NCBI GenBank assembly: GCA_012033015.1 | Contig: JAAUPS010000003.1 | Coordinates: 1-64,000, forward strand | DNA: 64,000 bases | Reading direction: 5' to 3' | Source: Phormidesmis sp. RL_2_1 | Lineage (GTDB): Bacteria; Cyanobacteriota; Cyanobacteriia; Phormidesmidales; Phormidesmidaceae | Part shown: positions 1 to 64,000 of the stretch, one piece after another | Layout of the letters: each line of letters starts with the position of its first letter | Numbering within the stretch: the first letter of the stretch is position 1 | Notes under the pieces: model-generated | What the model was told of the DNA's origin: nothing | Database searches by the model: none | What the model saw: the letters and a program-made list of their open reading frames with translations, nothing else | Position numbers and translations under genes: made by a program

Positions 1-2
1 CC

Positions 3-542
3 TTCTTCCATCTCCCTCTTCTCCCTCCCCTTTTCTCCCATCTCCCTCCTTCTCCATCTCCCTCTTCTCCATCTCCCTCTTCTCCATCTCCCTCTTCTCC
101 CTCCCCCTCTTCTCCCTCTCCCTCTTCTCCATCCGCTGCGCCAGATCCCCCGATGGTCAATCCACCGTCGAGTCCATCGGCTTTAGCTAGCGATCACATT
201 CAGCCGGATAACACTTCTAGCGGACATTCAGCCCATGACCAAAACAGTCCGCAGAATCAGCATTCTGCCCACTACCAATCGTCTTCAGCAGAACCACCGT
301 ATGCTTCAACCCCACCGCCATCGCTACCGTCCGAGTCCACTGGTTTAGAGCCTGCTGATTCAAAGTCGCCTGCCCATCATTGGGAAGTGAATCAAGATCT
401 CAACAACATCAAGCGGTTTGCCCAATTTTTCAATGGTCAAATTGTTGATTTAGATGACGATCTCGCAGCGCCACCCAGTGGAATGGAGCCACAAAAGCCT
501 TCTGCCCCTGGTTCTGATCCTGGGCCAGACGTGCCTTTCTAA
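3..542 (+). CDS. C-terminal part of a protein truncated by the window start; probable DNA polymerase III subunit gamma/tau (DnaX) C-terminal tail with Ser/Pro-rich repeat linker
   Basis: Frame 3 is open from base 3 through the listed ORF at 153; reads ...PSPSSPSPSSPSPSS...SAAPDPPMVNPPSS... and ends ...NIKRFAQFFNGQIVDLDDDL..., a tail resembling cyanobacterial DnaX C-termini from memory. Confidence 0.5.
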   Translation, partial: FFHLPLLPPLFSHLPPSPSPSSPSPSSPSPSSPSPSSPSPSSPSAAPDPPMVNPPSSPSALASDHIQPDNTSSGHSAHDQNSPQNQHSAHYQSSSAEPPYASTPPPSLPSESTGLEPADSKSPAHHWEVNQDLNNIKRFAQFFNGQIVDLDDDLAAPPSGMEPQKPSAPGSDPGPDVPF

Positions 543-564
543 TCCGCCTAGCCCACGCTATCGC

Positions 565-3039
565 CTAGCTACGCAAGTTCACTTGGTAGGTTTTCTCCAG
601 GCTAGCCCTGATCTTTTGATGCACCGGTTCAATGTCTTTGTCGGTCAGGGTGCGATCGCTCGCCCGATATACCAACCTAAAGGCCAAAGATCGCTGTCCG
701 GCTGGCACACTTTCCCCGCGATACTGATCAAACAGTACGACTGACTCCAGCAGCTTACCGCCAGCCTTGTTCATCACTTTTTGCAAATCAGCCACCGAAA
801 TGGCTATCGGTGCAAAGAAGGCCAAATCGCGATCCGACGATGGATAGGTCGAATAGCTCGCAAACTTCACTGCCTGACGACCCTTGCCCGTCAGGCACAT
901 CACCAGCACCGACCATTCCAGCTCAAATACATACACTGACTCTGGCAAGCCACGCTGCTGACGGAGCTGCGGATGAAGCTGGCCAAACTTACCCAAATTT
1001 GTCCGCCCCCTGACCCAAAGCGAAGCAGTGCGCCCCGGATGCAGTCGCTCATCGCTATCATCCGCGCGATACTCTACCGCCAAATCCAAATTGTCGAACA
1101 CCCGCTGCAAAATGCCCTTAGCCTCGAACCAACTCAGCGGCTGTGCTTGATTGCTAGTGACCCAGCGGCCCCGCCGCCCATCGCCACCTACAATCCCTGC
1201 CACCTTAGTCGATTCAATCGGAGCGCCCTCAAGGTTATCAGCCGGTTTATTAAACACATTGCCCATTTCAAACCCGTTCATCGGCTCATTGCCGTTATCC
1301 AAGTTGAACTGAAAAGCCTCAATCAAGCCGTCAATCAAATCCAGCCTCAGGGCCGAATACTCCTTGAATAATGGATTCGCTAGCACCACCTGATGTTCAG
1401 AATGGGTACTGGTGAGCGAATAGTGAATGGTCTCTGTCAGGCCCGCTGCGCGAAAGGCAGCGCGGACTTGGCGGGTCAAGGCAGCCTCTTGCGAGAGATA
1501 GCCCCTTGCCGTTTGAGTGGGCAGGGTATTATCAAAGCGATCATAGCCATATAGGCGCGCCACTTCTTCAATCAGGTCAATCTCTCTTTCCAAATCTTGG
1601 TAGCGATAAGGCGGCACAGTGACGAGCCAAGTATCTGCTTCAGGTGCTGATATCACTTCACAGCCGAGTTTTGTCAGCAGATCAACGACCGTGGCATGAT
1701 CAAGCGTGCTGGTTTGGCCCTCTGCGATTTTTATGCGTCCCAAAATTTGGTTGATGCGGCTCAGGCGCAAAGAGATTTGGCGCGTGGGCGTGATCCGACC
1801 GATTTCTGTACGATCTTCACTTTGGCCGATCAGGGTAGCTCCGGTGATGTCTTGCAAGAGAGCCAAGGCGCGATCGCTAGCCAAACTCAGCTCAGCCGGA
1901 TTCACCCCCCGCTCATAACGGGCAGATGCTTCTGTGCGTAATCCTTGCGACCTGGCCGATTTGCGAATCGCCGCCGGAGAAAAATAAGCCGCCTCTAAAA
2001 AGACCTTTTGAGTGGTCTCAACCACTTCTGTTTCAGCTCCACCCATCACCCCAGCTAAGGCAACGGGCACATCATTAGCCGTAATCAGTAAGGTTTGTGC
2101 CGCTAGCGCTCTGGTTTGATCATCGAGGGTGACTAGGGTTTCATCGGACTGCGCTAAACGCACACCGACTGTCACCGCATCGCCTTGGCCAGCAGCACTG
2201 AGCCGGTCAAAGTCAAAGGCGTGCAGCGGTTGGCCCCACTCCAACAGCACGTAGTTGGTCACATCTACCACGTTGTTAATCGCCCGAGTGCCCGCCGCCA
2301 CTAGCCGCTGCTGTAGCCAAGCCGGAGAGGGGGCAATTTGAATATTGTCTAAAACGCTGCCGATATAAATTGGGCAGGCTTTAGGGTCGCTCAGTTGGAT
2401 AGTAATGCCCTGGGGCAGCTCTTTTGCCTTGGCCGCGACCTGCGAAACCGGCAGCTTGAGCGGATTGCCCGTAATCGCCGAAATTTCGCGGGCAATGCCG
2501 ATCATACTCAACGCATCGGCCCGATTCGCCGTAGAGGTCACATCCAGCACAACGTCATTGAGCCCTAAGAGCGATCGCACATCCTGCCCCGGCACGATCT
2601 CACCGCGCTCAAAGCTGGCTTCATCAAAAATATAGATCCCCTCAGAATCTTTCTCTAGTCCCAATTCTGCCAATGAGCAAATCATGCCAGATGAAGGCAC
2701 TCCCCGTAGCTCGCGGGGCTTAATTTTAAGATCGACCTTAGGCAGGTAGCTGCCTACCGTAGCCACCGGCACACACATCTGCTGATCGACATTGGCCGCC
2801 CCGCACACAATCGTTGAGTACGCCGACGCGCCAATATCCACCGTACAAACGCTCAGCTTTTCAGCATCAGGGTGGGGCCGCCTATCCAAGACGCGGCCGA
2901 CCACTACGCCATCGGCCCAGCTTTGGCGATCTTCAATATCTTCCACCTCAAAGCCTGCCATCGTCAGCACCTCGGCTAGTGCCTCAGGAGAAAAATCAAA
3001 CTCGACAAGTTCTTTAAGCCAGTTAACAGAAACACGCAT
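565..3039 (-). CDS. pheT: Phenylalanine--tRNA ligase beta subunit
   Basis: [15 protein letters not shown] start at 3039 (the ORF track start at 3165 looks over-extended), tRNA-binding domain, B3/B4, B5 and C-terminal anticodon-binding-like domain motifs. Confidence 0.95.
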
Positions 3040-3180
3040 GGGGAAATTGGCGCTCGCCACCATAACAAAAATAAAGGCCAAATGGCCTCGACTTATCGTA
3101 CTATGGCTGACTGTTTTTGCGGGGGAGCAGCGACAAAGATAGGGGAACACTGAACCTACGGCCATGCCAAGCGGATAATA

Positions 3181-4695
3181 ATGACTTATTGCACAGCCAC
3201 TGGCTGCCCCAAACCTAAAAATGCGCCCAATGCCCGTATCTGTGAAACCTGTGGCAGTAAGCTCTGGCTGCGCGATCGCTACCGAGTGTTAGGGGCTTTG
3301 GGGCGAGGCGGCTTTGGGGCCACCTTTCTCGCCCGAGATCAGTCTTTACCGGGCTATCCATCCTGCGTCATCAAGCAGTTACGGCCCACCACCTCAGCCC
3401 CTAATTTACTCGAAATGGCCCGCGAGCTATTTCAGCGCGAAGCCAACATCCTCGGCAAAATCGGCAATCATCCACAGCTCCCCCGCCTGCTCGACTATTT
3501 TGAAATCGCCCAAGAATTTTACTTGGTACAAGAATATGTCAGCGGCTCCACCCTCCAGAAAGAAGTCAAACATGGTGGGCCATTCACCGAAGTCGGAGTC
3601 AAACAGTTTTTAAGCGAAATTTTACCTGTTGTTCAATACATTCATAGCCACAAAATCATCCATCGCGATATCAAGCCTGCCAATCTCATCCGCCGTGAAC
3701 AGGACAAACAGCTCGTGATGATCGATTTCGGTGCAGTTAAAGACAAAGTCAATCCGCCACAAGTCAACCCCTCTGACCAAACTGCCCTGACCGCCTATGC
3801 CATTGGCACACCGGGCTATGCTCCGCCTGAGCAAATGGCCATGCGCCCAGTCTATGCCAGCGATTTGTATGCCATTGGCGTCACCTGTGTCTTTTTACTC
3901 ACCGGGCGATCGCCCAAAGACCTACCCTATGATCCACGCACGGGTGAACTGCGCTGGCAAAACCACGCCATCGTCAGCGATCACTTCGCCACCATTATGC
4001 ACAAACTGCTAGATATCTCAGTGCATAGCCGCTATCAAATGGCTGAAGATGTTTTACGCGATCTCGACATGGAGCCTTACTTGGAGAGCCTGTCGCAAAA
4101 CTTGGCATTTGCCACCATCGAACCCGTTGCCGTCACCGCGACAACCAACAGCGAAAACCGTATTTCTCCCTCTTCGCGCATGGCTGAGGCCATTCGGGCC
4201 CGTAAAGATCGCCGCTCCCACAAAAACACCTCTGCCTACAAAGGTGTAGAACGCCGAAAAAACCATAAATTCACCCCCCAATCTGTCAAGGAGTCCTACG
4301 AAAAAGGCCGTCGGGATTTTTCCGCTCAAAACCTCAGCAACCTCGACTTGCATAAACAAGTTTTAGCCGGTGCCCGCTTCACTAAAGCTGATTTGCATGG
4401 CACTAACCTGCTCGGAGCCGATCTGTCCCATGCTAATTTGAGCCGCACAAACTTAACCCAGGCAACCCTCAAAAATGCCAAACTGCAAAACGCTTACTTA
4501 GGGGACGCAAATTTGACCGGGGCTGATTTACGTGGCGCTAACTTGACCAAAGCCAGCTTAGAAACCGCTAAACTCACCGATGCCAATCTCTGTGGTGCTG
4601 ACTTAACTGGAGCCACAATTAGTGAGGAACAAATCGCTGCCGCCCGTACCAATTGGTCAACAGTGCATCCCAACGGTCGCAGACAGTTTCTTTAG
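3181..4695 (+). CDS. Serine/threonine protein kinase with N-terminal Cys motif and C-terminal pentapeptide repeats (SpkB-like)
   Basis: [20 protein letters not shown], kinase [27 protein letters not shown]-terminal A(D/N)LXX repeats ([18 protein letters not shown]). Confidence 0.9.
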
Positions 4696-4754
4696 CAAGC
4701 CATTTCGCCAGACTACCAAAGCTCCATTTTGGCCGCTAAACTAGTGATCGCATA

Positions 4755-4798
4755 ACCTGATCACAGATAGCCTGATCACAGATAACCTGATCACAGAG
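4755..4798. repeat. 15-bp short tandem repeat (cctgatcacagataa-type)
   Basis: taacctgatcacagatagcctgatcacagataacctgatcacag. Confidence 0.85.
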
Positions 4799-4873
4799 CC
4801 CGCAGATGTCATCTGTATGCTAGTGATGGTCACTTTGCCTTTAGTGTTGCCTTTAGTGAGGAAAGCGTAAATT

Positions 4874-5092
4874 ATGTTTGTCGATGAGCTCACCCCATTT
4901 TTACAAGAGCTAGCCCGTCAGCCTGTGGCCTTTTGCGGCGGCTTTTTCTCAGGACTTTTTCGCCTAGATTTGGCAGAAGATCCGGTTAAAAGCTGGTTGA
5001 GCAAACAAGGGGCCGAACCGACGAATGCTGGTGTGCAAACCACTAACAATTCATCTGCCTCTCAAGGGCCACAGTCTATTGATATCGAATGA
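4874..5092 (+). CDS. Small conserved cyanobacterial protein of unknown function
   Basis: MFVDELTPFLQELARQPVAFCGGFFSGLFRLDLAEDPVKSWLSKQG; resembles a recurrent cyanobacterial small protein. Confidence 0.75.
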   Translation: MFVDELTPFLQELARQPVAFCGGFFSGLFRLDLAEDPVKSWLSKQGAEPTNAGVQTTNNSSASQGPQSIDIE

Positions 5093-5094
5093 GC

Positions 5095-5138
5095 GATATT
5101 GAAGTAGGTGACTGCTCACTAGTCACCTACTCAATATC
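5095..5138. terminator. Hairpin between convergent genes, probable bidirectional terminator
   Basis: GATATTGAaGTAGGTGACT-gctcact-AGTCACCTACTCAATATC long inverted repeat overlapping the 3' end of the TPR gene. Confidence 0.6.
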
Positions 5139-5915
5139 ACCATCACCCTCGCCATCACCCTCGCCACAGGTATAGCCAAAGCTCCCCATCCACTTGAGAA
5201 CACGACGATTCACCTGATTTAGCTGCTCGCGATCGGCGCTGCTGGTATCGGCAGCGAGGTCTAGCGCTTGGCTATAGTCTGTGATTGCGCAGTTCCAATC
5301 CCCTTGAAGATGGTAAACCCGGCCTCTTTCGGCATAGAGCGTGGCGCTTTGGGGTTTAAAAAACATGGCGATATCTAAACAAACAAGTGCCTCTTCGTAC
5401 TCACCCATTTCGCGCAACGTAATCGCTTGATTTAGTCGAGCGCGAATATTAAGCGGATTGAGATCAATCGCCTCATCGTAGTCTGCCATCGCCGCTAACC
5501 ACTGCCTTTGGCTGGCGTAAAGGTTGGCCCGATTGCTGTAAGCTTTACCCAACCTAGGGTTAAGTTCAATAGCATGGTCATAGTCGCTCAGTGCCTGGGC
5601 CCACTGGCGTTGGTTGTAGTACATCAGCCCGCGATTGACATAATGCCCCGCATTGTCAGGTTCGTAGGCCATCAGGCGCGTTAGGATCTCAATCGCGCTG
5701 GTGTATTGTTTACGTTTAGCTTCTAAGCTCGCCCGCTTATTGAGCAACAAATTAGCATCGCTCACAGAAAGCCAACTATCGGGCCTGAAGCGGTAACGGC
5801 AGATGGTTTTGCGGTGATTTTTTGCCCTATAGCCCGTTTTAAGCTGATTTTTAAGCGAATGATTTATACAATCCGGATGTATAGAATCAGAGCCAGTAGA
5901 TGTTAAAGAGTGCAT
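5127..5915 (-). CDS. Tetratricopeptide repeat protein
   Basis: Repeated AYSNRANLYASQRQWLAAMADYDEAIDLNP-type TPR units. Confidence 0.85.
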   Translation of the reverse strand: MHSLTSTGSDSIHPDCINHSLKNQLKTGYRAKNHRKTICRYRFRPDSWLSVSDANLLLNKRASLEAKRKQYTSAIEILTRLMAYEPDNAGHYVNRGLMYYNQRQWAQALSDYDHAIELNPRLGKAYSNRANLYASQRQWLAAMADYDEAIDLNPLNIRARLNQAITLREMGEYEEALVCLDIAMFFKPQSATLYAERGRVYHLQGDWNCAITDYSQALDLAADTSSADREQLNQVNRRVLKWMGSFGYTCGEGDGEGDGDIE

Positions 5916-5986
5916 GGCCTAAATATCCTAAATATCTTAAAGATGCTGTAGCACTGGCAGGGGCAAGTGATTGCCAAAGTATTAAT

Positions 5987-6029
5987 CGATTGGTCAGCGA
6001 TTGGTCAGCGATTGGTCAGCGATTGGTCA
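5987..6029. repeat. 11-bp tandem repeat (cgattggtcag x4)
   Basis: Direct reading of gattggtcagcgattggtcagcgattggtcagcgattggtcag. Confidence 0.9.
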
Positions 6030-6362
6030 GAAAGTATTTTTACAGCTTAAAAAAGTAGACCGAAAAAGTAATTGGGGCTGAACGCAACAATTTAATTTGC
6101 ATATAGCGTTCTTGATGAAATCCTCTCACGAAGATTAAGCCAAGCTAAACCGAAAAAGAACGTAGGAATTGGTGACTTACCCGCAAAAGAAAGTTGATAT
6201 GTAAGTACAAATGCCGAAAAAATCTGAGAAAGTATCGTCGTTTTTGAGGCTGAATCAAACAGATCTCAAGAAAGTTACGGATTACACCTTAAAAAGCGCC
6301 AACAAACCTGAATTAAGAAACTTGAAAAGATCCCATTAGGAGGTTGGATGGAGAAGCTCTAG

Positions 6363-6443
6363 TGTATCTGTCGAGTTGCTCAGGACAGTCTCATCGGCTC
6401 TAGGCGTTATCGGACAACAGGCAACTCGACAGAGGCTATAGCA
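6363..6443. repeat. Copy of dispersed inverted-repeat family (TGTCGAGTTGC...GCAACTCGACAGAGGCTATAGCA)
   Basis: 11-bp arms TGTCGAGTTGC / GCAACTCGACA; the tail ACTCGACAGAGGCTATAGCA recurs at 36136-36155. Confidence 0.75.
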
Positions 6444-6460
6444 TCAAAAACAAGCCATAA

Positions 6461-6508
6461 AAAAATGCGACTGTCCACTATAGTTTGGGGACAGTCGCAT
6501 TTTTGCCT
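6461..6508. terminator. Rho-independent-like hairpin downstream of psbK
   Basis: AAAAATGCGACTGTCC...GGACAGTCGCATTTTT, near-perfect stem flanked by A/T runs on both sides. Confidence 0.8.
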
Positions 6509-6574
6509 TTTGTAGAGAATGCAGGCGGCTGAGATATTTTGTTAGGGCCTCTGCTACAGCATATTTGGAACGCC

Positions 6575-6712
6575 TTACTTGAAGCCAACAGAAGCCTGCC
6601 AGACAAAGGCCAGCAGTAAAAAGAAGATAGGAAGTATGGGCAAAACATCGATTAAGGGGCCAAAAGCGCGGTAAGCCTCAGGCAAAGTCGCTACCAGCAT
6701 TGCTGCGTCCAT
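6575..6712 (-). CDS. psbK: Photosystem II reaction center protein K
   Basis: Not in ORF track; minus strand reads [45 protein letters not shown], matching the conserved LPEAY..F.PL.DVLP..P..F..LAFVWQA.VGF core; downstream of tgt. Confidence 0.95.
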
Positions 6713-6812
6713 AAATCCAGTGTCTCCAAATGTTTATGTAATAGTTTAATCAGCATTTTATCACGATCTGTTCAGCACACTGTCGCTCACCTGCAAGACA
6801 CGGCACGGAATT

Positions 6813-7913
6813 TCAGCCCAGCCAATCGGCAAAGGTTTCAGCAAAATGATCGTTCAAAATAGCGTCGCGAATGGCGGTAGTAAAGCGAATGAGTTCAGTG
6901 ATGTTGTGAATGGAGAGCAGGGTATAGGCTAAGAGTTCTTTAGCGTGAATCAGGTGGCAGAGGTAAGCGCGGGTAAAGTTTTCACAGGTGTAACAGGGAC
7001 AGTCGGCATCAATCGGTGTTAAATCACGGCGAAAACGAGTATTCTTCAAGTTCCAACGTTCGCCTTGGGTTAAGGCGGCACCGTGGCGGGCCAATCGAGT
7101 CGGAATGACGCAGTCAAATAGGTCAATGCCAGATGCGATCGCCTGAGCCATTTCTTGATAAGTGCCTACCCCCATCAGATAGCGAGGCTTATGCTCTGGC
7201 AGTAGTGGGGTGGTTGCCTGGACAATTTTTTCAATGAGTTCTGGGGGTTCTCCTACACTGACGCCACCAATCGCATATCCGGGCAAATCAAGTTCAGCCA
7301 GTTCTTGGGCAGCGACTGCCCGTAAGTCTAAGTAGGTACCGCCTTGAACAATACCAAAAAGGGCTTGATCAGAACGCCCATGGGCATTCATGCAGCGTTT
7401 TAGCCAGCGATAGGTGCGCTCAGTCGCAGCGACGATAGCCTCTCGGGGGGCCGGATAGGGCGGACATTCATCGAAGGCCATAATCACATCGGCCCCCAAT
7501 AGATTTTGAATTTCTATAGAGCGCTCAGGGGGCATGGCAATAATGCGGCCATCTCGAGGTGAGCGAAAGGTGGCCCCCTCATCAGTCACGGTGCGCATTT
7601 CACTGAGGCTAAAAACCTGGAATCCGCCAGAATCGGTGAGTATGGGGCCAGACCAACCCATAAATTGATGGATGCCGCCAGCTTCAGCAACCAAGTCCTC
7701 GCCCGGCTGAAGGTGGAGGTGATAGGTATTGGCCAACACCATTTCCGCTTGACAGTGCTTGAGCTGAGCCGGGGTGACCGTTTTGACGTTAGCCAGCGTC
7801 CCGACGGGCATAAATCGTGGCGTATGAACAGTTCCATGGGGCGTATGGAAGATACCCGCGCGGGCTTTGGTCAGGCTACACTGCGCCTGAAGCTGATAGG
7901 TAAATGACGACAT
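6813..7913 (-). CDS. tgt: tRNA-guanine transglycosylase (queuine tRNA-ribosyltransferase)
   Basis: [25 protein letters not shown], Zn ligands [20 protein letters not shown]. Confidence 0.95.
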
Positions 7914-7924
7914 TCTATCCTTAA

Positions 7925-8404
7925 TTACGGGATATAACGGTCATCGTCAAGCGAGGCATCCCAGCTAGCAGAAAGCGCTTCTGTGACGATTGCTTCCAAA
8001 GCCGCAGCATCTATAGAGCGGCCTAAAGAATCTTCTAATGGGGATGCAATGGGCGTGAGGCACAAACAGCGATCGTCTTGCACTAGGGCAAAGGTTGTTT
8101 GTTCACCTGTTGTAACGAGTTCTAAATAGTCGAAGCTGTGGACGTTGAGATACAGACTGCGATTGGCAACAAGGGTCGCTTGAGCTGGATCAGCAAAGGC
8201 TTCCATGACGCAGCCTTCGCCCGTATTCGCAATATCGTTGCCTTGCTTATGGACGTAGTGGACGCGCCGAAGACCTCGCAGTAGTCGAAGCATGTCGGCT
8301 TTGTGCACAACAATGCCATTGTCAACAATGCATGGTGCTGGCAAATTGCTTGAGTTGGGGTGGTTCATTGGAGGGGCTGCACGTTGACCAATAGCACTGG
8401 CCAA
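7925..8404 (-). CDS. Conserved hypothetical protein (cyanobacterial type)
   Basis: Intact 159-aa ORF immediately upstream of tgt on the same strand. Confidence 0.65.
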
Positions 8405-8770
8405 TAAACAATTTTGCGAAAGTAGAACCTTGTATGAGCGAACGTATGAGCGAACTCAACATCAAGATGCACTCTACAAAGTTTGAGAATATACCCTCAC
8501 AATATACGAATTCTATAAGTTTGCAATGTCAGATCCGTAAGATCTTGAAATACTTCATCAGGAGAATTTTGCCTGTGTAAACTCATTACTTGAGGCGGAA
8601 CTGAAATTTTGCATCATAGTCATTACGTAATGGCATTCATCCAGAAAAACTTTGTTTTAATTGTCAATTATGCGCTATGAGAAAGCGCGTAATTGACTCT
8701 GCAAACTCTTTCAGTTTTAGCGTCTTTTAATTGATGAAAGTTTAGATGATTTATCCCTGGTAATAGATTT

Positions 8771-8800
8771 ATAGCAAAGTTAAGGATGCATTCTGACGAT
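8771..8800. repeat. Partial copy of dispersed palindromic repeat
   Basis: atagcaaagttaaggatgcattctgac, compare 36051-36081. Confidence 0.55.
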
Positions 8801-8831
8801 ACATGAAGGATTTACTCTGGAGCGTTTTTAC

Positions 8832-9638
8832 GTGGTGAAGCCCGTTCAGTGGCTAAAGATTAACTGCCTAGCGGTTTGGGCAAGTTGGCACAGCGCGCTG
8901 ATGTTTTATACGTGTTTGCCAGTCTCTAAAATTTGGCCGCAAAGCTGGCCGCTGGAGTTTCGTTGGATTGCTCGCTGGGTGCCTTGGGTGGGGTTGGTGG
9001 TGGGTGGGGTGCTAGCGCTAGCAGATGGCATTCTAGCCGCTGTACACATGCCTACGTTAGTGCGTAGTGCGATCGTTGTGGCCGTGGCGATTGGGCTAAC
9101 TGGTGGGCTGCATTTAGACGGCGTGATAGATACAGCAGATGGTTTGGCGCTGCCACAGCACGCGCGCGCTAGGCGCTTGGCGGCGATGGCGGATAGCCGT
9201 ATGGGAGCGTTTGGCGGGATGGCTGCGATCGTCCTCATTTTATTAAAGGTAACGGCGATCGCCGCACTTATCAGTCACAGAGCCTTCGTACTGATTGCTG
9301 TTTCAATTTGGGGCCGTTGGGGACAGCAGTGGGCGATCGCCCGCTATCCCTATTTAAAAAAAGAGGGCAAAGGGGCTTTTCATAAGGCGGCGCTGCCTTC
9401 TGTGCGCTACACGTTGCCTAGTTTAATCGCCATGGTGATGCTCAGTTTGCTGGTGGGTAACTGTGGCATAGTGCCTTGGTCTGTCGTGTGGCGTACAATA
9501 TTGGGCGGGTTTTCTCTATCGCTGTTAACCAGTGCCTACTTTTATCAGCAGTTGGGGGGGCATACCGGAGATACCTATGGTGCAGTCGTCGAATGGACAG
9601 AAGCGCTATTGCTTTGCAGTCTCACGATAGGCCAGTAA
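8832..9638 (+). CDS. cobS: Adenosylcobinamide-GDP ribazoletransferase (cobalamin synthase)
   Basis: GGLHLDGVIDTADGL, ADSRMGAFG, GHTGDTYGAVVEWTEALLL motifs. Confidence 0.95.
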   Translation: MVKPVQWLKINCLAVWASWHSALMFYTCLPVSKIWPQSWPLEFRWIARWVPWVGLVVGGVLALADGILAAVHMPTLVRSAIVVAVAIGLTGGLHLDGVIDTADGLALPQHARARRLAAMADSRMGAFGGMAAIVLILLKVTAIAALISHRAFVLIAVSIWGRWGQQWAIARYPYLKKEGKGAFHKAALPSVRYTLPSLIAMVMLSLLVGNCGIVPWSVVWRTILGGFSLSLLTSAYFYQQLGGHTGDTYGAVVEWTEALLLCSLTIGQ

Positions 9639-9809
9639 TATAAGTACCTGCCCATGTATATCTGTCCTTGTATATCTGGTAGATAGCGGGATAATTGCAA
9701 CTCCTAGCGTCTATTTTTAACCTTAAGACACTCTCTTTTTTTGACCTGATTGAGCCCCTAAATGCTCCTAAATGCCCTTAAATACTCCTAAATGTTGTTG
9801 AGGTAAGCG

Positions 9810-10415
9810 ATGATAAGCAGTTCTTCTGAGGTTCATGCGATTTCTGGCCGAGGGCTGCCCTTAGTCGGCAACGATATCGATACCGATCGAATTATTCCGG
9901 CTCGTTTTTTGCGGGCCATTACGTTTGACGGACTTGGCGAGCAGGTCTTTGCCGACGATCGTCAGCAGTTGGCCTCCCATCCTTTCAACCAGCCCCAATA
10001 TCAAGGGGCTAGCGTGCTGGTGGTCAATCGAAATTTTGGCTGCGGCTCTTCTCGCGAACATGCTCCTCAAGCGATCGCTCGTTGGGGCATTCAAGCTTTG
10101 GTTGGCGAAAGCTTTGCCGAAATATTTTTTGGCAACTGTGTGGCCATGGGCGTACCTTGTCTGAGTGCCGACAGTGCCGGGGTGGCGGCTTTGCAACAGC
10201 TCATTACCCATACACCTGCGATCGCGCTCAAGATTGATTTAGATGAAATGACGCTGCAAGCTGGAGATTTTTCGCTACCGGTGACTATGGCTGCTGGCCC
10301 TCGGCAGATGTTTGTCAAAGGGACATGGGATGCTTGCGGTCAGCTAGTGGCGCAGGCCGATACGATCGCCCAAACGGCTGCCCAGCTCCCCTATATCCAT
10401 TGGGCAGCAGGATAG
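9810..10415 (+). CDS. leuD: 3-isopropylmalate dehydratase small subunit
   Basis: [30 protein letters not shown]. Confidence 0.95.
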
Positions 10416-10447
10416 TTTCAAAGAGGGTAGAAAGGGTCATGGCATAA

Positions 10448-10933
10448 CTAGGGGGTTGGCCACTGGGAATAGGGATATTTCACCAAACTGGCATTGTAAT
10501 ATTGGGGTTTGCCTGAGACTTCCTCACCCAGCCATTCGGGCCGCTCAAAGGGCTGATCCTCACAGTGCAGTTCGACTTCTGCCACAATCAGCCCGGCATT
10601 TTCCCCTGCAAATTCATCAATGTCCCAAATGACATCGCCCAAGGGTAATCGATAACGCGTTTTTTCAATCAGCGGTTTGGCGCACAAGGTTTCTAGCATT
10701 TGTTGCGCATCACCCAAGGGAATTTCATATTCAAACTCAGAGCGGGTGAGTCCTTGGGTGCCTCGAATCGGCCCTTTAAGGGTGAGATACCCTCGGGTGC
10801 CAGCCGTGCGTACCCGGACACTTCGACCTGATTGAACGGTAGGAATATAGCCCTGGCAGTAAGCTAAACCCGTAGCGAGTGCTTTCCAGTTGTTATTTTT
10901 GACCAAAAACTTTCGTTCAATTTCTTGGGCCAT
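10448..10933 (-). CDS. CYTH domain protein (adenylate cyclase / thiamine triphosphatase / inorganic triphosphatase superfamily)
   Basis: MAQEIERKFLV start, VRVRT, LTLKG, EFEYEIP, KTRYRLP, VAEVEL. Confidence 0.9.
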   Translation of the reverse strand: MAQEIERKFLVKNNNWKALATGLAYCQGYIPTVQSGRSVRVRTAGTRGYLTLKGPIRGTQGLTRSEFEYEIPLGDAQQMLETLCAKPLIEKTRYRLPLGDVIWDIDEFAGENAGLIVAEVELHCEDQPFERPEWLGEEVSGKPQYYNASLVKYPYSQWPTP

Positions 10934-10999
10934 CGGCTTAAATAGGGATTAAATCGGGAGAAATGGTAATCGGTTTGAGCTGAGCCAGTTGAAGAAACA

Positions 11000-12016
11000 T
11001 CAGTTGAGATACAAAAATACCTCTACTTCTTTGGGCGAAGGCAGCGCTGCGATCGCCCCTGGTCGAGTAGTTGTCAAAGCGCCTACCGCACTGGCGTAGG
11101 TAACGATCTCGCGAACAATATTGGCATCTTTTAAGCAGCCTGGGCCTTTTTGCATGAGCCGATGAATAAACCCAGCGGTAAAGGCATCACCGGCCCCTGT
11201 GATCTCTTCTACATCTACTTTAAATTCGGGAACATGACCAGAAATTTGCCGAAAGCAATAGGTGCACCCTTGCGCTTCGGCCATGACTAAAACACCCTTC
11301 AAATGAGGAAATTGTTGGGCAATTGCTTGGGGCGAGTGCGTTCCAAATAACCACTCAGCCTCGTCGTCAGAGACCTTTAAATAGTGCACCTGTTTAAGTA
11401 AGTCATACACCCGGCCAGGTGCTTCTGCCGGGTTTGGCCAAAACATAGGCTGCCAATTGACATCTACTAAAATCGATAGCTGATTCGCTTTCGCCAGGCT
11501 CAGGGCCTTTTCGACCGATTGGCGAGTATCGCTGTAGGCCATCGCTACAGTGCCCAATACTAAAAAATCAGCACCAATGAATAGGTCATCTTCAAGGCCA
11601 TCAGCAAATAAGTGGGCATCGGCAAACACCGTCGGATCGCTTTCGCTAAAACCGGCAAAAGTGTGATGGCTATGCCCCAATGCAGACGACAGGCTGTCGG
11701 TCTGGCTGGTGGTATACAATACCTGACGCGTAGGCGCTTTGAGCCTGCGCTGTACGCCGCGATGGCCAACGCCCATATCAGTGAGCAATTGCATCAGGGC
11801 ATCGCCCCAGTGGTCACTGCCCACCGCACCGACAAAATCAGCGCGATCGCCCAACTTAGAGATCGCACAAGCCACATTCGCAGGTGCCCCGCCCGGTAGC
11901 GGCAGCCAGCGCGTCACTTCACTACGAGGCACCCCAGGGCGCTCAGCAAAGCAGTCAATCAAGATCTCTCCTAGACAGATAGCACGCTTCACAGGCCCTT
12001 TCAGTGACGACTTCAA
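11000..12016 (-). CDS. PfkB-family carbohydrate kinase (fructokinase-like)
   Basis: GEILIDCFAERP, PGGAPANVACAISKLG, ITGAGDAFTAGF. Confidence 0.9.
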   Translation of the reverse strand: MKSSLKGPVKRAICLGEILIDCFAERPGVPRSEVTRWLPLPGGAPANVACAISKLGDRADFVGAVGSDHWGDALMQLLTDMGVGHRGVQRRLKAPTRQVLYTTSQTDSLSSALGHSHHTFAGFSESDPTVFADAHLFADGLEDDLFIGADFLVLGTVAMAYSDTRQSVEKALSLAKANQLSILVDVNWQPMFWPNPAEAPGRVYDLLKQVHYLKVSDDEAEWLFGTHSPQAIAQQFPHLKGVLVMAEAQGCTYCFRQISGHVPEFKVDVEEITGAGDAFTAGFIHRLMQKGPGCLKDANIVREIVTYASAVGALTTTRPGAIAALPSPKEVEVFLYLN

Positions 12017-12040
12017 TGGTTAACGCTCTTTAAGCATGTG

Positions 12041-13012
12041 TTATTTTAAGCGTCGCAGCACATATTTCGAAATATCTTCCAGCGCCTGACGAGACTCTGA
12101 CGGCCGTAGTTCACCCAGACAATCAAGCGCGTGCTCCACATGATGCATCGCCAAATCGCGCGAGCGGCCAATGCCTTGGCTAGAATGTACCCATTCAATC
12201 GCCTGTTCAAAGTCGTCGGGCTGAGAAAACTTGCGATCAATCAAAGCCTTGAGGTAAGGCATCTCTTCCATGGCATAGAGCACCGGGGCCGTGAGATTAC
12301 CGCTCAAGAGATCTGAGCCTGCTGGCTTGCCCAAGACCTCGCTCGAGCCCGTGAAATCTAGAATGTCATCGACCACTTGATATGCCAAGCCCAGACTACG
12401 ACCAAACTGATAAAGATTTTCAGCCATCGCTTCTGGAACGTTACTCAGCACCCCTACCGCCTTAGCGCTGTTGGCAATGAGCGTTGCCGTTTTGTAATAG
12501 CTTTTCTCTAGATAAGCATCAATCGATAGCGTCGTGTCAAAATGCTTCAGCCCTTGCCGAATTTCACCTTCTGCCAAGTCCATAATCACCCTCGAGAGCA
12601 GCTTAACGACTGCCAGATTATCCAGGTTGGCTAAGTACCAAGATGATTGGGCAAAGAGAAAATCACCAGCAAGTACCGCCACCCGGTTATCAAAGAGGCT
12701 ATGAACAGTAGGCACGCCTCGTCGAGTAGCTGACTCATCGACGACATCGTCGTGAACCAGACTAGCCGTATGAATCATTTCAGTAATTTCGGCCAAACGA
12801 CGGTGCCGTGAGGTAATGGCACCGTCAGGTTGGGTGGCTCTAGCGAGCAGCAACACGATAGCCGGACGGATGCGCTTACCCCCTGCACCAAATAAGTGCT
12901 CGGCAGCAGCATACAGAATCTTGTGGCGGGCACCCACAAGATTTTTCAGATTATCAGTAAGGAGCGCTAAATCGGCTTCTACGGGCGAAAAAAGGGAGGT
13001 TGCTGAGGTCAT
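12041..13012 (-). CDS. sds: All-trans polyprenyl (solanesyl) diphosphate synthase
   Basis: GGKRIRPAIVLLLA, LVHDDVVDES, YQVVDDILDFTG. Confidence 0.9.
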   Translation of the reverse strand: MTSATSLFSPVEADLALLTDNLKNLVGARHKILYAAAEHLFGAGGKRIRPAIVLLLARATQPDGAITSRHRRLAEITEMIHTASLVHDDVVDESATRRGVPTVHSLFDNRVAVLAGDFLFAQSSWYLANLDNLAVVKLLSRVIMDLAEGEIRQGLKHFDTTLSIDAYLEKSYYKTATLIANSAKAVGVLSNVPEAMAENLYQFGRSLGLAYQVVDDILDFTGSSEVLGKPAGSDLLSGNLTAPVLYAMEEMPYLKALIDRKFSQPDDFEQAIEWVHSSQGIGRSRDLAMHHVEHALDCLGELRPSESRQALEDISKYVLRRLK

Positions 13013-13943
13013 GGAGTACGCGACTCAGGCGGATTAGGTTACGAAATTTTAAGCTGTCTTTCTTTATTCTAAGCTATCGTGCTGGCAAAGGGACTTTTCC
13101 ATGAATGAGTCCAAGCGAGTTAGCCCCAAAATGCTGCTCAATAGGCGATATGCGGATAGCTTTTGGCCGGACTTGGATACCCAAAAGCCAATGAATCAGG
13201 CTGATGGCTGGGCTCATTGAGGCGTTCATCGCTGGGCTGAAAGGGATCATCTAAGGCAAAAGCTAAAAACATTCTAAAACGCCTAAAAATGTGAAAAAAA
13301 ATTCAATCAAAACCTTTCAGATAATTAATCCTTATGATAGTATTGAAATACAGAAGACTTATGTGACAGCTTTAGTTCCTAATGTTTTTTGCACGTTTTG
13401 CTGAGTTACTCATCTTATCTCTTTGATAAGAGACTCGTCAGAAAGAGACCCGTCAGAGATCAGTTTGATATTTTCATTCTTACATCCATATTTTGTTTTG
13501 GATGGAGAGACAAATATCTCAAAAGCGTGCTTTAGGTTTAACGCTTCTGCAAAATCCTGTACCAAACTTCGATCACAGCACACCTTTTTTAGGTTGCCTG
13601 ATCGTAATAACTTTAAGTCTTAGGTTGTGTATACCAAAGACGGATAGCTTGGGGTAGGTTCGCAGCTCTGCGACACAGAACTGTTTACGCTACAACACTA
13701 ACGTTTCAACATGGTTTCCCATGGGTGATGAAGTGCTTCAGCTTCGTCGATTTCTTGGGTGATACTTGTTACGTAAGTGAACCGCTGAGTAATCAGAGTT
13801 TGTGGTGCCGGTTTAGATATTAGGAAGTTACGTGAGCAATCATTTGCCTGTGGTTGCTTAGGTGGAGCTTTTGATAAGACTTTTTGGCTAGGTGGTGGAG
13901 TTTTTTGTACGTGCTTTAGTCCGTTTTTAGCTTGTTGTTTGCC

Positions 13944-14060
13944 ATGTCAACCCTTTCTTTTAATGCCAGTCCGATTGCGATTGTTTTGCCTGCTTTAGGA
14001 TATTTGCTGACGGTTTATTTTGTGATGATGTGGATGAGTTCGAAGACATCAGACTTTTAG
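13944..14060 (+). CDS. Candidate 38-aa single-TM small protein (MSTLSFNASPIAIVLPALGYLLTVYFVMMWMSSKTSDF)
   Basis: Short ORF absent from ORF track; hydrophobic helix with polar ends; followed by a terminator-like hairpin at 14199; no clear Shine-Dalgarno. Confidence 0.4.
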   Translation: MSTLSFNASPIAIVLPALGYLLTVYFVMMWMSSKTSDF

Positions 14061-14198
14061 TGATTATTTTGATCCTAAAATGATGAGCTAAGCTGCCTTT
14101 AATCTCAGTCTTTAATGCACCATCTTTAACCGTTTTGTGACTCGTTTTTGTAATTTGCTTAGATACCTATATTGCTTAGATACCTAATTGCTTAAAGA

Positions 14199-14230
14199 AG
14201 CTCTCACGTCATCTGTGAGGGCTTTTTTTA
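14199..14230 (+). terminator. Rho-independent terminator-like hairpin
   Basis: AGCTCTCACgtcatctGTGAGGGCT followed by TTTTTTT. Confidence 0.75.
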
Positions 14231-14274
14231 TGCGATGGCTTTGGTGCGATGGCTTTGGGGTTTGAGGAGGCTGT

Positions 14275-14332
14275 TAGCCAAGTGTAAAGGCATTCACACT
14301 TGGCTAACTCGACCAAAGCTATAGCTTTGGTC
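14275..14332. repeat. Two consecutive strong palindromes
   Basis: TAGCCAAGTGT-aaaggcattc-ACACTTGGCTA (14275-14306) and perfect GACCAAAGCTATAGCTTTGGTC (14311-14332). Confidence 0.85.
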
Positions 14333-14463
14333 GCTTGGCTGAGGTACAGCGCGCTGGCGTAGCCTCGCCGTCGGCGTTATGCATCCGGGTACCGCTATAT
14401 AGCGTTTCTCACTTGGCCTGATGGTCCATTGGAGGTAAGGGTTTCATCACCGCGTTCAGCAGA

Positions 14464-15393
14464 CTAAACCTCTGGAGAAGAGGCCCCGCTCATGCTGAGT
14501 GATGCCCTAGTTGATGCCGGACTCTGCATTGTTTCTAATGTGGCCACGGGCACTTGTGCCACGTCTGGACGATATCCTAGCCACTGTTGCGAAACATGGG
14601 CAAATTGCTCTGGCTCACCACTGACATAAAACTGTGTTTTTTGGGGCAGCTTTGGATGATTTTTAGGTTGGGTGTGCTCTAGGGAGGGCAGTCGGTTGAG
14701 TCTCAAAATAGCTAGCTCTTGAGCTGCCGCAATGGTTAGGTGCTTGGCTGGATCAACTAAGGTGATGGACTTAGGCAAAAATTGCTTGAGGACAGGTGCT
14801 AGGTGGGGGTAATGGGTACAGCCGTAGACCAGGGTGTCAATGCCTGTTTCTACCAGCGGCTGGATGTACCTTTTGGCAACAGCTAAGGTGTACGGATCGT
14901 GGATGCGATCGCCCTCAATCAACGGGACAAATTCCTGACAGCCCACCTGCCAAACTTCAGCAGTGGGATTAATTTCTAAAATGGCTTGTTGATAAGCATT
15001 ACTCTTCGCCGTTGCCTGGGTTGAAATCACGCCAATTTTTTTGCCATTTTTGACCGCAGCACGAGCACCAGGCAAAATAATGCCCAAAATAGGAATCGGA
15101 AATTCTGAGCGCACTTCTTCTAGGACTAAGGCTGAACTGGTATTACAAGCCATAATGATCATCTTCACCTCGAGCCCCATCATCCAAGCAATGATTTCCC
15201 GCACAAAACGTAAAATCTCACCCTTGGAGCGATTGCCATAGGGCACTCTGGCCGTATCCCCAAAGTAAATGACTGACTCATGGGGAAGTTGAATGAGCAT
15301 CTCGCGTAATACGGTAAGACCACCCACGCCACTGTCGAAGACACCAATCTTGAAATTGGAGCGCAATTGGCTGGACAGGGCTGGAATGCTCAT
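14464..15393 (-). CDS. murI: Glutamate racemase
   Basis: IGVFDSGVGGLTVLREM, FGDTARVPYGNRS, ACNTSSA, YGCTHYPHL. Confidence 0.95.
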   Translation of the reverse strand: MSIPALSSQLRSNFKIGVFDSGVGGLTVLREMLIQLPHESVIYFGDTARVPYGNRSKGEILRFVREIIAWMMGLEVKMIIMACNTSSALVLEEVRSEFPIPILGIILPGARAAVKNGKKIGVISTQATAKSNAYQQAILEINPTAEVWQVGCQEFVPLIEGDRIHDPYTLAVAKRYIQPLVETGIDTLVYGCTHYPHLAPVLKQFLPKSITLVDPAKHLTIAAAQELAILRLNRLPSLEHTQPKNHPKLPQKTQFYVSGEPEQFAHVSQQWLGYRPDVAQVPVATLETMQSPASTRASLSMSGASSPEV

Positions 15394-15797
15394 AGGTAAA
15401 TATGCTCACTTTATGAAGCGCGTGAATGTTGTATAGAGTTTAGTCGGATTTGGAAATTTTACAAGCCTTAATTTTTACGTTTCGAGCAGCCCATGTACCA
15501 AAATGGGCCTGCGAGCGTTAAAAGCAAAGCTAAATAATTCCTACAAGGCTTACTGATGAAAATACGGAACTTTTTCTCAAAAGATGTGTAAAAAATGATC
15601 AACATGCATTTGATCCCACTGGTTATTGGATTGCCCATAGGGCTGCTGGGCAACCGCAACGGGCAAAGCGATTGAAATAACTAGCTGAATAATCAGTGGA
15701 ATAGCCAGTGAAATAACCAGTTATTCAGCGCGATTAGGGGGATCGCGCTGAATCCATTGACAAGTTTTTTACATCACAAAGGCTTCACGCCGTAAAT

Positions 15798-17330
15798 TCA
15801 CTCAGTAGCAGATTCAGTGGCCGCGATTACCTCAGCAGTGGCAGTCGTTGCGCCTTCTGTCGCCCCAGCTATTTCAGCAGATACGGCATCATCTAGGTCA
15901 TCGTCGCTATCAAAGACGAGTCGCAACAAAGGCGGGGCAATAAACGTGGTAACAATCACCATAACGATAATAGCGGCATCTAGCGATTCTGAAAGCACGC
16001 CACTAGCAGCACCAACCCCTGCAAAGACTAAGCCAACTTCTCCCCTCGGAATCATGCCGAAGCCGACTGCCAGCCGATTAATACCAGGTTGGCCGAAGAC
16101 CGCATAGCCTGTAATAGTTTTCCCAATAATGGCCACAACCACTAGAAAAGAGGCAATAATCAGCCCCTCACGATTAGCGGGCACCAGTGGGTTGAGCACG
16201 CTGATATCGGTGCGAGCCCCCACCGTGACAAAGAAAACCGGCACGAGCATATCAGCAATCGGTGTAATTTGCTCTTCTAGCTCTTTGCGCTTAGAGGTTT
16301 CTGCGAGAACCAACCCAGCGGCAAACGCGCCTAGGATAGTTTCTAGCTGAATAGCCGCCGCAATGTAGGACAGCACAAACGCAAATATCAGTGAGGTAAT
16401 AATGAGCTGCCCGCGCGTTTGTAGCTGATCGACTAGGAAAACAAATAGCGGGCTGAGGAGGCGACCAATGAAAATAGAGCCAATCAGAAAAGCAGCGGCT
16501 CCAAGCACTAGGTAAACAACGTTTGCAATTTCGATTTCGCCTGTTTTCGCCAAGCTGGCAACAACAGCTAAAACGATAATCCCGAGGACATCGTCCAGCA
16601 CGGCTGCACCGATGATAATTTGCCCTTCTCGGGAACTGAGCTGCTGCATTTCAGCCAGCACTTTAGCAGTGATGCCAATGCTGGTAGCTGTTAGGGCCGC
16701 ACCGGCAAAGACAGCAGGAATAGTGCTGATGTTGAAGAAAAAGATCAGCCCGGCTGTGCCTGCAATAAACGGGGCCAGTACACCAACAACCGCGACAACC
16801 GCAGCCTGTGGCCCAACACGAATGAGTTCTTTGAGATCGGATTCTAGGCCAATCTCGAACAGCAGGATAATGACGCCGAGTTCGGCCAATACGGAGAGTG
16901 CTTCGCTTTCCCCACTAAAAACCTTGAGCAGCCCCTCAGGCTCTATGCCAGCCGTCATTTGAACCATGTCCATCAAGGCAGAGTGAGGAATATTCGCGCC
17001 TTCTGGAAAGACAATCAGATGTAGAGCAGAGATGCCAACGACGACACCGCCAACGAGTTCTCCTAAAACAGAGGGTAGGTTGAGGCGAGCGCAGATCTCA
17101 CCGCCTACTTTTGCCGCAATAAAAACGGTAATTAGGCTAAGTAAGACACCCGCTAGCACTAGCGAGCCGACTTCGGCTTCATCTACTTCGGCGAGCAAAG
17201 GGGATAATTCCGCCAGGAAGCTTGAGTCAACAGGCTGAGGCCATAGGCTGATTAAGCAACCTCCTAAGAAAAAATGACTTAATGAATCTGTAAAATGGTC
17301 TGTCAAACCGAGCCATCCGAGGTCAATCAT
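15798..17330 (-). CDS. Cation:proton antiporter (CPA2 / Na+-H+ exchanger family)
   Basis: About 12 TM segments, LPSVLGELVGGVVVG, FEIGLESDL, AALTATSIGITAKVL, AVLDDVLGIIVLA. Confidence 0.9.
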   Translation of the reverse strand: MIDLGWLGLTDHFTDSLSHFFLGGCLISLWPQPVDSSFLAELSPLLAEVDEAEVGSLVLAGVLLSLITVFIAAKVGGEICARLNLPSVLGELVGGVVVGISALHLIVFPEGANIPHSALMDMVQMTAGIEPEGLLKVFSGESEALSVLAELGVIILLFEIGLESDLKELIRVGPQAAVVAVVGVLAPFIAGTAGLIFFFNISTIPAVFAGAALTATSIGITAKVLAEMQQLSSREGQIIIGAAVLDDVLGIIVLAVVASLAKTGEIEIANVVYLVLGAAAFLIGSIFIGRLLSPLFVFLVDQLQTRGQLIITSLIFAFVLSYIAAAIQLETILGAFAAGLVLAETSKRKELEEQITPIADMLVPVFFVTVGARTDISVLNPLVPANREGLIIASFLVVVAIIGKTITGYAVFGQPGINRLAVGFGMIPRGEVGLVFAGVGAASGVLSESLDAAIIVMVIVTTFIAPPLLRLVFDSDDDLDDAVSAEIAGATEGATTATAEVIAATESATE

Positions 17331-17672
17331 GCTGTTTGCGGCTACTCATCGTTGTCTAATGTACATGAGTTGCCGGGGTATGGTGTGTTCATTTGGTCAT
17401 AAGTCAAAGCCTAAAATTGACTTACTATTAAGGGTTTGGGCAAATGATTGACGTCAAACGGACGCAAATATATCGGCTGCTTTTCTATCCGAATCTTGAA
17501 GTAGCGTTGCCCAAAGTTTCAAAGTTTCATGAATAATTTTTATTCATGGATAATTTTTATGACCTCATCAAAGCCCATCCCAAAACAGAATCTAGCTAAA
17601 CGAAATCTAGCTCAACAAATCTAGGGCTCAACGAAATCTAGGCTTAGCGAGTCTAGGCTAGCTCATAAACCC

Positions 17673-18485
17673 CTATCCAAAAACACGATGCTTGAGCGAG
17701 GGCATTTGGCGGCGTACCTGCTCTAACCTAGATGGGTTAATCTCTGCGATCGCCATGCCTACATTGTCGCCTGCATCGGCTAGGGTAATGCCCCACGGAT
17801 CGATAATCATGGCATGGCCATGGGTTTGGCGGCGGGCATTGTGAAAGCCGGTTTGCGCCGGAGCGATCATATAGCAGGTGTTTTCGATGGCCCTAGCTTG
17901 TAATAAAACCTGCCAATGATCTTTACCGGTGAAGGCTGTAAAGGCAGCCGGGACAATCAGCACTTCAGCGCCATCTTTTGAGAGCTGGCGGTACAGCTCA
18001 GGAAAGCGGACATCGTAGCAGACTGAAATGCCGATATTGCCTAATCTGGGGGAACTGTACACTTTGGGCAAAGCGCTGCCGGAAGTGACATCTGCAGATT
18101 CTTGATAGGTATTGCCGTCAGGGAGATTAACGTCAAACAAATGAACTTTGTCATACCGAGTAAGTTCTTCCCCATTGTCATTGACCAGCAAAGCCCGGTT
18201 GTAGGTGCGGCCATCAGGGGACGGGACTGGGTAGCCGCCGCCTAGGAGGGTAATGCGGTAGCGCTGGGCCATGGTTTTGATAAACTTTTCGCTCGCTTTG
18301 CAGATTTCTTCGGCTCGTTTGAATTTGGCATTTTCGTCACCGAGGAAAGAAAAGTTTTCAGGTAGGGTAATGAGTTCGGCACCACGACGGGTGGCAAGGT
18401 CAATTAATTCTTCGGCTTGAGCTAGATTGTGATCTAAATCAGGCACGCTGGTCATTTGTAACGCCGCCGCTAGATAGGGCTTCAT
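17673..18485 (-). CDS. Carbon-nitrogen hydrolase (nitrilase superfamily, Nit-like amidase)
   Basis: LPENFSFL (Glu), YDKVHLFDV (Lys), GISVCYDVRFPELYR (Cys). Confidence 0.92.
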   Translation of the reverse strand: MKPYLAAALQMTSVPDLDHNLAQAEELIDLATRRGAELITLPENFSFLGDENAKFKRAEEICKASEKFIKTMAQRYRITLLGGGYPVPSPDGRTYNRALLVNDNGEELTRYDKVHLFDVNLPDGNTYQESADVTSGSALPKVYSSPRLGNIGISVCYDVRFPELYRQLSKDGAEVLIVPAAFTAFTGKDHWQVLLQARAIENTCYMIAPAQTGFHNARRQTHGHAMIIDPWGITLADAGDNVGMAIAEINPSRLEQVRRQMPSLKHRVFG

Positions 18486-19024
18486 AGGTCTCGCAAATGC
18501 TTTTTTAGGACAGACAAATTTTCGCAGGCAGATAGGTTCGATCAGCAGATTCCATCAGCAGAAAAGCAGGACTTATTTTGCTAACGCTATAGTCAGGGCC
18601 TTACAGGCTGTGCACTGCAGGCTTTATTGTACGGGCTAACTGTACGGGATGGATGATTTCTTGTTGAAAGGCCCCCTTGACATTGAGGGGGGATTACTCA
18701 GACAATGTTAGCCTTGTGAAAAATGCTCGGATCAGGTGAAAAGGCGATCAGTTAAAGGATGAGCAGTTGAAAAGGTAGTTGAATAAGGCATTGTCTGCAA
18801 AGGCAATATTTCAATTATCGTCAATTATCGTCTTAGCTGATATGGTCTCAACTGTCTCAGTAGCAGTTATTCGATTTGACACTTGATTTGAAGGTCATCC
18901 GACTAAAGATCATTTGACTGATGGGCGCTTGCAAGTCGCTCTTGATGGCTGCTTTTCATGGTTGTTGATGCCAGTTAGTGTTGGCTTTGCCTACCTGTAC
19001 GGCAAAAGGAAAAGATAAGGAATT

Positions 19025-19366
19025 ATGGCTTACGCGATTATTGCAGCGGGCGGCACCCAATTGCGGGTTGAGCCAGGTCGCTTTTATGATATCAACCGCT
19101 TGCCGGTTGAGCCCGAGGAAAAGATTACAATTGACAATGTGCTGTTCGTTGAAAATGACGGCGATGTGACGGTTGGTCAGCCTTTGGTTGAGGGGGCAAC
19201 TGTCAGCGGTACGGTGATGAGTCACTTGCGCGCGAAGAAGGTGATTGTCTATAAGATGCAGCCCAAGAAAAAGACTCGTAAGAAGCAGGGTCACCGGCAG
19301 GACTTAACCCGAGTCATGATTGACTCGATTACGGTAGGCGGTAAAACGATTACGGTTGAGGACTAA
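19025..19366 (+). CDS. rplU: 50S ribosomal protein L21
   Basis: MAYAIIAAGGTQLRVEPGRFYDINRL; KVIVYKMQPKKKTRKKQGHRQ. Confidence 0.95.
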   Translation: MAYAIIAAGGTQLRVEPGRFYDINRLPVEPEEKITIDNVLFVENDGDVTVGQPLVEGATVSGTVMSHLRAKKVIVYKMQPKKKTRKKQGHRQDLTRVMIDSITVGGKTITVED

Positions 19367-19557
19367 CCCGGCTGCCTTAGGCCAGTCGGTGTTGAGCCAG
19401 TCGTTCAGCGTTAGTGCAACCGGTATCCTGCCAACTGATTGCACCGCCAACTGATTGCACCGCCAAATGACTATATGATTTGCTTGCAATGCTCGTGACT
19501 TGCAAGCAGCCGGTACTAAGAGATTATTACAAGTATTACAAGGAGCATATTGAGAAG

Positions 19558-19818
19558 ATGGCACATAAGAAGGGCACAGGAAGTACTCGTAACGGTCGCG
19601 ATTCTAACGCTCAACGGTTGGGCGTGAAAAAGTACGGTGGTGAACAGGTCATTGCAGGCAATATTCTTATTCGCCAACGGGGGACTAAGTATCACGTGGG
19701 TGAAAATGTAGGCCGTGGTGGTGATGACACGCTGTTTGCATTGATTGATGGCGTCGTGAAGTTTGAGCGCAAGGGTAAGAGTCGTAAGAAGGTCAGCGTT
19801 TATCCATTGTCTGTATAG
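19558..19818 (+). CDS. rpmA: 50S ribosomal protein L27
   Basis: [29 protein letters not shown] start at 19558; ORF-track start at 19480 is over-extended. Confidence 0.96.
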
Positions 19819-19825
19819 TTTTGAT

Positions 19826-19925
19826 GCTAGTGGTCTTTGAGGCCAGTAGTCTTTGAGGCCAGTAGTCTTTGAGGCCAGTAGTTCTTGAGTCTAGTGGTCT
19901 TTGAGGCTAGTAGTTTTTGAGTCAA
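19826..19925. repeat. About 18-bp degenerate tandem repeat downstream of rpmA
   Basis: Repeated ctagtagtctttgaggc units. Confidence 0.85.
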
Positions 19926-19953
19926 TGCTGTTGGTTGACTACTGCTGCTGTTG

Positions 19954-21357
19954 TTAACTTTGTTTAAGCTTTACCAGCTTTACCATAAAAAAACCGTCCA
20001 TATGTTGTTGGTGCGGCCAAACTTTGATCCAACCTTGTGCTGTCTGTGGCATACCAAAAGTTGAATCGGGGGGCTGTATTGCCCAGCCTTTGTGCTCGCT
20101 CAAAAACCACTGAATTTGTGCTTCATTTTCGGCAGGATGTAACGTGCAGGTTGCGTAAACCATCACACCGCCGGGTTTTACCCAGGTAGATACATGGCTA
20201 AGTAGCTCTCTTTGCAAGGTGACGAGTCCTTCGACTGTTTCAGGTGTCTGTCGCCAGCGGGCGTCGGCATGGCGGTTTAAGGTGCCTAGGCCAGAACAAG
20301 GGACATCTAGCAGTACGCGATCAGCTTTGCCTACAAAAGCGGGCTGGTTGCGGCTGTCGCATGTGATGGGGCGAACCGTGGTTGCGCCTAGGCGGTCGAT
20401 GTTTTGTTGAATTTTTTGGGTGCGGGCGGCTGTGCGATCGCAGCTCCACACAGTCCCTTTGTCTCCCATTAGTTCAGCCATATGCAAGCTTTTGCCGCCC
20501 GGTGCACCACAGGCATCAATAATCATTTCTTCTGGCTGCGGATCTAGCAAATAGCTCACGAGCTGAGCGCTGCTGTCTTGCACAGCCCACCAGCCATCGG
20601 CGTAGCCCGGAAGATGGGTGATCGCACCTGTATGACCTTTGAGCCGTAATGCTGAAGGTAACGCTGCGGCTACAGGTACAGCCTCAAGTCCGGCTGCGGC
20701 GAAAATCTCTATGGCTTCAGTCAAAGACTTTCGCCGCAAACTAATGCGTAAATCCAACTGAGGCGTTTGGTTAAACCATTCACAGAGCGCCGCTACTTGA
20801 TCGTCTGGCAACATTGAACGCCAAACTTGAATGATCCAATCTGGGTAGCTATGGAATATGCCCAATCGTTGAACGGGCTCTGCTGGCAGCGGTAGCGGGT
20901 CAGCAGACGGTTGAACAGACGGTTGAGCAGATGGTTGAGCAGATGGGTTGGTTTGACGGATGTACCGACGCAACATGCCATTGACCACACCGCTAAGCTT
21001 ACCGAGGCGCTGGGCTTTGGCCAACTGCACGGTAGTATCGACAACCGCATGATCCGGCACATGGCTAAGGTAGCGAAGCTGATAAAAGCCCAACCGCAAA
21101 ATTTGCAGTAAGTCGGCTTGCTGTTGATGAACTGCTCGGTTGCCAAAGTGCTCAATCAGCGCGTCTAGCGTACGGCGTCTTCTGACGGTGCCGTACACCA
21201 ATTCGGTCACAAAGCCTTTGTCTTGCAAGCTGAGAGCAGATTGATTGAGTTTGCGATCTAATACCACATCAGCAAAAGCGCCCCGATCAATCTGTCGGAG
21301 CGCTTCGAATGCAATTTGCCTGGCTGTATTGTTTTGACTCAACGTAGTTTGATTCAA
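19954..21357 (-). CDS. rsmB: 16S rRNA (cytosine(967)-C(5))-methyltransferase
   Basis: N-terminal NusB-like domain (ARQIAFEALRQIDRGAFADV), DACGAPGGKSLHMAEL, LLDVPCSGLGTLNRHADARW. Confidence 0.93.
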   Translation of the reverse strand: MNQTTLSQNNTARQIAFEALRQIDRGAFADVVLDRKLNQSALSLQDKGFVTELVYGTVRRRRTLDALIEHFGNRAVHQQQADLLQILRLGFYQLRYLSHVPDHAVVDTTVQLAKAQRLGKLSGVVNGMLRRYIRQTNPSAQPSAQPSVQPSADPLPLPAEPVQRLGIFHSYPDWIIQVWRSMLPDDQVAALCEWFNQTPQLDLRISLRRKSLTEAIEIFAAAGLEAVPVAAALPSALRLKGHTGAITHLPGYADGWWAVQDSSAQLVSYLLDPQPEEMIIDACGAPGGKSLHMAELMGDKGTVWSCDRTAARTQKIQQNIDRLGATTVRPITCDSRNQPAFVGKADRVLLDVPCSGLGTLNRHADARWRQTPETVEGLVTLQRELLSHVSTWVKPGGVMVYATCTLHPAENEAQIQWFLSEHKGWAIQPPDSTFGMPQTAQGWIKVWPHQQHMDGFFMVKLVKLKQS

Positions 21358-21369
21358 TTCCCTGATCGG

Positions 21370-21558
21370 TTATTTTTTGCGGCTACCTTTCAGACTGGGC
21401 ATGGCATCTATGTCTCTGCCTCGCCTGCGGCGATCACGCCATTCCACCGCCGTCAGGTAAGCGACGCCAGAGGTGACAACAACCAACAGCAAAAAAGCCA
21501 GTATGGCTAAAACAAGCAGCACTTGGCTCTGCGATGCTAAATCCAAAAAAGAATTCAA
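21370..21558 (-). CDS. Small single-TM protein, conserved type
   Basis: MNSFLDLASQSQVLLVLAILAFLLLVVVTSGVAYLTAVEWRDRRRRG; upstream of rsmB on the same strand. Confidence 0.6.
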   Translation of the reverse strand: MNSFLDLASQSQVLLVLAILAFLLLVVVTSGVAYLTAVEWRDRRRRGRDIDAMPSLKGSRKK

Positions 21559-21739
21559 AGCCTATTACTCAAAACTCGACAGCGAAAACTGAATCAATCT
21601 CGACCTAGAAGGTGTTCTCTCAAAAACTGGCGCTAGAGGCCGTGTTCTTCTAAAAGCTATGTTGCTGTTCTAGAAGTCTTGTCCTATAGGCTCTTTTCTA
21701 AAAGCCCCATTCTAGAAGTCCCATTCTAGAAGCCCCATT

Positions 21740-21829
21740 CTAGAAGCCGTTCCGTCCCCAAATAACCATAGAGATAGAAAAGGTAAAACAAGCAAATAGT
21801 GAAACCCAACCCAGTGTCAAAATGTCCAT
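21740..21829 (-). CDS. petN: Cytochrome b6-f complex subunit PetN
   Basis: Not in ORF track; minus strand reads [29 protein letters not shown], matching PetN. Confidence 0.96.
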
Positions 21830-21973
21830 AAGAAAAAGTTTTCAAGCCAAAGTTATTCCCCCTCTATCCTACGGTAAAGTCAGGGCGAAGAGATGTTTTT
21901 TTAAAAATTGCAACGCCTCCTAAAATGATGTCAATGTCTCTAAAATAGCGTCAATGTATCAACGAGGCTTAGC

Positions 21974-22441
21974 GTGATCGGCTCCAAGGTATCCCATGCA
22001 GAACCCTCATCTGCAGAACTTTCGATAGCAGCTATGCGGCAAGAATCCATCAAAGCTGGGCTCTTGGGTTCGATTGCGATTACGTTTGCGGCCAGCTTGG
22101 CTTGGGCTATCACCTTTGTCCTTGCTTTGCCATTAGCGCTGCCAAACACACCTTTAGAATGGCTGGTTAATCTGGCGGTCGCTTTATCTTCTGGTTTTTT
22201 CTTCGGTGTTACCTATCGCTACATTGTGCGACAAGATGACAATTTGCATTTAGGCAGTGGCGCGGTAGGAGCGTTTGCTTTGGTGCGATCGCTCGCCCAG
22301 ATCGAAGCCACTTGGCACGATACTTTCACTATCCTCCCTTGGCTGCTGCTCACTGGCGAAAGCTTCTTGTGGTTTGCCACCGCTCGTTACACCCTCGACT
22401 GGGCTACCCGCAAACAGATGCTTCAGCCCCTCGATTCGTAG
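21974..22441 (+). CDS. Conserved hypothetical membrane protein
   Basis: 155 aa with several TM segments; intact. Confidence 0.65.
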   Translation: MIGSKVSHAEPSSAELSIAAMRQESIKAGLLGSIAITFAASLAWAITFVLALPLALPNTPLEWLVNLAVALSSGFFFGVTYRYIVRQDDNLHLGSGAVGAFALVRSLAQIEATWHDTFTILPWLLLTGESFLWFATARYTLDWATRKQMLQPLDS

Positions 22442-22508
22442 TCCTGGCGCATATAAACGCTATATGCGCCGAGCATATTCTTTTGCCGAGCATATCCTCG
22501 AGCAGATT

Positions 22509-23230
22509 CTACAGATCAAACACCTCAACCACTGCTGCCGTGCGCTGCATCGATAAATCAATGGCTGAAAAATCTTGTTAACGGCCTTGTCACTACCAAG
22601 ACATCGCACGGTTAGGGTTGCCACAGCCGCCCGAGGAATAGAACCTGCTACGGTTACATCTTCTGTTAAGATTTCTTGGCCCGTCGCTGGCTCCGACAGT
22701 AATCCGCCGGGACGAATAACCGTATAGGCTAGTCCGCTGGCTGCTAAATAAGCCTCTGCTTGAGCCTTTTCCTTCAACACCGGCCCCAAGGTCTCAATCA
22801 CATTGGGTGGCAGCGCTACTACACTGTTGCCGCTACCGATAGAGCTAATCAAAATAAAGCGCGGGACTTTGGCACCAACTGCAGCATCGATTAAATGCTT
22901 ATTGCCCAAAAAATCGGCCCGCACACCGCCATCGCTGGGCAATCCGCCAATAGTGCTAATGACCGCGTCTAGCGATCGCTCCCCCATTGCCTGTGCCATA
23001 GCATCTGCATCGAGCGCATCTCCTTTGACGACGATGACACCTAGTGCATTCAAGTCAGCTTCGGCTGGCGCACTGCGCAGCAAAGCCACAACGCTATTGC
23101 CACTCGCCCCATTGCCACTCGCCCCATTGCCATTCGCCCCATTGCCATTCGCCCCATTGCCATTCGCCATGAGCTGCTGCGCAATTTCATAGCCCACGCC
23201 TCTACTGGCACCCGCTAGGAAAATATTCAT
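22509..23230 (-). pseudogene. NAD(P)H-binding atypical SDR family protein, C-terminus apparently frameshifted
   Basis: N-terminal MNIFLAGASRGVGYEIAQQL; after ...SDKAVNKIF the expected end (SAIDLSMQRTAAVVEVFDL*) is read in a different frame ending at 22509. Confidence 0.75.
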
Positions 23231-23402
23231 CGAAAATACAGCTCCCCATTATGAAAATTTGAAAATTTGAAAATTTGAATCGCTAGCTTGGATCGTTCCT
23301 TACAACACTCTTCGGGTTATCCACACCTTATCAAAGCCCGACAAAGTTGAAGCCAAGTCTGTACAATCAAATGAACGAATATACTGATCAAGAAGCTTCT
23401 AA

Positions 23403-24008
23403 ATGATTCCAACCGTTATTGAGCAATCGGGTCGCGGCGAACGCGCCTTCGACATTTACTCACGCCTGCTCAGAGAGCGCATTATCTTTCTTCATGGGCA
23501 GGTTACCGCTGATTCCATGAATCTGATTGTTGCTCAAATGCTCTTCCTAGAAGCTGACGACCCCGATAAAGATATCTATCTCTACATCAACTCTCCGGGT
23601 GGTTCTGTTTCTGCAGGTTTGGGCCTGTACGATACCATGAATCACATCCGCCCGGATGTGGCCACAATTTGCATGGGATTGGCGGCTAGTATGGGCGCGT
23701 TTTTGCTCAGCGCTGGGGCTAAAGGCAAGCGCATGATTTTGCCCAACGCTCGGGTGATGATTCACCAACCTTCTGGTGGTGCACAAGGTCAAGCGACAGA
23801 TATTGAAATTCAGGCCAAAGAAATTCTGTATCTCAAAACGATGTTGAATCAGGCGATGGCGAGCCACACGGGTCAAACCCTAGACAAAATTAAAGAAGAC
23901 ACCGAGCGTGATTTCTTTATGTCGCCAGCAGAAGCGGTGGAGTATGGTCTTGTAGATAAAGTGATTGACCGCCATGCTGTAGGCTCTCGTCCTTTATCTG
24001 TCGATTGA
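23403..24008 (+). CDS. clpP: ATP-dependent Clp protease proteolytic subunit
   Basis: [15 protein letters not shown] (Ser), [13 protein letters not shown] (His), [19 protein letters not shown]. Confidence 0.95.
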
Positions 24009-24032
24009 GCCGCCGATTCGTCTGGGCTGATC

Positions 24033-24434
24033 CTATTCACCTCGATCAAAAGAGCACTCAACTGTAATGCTGAGGTTGCTTTCAGCCGCGCCTTTGGTCA
24101 CGTACGGAATTCCGGCTTCGCCGCCAACTCGAATGCCAAACTGCAGGGTGACTTTGTCGATGTTGGCATCGGACATATCTTTGAAGGCATTGAGTGTGTG
24201 GCTGGTGTAGGTTCGGATGGTACCTTCAATGGCTTTGAAGCTTTGAGCTGCCATTGCGGCTGCATTGCGCTGGCCGCTTTGGGACCAGCCTTTGGCACTT
24301 CGGGTTGTTCCTTCTTCTGCTTCTAAGTCTTCATGGTCAGTGGAGGTGGCTGTAGGGGAGACATCCACATCTTCGGTGGCCTCAATGTATAGAGTGGTGC
24401 CATCTTCGAGCGTGATCGGAACAAGCTGAGCCAT
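24033..24434 (-). CDS. CU044_2847-type / trypsin-co-occurring (Trypco1) domain protein
   Basis: MAQLVPITLEDGTTLYIEATED start at 24434; ends ...VTLQFGIRVGGEAGIPYVTKGAAESNLSITVECSF. Confidence 0.6.
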   Translation of the reverse strand: MAQLVPITLEDGTTLYIEATEDVDVSPTATSTDHEDLEAEEGTTRSAKGWSQSGQRNAAAMAAQSFKAIEGTIRTYTSHTLNAFKDMSDANIDKVTLQFGIRVGGEAGIPYVTKGAAESNLSITVECSFDRGE

Positions 24435-24806
24435 GATCGGTAAGTCTCTTTGGGGAGATGCGTTGTGGGACGTGGGGCATCTGGGCGTCGTTACAGACAA
24501 TTACGAATGCCGAACAGATGCCGAAAAGTAGGTTTAAGATGCCCAACGCAAAACACCAAATATCAAGTTCTGCTGTTGTCTTCGGTTTTCTCTAGCTGGT
24601 TTTCCTCCTCTAGCTGGTTTTCCTCACTGTGCAACCACTCAAAAGTTGGCTATAAGATAGAGGTAGGATTTTTTGCTTTTCATGCCTTTCATTATTTAGT
24701 TTTGGCTTGAGTCTAGCTGCATTCAGTCTGGCTGTTGTTGACTATTTTTTAAGTCTGACTATACTGATTGATCTAAATCTATTGACTATCTAGCCCCGAC
24801 GCACCC

Positions 24807-25271
24807 ATGGCCGACCTCTACGCTAGTGAAGACGCTCAGCAGATATTGCAGATCGCGATCGCAAAAGAAACCGAGTCAGGCGATCTTACCCGCACCCAAC
24901 TCGCTGAGATCGCGGCTGAATTAAACATCGCACCAGAAACGCTGTGGTCAGCCGAACGGGAATGGATTAATTTGAAAAGCGAATCCACCCAGCAAATGCT
25001 GTTTAATCAGCAGCGCCGCCAAAAGTTTCAACACCACCTCATCCGCTACGGCATCTTTAATAGCTTTTTACTCTTGCTAAATTTATTGGCAGGCGGCTAT
25101 GGCTTTGCCCTTTTTGTCGCACTTGCTTGGGCAATTCCCCTGGTGCTCCATGGTTGGAGAGCCTATCAATCTTCTGGATTTCGCTATCAAAAAGACTTTG
25201 AAAACTGGCAGCGGCGTCAACAAGTCAAGCAATCGATGAGCAATTTCTTTAATCGCTTGTTGAAAGCTTAG
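24807..25271 (+). CDS. 2TM domain-containing hypothetical protein
   Basis: HHLIRYGIFNSFLLLLNLLAGG.....WAIPLVLHGWRAYQ. Confidence 0.7.
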   Translation: MADLYASEDAQQILQIAIAKETESGDLTRTQLAEIAAELNIAPETLWSAEREWINLKSESTQQMLFNQQRRQKFQHHLIRYGIFNSFLLLLNLLAGGYGFALFVALAWAIPLVLHGWRAYQSSGFRYQKDFENWQRRQQVKQSMSNFFNRLLKA

Positions 25272-25425
25272 CTTGATGTCTATAGAGTCTATAGATCAGA
25301 CACATCAGATCAGACACATCAGATCAGGCACATAGGCACATACCAGGCATATAGAGCGCTCCTATATTGAAGGATGAGCGAGCCTACATAAGGATCGATT
25401 TAGTATAAGGATCGATTTAGGCAGC

Positions 25426-27072
25426 TTAGCCAACTTCTGCCGGAATTTTCTCTAGCATGAGCTTAGAACTCTTGACCTGTGCTGGAATATCAATCGGATA
25501 ATCACCCGTAAAACAGGCTGAGCAAAAGCTATTGGTCGCGACCCCCGTTGCTTGCAACATGCCTTCCCAACTGAGGTAGGCCAAGGAATCTGCGCCGAGC
25601 TGTGCTTCTATTTCCTTGACAGATTTGGTGGCTGCAATCAAGTGATCCTGGCTGTCGGTATCAATGCCGTAAAAGCAGGGATGGGTCACTGGGGGCGATG
25701 AAATGCGCATGTGCACTTCGGTAGCACCAGCGGCATAGAGCATTTGTATCAGCTTGCGGCTGGTCGTGCCTCGCACAATGGAGTCATCGACGATCAAAAT
25801 TCGCTTGCCTTGGAGCACGTCGCGCATGGGGTTGAGCTTCATTTTAATACCCGCCTCGCGCATGGCTTGGGTCGGCTGAATAAAGGTACGGCCCACGTAG
25901 CGATTTTTAATCAAACCTTCGGCATAGGGAATGCCTGAAACTTCTGAATAGCCAATGGCTGCAGGTACGCCCGAGTCGGGCACGGCCATTACCAAGTCCA
26001 CCTCAACGGGAGATTCTATGGCCAGTTGCTGACCGATGCGCTTGCGATAGCTGTAAAGGCTCTCACCGTGAAATACGCTGTCAGGGCGCGCAAAGTAAAT
26101 CATTTCAAAGACGCATAGCTTGCGTTCGGCCTGGGCCCAATGGATCGATCTGACGCCGTTGCCATCGATCCATACAAGTTCTCCTGGATCGATATCTCTG
26201 AGGTAAGTCGCACCTACAATATCTAGGCCACAGGTCTCTGATGCGACTACAAAGTTTCCGCTTCTGTAGCTTTGATGGTTGGCTGCTGTTGTGTCTGCTG
26301 CTCCGTTGTCTAATCTGCCTCCTAGAGGGGGCGCAGCAGCAGCAGGCGATTCTAGGTAGGACTCAGGGGCTTGATGCCCCATGTAGCCTAAGACTAGGGG
26401 CCGAATGCCATGGGGATCGCGGGCAGCAATAATGCCATCTGGGGTGCCAATGACTAGGCTAAATGCGCCTTCACATCGCTTGAAGGCTGCGATCGCACCT
26501 TCTACCCAGTTCTCGCCATCGTTGATTGCTTCCATCATGGCAAAGGCAATCAGCTCAGAGTCTGAGGTGGTCACCAAGTTGTAAGCCTCTCGCTTGAGTA
26601 AGTCATTGCGTAGGCTATGCACATTCACAATATTGCCGTTGTGGGCCAGTGCCAGTGGCCCCAATCGAGTCTCTAAGACAGCCGGTTGGGCATTGACAAC
26701 GTGACTAGAACCGGTGGTGGAATAACGGGTGTGACCCACCGCTAACTGACCAGGAATCTCTTGCAACGCCTCAGCGGTAAACACCTGAGAGACCAAGCCC
26801 ATCCCCTTTTGCAGGTGTACCTCGCCGTTGTCAAAAGAGGCAATCCCGGCAGCTTCTTGGCCTCGATGCTGCAGCGCATATAGCCCAAAGTAAGCCAGCG
26901 TTGCCACTTCTTCAGTTGGGGCGTACACGCCGAACACACCGCAGGCTTCTTCGGGCTTATCGGGTCGTTCCTCGGTGGGCTGAGTCGCCGTTGGAGAAGG
27001 GTTAATCGGCACTTGACTGGGCTGTTGAGCTGCTTGATTAAGATTCACAGCAGAGTCAGGGGACTGAGACAT
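25426..27072 (-). CDS. purF: Amidophosphoribosyltransferase
   Basis: CGVFGVYAP catalytic Cys region, VGHTRYSTTGSS, IVDDSIVRGTTSRKL. Confidence 0.95.
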   Translation of the reverse strand: MSQSPDSAVNLNQAAQQPSQVPINPSPTATQPTEERPDKPEEACGVFGVYAPTEEVATLAYFGLYALQHRGQEAAGIASFDNGEVHLQKGMGLVSQVFTAEALQEIPGQLAVGHTRYSTTGSSHVVNAQPAVLETRLGPLALAHNGNIVNVHSLRNDLLKREAYNLVTTSDSELIAFAMMEAINDGENWVEGAIAAFKRCEGAFSLVIGTPDGIIAARDPHGIRPLVLGYMGHQAPESYLESPAAAAPPLGGRLDNGAADTTAANHQSYRSGNFVVASETCGLDIVGATYLRDIDPGELVWIDGNGVRSIHWAQAERKLCVFEMIYFARPDSVFHGESLYSYRKRIGQQLAIESPVEVDLVMAVPDSGVPAAIGYSEVSGIPYAEGLIKNRYVGRTFIQPTQAMREAGIKMKLNPMRDVLQGKRILIVDDSIVRGTTSRKLIQMLYAAGATEVHMRISSPPVTHPCFYGIDTDSQDHLIAATKSVKEIEAQLGADSLAYLSWEGMLQATGVATNSFCSACFTGDYPIDIPAQVKSSKLMLEKIPAEVG

Positions 27073-27435
27073 GCTTGGTTCAAACTCCAATGGAAACCAG
27101 TTTTTATCTACCACTCTTCTAACAAAAATGGCCCGCTATCAACCGTACGCATGGCCTAAAAAGAGCGCCAGAAATGGGTTACTGTTATTGTTCTTTAGAT
27201 TTTAATGTTTTATTAAACATCTTCAAAATCCTATCACTCCCTGTAGTGATGTTCGTGCCAATCCATAGGAATCTAACGTGCTTTTTTATACGCTTGCCTT
27301 GCTCCGGCCAAAGCACGTTGATGATTGTCAGGCTCTGCTGACGATTCCTCTAGATTTGTTGTTGAATGGGGCCAATCGTCAGCATTTCATCTTATCAGTC
27401 TGGTTATCGGTCTAGCGTTTTATCGGTCTGGCGTT

Positions 27436-29766
27436 TTATCGGTCTGGCGCTAGCGCTTGATCGATGGCATTGCCCCAAGACTCTGCTAGGGCTGCGACTT
27501 TTAAAGAAATCAAAGGAATGTCATTGTCACTTTTGATCGTCAGTGATGATTCTGCTGCATCCACTGTGCCAATGAGTTGATGGTTTAAGCTGTTTAATTG
27601 ATTTTGTTGACAATAGCCTTCCCAACTCAACTGATGCTCCGGTGCGATTGTGACCAAAATCCGCCCTCCCCCTTCTGCAAACAATAGGGTGTCGGTACGT
27701 AAGGAGCCTTGAGCAAGGGTGACAGTTGCGCCTTTGTTGCCGCTAATACAGCATTCGGATAGCGCGATCGCCATCCCTCCTTCTGAACAATCATGGGCCG
27801 AGCGAATCCATCCCTGCCGGATGCCATCGCGGCAGGCAGCCTGCACCTGTAGCTCCACTGCCACATCAACTTTAGGTGGCTGGCCTGCAACAGTTTGATG
27901 CAACTGCTTGAGATACTCAGATCCACCCAGAGTAACCTTGCCCTCGTCGGTGCGATTGGTGCCGACCCCGAGGAGATAGATCAAGTCACCTTCCGCCTGA
28001 AAAGCTTGCCCACAGACCTTCGTCAAATCGGGAATTAAACCCACCATCCCCACCACTGGCGTCGGATAAATGGGCTGAGGGTTGCCCGCGCTATCGAGCG
28101 TTTCGTTATAGAGCGATACATTACCGCCTGTAACCGGCGTCGAAAACTTGCGACAACCGTCAGCTAACCCGCGACAGGCTTCGGCAAGCTGCCAGTACCC
28201 TACCGGCTTTTCGGGGCTGCCAAAGTTGAGATTATCGGTGACCGCGATGGGCTCTGCACCAACACAGCTCAAGTTACGGGCCGCTTCAGCTACAGCGGCC
28301 AAGGCTCCCTCATAAGGATTTAAATACACATAGCGGGCGTTGCAGTCTACCGTAGCAGCAAGTCCTGCGTTGGCTTGAGGATCGGGCTTAATTTGAGACC
28401 GTAACCGAATCACAGCAGCATCAGCCCCACCGGGCATTATCACCGTATTGTTTTGTACCTGGTGATCATACTGCCGGTATACCCAGCGTTTAGAGGCAAT
28501 CGTTGGTGTTGCGAGTAAATTCAGCAAAACCTGATTCCAAGACTTACCATTGATGCCTTCAGCCGTTGCCTCAGGCAACTCACTCTCCTGCCATGCCCAT
28601 GCCTTTTGCGCATAGTCAGGCGGCTCTTTGAGCAATTCCCGATGGTAAATCGGCGTATTGTCTGACAGGGCTGTCGCCGGAATTTCAGCCGCTATGGCCC
28701 CTTCAAACAAAATCCGCACAATTGGCTCTGCAATAACGGTGCCAGCCACGACCGCCTGTAGCCCCCAGCGATGGAAAATCTCAATCAGCTCCTGTTCACG
28801 CCCTAAATGCGCGACCAACAGCATTCGCTCTTGAGATTCTGAGAGCAAATACTCATAGGGCACCATGCCTGGTTCCCGCTCTGGAATCAAATCTAGATCT
28901 AGCTCAATGCCCACGCCGCCATTGGCAGCCATCTCAGCGGTAGAGCAGGTGATTCCGGCTGCGCCCATATCTTGAGCTGCCGCTACGCCGCCTGTTTTAA
29001 AAGCCTCTAAGCAAGCCTCTACCAAAGATTTTTCTAAAAACGGATCGCCGACTTGCACCGCCGGTCGATTGGCTTCTGATTCGTCGCTGAGTTCGGCGCT
29101 AGCGAAGCTAGCGCCGCCCATGCCATCGCGCCCTGTGGTGGAGCCGACATACAGCACCGGATTACCAATACCTACGGCTCCAGATTTGACAATTTCTTCA
29201 GTTTCCATCAGACCAATGGCCATGGCATTGACCAAGGGGTTGCCGCTGTAGGCTTCATCAAAACAGACTTCGCCGCCGACAGTGGGCACCCCAAAACAAT
29301 TGCCATAGTGGGCAATGCCAGCAACGACACCGGTGAAAATTTGTCGCGTGCGCGCATCTGCCAAATTGCCAAAGCGCAGGGAATTAAGCACGGCGATAGG
29401 GCGAGCCCCCATAGTAAAAATATCTCGCAAAATACCGCCCACACCTGTAGCTGCGCCCTGAAACGGTTCGATGGCAGAAGGGTGGTTGTGAGATTCTATT
29501 TTGAAAGCAACCTGCATCCCATGACCGACATCGATCACTCCTGCATTTTCGCCGGGGCCGACGAGGATGCGCGGCCCTTCTGTCGGAAATTGACTGAGCA
29601 AAGGGCGGGAATTTTTATAGCAGCAGTGCTCCGACCACATTACCCCGAACATACCTAGCTCAGCGCGGTTGGGATGGCGACCTAAGCGACTCACAATCTC
29701 ATCGTATTCATCGGGCTTCAGCCCTTCTGAGGCAATATCTTCAGGCGAACAAGCAGGAGTTGCCAT
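27436..29766 (-). CDS. purL: Phosphoribosylformylglycinamidine synthase subunit PurL
   Basis: [38 protein letters not shown]. Confidence 0.96.
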
Positions 29767-29970
29767 ATTTTTTGCGGTTGCTGGATGCAGCGTTGAGAGA
29801 AACAGCTATCAATTCTATCGTTCTATGGAAAACTGCTAGCGGCATTTACCCTGCTAGTAGCCGGTTTCATCCGGGCGGCTATCGGTGTATTGTGATGAAA
29901 GCTTAATTATTTCTGTAATAGTTAACACCAATCAATTTCTCATATCAATTTCTCATCTAGAGGGCTTTCC

Positions 29971-30270
29971 ATGGCGACTTACAAAGTCACACTCATCAAT
30001 GAAGATGAAGGTATTAACCAAACTATCGAATGCGCCGATGATACCTATATCATCGAAGCGGCTGAAGATGCTGGCCTTGATCTGCCTGCCTCCTGTCGTG
30101 CTGGCTCTTGCTCTAGCTGTACGGGCAAACTCATTTCTGGCAGTGTTAACCAGGAAGATCAAGTTTTTCTAGAAGATGATCAAATAGAGGCAGGCTTTGT
30201 GCTGACCTGCGTTGCTTACCCCACCTCTGACTGCACGATTCAAACTCATCAGGAAGAAGCTCTGCTGTAG
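29971..30270 (+). CDS. petF: Plant-type [2Fe-2S] ferredoxin
   Basis: [14 protein letters not shown]..., [11 protein letters not shown]...LTC cluster ligands. Confidence 0.92.
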
Positions 30271-30391
30271 TGGCAGCCCGCATTGCAGCCCGTAGCTGCA
30301 GCCTGTAGTGGAATTTGGGGCTATGGGGATGAGCCATTTCGATAGTGCTCTATCGAATAGTAGGTGCTCTATCGAAATAGTCTCATCCAAA

Positions 30392-30513
30392 CAGTCTGCT
30401 CAAGACAAGTCTGCTCAAGACAAGTCTGCTCAAGACAAGTCTGCTCAAGACAGTTTTATCAGAACAGTCTTTTCAGTCTTATCAGAACAGTCTTATCAGA
30501 ACAGTCCTATCAG
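30392..30513. repeat. Two adjacent short tandem repeats (about 15 bp caagacaagtctgct; about 14 bp ttatcagaacagtc)
   Basis: Direct reading. Confidence 0.88.
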
Positions 30514-30596
30514 AGAACGGTATGGCCACAGTGGCCTATCGGTTCGTCTCATTTTGCAGAACAACTCGCCTTGCAGGGCAGGATGACGAATGAGAT

Positions 30597-31187
30597 CTAC
30601 AGGATGATCTCGTCGGCAAAGCGCTGGACTTTATCAAATTCAAAAGGGCCTGCAACTGAGCCCCATTTCAGCTCATCGGTTTCAGGGTCGCGGCCTCGGT
30701 CGTAGCTGGTCATGTGATCTTCGGTGACGATGAATTCGTTGTCGAGGTAGGTGTTCATGCCTTTGCGGACGACCTGGCATTTTTTGCCGGGTTCTACTTT
30801 GCCGCGAAAGCTATTGCCAGTCCACTGCACGATAATATCGCAGCCATCCATGGGTTCTAAGTCGTCGGGTGTGAGGGTGGCTAGTTTGGTGCGATCGCGC
30901 GCCGCCCCGTAAAATTTTTCTTCATCCTTGACTTTATAATTTTCTAGCAGCACATCTGTTTCGCGCTGAATAAAGTGCAGTACCCGCACCCGATAGGGCC
31001 GATTGAGCTGATAGTAGTAAGCCTGCTCTAGGTACAGGCTGATGCCTGACTGAAACCCTTTGGCCAAAGGGCGCATACACACCTGAATGTGAGCAAAGAA
31101 TGGGGGATTGTCGATGGCTTGGGGCTGATTGCTAAAGTCAGCAGCCATCCAGCGGGTGAGCTTTGCTACATCCGTGAATTGAGTCAT
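30597..31187 (-). CDS. CpcT/CpeT-family chromophore (phycobilin) lyase
   Basis: FSNQPQAIDNPPFFAHIQVCMRPL, LYLEQAYYYQLNRPYRVRVLHF, MTSYDRGRDPETDELKWGSVAGPFEF. Confidence 0.92.
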   Translation of the reverse strand: MTQFTDVAKLTRWMAADFSNQPQAIDNPPFFAHIQVCMRPLAKGFQSGISLYLEQAYYYQLNRPYRVRVLHFIQRETDVLLENYKVKDEEKFYGAARDRTKLATLTPDDLEPMDGCDIIVQWTGNSFRGKVEPGKKCQVVRKGMNTYLDNEFIVTEDHMTSYDRGRDPETDELKWGSVAGPFEFDKVQRFADEIIL

Positions 31188-31617
31188 GGGTTAAGGGGTG
31201 AAAGGTGAAAGGGTAACAAGGGTGATAAGGAGCAGTGTAGTCTGCGATCTCGCTGTCAGTGCTAGGGCCGAATTATCTGGCTCTGCAAAGGGTGATAGGG
31301 ACTCATCAGCTTTTTGATTGCCCTAGGGTTTTATTGGGGTTAACCACAGGATTTATAAAGGTACTTGTCATGGCAAAGACCATTGATCTTTGAATATCGT
31401 TTATCTTCGGAAGATTGATCTATCTTAGGAAGATTGATCCCCATCAAATTTTAGGAATTGTAAAGCTGACTCGCATTCATCCACTCAAATTCATCCACTC
31501 AAATTCATCCACTCAAATTCATCAAAGCGGGTGCGCAAGCTTACCGTATTTAATCCAGTGCAGCTTGGCTTTTTTGCCGTTGTAGATGGCCAGAATAGAT
31601 GGCCCAGAAAATAGTTA

Positions 31618-32304
31618 ATGAATATTTCCGAAATCAAAACCCTGCTCGCTAGCGAAGATCCACAACAGCGGCTGCGTGGGCTTGTCGCCCTAAAAGATCA
31701 CAACAGTGAATCGGCGGTGCCGCTGCTGATTGCTCAGCGGCAGGACGAGGCTTTTTTGGTGCGCTCATTTGTGGCCATGGGACTAGGGCGCAAGCGCAAT
31801 GATGCTGCCTACAAGGCTCTACTAGAGATGCTGCCAACGGAGTCGGATATGAATGTGCAAGCTGAAATTGCTAATTCGCTAGGACTGTATGGCAAGGTTT
31901 CGGTAGCGCGTTTGGTGAGCTTATTTTTTGAGAATCACCATTGGCTGGTGCGCCGAAGTGTTTTGGCGATTATGCCAGAACTAGATAGCCCTGAGCCACT
32001 ATTGACAATTGCCCTAGAAGCCCTTGCAGACAAAGACGAAACGATTGTGCAAGCGGGAATTGCAACCTTGGGAATGTTGGCAGAAACGCATAATGCCTCG
32101 GTGGCGATCGCCGCCCTATTGCCACTGGTCACCGATGAAAATTGGCGATCGCGTATGGCCGTAGCCTACGCGCTTAAACCCTTTAGCGCTCAACGCATAG
32201 ACGTTGGGCTAGCTACTCGCGCCCAAACTGCACTAGTGACGCTTCGCCAAGACACCCACCACCAAGTCGTAGCGGCTGCTTTAGAAGCACTGCTACCGGC
32301 GTAG
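31618..32304 (+). CDS. HEAT-repeat protein (bilin lyase/NblB-like helical repeat)
   Basis: Multiple alpha-helical HEAT units; located between two bilin lyase genes. Confidence 0.8.
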   Translation: MNISEIKTLLASEDPQQRLRGLVALKDHNSESAVPLLIAQRQDEAFLVRSFVAMGLGRKRNDAAYKALLEMLPTESDMNVQAEIANSLGLYGKVSVARLVSLFFENHHWLVRRSVLAIMPELDSPEPLLTIALEALADKDETIVQAGIATLGMLAETHNASVAIAALLPLVTDENWRSRMAVAYALKPFSAQRIDVGLATRAQTALVTLRQDTHHQVVAAALEALLPA

Positions 32305-32500
32305 CCGTAGCGATGGATACGACTTAATAGCGATATCTATGAGTCAATTGGAACCGGCTTTGTCAATGGCAAGAGCCGCAGCAGGATCCATGGATTGCTG
32401 CTTTGGACTAAATAGATTATCTTGTGATGTGTAAAGAAATGTTTCTTTGCGAAAAATACTGGCTTGCTTATGCATGTCAGCCTTGAGAGGAGTAATTACG

Positions 32501-33040
32501 ATGATACTGACGGCTACGGTACAAGATATTGAAGCGCAGGCAATGGCCTTTTTCACTCACTCGGTCGGGAATTGGCTATCTCGCCGTCGTTACTACACCC
32601 TTGCTAGCGGCGATACCCAAGAAGTGGTCAGTGACATCAATATTGAGTTTTTAAACGCTGATTGCCATGATCTGTGTGAGCTAGCCAAACGTCACGAACT
32701 AGATGAATCACTCGTATGTGGTGCAAAAGTCACATGGGAGAGTACCTACATTAGCCCTAGCCGAAAACCTTCTGTCGGCTCAACCATCTTTGGCATTCGT
32801 GGCGATATTATGTACCGTGATCGCGGATTTGCTACGCCCAAGCCCGTGACGGCACTGTATCAGTTCACAGGCGATCGCACCATGGTGCTACGCACTGAGT
32901 ACAACGGCTCTGCCTTTGAAGAAGAGCTGAAGCTGATTGGTGAAAACTACCGCACCCGGCAAACCATTATCTCCCGTGCAGGGGCAGAAATTATGATTGG
33001 TCAGTACTTGGAAACTCGCTGCTCCGCCCTAGCGGCTTAA
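32501..33040 (+). CDS. Phycobiliprotein lyase, CpcS/CpeS family
   Basis: Start MILTATVQDIEAQAMAFFTHSVGNWLSRRRYYTL at 32501 preceded by gagaggag; WESTYISPSRKPSVGSTI...IMYRDRGFATPKPVTALY; RTQTIISR-like strand. Confidence 0.9.
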   Translation: MILTATVQDIEAQAMAFFTHSVGNWLSRRRYYTLASGDTQEVVSDINIEFLNADCHDLCELAKRHELDESLVCGAKVTWESTYISPSRKPSVGSTIFGIRGDIMYRDRGFATPKPVTALYQFTGDRTMVLRTEYNGSAFEEELKLIGENYRTRQTIISRAGAEIMIGQYLETRCSALAA

Positions 33041-33069
33041 CAACATTACTGGCTTAACAACTGACGACA

Positions 33070-33170
33070 GCCTCTGTCGAGTGAGTTAGCACATATAGTA
33101 CTAAGGAATAGTGCTAAGGAATGCTCACCAAGACAAAGTCAGAAGGCATCTTTACTTTGCCATAACAAGA
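33070..33170. repeat. Degenerate copy of dispersed palindromic element, opposite orientation
   Basis: GCCTCTGTCGAGT...GTTAG...caaagtcagaaggcatctttactttg; reverse complement resembles 36052-36155. Confidence 0.5.
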
Positions 33171-33279
33171 AAAATCGTTGAATGATTTGTTCAGCGATTT
33201 TTCTTGTTAGTCACTTCTGTCGTGCAATATCTGCGCTGCAATATTCTGCTCTATTGCCCTAGCGCTACAGCGCCTAACG

Positions 33280-33672
33280 CTATTGCTCTTGGATAAGACG
33301 CATGTAGTTTTGCTTGATTTGAAGGGTGCTTTTGGCCATTTTCTCAGAGAGACCTGCTTCGGCTTCACTGAGACTTTCGTAAAATCTGGCCGATCGCTGC
33401 ACCGAGAGATATTCTTGCCAAAGCTGCTTTAATAGCTTGCTAGCCATAGGACTTTCGCTGTTGATCTGCGCTAGCAGGGCGTCGAATTGTCCCTTGGCTT
33501 GATCATAGTTTTTGCCGTTTTTCGCTAGGGCGATCGCACCTGAGAGTGTCACCTCTAGCAAACTCTTTTCTGGTGCTTCTGTCATAGCCTGTTCGTTCAA
33601 GTTGGGAGCCTCCAAGTTGGCATCTGGTGAGTGAGATAATGGGGCCGATGATGGGTTGCTCATAGCAATCAA
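33280..33672 (-). CDS. Conserved hypothetical protein
   Basis: 130 aa, intact, helical. Confidence 0.65.
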   Translation of the reverse strand: MIAMSNPSSAPLSHSPDANLEAPNLNEQAMTEAPEKSLLEVTLSGAIALAKNGKNYDQAKGQFDALLAQINSESPMASKLLKQLWQEYLSVQRSARFYESLSEAEAGLSEKMAKSTLQIKQNYMRLIQEQ

Positions 33673-33736
33673 AGTTTGTAGTTATGTAAAGACTTCTCCA
33701 TCATGAGTCATTTAGCGAATACTTGCCTCTACAAAA

Positions 33737-33825
33737 ACGCAGAAGTATAGAGCAACGCAGAAGTATAGAGCAACGCAGAAGTATAGAGCAACGCAGAAGT
33801 ATAGAGCAACGCAGAAGATAGAGCA
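33737..33825. repeat. 18-bp tandem repeat (gcagaagtatagagcaac, about 5 copies)
   Basis: Direct reading; generates artefactual ORFs in two frames. Confidence 0.92.
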
Positions 33826-33849
33826 AAGTCAGAATGCATCCGGGCACTG

Positions 33850-34443
33850 CTATATGCCTTGCCGGCAATAGGTGGTGCAGCCCCAATGCTGACTGCGTGG
33901 TAACATTGGGCCTCGCCAACCCCGCTGGCGAAGCTCATCGGCAATCAGTCGATTGATACCGCCATGGGCCACAAGCACCACCGAGGCAACGGTTTTAGAT
34001 TCATTTTCCAATAGGTTCGCGGCTGCCTGCGCCCGTTGCCGGGTGCGCCTAAACGACTCACAGCGTGAACTGTAGCCAAGTCGCCACAGGGTCAGGGCAA
34101 TCACTGACCACGTCAGCGCCGAAAACCGAAAATGGCGAGAGAAATCGACCGGGAACTCAATTTCGCGAAACTGCGGATCGACCATGGTTGGCGCACTCAC
34201 ACCCAATAGCTCGGCAGTATGCACAGCCCGCGGGCGGTTGCTGGCAAAGACCAAATCAGCGTTTGCCACGACCTGTCGAACGGCCAGCGGTGGCAAAGCC
34301 TGTTGAACGATACGGGCCGCATCATAGCGCTCTACAAACTGCCGAAACTGATGGCCTCGCACTCGCTGACGCAAAGAAACTGCAGGCGGGCCATGGCGAA
34401 TAAGCGTAATCGACTGTTGTCTGTAGGGGAGAATCAAAGTCAT
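33850..34443 (-). CDS. Histidine phosphatase family (phosphoglycerate mutase-like)
   Basis: SITLIRHGPPAVS...ASNRPRAVHTAELL...VAHGGINRLIADEL. Confidence 0.88.
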   Translation of the reverse strand: MTLILPYRQQSITLIRHGPPAVSLRQRVRGHQFRQFVERYDAARIVQQALPPLAVRQVVANADLVFASNRPRAVHTAELLGVSAPTMVDPQFREIEFPVDFSRHFRFSALTWSVIALTLWRLGYSSRCESFRRTRQRAQAAANLLENESKTVASVVLVAHGGINRLIADELRQRGWRGPMLPRSQHWGCTTYCRQGI

Positions 34444-34597
34444 GACAGGCGAGATGACGGGCCTAAATAGCAGGTTGGGATAAAAGAAGCGGCAAGCAAT
34501 AGCGTAAGATTTTTACTGACAGATCTGGTCATCGCCGATCTGGTACTGGTAACTTGTCATTGACAACCTGCACCCGTAAATTAGGTTTAGAGATTCT

Positions 34598-35659
34598 ATG
34601 GTGATTGCGGCTTCCATTCCAACTCCTGCCTCTGTCTCAACGATTGGCTCAGCGCTAGACGTCCCCAACTGGCAGCAGCTAGCAGACAAATCACTAGCCG
34701 GAGAACAACTCACCCACACAGAAGCTTTAGCCGTTTTAACCGCTCCTGATGAGGTCATTTTGGAGCAGCTCGCGGCGGTTTATCGGGTGCGCCGACATCA
34801 TTGGGGTAACCGGGTCAGGTTGCATTTTTTACTGAATGCTCAAAGCGGTCTTTGCCCCGAAGATTGTCACTATTGTTCCCAATCTAAAATTTCGTCGGCA
34901 GATATTGACAAGTACCCGCTGATGGCCAAAGAGTCTATTCTAGCCGCTGCCGATCGTGCCTATCAGATGAATGCCGGTACGTTTTGTATGGCAATTTCTG
35001 GCCGCAGTCCATCACCCAATGTACTTGAAGGCGTTTTGGCGGCGGTACGCAGCGTCAAAGCAAACTATCCCATGCGCGTATGCACAACCTTGGGTTTGCT
35101 GAATGAAGAGCAAGCAAGGCAGTTGGCAGAAGCTGGTGTAGACCGGATCAATCACAACTTAAATACAGCCGAGTCTCATCACGAAGATATTTGCACTACC
35201 CACACCTTTCAAGATCGGCTTTCGACGGTGCAGGCAGTCAAGGCTGCGGGTTTAACCACTTGTTCGGGCGGAATTTTTGGCATGGGTGAGTCCGACCCAG
35301 ATATTGTTGATCTGGCTATGTCTTTGCGTGAGCTAAATGTGACTAGCGTGCCGCTGAATTTTTTGATTCCGATTCCGGGGACGCCATTTGCTGAGAAAAA
35401 TGAGCTAACGCCGCAACGATGCCTGCGAATTTTATGTTTGTTTCGGCTGCTGCTACCCGCCCAAGAAATTCGTATTGCAGGGGGGCGAGAAGTTCATTTG
35501 CGATCGCTTCAACCCCTTGGCCTATACGCAGCTAACTCTATTTTTGTGGGCGACTACCTAACGACCCCTGGTCAATCAGCCCAGCAAGATTTTGAGATGA
35601 TTCGCGATGCTGGCTTTGTTATTGAAGAGCCGGTTATTGAAGAGCCGGTTATCGAATAG
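34598..35659 (+). CDS. bioB: Biotin synthase (radical SAM)
   Basis: [15 protein letters not shown] (CxxxCxxC), [28 protein letters not shown]-terminus [13 protein letters not shown] is repeat-derived. Confidence 0.95.
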
Positions 35660-35675
35660 CCGGTTATCGAATAGC
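35617..35675. repeat. 15-bp tandem repeat spanning the bioB C-terminus and stop codon
   Basis: gttattgaagagccggttattgaagagccggttatcgaatagccggttatcgaatag. Confidence 0.9.
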
Positions 35676-35792
35676 TGTGAGTGCCGAACAGTTATTGAAT
35701 GAACCATGACTGTTGAATGAACCTTGAAAAAGGCACTATCGTGATGAGGCTTGCCTGACCTGATGGGGCTTGCCTGAGTTGTTTTGTGTATC

Positions 35793-35835
35793 CAACAGTT
35801 ATCAACAGTTATCAACAGTTATCAACAGTTATCAA
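35793..35835. repeat. 10-bp tandem repeat (acagttatca x4)
   Basis: Direct reading. Confidence 0.92.
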
Positions 35836-35837
35836 TC

Positions 35838-36053
35838 GTGGGTCAATATGGCTTTGAGCCAGACTTAAAGAACCAAGAAGACATTTGGATAAACTGGCAG
35901 GTCGCTGGCCGAACATTTGAAATCCAGGCAAAGGTGACCAGTCGCCGAAAAGAAGTTTATGTGGATGGCAAAAACGTGGTGCTCAATATGAGCGATCGCG
36001 AAAAGACACAATTTTCTGCCATTTATCCCAATGGCCTTGAAGCGTTGTTATAG
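35838..36053 (+). CDS. Conserved hypothetical protein (start within or near 35784-35850 uncertain)
   Basis: GQYGFEPDLKNQEDIWINWQVAGRTFEIQAKVTSRRKEVYVDGKNVVLNMSDREK; the upstream 35784-35837 part of the ORF is tandem repeat. Confidence 0.6.
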   Translation: MGQYGFEPDLKNQEDIWINWQVAGRTFEIQAKVTSRRKEVYVDGKNVVLNMSDREKTQFSAIYPNGLEALL

Positions 36054-36155
36054 CAAAGTAAGGATGCATTCTTACTTTGCTAGTCGAGTTAGCTGCTGCT
36101 AGTCAAGGCTTCTAGCGATTAATATTCTCCTAACTAACTCGACAGAGGCTATAGC
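36052..36155. repeat. Best-preserved copy of dispersed palindromic element
   Basis: AGCAAAGTAAG-GATGCATT-CTTACTTTGCT (36052-36081) then GTCGAGTTAG (36083-36092) ... CTAACTCGAC (36134-36143) AGAGGCTATAGCA. Confidence 0.85.
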
Positions 36156-36284
36156 AGGCGCGAGTCTTTTCCTGATGAGAATATTTTTAGAAGCTACAGA
36201 TAAAGAGGCTCTTTTTAAGATTCAGCAAGCGATTACCCAAGGTGAGAAATTGCTTTGTAGGCAAAAGCACTTGCCTGAACACCG

Positions 36285-37591
36285 CTAAATGAAGCCGCCA
36301 AAGTGTAGCAAAAGGCCGGTGGCTCCGCCTGCAAGTACCAGCCAAGCCGAATTTATCTTAAAGCGAAATACTGCGATCGCACTGACAACCGCCAGCCCAA
36401 TGGTTAACCCATCCACCAAGGCTGCTCGCCCCAGGGTATAGGTGACCCCTGCCATCAGCCCCAAAGCGCCTGCATTAACCCCATCTAAAAAACTGCTGGC
36501 CCAAGGCGATCGCCGCAATTTAGGTACCCAGGGGTTGACTAAACCCACCAGCAAAAAGGCCGGTAAAAAGATACCCACAGTGCCTGCTAGTGCGCCTGCG
36601 TGACCGGCCAGCAGGTAACCTACAAAAGTAGCCGTGGTAAAAACGGGGCCAGGGGTTATTTGGCCAATTGCGATCGCATCTAAAAGCTGCTGTGACGTTA
36701 GCCAGCCATGATGCTCCACCAAGTCTCGCTGGAGAAACGCCAGCAGCACATAGCCACTGCCATAAAGCACACAGCCAATTTTAAGAAAGAACAAAAAGAC
36801 ACTGGCCCAACCCAATGAAGTGGCCGTCGTCGTTGCCGTTATGGCAGTAGAGCCAGCCTGCGCGAGCGTGCTGACAAAAGATCCTGATATTGGTAAAAGT
36901 AACGCGCCTACCGTTGGATTTCTCGACTGCCAGTTTTGACCAGCATGACAGCCAAGCCTGCGAGCAGCAACAGTAAGATTTCATTGAGACCGGTGAAGTA
37001 AGCTGCGATCGCCAACAGCCCTACCACCGTTGTCGGTCTATCTTTCGCGGCTTTTTTACCCAGTTTCCACAGGGCTTGTAGCACCACCGCAATAATCACT
37101 GGCTTGATGCCATACAGCAGCCAGCCCATCTGGGGCACCGTTTGATAGCGTACATAGAGCGCTGCTAGCAGCCAAACCAACACCATCGCTGGCAAAATAA
37201 AACTTGCCCCCGCTACAAAAAGACCGCGCCACCTAGCCCTTTCAAAGCCAATGTGAATGGCCAACTCAGTCGAATTTGGCCCCGGCAACAAATTGGTCAC
37301 CCCAATCAAATCCAAAAGGCTTTCCCGGCTCATCCACTGCCGCCGTTTCACCACCTCATCATCCATCATGGCGATGTGAGCCGCAGGGCCACCGAAGGCC
37401 ACTGTGCCTAAACGAAAAAATACAGTTGCCAGCTCAATCAGCCGATATCGCTGTTGCTCTGGTGGTAGCACTGCATAAGCCATAGAGTCTGCAGCTACAG
37501 AGTCTGCAGCTACAGAGTCTGCAGCTACAGAGTCTGCAGCTACAGAGTCTGCCGAATGTTCTTCTTTGCTTGGATTCGCCTTTGGAGCCAT
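36285..37591 (-). pseudogene. chrA: Chromate efflux transporter (ChrA/CHR family), split into two ORFs by an apparent 1-nt deletion
   Basis: N-half ...FFRLGTVAFGGPAAHIAMM...; C-half ...FLKIGCVLYGSGYVLLAFLQRDLV; linker continues in the C-half frame as NWQSRNPTVGALLLPISGSF...TSLGWASV. Confidence 0.85.
37480..37552. repeat. 15-bp in-frame tandem repeat near the chrA N-terminus (SVAAD units)
   Basis: agagtctgcagctac repeated; SVAADSVAADSVAADSVAADS. Confidence 0.92.
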
Positions 37592-37722
37592 AGTTGTCTT
37601 AGCCGTTAAGCAGCCTAAAGTACTTGACTTTTAAGATATCGCTAATTAGCTGCTGGGTGTGACGAGTATCTAGTGTGGCGGATACCTAGTGTGACGGATA
37701 CCTAGGGTGACGGGTCATGATC

Positions 37723-37995
37723 TCAATCGCCCGATAACCGCTTGAGTCGGCTACTAATATCGCTCATCAATTTTTCAAGCGCTTCTTTCAGCTCTTCCCA
37801 AGCATCGCCTGCTGCTGCAGAAAGCCCCTGCATATCAACATTAGCTTGATCTAGATACTTCTCCAAATTTTCTATTTCTTCGTGTTGTGCCGCTAGCAGG
37901 GTTGCTTGCCGCTCAGCTTTCAACTTTTCAAGTGTTGTTTTTGTCGTTGTGATTTTCTCTTCTAGCTGTCGTACATACTCTAGCTGTGCACTCAT
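37723..37995 (-). CDS. Coiled-coil conserved hypothetical protein
   Basis: 90 aa, LEEKITTTKTTLEKLKAERQATLLAAQHEEIENLEKYLDQA. Confidence 0.65.
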   Translation of the reverse strand: MSAQLEYVRQLEEKITTTKTTLEKLKAERQATLLAAQHEEIENLEKYLDQANVDMQGLSAAAGDAWEELKEALEKLMSDISSRLKRLSGD

Positions 37996-38080
37996 AGTGA
38001 AAGTCTCCTTGAGGATAATCCGTTTCTAAAACTCAAATTCCAAAAGTAGTGACGAAAAATGTCATTTTCGCGCAATTTCC

Positions 38081-39238
38081 TTAGCTCAGCGCCGTAACCC
38101 CTAGTAGCAGCCCAGGCACCAAGAAAAACACCACGAGAATATATAAGAAAGCTAGATATTTGCGTTCAGAGGCGATCGCAGCCAAAGTCTCGGCACCCAC
38201 AATTGGCAATTGACAGAGAAAAGGAACACCGTAAATGAGGATGACACCCAGTGTGTTGTAAAGCAGGTGTACCATAGCAATCTCTAACGCAGGGACTGCC
38301 TCTGCGCCAGAAACAGCGGTGGCTGCCAGCATGGCCGTAACACAAGTGCCGATGTTGGCACCTAGGGTAAAAGGATAAATTTGCGCCAAACTAAAGACGC
38401 CCGCGCCTGCCAAAGGCACCATCAAACTCGTCGTCGTCGATGAAGATTGCACCAAAATAGTAATCAGCGTACCCGCCAAAATTCCTGCAATTGGGCCACG
38501 ACCAATGGCTGTGTGCAAAATATCTTTGGCACGGCCAACCATGAGTACCTTAAGTAATTTGCCAATGAAGGTAATCGTCAAGAAAATTAGGCCAATACCG
38601 AGAAAAATCAGTACAATCCCATCGAACGGAGCGGGCAAAATCTGCGTAGCTTGTTGGGCCACGTTCACCACTGGCTTGGTCACCGTTCCCACGACGTTAA
38701 GATCTTTCATACTCATCGATCCACCGCCAACCAGCGTGTTTGCCAAAAACAATGCGCTTCTTTCTAGCGGATGGAAGAGAATTTCGAGCGGTAAAAAGAT
38801 CACAACGCTAAGGAGATTAAAAAAATCGTGAACCGTAGCCGCAGCAAAGGCTCTTTTAAACTCTGACTTTTCGGTAATGTGACCTAAGCTCACCAGGGTA
38901 TTTGTGATGGTGGTGCCAATATTAGCGCCCATCACCATCGGGATAGCCGTCATCACAGGCAAGCCGCCAGCGACTAGGCCCACAATAATAGAGGTGACTG
39001 TACTAGACGATTGAATCAGGGCCGTAGCGACTGTGCCGACAATCAGACCTAAAAAAGGATTTGTCGCGAAGGCAAAAAGTTCTTCAGCCCTTTCCCCGGT
39101 TGCAGCTTTAAATCCGGAGCCGATCATGCCAACGGCAACAATTAAGAGATAAACGAGTAATATAACGCCTAGCCATTTGAGCAACGGGAGCTTTTGGTTG
39201 CGGGTAGCTGGCTGCAGTTGATTAGCGGCTTGAGTCAT
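38081..39238 (-). CDS. Na/Pi cotransporter family protein
   Basis: Duplicated QSSS motif: TALIQSSSTVTSIIVGLV and ILVQSSSTTTSLMVPLAG; MGANIGTTITNTLVSLG and LGANIGTCVTAML. Confidence 0.92.
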   Translation of the reverse strand: MTQAANQLQPATRNQKLPLLKWLGVILLVYLLIVAVGMIGSGFKAATGERAEELFAFATNPFLGLIVGTVATALIQSSSTVTSIIVGLVAGGLPVMTAIPMVMGANIGTTITNTLVSLGHITEKSEFKRAFAAATVHDFFNLLSVVIFLPLEILFHPLERSALFLANTLVGGGSMSMKDLNVVGTVTKPVVNVAQQATQILPAPFDGIVLIFLGIGLIFLTITFIGKLLKVLMVGRAKDILHTAIGRGPIAGILAGTLITILVQSSSTTTSLMVPLAGAGVFSLAQIYPFTLGANIGTCVTAMLAATAVSGAEAVPALEIAMVHLLYNTLGVILIYGVPFLCQLPIVGAETLAAIASERKYLAFLYILVVFFLVPGLLLGVTALS

Positions 39239-39559
39239 CGTAAGTGAATTTTCCTCAGCTCGGTTAACATAAGAGACCCAATATAGGGCCGCAATGACAA
39301 GCAGAAGTTAATTAACGCACCTTAAGCTCAACCGATGATTCGATTAAGCTTTGCCTAAGCTGAAATCCTGATATTTGCCGTAAATGATCTTACCCTATGC
39401 CCATTTTCGCTCATTGAGCCCAGTTGATGGAACTTAACTTAGGTGATGACATAGTCTGAGCTATTGGCCAATAGTCTGAACCAGTAGATGATCTTGTCCG
39501 GTAGATGATCTTGTCCGGTAGATAGTCTGAGCGTGAGACCACGGCCAAAATTGGAGCGG

Positions 39560-40074
39560 TTAGCGATCGTAAAGGTTGGGCAATAACGCTATGCAAGGTA
39601 AGCCACTCAGGCGCGATCGCACCACAAATTCCCACGTATCGGCTTCAACCACACCACTGGCGACTAGACCCATCTTGCGCTGATAGTCCATGACGGCTTG
39701 CTGGGTTAGTTTACCGAAATGACTATCTAGCGCTAGCTGAATATTTTCTGTAAATAGAAGCATTTGCTGAATGGCCAGTACCCCCGTACCGCGACTCCCT
39801 AAATCTAGCGTTTCTAGGCCAGCTAGCCATGGGCGACAAAAGCCTGGGTGCGCTCGTCAGCATGGCCATTGACGGGCAATCCGCCGATGCACTGCACATA
39901 CTTTAAGCTGAGCATAGTTTCTTTACCAAAGAGGCCATCGACCAGTACAAACATATCTGCAATCGCATTTACAGATTGCAGCAGTCGATTAAGATCGCGC
40001 TGAAATTGTCGAACAGCAGGGCCTTGAGAACCAAGAGTAAGCAATTTTAGGTCGTTAGAAACAGCAACAGACAT
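39560..40074 (-). pseudogene. Protein with two peptidoglycan-binding (PG_binding_1-like) domains, apparently frameshifted between them
   Basis: LLTLGSQGPAVRQFQRDLNRLL... then (next frame) LAGLETLDLGSRGTGVLAIQQMLLFTENIQLALDSHFGKLTQQAVMDYQRKMGL. Confidence 0.75.
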
Positions 40075-40135
40075 AAGGGAAAGTTCCTAGCGTGTAGGAT
40101 AACGTTGAGCACTGAATGGGGTGAACATTGAATGG

Positions 40136-40195
40136 CTAAACCAGCATGACTAAACCAGCATGACTAAACCAGCATGACTAAGTCAGTAGCTTTAA
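40136..40195. repeat. About 14-bp tandem repeat (actaaaccagcatg)
   Basis: Direct reading. Confidence 0.85.
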
Positions 40196-40308
40196 TGACT
40201 AAATCAGTAGCTTTTTGTACACGCTTAAATGATCTATCAGGGATACGCACAGATGTTATGCCGGTTTTAGCTGTTTTTTAGATTTTTAGAGGGTGAAGCG
40301 AGCAGCCC

Positions 40309-40943
40309 TTGGCGATGAATTTGCCTAGCCGTCCTCAAACCGGCAGCCTTCAAACCAACCGCCTTCAAACCAACCGCTTTCAAACCAACCGCCTTCAAAA
40401 TGGTTTTGCAGCTCGCTATATTGAAGGAAAGACAGCACTTTGCGCACCTATGTTCCGATCTCTCCAGAGTCTGGCAATTTTCGCTCTCAAAGACTGCGCG
40501 ATTGTGCTAAGACTCGGCCTTCAGCTCATCATTTGCCTTCAGCTTGTCGCCTGTCATCCCATCCAAACCTATGAACATATTTCCCATAGACCTATTTCAG
40601 CAGAGACACTAGCTGCATCTATAGAGCAGGGTACGGCACCTTTGATTTTAGATGTGCGATCGCGCGCTGAGTACGCCGCTGGTCATATTCCTGGAGCCAT
40701 CCATATTCACTATCACGATATTCCTCAGCAAATCGAGAGCATCTACCGCTTCAAAAATGACGACATTATCGTTTACTGTGAACGGGGTATCCGTGCAGGC
40801 ATTGCTGAAAAACTGTTGAGCGAGGCTGGTATTTTCTCTGTTATTCGGCTCACAGGGATATGCCAGCATGGCGAGCAGCTCATTTTGCAATCGAGTTCTC
40901 AATCGAAATAGGCGAGCATCGTGAATTAGGTCTGACTCTATAG
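40309..40943 (+). pseudogene. Rhodanese-like domain protein, C-terminal frameshift
   Basis: LILDVRSRAEYAAGHIPGAIHI...DDIIVYCERGIRAGIAEKLLSEAGIFSVIRLTG; expected DMPAWRAAHFAIE lies in the next frame (stop 40941-40943); N-terminus includes QTNRL/F repeats. Confidence 0.8.
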
Positions 40944-41049
40944 GTTTAATGGTGCTCGCCTCGTTAAAAACCATTTCACCAGTAGCCTCAATCCAGCAGC
41001 CTCAATCCAGCAGGCCTCAATCCAGCAGCCTCAATCCAGCTAGTCAGAC

Positions 41050-42042
41050 TTATTTCAAATGGTGATCAAAAAATGTCATGGTCTGAGCCATGATTTCGGG
41101 TGCGATCGCTTCTTGATGGTCGCCTTTCGTGTCATGCCCTCGCTGTTCATCCCGATAAAACTCTACTGGAACATTTTGCGCCTGTAGCGCTTCTACTAAC
41201 AGCTCACTTTGGCTGATGGGCACGACCGTATCTTTTGTGCCATGCAATATCCAAAATGGTGGATCATCGGGTGTGATAAAGCTAATCGGATTGGCTAATG
41301 CCACTGGCTCCGGGTTGTCTGCCACTGTGCCACCGATGAGCTGGGTGACCACTCGGGTCAAATGGGCCCAAGGGCGATCTTTGAGGGTTTGAAATTCTTC
41401 TGGGGTCGGAATGCCCTCATAGGCCAAGGGGATTTGCGAAAAGTCTGTTGGCCCAAACCAATCGACGACTGCCTGTACCTCGCTTGAAAATTCATCATAC
41501 CCATGCTCACCCTCTAGCGCCAAAACGCCAGCGGATGTGCCTAGTAGTGCGCTCAAGTGTCCGCCCGCCGACAGCCCCATGGCTCCAATTTTGTCAGGAT
41601 TTAGGTGATAGATATTGGCGTTGGCCCGCAGCCAACGCACCGCCGCTTTTACGTCATGAATTTGAGCGGGAAAGCGTGCCTCTTGGCTGTAGCGATAGCT
41701 GATGCAGGCGACTGTGTAGTCATATTGGGCGATGGCTTCTCCCGGACAACTTTTGCGGGTGAACTCTTCCCAGCCACCGCCATGGATATACACGATCACA
41801 GGCCAGCTTTCTAGCTGCGATCGCACAGGTTGATAGAGATCTAACTGTAGCGACTGACGTTTCGCCTCACCGGTCTGTTGATCTATCTGCTCATAGGTCG
41901 CGAATTCGATATCTGCTGATACCGTGACATTGGATGAAACAGCAGATAAATCTTGAACAGAACTGCATCCTGAAAGGAGGCCCCCAGTCACTATCAGCGA
42001 CAGGAAGCCGCGTTGATATCGCGGTGATAGGGGGCTGTGCAA
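41050..42042 (-). CDS. Alpha/beta hydrolase (esterase-like), probable lipoprotein
   Basis: Lipobox GLLSGCSS; VIVYIHGGGW; IGAMGLSAGGHLSALLG; WILHGTKDTVVPISQSE. Confidence 0.9.
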   Translation of the reverse strand: MHSPLSPRYQRGFLSLIVTGGLLSGCSSVQDLSAVSSNVTVSADIEFATYEQIDQQTGEAKRQSLQLDLYQPVRSQLESWPVIVYIHGGGWEEFTRKSCPGEAIAQYDYTVACISYRYSQEARFPAQIHDVKAAVRWLRANANIYHLNPDKIGAMGLSAGGHLSALLGTSAGVLALEGEHGYDEFSSEVQAVVDWFGPTDFSQIPLAYEGIPTPEEFQTLKDRPWAHLTRVVTQLIGGTVADNPEPVALANPISFITPDDPPFWILHGTKDTVVPISQSELLVEALQAQNVPVEFYRDEQRGHDTKGDHQEAIAPEIMAQTMTFFDHHLK

Positions 42043-42156
42043 TTTCTGGGCCTTGCCTGTGTCAATAGATTCTGTATCAGTAGCCCATTATGCTATTGAA
42101 TACGGTGTAAGGTGCTGCCGCGCTGCCTTTGATTTATAGAAATTTTATGAGCCGCT

Positions 42157-43086
42157 TTGACTAATTTTCCTGTTGTTTATCATCCGGCCTACGTCACGCC
42201 GTTACCCGCTGGCCATCGTTTCCCGATGCCCAAGTTTCAGCGCTTAAAAGAGCTGCTGGTGCGCGATCGCATTATTCAGGCGAGTCAAATTTATCAGCCC
42301 GGTACCCCACCCTACGAATGGCTAGAGCTGGTGCATCACCACGACTATGTTCGCGCATACTGCGAGGGAACTTTGGATGCAAAAGCCCAGCGGCGCATCG
42401 GCCTGCCGTGGAGTGCAGCGCTAGTGCAGCGCACCTGTACGGCGGTCGGCGGTACGATTTTAACGGCGAAGCTCGCTTTGCAGCATGGCTTAGCCTGTAA
42501 TACTGCAGGGGGAACCCACCATGCTTTTCCCGACTACGGCTCAGGGTTTTGTATTTTTAATGATTTGGCGATCGCAATCAAAGTTCTACAGCAACAAAAG
42601 CTGATCCGCACGGCGCTAATTGTTGATCTCGATGTGCATCAAGGCGATGGCAGCGCCTTCATTTTTAACCACGATGCTAGTGTGTTTACCTTTTCTATGC
42701 ACTGCGACACTAACTTTCCTGCCCGTAAGCAGCAGAGCGATTTGGATGTGTCTTTGGCTGAAAATACAGGGGATGAAGCGTATTTAGCTATACTGCGATC
42801 GCACCTTTTGCCTTTGCTCACGCGCCTTCAGCCCGACATTGTTCTCTACGATGCAGGAGTAGATGTGCACCAAGATGATCGGTTGGGCAAATTGGCGCTG
42901 ACCAATCAAGGCATCTTTGAGCGCGATCGCACCGTCCTTCAAGCCTGTAAAACCGGTGGCTACCCCGTGGCCTGCGTCATTGGAGGTGGCTACAGCGACG
43001 ATATGGATGCCCTAATTTATCGCCATTCACTCCTCCACCGAGCCGCCAAAGCCATCCTCACCCAATCATGCCAAAATGATGGATAA
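42157..43086 (+). CDS. Histone deacetylase / acetoin utilization family deacetylase
   Basis: GGTHHAFPDYGSGFCIFNDLAIAI, LIVDLDVHQGDGSAFIF; non-ATG (TTG) start. Confidence 0.92.
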   Translation: MTNFPVVYHPAYVTPLPAGHRFPMPKFQRLKELLVRDRIIQASQIYQPGTPPYEWLELVHHHDYVRAYCEGTLDAKAQRRIGLPWSAALVQRTCTAVGGTILTAKLALQHGLACNTAGGTHHAFPDYGSGFCIFNDLAIAIKVLQQQKLIRTALIVDLDVHQGDGSAFIFNHDASVFTFSMHCDTNFPARKQQSDLDVSLAENTGDEAYLAILRSHLLPLLTRLQPDIVLYDAGVDVHQDDRLGKLALTNQGIFERDRTVLQACKTGGYPVACVIGGGYSDDMDALIYRHSLLHRAAKAILTQSCQNDG

Positions 43087-43111
43087 ACTGATCTTCTCCT
43101 GATTTGCCCAA

Positions 43112-43164
43112 ACTTCTTCGCCAGACTTCTTCGCCAGACTTCTTCGCCAGACTTCTTCGCCAGA
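43112..43164. repeat. 13-bp tandem repeat (acttcttcgccag x4)
   Basis: Direct reading. Confidence 0.9.
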
Positions 43165-43185
43165 TTTATCGACCAGACTATCGAC

Positions 43186-44070
43186 ATGTCATTCACCGTT
43201 GCAACCTTTTACAAATTTGTAGAGCTGACTGACTACGCCGACTTGCAGCAGCCCCTCAAAGACATTTGCCAAGCTCAGCAGGTCAAAGGCACAATTCTAC
43301 TGGCTGCAGAAGGGATTAACGGCACGATTGCAGGCCCGAAACAAAACATCGACACCGTGTTTAACCACATCAGGGCAGACAACCGGCTCACAGATATTGA
43401 CATCAAAGAATCTCCTGCCCACACCCCTCCCTTTGAAAAGCTAAAAGTCCGCCTTAAACAAGAGATCGTCACGCTTGGCCTTCCTGAGATCAGCCCAACT
43501 CAACAAGTCGGAACCTATGTATCCGCCGCTCAATGGAACAGAATTATTTGCGATCCAAATGTCACCGTCATCGATACCCGCAACCACTACGAAGTGAGTA
43601 TGGGCACCTTTCAGGGAGCACAAAACCCTGACACCAAAACCTTCACCGAATTTCCTGAGTACGCTAAAAACAACTTAGACCAAGCCAAGAACCAAAAAAT
43701 CGCTATGTTTTGCACAGGCGGTATCCGCTGCGAGAAAGCTTCCTCCTATTTGCTTTCTCAAGGTTTCAAAGAGGTTTACCATCTCAAAGGCGGCATTTTA
43801 AAATATCTCGAAGAAGTTCCTAAAGAACAAAGTTTATGGCAAGGTGAGTGTTTTGTTTTTGATGAACGCGTAGCCATTAAGCACGGCCTCGAAACCGGCT
43901 CATATGGAATGTGCTACGCCTGCGGCCATCCCGTTTCCCCAGCAGATCAAGCCAGCAGCCAGTATGAAAGTGAGGTGTCTTGTCCGCACTGTTGTGATGA
44001 CTTAACTGAAGCGCGGCGAAATATCTTGCGCGAACGGAAACGCCAGCGTCACTTGAATTCAACGCACTAA
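43186..44070 (+). CDS. trhO: tRNA uridine(34) hydroxylase, rhodanese family
   Basis: YKFVELTDYADLQQPL, GTILLAAEGINGTIAG, MFCTGGIRCEKASSYLLSQGF, CYACGHPV. Confidence 0.93.
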   Translation: MSFTVATFYKFVELTDYADLQQPLKDICQAQQVKGTILLAAEGINGTIAGPKQNIDTVFNHIRADNRLTDIDIKESPAHTPPFEKLKVRLKQEIVTLGLPEISPTQQVGTYVSAAQWNRIICDPNVTVIDTRNHYEVSMGTFQGAQNPDTKTFTEFPEYAKNNLDQAKNQKIAMFCTGGIRCEKASSYLLSQGFKEVYHLKGGILKYLEEVPKEQSLWQGECFVFDERVAIKHGLETGSYGMCYACGHPVSPADQASSQYESEVSCPHCCDDLTEARRNILRERKRQRHLNSTH

Positions 44071-44101
44071 GCACTATTTTCAAAACCCTCCTTGTCCCCA
44101 A

Positions 44102-44135
44102 AACCCTCCTAGGCTTGGGCTAGGAGGTTATTTCT
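44102..44135. terminator. Hairpin between convergent genes
   Basis: AACCCTCCTAggcttgggcTAGGAGGTTatttc. Confidence 0.55.
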
Positions 44136-44149
44136 GCTGCGCAACCCCC

Positions 44150-44824
44150 TTACTGCTTGAGTGCCAATAGTAATCCATCTCCGATCGGTACTAAGCTCAT
44201 CATTACACGCTTATCATCGCGAACTTTTTCATTTAAAGCGCGAATGCACTGGGTTCTATTATCTTGCACGTCAAGGTCGGCGACGCGGCCGTACCAAAGG
44301 GTGTTGTCTACCGCGATGAGGCCGCCGGGGCGGATGAGCTGAAGGGCGCGCTCGTAATAGTTGTCGTAATTGCTTTTATCGGCATCGATAAAGGCGAAGT
44401 CGAAGGTGCCGCTTTCACCCATGGCGATCAAGTCGTCTAAGGTCTCTAGGGCAGGGGCAATGCGTAGATCAATTTTGTGAGCGACGTTGGCTTTTTGCCA
44501 GTAAGACAGTGCGATCGCCGTAAACGCCTCACTGATATCACAAGCGACCACCCGCCCTGCTGCTGGCAAAGCCATTGCTACACTCAAGGTACTGTAGCCC
44601 GTGAATACACCCACTTCCAAGGTTTTTCGAGCGCCCATGAGCTGTACTAATAAAGCCATGAACTGCCCTTGTTCCGGCGAAATCTGCATCCTTGCTTGGG
44701 GATGCTGCATCGTTTCATGGCGTAGCTCAGCGAGTACGTCAGCTTCTCGTAACGTCGCCTTCAGCAAATAATCGTACAGCCGATCATCTAAACCAATGGT
44801 TTGATTGGACATGTTCTGAGGCAA
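44150..44824 (-). CDS. Class I SAM-dependent O-methyltransferase (caffeoyl-CoA type)
   Basis: TLEVGVFTGYSTLSVAMALP, FDFAFIDADKSNYDNYYERAL, DNTLWYGRV. Confidence 0.92.
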   Translation of the reverse strand: MPQNMSNQTIGLDDRLYDYLLKATLREADVLAELRHETMQHPQARMQISPEQGQFMALLVQLMGARKTLEVGVFTGYSTLSVAMALPAAGRVVACDISEAFTAIALSYWQKANVAHKIDLRIAPALETLDDLIAMGESGTFDFAFIDADKSNYDNYYERALQLIRPGGLIAVDNTLWYGRVADLDVQDNRTQCIRALNEKVRDDKRVMMSLVPIGDGLLLALKQ

Positions 44825-44834
44825 GATATCTTAC

Positions 44835-44920
44835 TTGCGTGAGATATTTGGCTTGCGTGAGATATTTGGCTTGCGTGAGATATTTGGCTTGCGTGAGATA
44901 TTTGGCTTGCGTGAGATATG
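44835..44920. repeat. 18-bp tandem repeat (ttgcgtgagatatttggc, about 5 copies)
   Basis: Direct reading; yields artefactual EIFGLR ORFs. Confidence 0.93.
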
Positions 44921-44929
44921 TTGGTGTGA

Positions 44930-45520
44930 TTATGCTGCACACATGACCTGGCGCATGGTTTTCATATTTCCGGGCAAATCATGGCGGATGGCCTGTTCAA
45001 TCAAGAAGCTAGGTACCGGGATCAAAGGGGTTGCTTTGACAGAATAGATAATGAGCGTACCTTGTCCGTAGTCTTCTAAGGTTAAATCTGCTGAAAAGTC
45101 TGAAAAGGTGCCGCGCTCAAAGCGAAATTGAATCTTTTGGTGAAGCGTTTCAATCACCTGTAGATAAATTTCGACCTGGGCTGAAAACATTAAAAAGGCT
45201 TTGCGAGCGACCTGATACAGACGGCGGGTCATCGGATGCGTTTTAGACTGCCGTTTGACCTCTAGCACTTGGCTTTGAACAATATCAGGAAAGTAGTGAA
45301 CCCATTTGCTGTAGTCAGTGAGCTTTTGCCAAGTTTGCGATCGCACCATCGGCACATACATGGTGGCTGTCACTGCGGCAGAGCCCGAAACTGTTGCTGT
45401 TGTCGAAATCAAAACATCGCCCTGCAAAAGGGACTTCTCCTGCTGAGACGTCATGCTCGTTTGCGTAGATATCAGATCAACAGACTCTATAGAGACACTC
45501 AGGGAAGCAACCATAGACAA
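44930..45520 (-). CDS. SRPBCC / START-like (polyketide cyclase-coenzyme Q-binding) family protein
   Basis: WQKLTDYSKWVHYFPDIVQSQVLEV; ...SYLIEQAIRHDLPGNMKTMRQ-like C-terminus. Confidence 0.75.
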   Translation of the reverse strand: MSMVASLSVSIESVDLISTQTSMTSQQEKSLLQGDVLISTTATVSGSAAVTATMYVPMVRSQTWQKLTDYSKWVHYFPDIVQSQVLEVKRQSKTHPMTRRLYQVARKAFLMFSAQVEIYLQVIETLHQKIQFRFERGTFSDFSADLTLEDYGQGTLIIYSVKATPLIPVPSFLIEQAIRHDLPGNMKTMRQVMCAA

Positions 45521-46155
45521 AAAACTATTTTTAGGACTGTTCGGTAAGCGTTGGAATGAAATCAGGTGCTCAAAGATTCAAGCTGGGAAGTATCCATTCC
45601 CTTGGTCTAAACGGCAGAATTCTTAAGAAAACCTTACATAACTGCTGTCATTATTACTTGATCCCACGGAGGTAGGGTTAAGCCTATGCCACTTCTCAGT
45701 AAATTTTCAGTGAACTTATGCCATAGATTTTCCACAGGTCACATTGTTTAAATCCGCGTTTAAATCCGGTTTAAATCCGCTTTCATGGGCTGAAAGCCCT
45801 GCAGGACCATGGATAGAGTTATAAGCGAAGGGCGCAGAACTGCATTTTTTATGTCTGGTGCTATATCCGTTAAATTACGAATGCAGCGATGCTCCGCTAA
45901 GCTAGGTGGACTTAAATTAGGTGCGCTTAAATCAAATGCGCTTAAATCAAGTGCGCTCAAATCAAATTTGACAGCTTGATAATGCCCCGTTTTCTTCTCG
46001 GACGTTGCATCATCTTTAAGTGTTCCGACGAAAATGCCAGCTCAAACCTATCAGCCTAGATTCACTCAAAGCGTATTCAATAGAACCAAACCTGTATCAA
46101 GATAAAGATTTATCCGTTTCAGGCGCTGCATGTACGGCCCATTACCCTAACCACC

Positions 46156-46341
46156 ATGGCTAAGCCCTTTCAACTCAAACCCGGATCTCAGCTACTCCTG
46201 TTTTTAATCTGCTTTACGTTGGGCATTTGGGTCCTCCGTGGCCTGACGCTGCTATCTTTTCTCCCTGGCATTGTGCTGTATCTGCTGATATTGGCCTGCT
46301 TGGCAGTTTTTGTCATCAACAGTGTGCGCTCCATGCGCTAG
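46156..46341 (+). CDS. Small membrane protein, unknown
   Basis: 61 aa, two hydrophobic segments. Confidence 0.55.
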   Translation: MAKPFQLKPGSQLLLFLICFTLGIWVLRGLTLLSFLPGIVLYLLILACLAVFVINSVRSMR

Positions 46342-46361
46342 ATGCGAAGACTGGCGAGGAC

Positions 46362-47333
46362 TTACCTCACGCTGATGGCGGTAGCCCTTTCAACCATGGC
46401 CTTGCCCACTGTCAGGTTGAGCAAATCTCCAATGAGCATGACTAAAGCGGTGATCCACAGCCACAGCAGTAGCACAATTACCGTTGCCACTGCGCTATAT
46501 ACAAAGTTGCCAAAGTGAGAAACGTACAGTCGAAATAATCCAGAAATCACTGCCCACGAGAGTGCGGCCAACACGGCCCCTGGCATCAGTGGCTTGCCTG
46601 AATTCCATTGGCTAGGGCCAAATCGGTATACAAAGGCAAAGGCTGTTGACATTACACTTAACGCTAATGGCCAACGAAATAGGCTCCAAATTTTTGAGAC
46701 CCAGTGACTCACCTCGCCACTGCTGCGCAGCACCAACTGCTGCACGATTAAATCACTGACAAATACGAGACTAGAGGCCGTAATCAAAAGGGCAATTGTT
46801 CCCAAGGTCAGAGCAATTGAAACCAGTCGAGCCTTCCAAAAGGGGCGTCTCAGCTTAGGTGGAATTTGATGCATTTGATCTAGGGAGCGCATTGCTGCGC
46901 TGATGGCTCCGGATGAGGCCCACAGGGCAAAGGCAAAACTCACCGAAAATAATCCCCGGCTTTGGTTTTCAGTGACGACGTTTTCAAAGCCGTTGATCAA
47001 TTCGGGGACGCCAGCCGGGGCGACTTCACTCAGGCTAGCTGCCAAATTGATGAAGGTAGATTTTAGCGGGCTGAATAGTCCGATGGCGGTGAGAAAGGCC
47101 AAGATTGCCGGAAAAAGTCCCAGCATTGCGTTATAGGCCATTTCTGAAGCGAGGCTAGGCAGCCGCTGACGAAAGGTGCCTTGCACCACTAGCCGTAACG
47201 TTTGCAGGTTGATGTAGCCCAAAAATCTGGCAAATTCAAGGGGCGAAAGCAGACGCCAAATTCTTCGCAGCGGCTTTTGCTGACGATAAGACGCGTATAT
47301 TTTTTTGGAAAGGGTGCGGGGACGTTCGGACAA
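46362..47333 (-). CDS. YihY/BrkB-family membrane protein
   Basis: LASEMAYNAMLGLFPAILAFLTAIGLF; PGAVLAALSWAVISGLFRLYVSHFGNF. Confidence 0.9.
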   Translation of the reverse strand: MSERPRTLSKKIYASYRQQKPLRRIWRLLSPLEFARFLGYINLQTLRLVVQGTFRQRLPSLASEMAYNAMLGLFPAILAFLTAIGLFSPLKSTFINLAASLSEVAPAGVPELINGFENVVTENQSRGLFSVSFAFALWASSGAISAAMRSLDQMHQIPPKLRRPFWKARLVSIALTLGTIALLITASSLVFVSDLIVQQLVLRSSGEVSHWVSKIWSLFRWPLALSVMSTAFAFVYRFGPSQWNSGKPLMPGAVLAALSWAVISGLFRLYVSHFGNFVYSAVATVIVLLLWLWITALVMLIGDLLNLTVGKAMVERATAISVR

Positions 47334-47645
47334 AAGGGCTACTGAATAATGTCTGTACGCTACCTGTATAGCCTACTTTGTTACGGGAGTAGCAATCTGT
47401 GTTCAACTCGATCAAAAAGCCTCTTCAGCTTGAAAAGCCCTGATGAAAAAAGTCTTAGAAAAGCTGTGTTGACTCGACTTTGCAGTACTGAAAATCTCAG
47501 CTTTGCGCCTACAAACTTGCCCACCTTTGTCCGTCGGGCGATTCAATAGGGCGGCAATACCTACTTATTTGAGCCGTGAACACCGAATCGTGAAAGTGTT
47601 TGTGGTTTTCTACAATACAGGCATCACAAGTAGGGGGGGAAACCG

Positions 47646-50267
47646 ATGCAACCAAATGATCCTAACCAATTTACTGAGAAGGCTTGGCGTGCGATCGCCC
47701 TTACCCCAGATATCGTTAAGCAGGCCGGTCAGCAACAGCTAGAGCCCGAACACCTGATGCAGGCGCTATTAGAGCAAGGCGGGCTCGCTGCCAGCATTTT
47801 TCAAAAGGTGGGCGCACCGGTACAGGAAGTGCGCGATCGCACTATCGCCTTTATCCACAAACAGCCTAAAGTCAGTGGTAGCAGTGATTCGGTGTATCTA
47901 GGCAGCGCCCTCAACACCCTATTGGATCGGGCCGACAACTACCGCAAAAGCTTTGATGACGACTACATTTCGATTGAGCACATCGTGCTGGGCTACGCCC
48001 AAGATCAGCGCTTTGGGCGAGACTTATTAAAATCGTTCAGCATTACCGAAAAAGATTTAAAACAAGCCATTGAGCAAATAAGAGGCAACCAAAAAGTGAG
48101 TGATCAAAACCCCGAAGGCAAATACGAAGCGCTAGAGAAATATGGCCGTGACCTCACTGCCTATGCCCGTGAGGGCAAGTTAGATCCAGTTATTGGCCGC
48201 GACGACGAAATTCGCCGCACCATTCAAATTTTGTCACGTCGGACGAAAAACAACCCGGTGTTGATTGGTGAACCTGGAGTCGGAAAAACTGCGATCGCAG
48301 AAGGACTCGCCCAGCGCATTGTCCGCGGCGATGTGCCCCAATCTTTGCAAGATCGCACCTTGATTTCACTCGATATGGGATCGTTAATCGCCGGGGCCAA
48401 ATATCGCGGCGAATTTGAAGAGCGGCTGAAAGCCGTGCTCAAAGAAGTCACCGAATCCAGCGGCCAAATTGTTCTGTTTATCGACGAAATTCACACCGTT
48501 GTCGGGGCCGGAGCGACTCAGGGAGCCATGGATGCAGGCAACTTACTCAAGCCCATGCTGGCCAGAGGCGAACTGCGCTGCATCGGTGCCACCACCCTCG
48601 ATGAATACCGTCAGCACATTGAAAAAGACGCCGCCCTAGAACGTCGCTTCCAACAGGTCTACGTCGATCAACCCTCCGTAGCCGACACCGTCTCCATTTT
48701 GCGCGGCCTCAAAGAACGCTATGAAGTGCACCATGGCGTCAAGATTGCCGACAGCGCGCTGGTTGCCGCTGCTACGCTCTCAACCCGATACATCAGCGAT
48801 CGCTTTTTGCCAGACAAAGCCATCGACCTTGTCGACGAAGCTGCCGCCAAGCTCAAAATGGAGATTACCTCCAAGCCCGAAGAGCTAGACGAAGTCGATC
48901 GCAAAATTCTTCAGCTAGAGATGGAGCGGCTCTCCCTGCAAAAAGAAAGTGACAGCGCCTCTATCGACCGGCTCGAAAAACTGGAAAAAGAGCTAGCCGA
49001 TCTCAAAGAAGAGCAAGGCGAACTCAGCGCTCAGTGGCAGTCAGAAAAGGACACCATCGGCAACATTCAAACCATCAAAGAAGAAATCGATCGGGTGAAT
49101 GTAGAAATAGAGCAAGCTGAGCGCGGCTACGACCTCAACAAAGCTGCAGAGCTAAAATATGGCAAACTCACCGAGCTGCAGCGCAATCTCAAATCTGCCG
49201 AAGACGCGCTGAGTGAAACCCAAGTCAGCGGTAAAACCCTGCTGCGCGAAGAAGTCACAGAAGCCGACATCGCCGAAATCATCTCAAAATGGACAGGTAT
49301 TCCGCTCAGTAAGCTGGTCGCTTCTGAAATGCAAAAGCTGCTGAACTTAGAAGATGAGCTGCATCAGCGGGTGATTGGTCAAGACGAAGCCGTGACCGCC
49401 GTAGCCGATTCTATTCAAAGGTCTCGCGCCGGACTTGCCGATCCCGATCGTCCCATGGCCAGCTTCATTTTCCTGGGCCCTACGGGTGTCGGTAAAACCG
49501 AACTCGGCAAAGCCCTCGCCAGCTACCTGTTTGACACCGAACATGCAATCGTTCGCATCGATATGTCCGAATACATGGAGAAACACTCGGTCTCTCGCTT
49601 GGTCGGCGCGCCTCCTGGATATGTCGGCTACGACGAAGGCGGTCAGCTCACTGAAGCCATCCGCCGCCGTCCCTATTCAGTCGTGCTATTCGATGAAATC
49701 GAAAAAGCCCATCCCGATGTGTTCAACATTCTGCTGCAAGTGCTCGACGATGGTCGCATCACCGACTCCCAAGGCCGCACGGTGGACTTCACCAACACCA
49801 TCATCATTATGACCAGCAATATTGGCTCTCAGTTTATCCTCGACATTGCTGGCGACGATACCAAATACGACGAGATGAATGCCCGCGTCACCGACGCTTT
49901 GCGCGCTAGCTTCCGTCCTGAGTTTCTCAACCGCATTGATGAAATCATCATCTTCCATGCCCTCATGAAATCTCAGCTTCGCGACATCGTCAAAATCCAA
50001 ATCAAGCGCTTAGAGAACCGCTTAGCAGATCGCAAAATGACCCTCAAACTCTCTGACGATGCCCTCGATTTCATTGCCGACATTGGTTACGATCCCACCT
50101 ACGGCGCTCGTCCTCTCAAGAGGGCGATCCAGCGCGAAGTCGAAACCCCCATTGCCAAAGCCATTCTCCGCAGCGAATTCGCCCCTGACGATACCATCTT
50201 TGTCGATGTCGAGAACGAACGCTTGGCCTTCAAGCGACTTCCTGCCGAGCTGATTACCGCCTCGTAG
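47646..50267 (+). CDS. clpB: ATP-dependent chaperone ClpB
   Basis: Two AAA modules [18 protein letters not shown] and [15 protein letters not shown]; middle coiled coil; N-terminal Clp-N repeats. Confidence 0.97.
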
Positions 50268-50484
50268 TTGCTCGCAGGTTCTAATAGCCGTTGCACGGAT
50301 ACATCCGACGACGGCTATATGTCATTTTCTTGACATCTTTTTCCCTCCTGTTACGCAGACCAAACCTGATGGGTAACTTATGCCAAGAGCCCACCTTAAG
50401 TTGGCCTAATCCGCTGCCAAAGGATTCAAAAAATCCCTACCACCAGCTGCATCTTTCCGCCATCACTAACAGGTTTTCAAGCTT

Positions 50485-51090
50485 ATGAGCACCTCCTTCC
50501 TATCAGCTGAGCGGGCCTATACCAACGTCATGGAGCGACTGGTGGCCGAGGAAGTTGAACGCCAAAAAACAAAACTGCCGCCTAAACTTCGAGAATATAT
50601 CAAAACCGTTGAGGTTGAAACCTACGCCCTCAATCGCCTGCCCGCTTTATACGCCTCCAGCGAAAAAGGCTGGCAAATGCAGTACGAAAAAGCGTCTAAA
50701 ACTCACGCCGAAACAGTCTATAAAGCCGTTCGCCAAGGGATTGCTGCTGTTCAAGTTGATCCTTTAAGGGCCTCTCAGCCCCTTTCGGTGCGCAACCATG
50801 ACGAATCGGAAGCGATTTTAACCAGCTTTCGCAATATGCTCAATCAGCCCGATTTGACCTGGGATGACATTTTGTATAAGTGCAAGCGCATTTTGCTTCC
50901 CCGCAACCACCCCGACCGGCCGCCTTTGAAAGATGAATCCCAGCACAGGGCCTATTGGCAGCCCAGCGCCCATGGTGGTAGTGAACCTTGGGAAAAGAAA
51001 CGGGTGAGTGCCCAAAGAAGCAGTGGGCCCTTGAATCCGAGCAGCACAGTGCAGAAAAAATCTTGGTCAGATCCTCAGTATCAACGGTAG
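50485..51090 (+). CDS. Late competence development ComFB-like protein
   Basis: YTNVMERLVAEEVERQKTKLPPKLREYIKTVEVETYALNRLPALYASSEKGWQ. Confidence 0.75.
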   Translation: MSTSFLSAERAYTNVMERLVAEEVERQKTKLPPKLREYIKTVEVETYALNRLPALYASSEKGWQMQYEKASKTHAETVYKAVRQGIAAVQVDPLRASQPLSVRNHDESEAILTSFRNMLNQPDLTWDDILYKCKRILLPRNHPDRPPLKDESQHRAYWQPSAHGGSEPWEKKRVSAQRSSGPLNPSSTVQKKSWSDPQYQR

Positions 51091-51132
51091 TCTAGGGCGT
51101 TGGGGGCTGGCGCGAAAATAACAAACATCCCA

Positions 51133-52368
51133 TTATCCAAGGCTATCGAGACCCAGCTCATGCATACCCTGACGAATGCGATCGCACTCGCCAGGATCTA
51201 TGTTTTTCAACAAGTCGAGTGCCCGCTCAAAGGCCCGCTTGCTTTCCGGCAGCTTACCTAGCTTAAATAGTACCACCGCCAAATTTTGATAGGCCGCCGC
51301 ATAGTTGGGATCTAGGACTATGGCATATTCATAGGCCCGCAGCGCTGGCTCCAAGTACCCCCGCGCCCGATGCACCACCCCCAAGTTGAAATAAATCGTT
51401 GGCGATTGAGGATCAATTCGAGAGGCTGCCTCATACTGGGCTATGGCCCCTGCTAAGTCACCCTTGAGCTTGAGCAGTGCGCCTAGGTTGAGATAAGCGC
51501 CTAGCTTTAGTTTTCCAGAAATTGGCACAGCAACCGCCGCGCGATAAGCAGCCTCAGCGGCCTCCATTTGTCCTGCCATGGGGATCAAGTGCCTGTGGGC
51601 GATCCCCAAGTGATAGTGCAGTTCATACTGAGTCATCGGGTCAAAATTACCCGAACCCAACGCCCGGTTCAAAATGGTGAGTGCTTTATCCCATTCATCA
51701 TTTTGGGTGTATAGCGCCCCTAGTTTATTGGCGATGTAGGTGTCTTCAGGATGTCGGCTCAAGTGGGCTGACATAATTCGCTGCGCCCGCGAAAATTTAT
51801 CCTTGGCGGCGATCGCATCCACGCTATAGCCCGTATGGGCTATAGCCACCTGCTCAAAATGGGCAATCTGCCAGTGTTCTTCGGCAGCCATCAGCGCTTC
51901 TACGCTCTCATCTACACCCTCGTGATAGGGCCGCACATACTTGATTTGGGGCAAGTTGCGAAACAGCCGAGAGACCTGGGTATAGGGTGCTTGCTGCGCA
52001 CCGATTTCCTGGCGCAGCATCGTAATCAGTAGCACATCTGCCGTTTTCGTTTGGCCCAAAGGCTGGTCTGCCTTGAGGGTCAAAATCAGTTGCCTACCCT
52101 GCGGCGTCAGTGTTTCATCCGCATCCAATACCAAGATCCAATCTTGAGTGGCCTGATCGAGCGATACATTGCGGGCATGGGCAAAGTCATCGCCCCACAT
52201 CAAAAAGTTTACCTTTGCCCCAGCGGCTTCGGCTAACATCGGCGTATTGTCTCCTGAGCCAGTGTCAATCACGACGATTTCATCCACCAAATCCTTCACG
52301 CTTGCTAAGCAGCGAGGTAGATTCACCGCTTCATCTTTAACAATCATGCAAAGGCTTAAAGTCGCCAT
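51133..52368 (-). CDS. Glycosyltransferase family 2 with C-terminal TPR repeats
   Basis: LSLCMIVKDEAVNLPRCLASV...VVIDTGSGDNT...WILVLDADE; TPR units in C-half. Confidence 0.92.
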   Translation of the reverse strand: MATLSLCMIVKDEAVNLPRCLASVKDLVDEIVVIDTGSGDNTPMLAEAAGAKVNFLMWGDDFAHARNVSLDQATQDWILVLDADETLTPQGRQLILTLKADQPLGQTKTADVLLITMLRQEIGAQQAPYTQVSRLFRNLPQIKYVRPYHEGVDESVEALMAAEEHWQIAHFEQVAIAHTGYSVDAIAAKDKFSRAQRIMSAHLSRHPEDTYIANKLGALYTQNDEWDKALTILNRALGSGNFDPMTQYELHYHLGIAHRHLIPMAGQMEAAEAAYRAAVAVPISGKLKLGAYLNLGALLKLKGDLAGAIAQYEAASRIDPQSPTIYFNLGVVHRARGYLEPALRAYEYAIVLDPNYAAAYQNLAVVLFKLGKLPESKRAFERALDLLKNIDPGECDRIRQGMHELGLDSLG

Positions 52369-52444
52369 GGGTAATGATGATATTTTGTCTTACAGGGCGT
52401 TGTGCTCATCAGCATGGACGCTGAAAGAGGGCTGAAATATGGCT

Positions 52445-52528
52445 GATGAATATGACTTAAGTTGAGTATGACTTAAGTTGAGTATGACTTAAGTTGAGTA
52501 TGACTTGAGTTGAGTATGACTGAAGTAC
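52445..52528. repeat. About 16-bp tandem repeat (gagtatgacttaagtt)
   Basis: Direct reading. Confidence 0.88.
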
Positions 52529-52539
52529 GACTGATGTGA

Positions 52540-54038
52540 TTAGGCTGCTAATTGTAGCAAAGACTGAGCGCGGCTTAAGGCAATTCGGACTTGCTCAAAG
52601 CCAGTGCCGCCTGCACTATTGCGTGCCGAAACAACAGTAGCAGGGGCGATCGCCGCATAAATGTCTGCCTCAAAGGCCGGATGTAGCGCTTTCCACTCTT
52701 CCATAGACAGATCCTTCAGCAGCTTGCCTGCCGCCAAAGACGTTTTTACCACCTTGCCGACCAAGTTATACGCTTCTCTAAAAGGTACGTCTTTCGTGAC
52801 CAAATAATCGGCGACATCTGTCGCGTTGGAAAAATCTTCTGCCACGGCCTGATTCAGCCTATCTGTGCGGAAAGTGATGCCCTCTTGCAACAGAATAGTC
52901 ATTGCCTCTAAGCAGCCCGATACTGTGGCCACGGTATCGAAAATCGCTTCCTTGTCCTCTTGTAAGTCTTTGTTGTAGGCCAGCGGTAGACCCTTCATCA
53001 TCACCAGCAAGCCCTGGAGGTGGCCAAAAGTCCGCCCTGTTTTGCCGCGTACTAACTCAGGCACATCCGGATTTTTTTTCTGAGGCATAATGCTTGAACC
53101 AGTTGAGCAGGTGTCGCCCAAGGTGACAAAGCGAAACTCTTCCGAAGCCCAAAAGATAATCTCTTCGGAAAGGCGCGAGAGGTGCACCATAATTAGGCTG
53201 GCTGCGCTAGCAAACTCAATTGCAAAATCGCGATCGCTCACCCCGTCTAGGCTATTGTGATAAATGTCATCAAAGCCAAGCAATGAGGCTGAATACTGCC
53301 GATCAATGGGAAATGTTGTCCCTGCCAACGCGCCACAGCCTAATGGCGAAATATTGACCCGCTTAAGCACATCTCCTAAGCGCTCCCAGTCTCGTTGACT
53401 CATTTCAAAGTAGGCCAACAGGTGATGGGCCAAGCTCAAAGGCTGCGCCCGCTGTAAATGCGTATAGCCCGGTATCAAGGTCTCGACGTTTTGCTCGGCA
53501 AGCTCGACAATCGCCTGCTGAAATGCTTTTATTTTTTGTCGAATATCTATGATTTGCCCGCGTAGGTATAGCCGCAGATCTGTGCCGACTTGATCATTAC
53601 GCGAGCGGGCCGTGTGTAGTTTTTACCCACTGCGCCCACTAACTCAATCAGGCGATGCTCTACGGCAAAGTGCACATCTTCTTCTGCTACACCGGGCGTG
53701 AACTTGCCCTGATGATAGGCCTGGCGGATGGCCTCTAGCCCTGAGACAATTTGCTCGCATTCGGCAAGAGAAAGGATGCCGACTTTTGCCAGCATTTGAG
53801 CATGGGCGATAGAGCCTGTAAGGTCACAGTCTAAAAGCTGAATGTCGAAGCCAATACTGGCATTAAACTGTGCGATCGCAGGATGCAAAGCTGACTCAAA
53901 TCGCTGGCTCCAAGTCTGTTGCTCTGGACTGTTGTAAGGGCCTGTACTGGTCGCCTGCTCCGATGTGTTAGCCACGATGTTGTATGCGCTCCCGCTGGTT
54001 CTCCGGTAAATGCATACTTGCCTGCACAAATGACACAT
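52540..54038 (-). pseudogene. argH: Argininosuccinate lyase, split into two ORFs by an apparent 1-nt deletion
   Basis: N-part ...[12 protein letters not shown]...[20 protein letters not shown]; next frame continues [31 protein letters not shown]...[32 protein letters not shown]. Confidence 0.92.
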
Positions 54039-54159
54039 CCATCACTCAGTACATGCAAGTAAGCTCACCATACATTAACAGCTTGTGAGCTAGGCGCGAT
54101 CGCTCATCAAGCACTTATCGGGCACTTGTCTATATCGGGCACTTGTCTATATCGGGCAC

Positions 54160-54363
54160 TTATCCATAAGAAAACATCGATTTGAAGGTGTAGCCCAAAA
54201 CCACACCAATCAGCAGTGCCCACAATTGCCCCGAAGCATAAAATCCATGCAGCATCGTACCTGTAGAGCCAATCAAATCTTGATCAAAATAGGTTGCAAC
54301 GACCAAAAGTTCGGCTGTAGCAGAAGTCTCTGAAGGCTCAGCATAAAAGTCAAAAGAATCCAT
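54160..54363 (-). CDS. Small hypothetical protein with C-terminal TM
   Basis: MDSFDFYAEPSETSATAELLVVATYFDQDLIGSTGTMLHGFYASGQLWALLIGVVLGYTFKSMFSYG. Confidence 0.5.
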   Translation of the reverse strand: MDSFDFYAEPSETSATAELLVVATYFDQDLIGSTGTMLHGFYASGQLWALLIGVVLGYTFKSMFSYG

Positions 54364-54589
54364 AGCGTCCACAAAGAAGTATGCAAATGAGTACCGTCTA
54401 ATGCATAGACACCTCAAACATGCCCAAGCCACTGAGCCATCCAACAGATCCTTACCGCCTGTAAAATTTTTCCTTTGTTTGCTGGTGTTTGCTGGTGTTT
54501 GCTGACCTTACCCCTTTTCCTTTTTCCCTGACTCCTTTTTCCCCTAACTTCTTCTATCCAAATAGCTTGTGCTCAACCGCTTAATCCAG

Positions 54590-56172
54590 TCAGGACAACG
54601 TTGAAAGCTGCCTAAATTCTGCCGGTTGAGTAATTCGCATGACGACTAACGTCGTATCGTCTTCTGCCTCGCGATCGGTTCCAATAAAACGTTGCAGCGT
54701 CTTAAACAAATAATTCAAAATCTCATCGGAGTTGGGCAAATTGCGACAGGCCCAGCAAAAAGACTCGATTAAATTTTCTTCGTCAAACCGATGACCGCTA
54801 CGATCAGAAGCCTCTGTAAAGCCGTCGGTGTAGTAAATGACCGTATCCCCAGGCTGCAACTGGATCTGATTTTCCTGATAGTGGGTATCCATATCTAGGC
54901 CCAGCAGCATACCATCCGCATCTAAGCGTTTCACCTGCCCGGTTTCTGCCTGCCATAGCAGGGGCGGATTGTGCGCCGCATTGCCGTAAGAGAGCATTTG
55001 AGTGCGTGGATCATACTGGGCACAAAACAGCGTAACAAAGCGATTGGAGCTTTCTAAATCAGTCCGCATGACCCAATTGAGATGCTGCAGCAGATGGCCC
55101 GGAGAATGGCTGTTCAGCACTTCTGCTCGCAGCATTCCTCGCAGCAATGTCATCATTAGCCCTGCAGGCACACCCTTGCCCATGACATCGCCAATTGCAA
55201 AATTCCATGGTTTTTCTTGAGATGCAGGCGAATGAGGCTCTCTGAGCTGATCATAGGTCGTCGGAATAAAATCGTAATAGTCACCGCCGACTTTGTTAGC
55301 GGTATTGCATCTAGCCGCCAAGTCTACCCCTTCAATGGTGGGACACTGCCGAGGTAACAGTTGAGCCTGAATCTCAGCACCTAGCTCAAGCTCACGGTCT
55401 AAGCGCTCCTTGTGGCGAACCTCGTGAGTGAGCTGGTTGTTTTCAATCGCAACCGCAGTTTGATCGGCTACTAAACGCACTAGCTTTTGGCGGGTGTCGC
55501 TCCAGGTGTAATCCCCTTCGTAGCTAAAAACGTATAGCCGACCTCGCTCTACATTTTGCACAATAATGGCGGTGCCAAAAATTTGGCAGTCAGCCCCTAA
55601 ATATCGACTGGCTTGTCTATCCAGTGACACCATAGTGGTTTCGCTGATGGTAGCTGGTGCACCGGCGGCAGCTTCTGCAGCCGCGATAGAGGCTGTAATT
55701 TGCCGCGTGGCCATTTCTAAGGCTAGGCGAACACTCTGACAGTCGTCATCGTCTGTACAGTGAAGCTGCTCTAGCCGCAGTTGCCCGTCCGGCTGAAACA
55801 TGACTAGCGCACCACCCGAGGCGTCAGTCACCCGGCTAGCGATCATGGGAATCAGCTCTAAAATTGACTGAGGTTGTTGAGGCTACGAAGGGCAAACCCC
55901 AACGAACTCAGCAAATCTTGAATTTTGGCCTGTTCTCTTTGCAGCCGAGAGACTAGCTCTCTGAGCGCATATACAGACGCCCCATTGGCGACAGTGGCGT
56001 TCGCTACAGCCGTACTAGGAGCATTACTCCCAGACAATGACACCGTGTTTGCGGCTGTATTTGCGCCTGCATTCCCAACGGTTGCATCAGCGGGCATAGC
56101 AGCCCCGCTAGAAACAGCACGACGACTTCCCTTTGGCGACGAATTGATTGGTGGAGTCGGCCTAGATTGCAT
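54590..56172 (-). pseudogene. SpoIIE/PP2C-family (RsbU-like) serine phosphatase with GAF-like region, apparently frameshifted near its N-terminus
   Basis: RLQREQAKIQDLLSSLGFALRSLNNLSQF then (next frame) LELIPMIASRVTDASGGALVMFQPDGQL; phosphatase core KVGGDYYDFIPT, IGDVMGKGVPAGLMMTLLRGML, YTDGFTEA. Confidence 0.88.
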
Positions 56173-56194
56173 AAGGGGTGGCTAGGGGCATTTA

Positions 56195-56235
56195 TAGAAC
56201 GGATAGCTCAGAACGGATAGCTCAGAACGGATAGT
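56195..56235. repeat. About 14-bp tandem repeat (agaacggatagctc)
   Basis: Direct reading. Confidence 0.85.
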
Positions 56236-56537
56236 CGGCAAAACGCGGGTTGGCGAGCCAAAAGTAGGTTGGGCGGGGGCAAAGGAAAAATATGGTAAAT
56301 AGGTAATGATAGTAGCGATCGCAGGTATTAACCCAGTCACGTTTCGACTTTAGGCACAATTTCATCCAGTAAGCCCAACTGACTTGTATAAATGCCAAAA
56401 GTAGCCATCACGATATCACTTTTGAGATCATAGTCAAGCCAAGCAGAGGACAAACTATTTTGACAACGCCAAGTTGGACAACGTCAGACTTAGGTTCAAA
56501 CGAATAGGTTCAAATAGGTTCAAACTAAAGGGATAGC

Positions 56538-57334
56538 CTAGTATAAGCTCAGTGTTTCTACACAAAATTTAATAGCCTCCCCTATTGAACTTGTGCAATT
56601 GGGATAGCTCATCGGTGGTCTGCCCAGTAGTACCAATTGAATGCCCAGTGCTGCCGCTGCTTGCCGCTTGATGGCCTCACCGCTCGGCTGCCCCGAAGCT
56701 TTAGCTACGACCACAGAAATATTCCACTGCTGCCATAGGGCTTTTTCGAGCGCCAAAGAAATGGGCGGACGCAGGGCAATGATTTGCTCTGCTGTAAAGC
56801 CAGCCGCTGTTGCCCCTGCTAGGGCTGTTGCAGAGGGCAGTATCCTAGCAAATAGTTTGGCCGTTGGGTGCAGATGTGAAAACCGTAATAAATTCCGATA
56901 GCCCAGTGCAAAAACACGCGTTGATTGCGAAGCATTTCGCTGGCCAAAATAGCTTCGATGGACTCGACAACCATGACTGAGCTGTGATTTTGGGCTGCTA
57001 GTGCTTGATTTTGGGCTGCTTGAAGAGTAGGTCGCTCATAGCGTAGGTAAGCTTTCTTTAAACTAGCCGCTACCAGCATTGCCTGACGAGAAATGTCACA
57101 GGCAAATGGGTGCGAAGCATCTAAAATGCAGCCTATCTGTCGCTCTCGAATAAACCCTGGCATTGCCTTTAAGGTTAACTTTCCCACCACGACTTGAGTG
57201 GTGGGTGAGTATAGTGTTTGAGCCTTAGCAGTGGTGATAGTGACGACGTAGGGTACATTTTGGGCTGACAGCGCCTGGGCCAGTTGACTGCTCTCGCTGG
57301 TCCCGCCAATGAGCCATACCCGAGCAGTTGTCAT
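56538..57334 (-). pseudogene. Cobalt-precorrin-6A reductase (CobK/CbiJ), apparently frameshifted
   Basis: MTTARVWLIGGTSESSQLAQAL...ILDASHPFACDISRQAM; expected continuation ALGYRNLLRFSHLHPTAKLFARILPSATALAGATAAGFTAEQIIALRPPISLALEKALWQQWNISVVVAKASG is in the next frame. Confidence 0.85.
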
Positions 57335-57373
57335 GGCAGGCTGAGATGGCACGCTGAGATGGCACATTGAGCT

Positions 57374-58162
57374 TTAAGACCAACGCACTTTATAGAGATG
57401 AAAGAGTTCGCCGGGCTGCTGTTTGACCACTCGGGCATTAACCGTTTTAATCAGCGATTGCCACTGACTTAAGCTTTCTAAAAAGACATCTGCGCCCAAA
57501 TATGTTTCCAAAATTGCCCAATTCTCAGCAATGGCTTGCGCAGGATCAATCACATCAAAAACCAAAAAACCACCGGGTTTTAGCAAGGGCCTCACCGCCT
57601 CCATCACGGCCTGCCAATAGTCCATCGGGTAGTAACAGCTAAAGCCTGTCGCCAATACCAAATCAAAGCTAGCCGGGGCGTAGTCGAGCTTATGCGCTGG
57701 GCCCTGTCTGACCTCTTTAAAGAGCTTGGAATCGAGCTGAGGGCCTCGCTGGTGCAGTGTTTTCGTCGCAAATTCACTGATATCTTGACCATGAAACAGC
57801 GCCTGCCAGCTTTTCCACTCGTAGATCAAAAAACTAAAGCCGCAGCCTAAATCTAAACAGTGCTGATTTTTCTTGGGCTGGGCAATCTCCCAAAACGGGG
57901 AGGCAATCCGGGAATTGAGCGAACCTGCTGCCCAATCTCGGAACACCGGCATCGCCTCTACCTCTTCTGGTAAGTCAAATGCTTGGCCTTCGTACTCTGC
58001 GTCAAACCGTTTGGCAACCGCGTTGATCATCGGTTGCCAAGGGACCGATTTGGCCTGCAATACTTCTCCCAATGCCCCTCTAGAAGCGGATGGCGATGAA
58101 GATGAAGATACGTTTTTGGGGTGCTGACTCTTCTGGCTCTGCTGACTTTTTTTCTGGCCCAT
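57374..58162 (-). CDS. Class I SAM-dependent methyltransferase
   Basis: QHCLDLGCGFSFLIYEW; ASFDLVLATGFSCYYP; LKPGGFLVFDVIDP. Confidence 0.85.
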   Translation of the reverse strand: MGQKKSQQSQKSQHPKNVSSSSSPSASRGALGEVLQAKSVPWQPMINAVAKRFDAEYEGQAFDLPEEVEAMPVFRDWAAGSLNSRIASPFWEIAQPKKNQHCLDLGCGFSFLIYEWKSWQALFHGQDISEFATKTLHQRGPQLDSKLFKEVRQGPAHKLDYAPASFDLVLATGFSCYYPMDYWQAVMEAVRPLLKPGGFLVFDVIDPAQAIAENWAILETYLGADVFLESLSQWQSLIKTVNARVVKQQPGELFHLYKVRWS

Positions 58163-58210
58163 GCGATGTGTGTCCTTAAGTTAATAGCAGTTAAGAGCAG
58201 TTAAGAGCAG

Positions 58211-58396
58211 TTAAGAGCCTTTAATGGCCTTATTAAAATTGCGGCGATAAGACTTATTTCCAATCAAAAGCACGGGCCACATCAACGTCAGGTACATTTT
58301 GCTGGAGCTGAAATCAGTGCGGCTAAAGCCTGCCCAAAACTTCCAAGCTCCGATGCCGTAAATACCTAGCAAAATAATGCCAATTAAAGTACTCAT
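58211..58396 (-). CDS. Small conserved hypothetical membrane protein
   Basis: MSTLIGIILLGIYGIGAWKFWAGFSRTDFSSSKMYLTLMWPVLLIGNKSYRRNFNKAI. Confidence 0.6.
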   Translation of the reverse strand: MSTLIGIILLGIYGIGAWKFWAGFSRTDFSSSKMYLTLMWPVLLIGNKSYRRNFNKAIKGS

Positions 58397-58784
58397 TAAC
58401 GCCTTCCTAGCGTAGTTTTGTCATCACTATACTAGTGATTTACTTGTGATTTTTGGGTGATTTTTCGAGAATTGTTGCGTTTGCTTTTGCGACCTTATCT
58501 CGTCAAGTGCTGGGGCCGGAAGTATCTGTAAACATCTATGTCAAGCATGGTGTTGAGCATAATATCTCCCCCTTCACTGAGCAGCGGTTTTTGCTGCCGT
58601 ATTTTCAGCGCTCTTATAAAATGTCTGTCAGTGATTCTGGAATGTCGGTGATTCCAGCTAAATGAGCCGCCAAGCTTCCATATCCCAACTTCCATATATT
58701 GAGTAAGCACAGCCTGACAAAAATAGTTCCAATGATCAGCACTAAAAGATACCTCCGATAAAACTTCTTAGGAAAATCACTACT

Positions 58785-61418
58785 ATGCGTGCAGTCCTTA
58801 TGGCTGGTGGTTCGGGTACGAGGCTAAGGCCATTGACCTGTGACTTGCCTAAGCCGATGGTGCCTTTGCTCAACCGTCCGATTGCTGAGCACATTATTAA
58901 TCTTCTCAAGCGCCATGGCATTACCGAGATTATTGCCACGCTGTTTTACTTGCCCGATGTGATGCGGGACTACTTTCAAGATGGCAAGGATTTTGGTGTC
59001 CAAATGACTTATGCCGTTGAGGAAGATCAGCCCCTAGGTACGGCAGGCTGTGTCAAAAATGTTGCCGAACTGCTGCATGACACTTTTGTGGTTATCAGTG
59101 GCGATAGCCTGACTGATTTTAATCTGACTGAGGCGATTGCCTTTCACCGGGCTAAAGGCGCAAAAGCGACACTAGTGCTCAAGCGCGTTCGTAACCCGAT
59201 TGAGTTTGGGGTTGTTATCACAGATAAAACCGATAGAATTGTTCGGTTTTTGGAGAAGCCTTCCACCAGCGAAATTTTCTCAGATACGGCAAATACGGGG
59301 ACGTATATTCTTGAGCCAGAAGTCCTTAGCTATATCCCGGCAGGTCAGTCACAAGATTTTTCGAAGGATTTGTTTCCGCGGTTGCTAGCAGAAGGTGAAC
59401 CGATGTATGGCTATGTGGCTGAGGGGTATTGGTGTGATGTGGGCCACTTAGATGCCTATCGCGAAGCACAGTACGATGCCTTGCATGGCAAGGTACATAT
59501 CGATTATGCCTATGGTGAAACCACTCACGGACTGCGTGTGGGTAAAAATACATTTATCCATTCCAGTGCCAAGCTTCAGCCGCCAGTGCTGATTGGTGAC
59601 AACTGTCGGATTGGCCCTAGGGCAACCCTATCACCGGGAACGGTCGTGGGCGATAATGTCACTATTGGCAGCGATGCTAACCTCAAAAGACCGATTATTG
59701 GCAATGGTGCAGTGATTGGGGACGATACCCACTTGCGGGCTTGCATCATTGCTCGGGGTACCCGTGCTGCTCGTCGTGCCCATGTGTTGGAAGGGGCTGT
59801 GGTCGGTTCGCTTTCGACTATTGGTGAAGAGGCTCAAATTAGTCCAGGGGTTAGGGTTTGGCCTAGTAAGCTGATCGAAGCTGGAGCCACGCTGAATATT
59901 AATTTGATCTGGGGTCAAACGGCTCAGCGCAATCTGTTCGGTCAGCGGGGGGTTTCGGGCTTAGCCAATATTGATATTACGCCTGAGTTTGCTGTGAAGC
60001 TAGGCGCTGCCTACGGTTCGACGCTTAAAGCGGGTGACCATGTGACGGTTTCGCGCGATCAGCGCAGTATTTCACGAATGGTGACGCGATCGCTCATTGC
60101 CGGACTGATGTCTGTGGGCGTGAATGTAGAGAACCTAGACGCGGTTGCTATTCCTATGGCCAGAAATGTCCTGCCCACGCTCAATGTTGTTGGGGGCATT
60201 CATGTTAGGTTGCACCCTACTCGCTCCAATCATATTTTGATTGAGTTTTTTGATATCCAAGGCATAGACATTTCTAAAAGCCAAGAAAAGAAAATTGAAG
60301 GTGCCTATTTTAAAGAGGATCTGCGGCGAGCCCAAATTCATGAAATTGGCACAGTGACCTATCCCAGTAGTGCGGTTGATATCTATACCACTGCTTTTGA
60401 GAAGCATCTCAACGTCGCTTCGATTCGCAATAGTAAGTCGAAGGTGGTCATTGACTATGCCTACGCGGTATCCGGCGCAGTGCTACCGCAGCTTTTGGCA
60501 AAGTTTGGCTGTGATGCGGTGGTACTCAATGCTAGCTTAAGCGCGGCGGCACCCTCACTCGATGAAAGAGATGTGCTGCTAAGTCAGTTAGGTCAGGTCG
60601 TACAGGCGTTGCACGCCACTTTTGGGGTACAGGTTTCAGCCAATGGTGAGCAAATGGTGCTAGTCGATGAGGTCGGCTCCCCCATTCGCGGTGAAATGCT
60701 GACAGCGCTGATGGCCCATATGATTTTGACGGCGAATCCTCGGGGGGTGATTGTGGTGCCGGTACATGCATCGGGCGCAGTTGATGAAATTGCCCGTCGG
60801 CATGATGGTTGGGTGCTACGGACTAAGGCCAACCCGACAGCTTTAATGGAAGCCTGTGCGACCCATCAAGATGTGGTGCTAGGGGGCAGTGGAGATATGG
60901 GATTTATTTTCCCTCAACTGCATCCTGGGTTTGATGCGATGTTTTGTATTGCTAAGCTCATCGAGATGCTGTTGATCCAAGAGCGCTCTTTAGGCCAAAT
61001 TTGGGAGGAGTTACCGCGAATTTCGCACCGTTTACAAACGATCCGCTGCCCTTGGACGGTTAAGGGGGCGCTCATGCGCTATCTTGTAGAAACCCATTCG
61101 GCAGATAGCTTGGAGCTGATCGATGGTGTTAAGATTATCGATCCTGAAGCGTTTGCAAATCAATCGGTTAATCAGCCGGTTAATCAGCCGCCCGATAGTC
61201 AGCCGCCTGTTAATCTAAGTAGTATGGGTTCGTCGGTTCATCGGCAACGCAATCCACAAAACTGGGTGTTGATTTTACCGGATGCGAGTGAGCCGTTGGT
61301 ACATATTTTTGCCAACAGCGAGGATCGTAGCTGGGTTGATGGGCAACTCCAAAACTACCGGCAGCGTGTTCAGCACTTTATTGAATCAGAGCAGGGAATT
61401 AAGGAACAGATCGTATGA
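58785..61418 (+). CDS. Mannose-1-phosphate guanylyltransferase-like nucleotidyltransferase fused to phosphomannomutase-like domain
   Basis: [32 protein letters not shown]; hexapeptide repeats; C-terminal phosphohexomutase-like half. Confidence 0.92.
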
Positions 61419-61915
61419 ATAACTGCATCTTGATGGCGGAAATTATCCAGGCTCCCCAACTGCGTTATACCGCTGATACCCAAACGCCAATTGCGGAATT
61501 TGTGGTTAAGTTTCCGGGGTTGCGAGAGCAAGATGCATCAGGTCAGCTCAAGGTATTAGGCTGGGGCAATTTGGCTCAGGAAATTCAGGAGCGTTACCAA
61601 GCAGGCGATCGCGTTTTACTCGAAGGCCGACTGGGCACTCACACCGTAGAGCGCCCCGAAGGCTTTAAAGAGAAACGTGTGGAAATGACCGTACAGCGGG
61701 TTAGCCCGATCGATGAGTTGCAGTCAGTGGCCATTGCCGAGCCTACTCCGATAGCCACAGGCAAATTTGTGGCCACAGGGACAGGGGCGTCGTCGTCGTC
61801 ACCGGTTGCCTCAACGCCTTCAGCCGCTACTGCCGCCACTGCCGCCACTGGAGCATCAGCGTCTTCTGCTAACGCTGAGACTCCTGGCCTAGACTATGAC
61901 GATATTCCGTTTTAG
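61415..61915 (+). CDS. ssb: Single-stranded DNA-binding protein, cyanobacterial type
   Basis: [33 protein letters not shown]...[29 protein letters not shown]; acidic tip [12 protein letters not shown] overlap with upstream gene. Confidence 0.85.
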
Positions 61916-62028
61916 CCCTAGGGGCATAGGGTTGATTGTTTGACTGACCGATTACCTGACTGAGTGCCGCTGAGTTGATTGTCGCCGACCTGGGCGTTAC
62001 TAAGTAAATCCCATTGACTCAAGGTGAT

Positions 62029-62349
62029 TTACTGGGCTGCTTCGAAGGCTTCGCGGTTTTCAAAAATGGTGAAAACGCGATCCATACTGGTGAGTTCAAA
62101 CAGCATTTTGACCTGGGGATTAATTGAGCATACGTACATTTCACAGCTATTTGAGCGCACCTTTTTCAGCACAGAAACCAAGGTGCCTAGGCCAGAGCTA
62201 TCTACAAATGTGGTGTCTTTTAAGTCCATTAGCAGGGTTTTGGTGCCATTGGCAATGGCAATCTCTACTTGAGCACGAATTTCTTCAGTCTTAGTACTAT
62301 CTAAAATGCCAGCGGGTGCCAATACCTGAACAGTCGTGTCCATATTCAC
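62029..62349 (-). CDS. STAS-domain anti-sigma factor antagonist
   Basis: LLMDLKDTTFVDSSGLGTLVSVLKKVRSN. Confidence 0.92.
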   Translation of the reverse strand: MNMDTTVQVLAPAGILDSTKTEEIRAQVEIAIANGTKTLLMDLKDTTFVDSSGLGTLVSVLKKVRSNSCEMYVCSINPQVKMLFELTSMDRVFTIFENREAFEAAQ

Positions 62350-62454
62350 CGAGATTCCTTTATCTACTGAGGCCTTTATCTACTGAAGATAGTTTACTGG
62401 TTTGTGCTATCAGTGCAGTGATCGCTCTAGCTATGCGTTACGGGCTGGCTATAT

Positions 62455-63660
62455 CTATAATTGACTATATCCATAATCTAGACCCGGTGAGTATAGTTTA
62501 CCGAGGCTATGATCTGGGCGAATATTGACCACTAGGCTAGTTTGGGCGCTAACTGTTAGGGGGGTAATGAAAAGCTCGGGATGCAAGGCTTTCCAAAAGT
62601 AGGTGACAAAGTCAGCAATGTCTTGTTCACAAAGACCTGGTTTCCCTTGGGCTTGCATGGCTCGCTCAGCGTGCTGACGCCACTGCTGTGACAATCGATA
62701 GTCTTCTGGGTAAAGCACGATGAGGCTGTCTAAAAATTCCCATAGGGGGAGGTAGGCTTGCAGGCGGTGGTTGCAGTCTCGGGCAAATTGCCGATCGCTT
62801 GCGGTTATGATGGGCGCTGGTAGGGTGGTGTTTTCGTGAGTAAAGAGGCTATCTGCCACTGGGCGTGCGCCGACAAACCACCCTTCAAACAGGGTAATGG
62901 TGGGGGCAGGATGGAGGCTCGAAGGGATGCGATCGCCCTGCCCTGCTTGTAAAGACTTATCGAATCGCGGCACCTGTATCTGAGGTGATTCTGCAGGCGT
63001 ATCTGTAGGACTGCAGGGAGCAGTCTGTTTGATTCGTTTTAATGTTTGCACGCCTAGGTCAATATCGTGAGTGCCAGGTGGCCCCCGCCAAACCAAGCGC
63101 GGATCTGCCTGCTGCAATTGGCAGCGCTGAGCATAGGTAAGATACAGATCATCAATGGAAAATGCGACACTTTGGTGCCCTAACTGTTCTAGGAGCAGGC
63201 ACAGAATTTGTGTGAGTGTGGTTTTACCTGTGCCCTGAGCGCCCAAAATACCTTGAATGAAGGGTGCACCTAGTGCTCGCTGCTGACGATCTAGCTTATC
63301 AGCGAGCGGCAGCCAATAGGTCCAAAGCGGCACTATCCAATCTGTCCACTGACCCGGTAACGGTAACCCAGGATCTAATAGCGTCCCTGACTGGCAGAGT
63401 GATTGCAGTAGCTTTGCTCGACGCTCGATTGCTTCACCAACAAGGCTATGAGAGATTTGATGATCATAGATTTGATAATCATAGATTTGATGATCACAGA
63501 TCTGATGATCATCAAATCTATGATCACAGATTTGCCAAGCCATTACCCGAGGTAGAACGCTCAGCTCCCAGTCAATTAACTGCTGTCGCTGGCTGGCAGA
63601 AGGTATTTGCCCTTGGCCTAAAGCTGTGACAATCGTGTTGAGAGGGTTTAGTGCATTCAT
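62455..63660 (-). CDS. glyK: Glycerate kinase (plant-type D-glycerate 3-kinase)
   Basis: GILGAQGTGKTTLTQILCLLL P-loop; SIDDLYLTYAQRCQL; LFEGWFVGARPV. Confidence 0.88.
   Translation of the reverse strand: MNALNPLNTIVTALGQGQIPSASQRQQLIDWELSVLPRVMAWQICDHRFDDHQICDHQIYDYQIYDHQISHSLVGEAIERRAKLLQSLCQSGTLLDPGLPLPGQWTDWIVPLWTYWLPLADKLDRQQRALGAPFIQGILGAQGTGKTTLTQILCLLLEQLGHQSVAFSIDDLYLTYAQRCQLQQADPRLVWRGPPGTHDIDLGVQTLKRIKQTAPCSPTDTPAESPQIQVPRFDKSLQAGQGDRIPSSLHPAPTITLFEGWFVGARPVADSLFTHENTTLPAPIITASDRQFARDCNHRLQAYLPLWEFLDSLIVLYPEDYRLSQQWRQHAERAMQAQGKPGLCEQDIADFVTYFWKALHPELFITPLTVSAQTSLVVNIRPDHSLGKLYSPGLDYGYSQL
63455..63530. repeat. 15-bp in-frame tandem repeat inside glyK
   Basis: gatcatagatttgat units; protein CDHRFDDHQICDHQIYDYQIYDHQ. 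Confidence 0.9.
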
Positions 63661-63662
63661 GG

Positions 63663-63986
63663 CTAAGGCCTGTTGACGCGAGCCGCTGCTGACTTAAGCC
63701 GGATAAAAAAGCTAACATTAACGCCGTCATTAGCGCCGTCATTAGCGCCGTGGCGCGTCACTGCTAGGGTATCTACCCGCGAGAGTAAAGGGCGAGCTGT
63801 CGTCTGAATTTTGTTAAAGGCCGGTACGGTTTGGCCAGCAATAGCCGCGATTGCCGAACCGTCTATATATAAATAGCCGTCATCGGCATTGTCTGGGTTC
63901 TTTAGGCTATCGGTGGACTGCAGGGGTGCGATCGCTTGCATAAAGTGCTCTGTGCTCAGCAGTGACGTTTGATTCATCTCTTGCAA
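63663..63986 (-). CDS. Hypothetical protein
   Basis: 107-aa ORF immediately upstream of glyK; contains NDGANDGVN repeat-like stretch; may be truncated by the window edge. Confidence 0.45.
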   Translation of the reverse strand: MQEMNQTSLLSTEHFMQAIAPLQSTDSLKNPDNADDGYLYIDGSAIAAIAGQTVPAFNKIQTTARPLLSRVDTLAVTRHGANDGANDGVNVSFFIRLKSAAARVNRP

Positions 63987-64000
63987 GCAGGTGGTGCATT

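Follow-up and report, generated by a model that had tools for sequence, protein, structure and literature searches.

A two-hairpin miniature element inserted at TA sites in Phormidesmis sp. RL_2_1 and related cyanobacteria

A 64,000-nt stretch of the Phormidesmis sp. RL_2_1 genome (contig JAAUPS010000003.1, positions 1 to 64,000; hereafter the window) contains a composite palindrome that a first-pass annotation had taken for the best copy of a dispersed REP/MITE-like family, and the locus raises the question of what kind of element this is and what could have moved it. The palindrome, a second hairpin, a AGAGGCTATAGC tail and TATAGC at the left edge were all found as described. The element itself is real, and its exact limits, given earlier as 36051-36156, shifted to 36049-36153 when copies were aligned. 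This family A copy, on the forward strand, gave the top covariance-model score in the sampled genome (115.4 bits) and spans 105 nt including a TA at both ends, for a net insert of 103 nt. Aligned copies define a left tip, TATAGC (36049-36054), and a right tip, GCTATA (36148-36153). Hairpin P1 (36053-36080) has 12 bp, consisting of GC and an 8-nt variable stem, and a conserved cap, GGATGCATTC. Hairpin P2 is formed by a 5′ arm, GTCGAGTTAG (36083-36092), and a 3′ arm, CTAACTCGAC (36134-36143), giving 10 bp that enclose 41 nt (36093-36133); in the alignment this interior carries short conserved motifs, AAGGYTTY and TGTCCTAA in most families. The consensus reads TATAGC, 8-nt stem, GATGCATT, complementary 8-nt stem, GC plus two bases, the 10-bp stem around 41 nt, four bases and GCTATA. 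The two ends of the 105-nt form have just TATAGC in common.

Rather than occupying an intergenic location, as had been supposed, the window copy interrupts a conserved hypothetical gene. The upstream part (35784-36053, forward strand) ends at a premature TAG inside the element tip, and the downstream part (36154-36288, forward strand), which holds the last 44 codons, is cut off by the element and is in frame once 103 nt are taken out. Removal of 36051-36153 leaves a single TA and an open frame to 36288; since 103 nt is not a multiple of three, the restored frame itself checks the insert length. The joined translation shares 56-58% identity with intact homologues in four relatives, with no gap across the junction in the three homologue alignments viewed in full. 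A Pfam search gave no name for the protein. Three further copies are nested in other repeats with known uninterrupted versions, and a single TA was present at all three empty sites. The first-pass annotation had left the ends and target-site duplication to be defined: the element is 105 nt long, and the TA (36049-36050 and 36152-36153 in the window copy) is duplicated at four independent empty sites, namely the window copy and the three nested insertions. Thus, 103 nt plus a TA duplication have been inserted at dispersed TA sites. In a pooled set of 55 sites, the base after the right TA was G in 69% and never C, and the left side showed no matching bias; among young copies in genome G004 the target preference appeared closer to symmetric, as judged by eye.

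The annotation's view of a dispersed family was borne out in the Phormidesmis genome (5.56 Mb in 436 contigs; the window has 57 occurrences of the HIP1 sequence GCGATCGC). Our census of this genome combined 771 kb of sequence with pattern counts, and covariance-model copy numbers per genome are lower bounds. A DNA search gave at least 70 matches, and at least 40 copies were scored (the best 40 of 321 candidates). The pattern TATAGCN{3,14}GATGCAT had at least 247 exact matches compared with one for the reversed pattern, which excludes chance, and the spacing in these ends was nearly always 8. Different 8-nt stems (AAAGTAAG, GTGTGCCG, CTGTACCG, GGTACCCG, GGTATGCG and others) define several families of identical architecture, and complete copies lacking nested repeats were mostly exactly 105 nt. 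The many further copies lie at unrelated sites, excluding both a palindrome without other copies genome-wide and a repeat confined to homologous intergenic positions.

Related genomes carried the element with their own dominant stems (AAGGTGCG in G002, AAAGCGCG in G003 and GTTACCCG in G004). Among 65 genomes of the family, exact 23-nt ends numbered 115 in G000, 23 to 24 each in G002, G003 and G004, and one each in G001, G006 and G011, with none in the remainder and none in the control. The covariance model matched 38 of 390 Cyanobacteriia genomes, covering 15 genera and six families, and these relatives were mostly 103-107 nt with TATAGC/GCTATA-like tips even where the stems were unrelated. 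A plasmid search for the element found nothing, and viral contigs gave a single match without the rest of the element. More than 20 near-identical 105-nt copies of one sequence lie at unrelated sites in G004, and copies of family D in G000 differ by ∼1 to 3 bases; such near-identical dispersed copies therefore indicate recent movement and amplification. In family D, the copies at three of five sites had inserted into the terminal TA of another element. A near-identical family A copy is also present in a metagenome-assembled genome labelled Limnothrix sp. RL_2_0 (locus L058, 2487-2591), which points either to transfer or to a single lineage that bears two names.

Several variant forms accompany the 105-nt element. 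Of the related pieces reported earlier in the window, that at 6363-6443 proved to be an 81-nt, P2-only form (6360-6440, reverse strand; 48.6 bits) with a near-20-nt terminal inverted repeat (TIR), and that at 33070-33170 a decayed copy (33066-33164, reverse strand; 25.1 bits), and the piece at 8771-8800 belongs to a weak left-half fragment (8770-8857, forward strand; 16.8 bits, E 0.34), with the left end itself at 8770-8791. The reverse strand also holds a P1-only piece (from 33802 or 33822 to 33854) and an internally deleted copy with a nested 25-nt repeat, abutting another fragment (14320-14399). In 81-nt forms, 16-19 of 20 positions of the TIR match, and the 105-nt form equals the 81-nt form plus 24 nt of P1. 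P1-only copies of ∼36 nt exist (L085, L298), and in a 130-nt form the P1 cap holds a nested repeat of 25 nt. Most family C copies (L064, L100, L109, L112 and others; window 14340-14380) carry this 25-27-nt repeat, AACGCCGACGGCGAGGCTACGCCAACG, in the same place, which gives the 130-nt form, and it seems to have co-amplified. In family A, the beginning of P2 is exchanged for tandem units of TCTTGGTGAGCATTCCTTAGCGCCGTACGACGACGCAGGGTCTCACCGCT, which vary in number (L071, L078, L096, L116), and a GGCGTAGCCTCTCCGAGGAGAA-type cyanobacterial palindrome is inserted within the P2 interior at L016 and L026. Numerous short arrays of 13- to 18-nt tandem units are spread across the window (3-148, 19804-19931, 33736-33825, 44806-44937, 52447-52526 and others).

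The constancy of the architecture was examined in a structure alignment of 29 copies from several families. Across the two helices, 18 of 22 predicted base pairs showed compensatory changes on both sides, and 95.1% of alignment cells were paired. Double-change cells numbered 119, compared with 32.6 in shuffles and 14-25 with one arm slid, so covariation far exceeded the controls, and single sequences folded better than shuffled ones (z −2.8 to −4.6). P1 varied independently of P2, and the interior motifs were kept across copies with unrelated stems. Hairpin shape and not terminal sequence is conserved, which is unusual for a MITE-like element. The stems contained 36 G.T against 15 A.C, a G.T excess inflated by the choice of copies, and in one family of G003 the consensus itself is an A.C mismatch; comparing G.T with A.C as a test for an RNA strand was suggestive, but we rejected it as biased and contradicted by this family-level mismatch. 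A search of Rfam 15 gave nothing above the gathering threshold, and the matches at E 0.12 or worse were chance hits to the P1 hairpin.

By reading sequence in assemblies of which several are fragmented or partly incomplete, we searched for a host transposon. Although a matching IS or RAYT-type transposase had been envisaged, the sequence read yielded none that shares the element's ends. In 771 kb of the Phormidesmis genome these ends did not bound any transposase gene, and none of the 22 exact left ends read (of 23) in the 10-contig G002 assembly bounds a transposon; these ends belonged to 105-nt-type, variant, truncated or P1-only copies. An autonomous copy was also sought between left and right ends separated by 180-4000 nt, at orphan ends and in the ORFs there, among IS630 fragments at contig ends of G004, at another 20 left ends from G002 and G004, and beside those Y1 and DDE_3 transposases of the genus for which loci were retrieved; none was found. 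Within the genus, TA-targeting IS630 elements start with TATAGCCATCC or TATAGCAAGCAGC; they share TATAGC...GCTATA tips and the TA with the element, but the subterminal sequence differs and no common TIR was found beyond the six-base TATAGC tip. None of the multi-copy IS630-type elements read in G004 has TATAGC ends, some ending in CTAG, and G003 has IS630 fragments only; both genomes carry the element. A 1.19-kb IS630 is present in several copies in G002 (L201, L206, L211; TIR TATAGCCATCC, TA target), one of which adjoins a hairpin element end, and G006 has a 962-bp IS630 element (L187, L207; TIR TATAGCAAGCAGC). Y1 genes, IS200/IS605-type and RAYT-like types among them, occur in all seven genomes of the genus, and none of those found is flanked by the element as ends. 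RAYT-like tyrosine transposases were identified in G004 (L173) and G003 (L177) without flanking element copies, and no RAYT-like gene was seen in G002 or G000, both of which have many copies.

We give an even chance to the reading that this is a non-autonomous, TA-inserting miniature element moved in trans by an IS630/Tc1-mariner-type transposase that reads shape. As in MITEs, the element is short, has no gene, is present in many dispersed copies and has a target-site duplication; the four empty sites, the many unrelated sites and the recent amplification uphold the MITE-like, non-autonomous part of the first-pass proposal. TA insertion with TA duplication is that of IS630/Tc1-mariner elements, and insertion of this type is our best guess, although unproven. 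We infer that a TA-specific transposase, most likely of the IS630/Tc1-mariner kind, would be supplied in trans, cut at the TATA tips and recognise the palindromic arms by their shape and position more than by sequence. Due to such shape-based recognition, stems could drift into new subfamilies with mobility kept, and an inserted copy would then be free to decay. The element has no coding role, and its effect on the host is insertional. The stem covariation, the common architecture across 15 genera, the near-20-nt TIR of the 81-nt form and the TATAGC...GCTATA tips of IS630 copies in the genus also speak for this reading. Against it count the lack, in the sequence read, of a transposase gene bounded by the element's ends, the IS630 elements that share the six-base tip alone or lack it, the asymmetric target preference in the 55 pooled sites and the ends of the 105-nt form, which, sharing only TATAGC, appear unlike a normal TIR. 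Only tentatively do we extend this reading to a class of mobile DNA that is phylum-wide and is recognised through its folded shape, in which the transposase is not encoded by elements with these ends and any DNA would move that has TATA tips and a pair of hairpins in fixed register.

The TA duplication would also suit ordinary MITEs, in which each stem subfamily matches the TIRs of a particular IS630-type element that has since been lost or was not assembled, and P2 covariation reflects co-evolving identical binding sites. The near-perfect 20-nt TIR of the 81-nt forms and the TATAGC tips of genus IS630 elements are consistent with this, and multi-copy IS may have been lost from the fragmented assemblies. 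We nevertheless consider it rather unlikely, as P1, a hairpin within one end that does not repeat the other end, varies independently of P2, interior motifs are conserved across unrelated stems, and the left ends that were read in G002, an assembly of 10 contigs, had no matching IS. The asymmetric ends with their different hairpins, the G.T at the P1 cap conserved in 28 of 29 copies, the asymmetric target preference and the Y1 genes in seven of seven genomes would suit a single-stranded DNA element moved by a hairpin-reading, IS200/IS605-like HUH (Y1) transposase, with the TA being a cleavage-site match and not a staggered-cut duplication. This too seems unlikely: none of the Y1 genes found has the element's ends, the two hairpins are unlike one another, the left tip and P1 lie too close together to leave room for a guide sequence, and P2-only copies resemble plain inverted repeats.

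The strong two-hairpin fold, its covariation and some G.T excess in the stems could also reflect a structured RNA or regulatory element whose transcript is kept by selection. We regard this as improbable given copies inside a gene, at unrelated dispersed sites and nested in one another, many of them decayed, together with the inflated G.T excess, the A.C consensus mismatch in G003 and the lack of an Rfam match. Least probable is the REP half of the first-pass proposal, a REP/REPIN element mobilised by a RAYT. It would fit a palindromic element of ∼100 nt and the RAYT-like Y1 proteins of G004 and G003, but a GTAG/CGTC tag is lacking from the aligned hairpins, copies of the element do not flank the RAYT-like genes, no such gene was seen in the copy-rich G002 and G000, and the TA is duplicated.

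Bacterial MITEs are normally defined by terminal sequence in common with a parent transposon. Correia elements (NEMIS) of Neisseria, which are ∼104-158 bp with a TA duplication and termini beginning TATAG, have one conserved TIR sequence of ∼26 bp; they are likewise dispersed MITEs, whereas our element keeps just six terminal bases constant and holds an extra hairpin, P1, in one end. Among cyanobacteria, the Nezha MITE and the small dispersed repeats described by Elhai in Nostoc are likewise very small repeats with some nesting, and the likeness lies in those two features. RUP, the repeat unit of pneumococcus, is ∼107 bp, folded and present in >100 copies, and its movement in trans by an IS630 element has been proposed (PMC3049150). 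RUP with IS630-Spn1 thus resembles our element in size, copy number, fold and proposed IS630-type mobilisation; however, the TIRs of RUP resemble those of IS630-Spn1, whereas for our element the likeness to any IS found stops at TATAGC, and its subfamilies have different stems on one fold. Excision of ISY100 leaves TATATA (PMC2170065), and the cyanobacterial IS630-Tc1-mariner elements share with ours the TA target, its duplication and a TA beside the tips, but they are autonomous with 24-bp TIRs bound by sequence, whereas our element has neither a gene nor a matching TIR. REPs are defined by a GTAG or CGTC tag at one palindrome end (PMC3733652); REP/REPIN-RAYT systems are also small, palindromic and dispersed, in contrast to our element in having the tag and an associated RAYT. 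In the openly available literature, which describes RUP, Correia, BOX, REP and Nezha, we found no TATAGC two-hairpin family, and the papers listed by a text search for the motif letters were all on unrelated subjects. The element is an unnamed variant among MITE-like elements, possibly described earlier under another name.

In at least six cyanobacterial families, both hairpin sequences are free to change if pairing, spacing and tips are kept. If shape is what is recognised, the rule would be unusual among TA-inserting elements and would explain how many diverging subfamilies can be served by a single mobilising enzyme; were the folded-shape class real, stems would diversify into species-specific subfamilies at constant length and fold. 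The identity of the enzyme is a testable question in species with young copies, and the covariance model is ready to annotate hundreds of copies in cyanobacterial genomes, whose genes they break.
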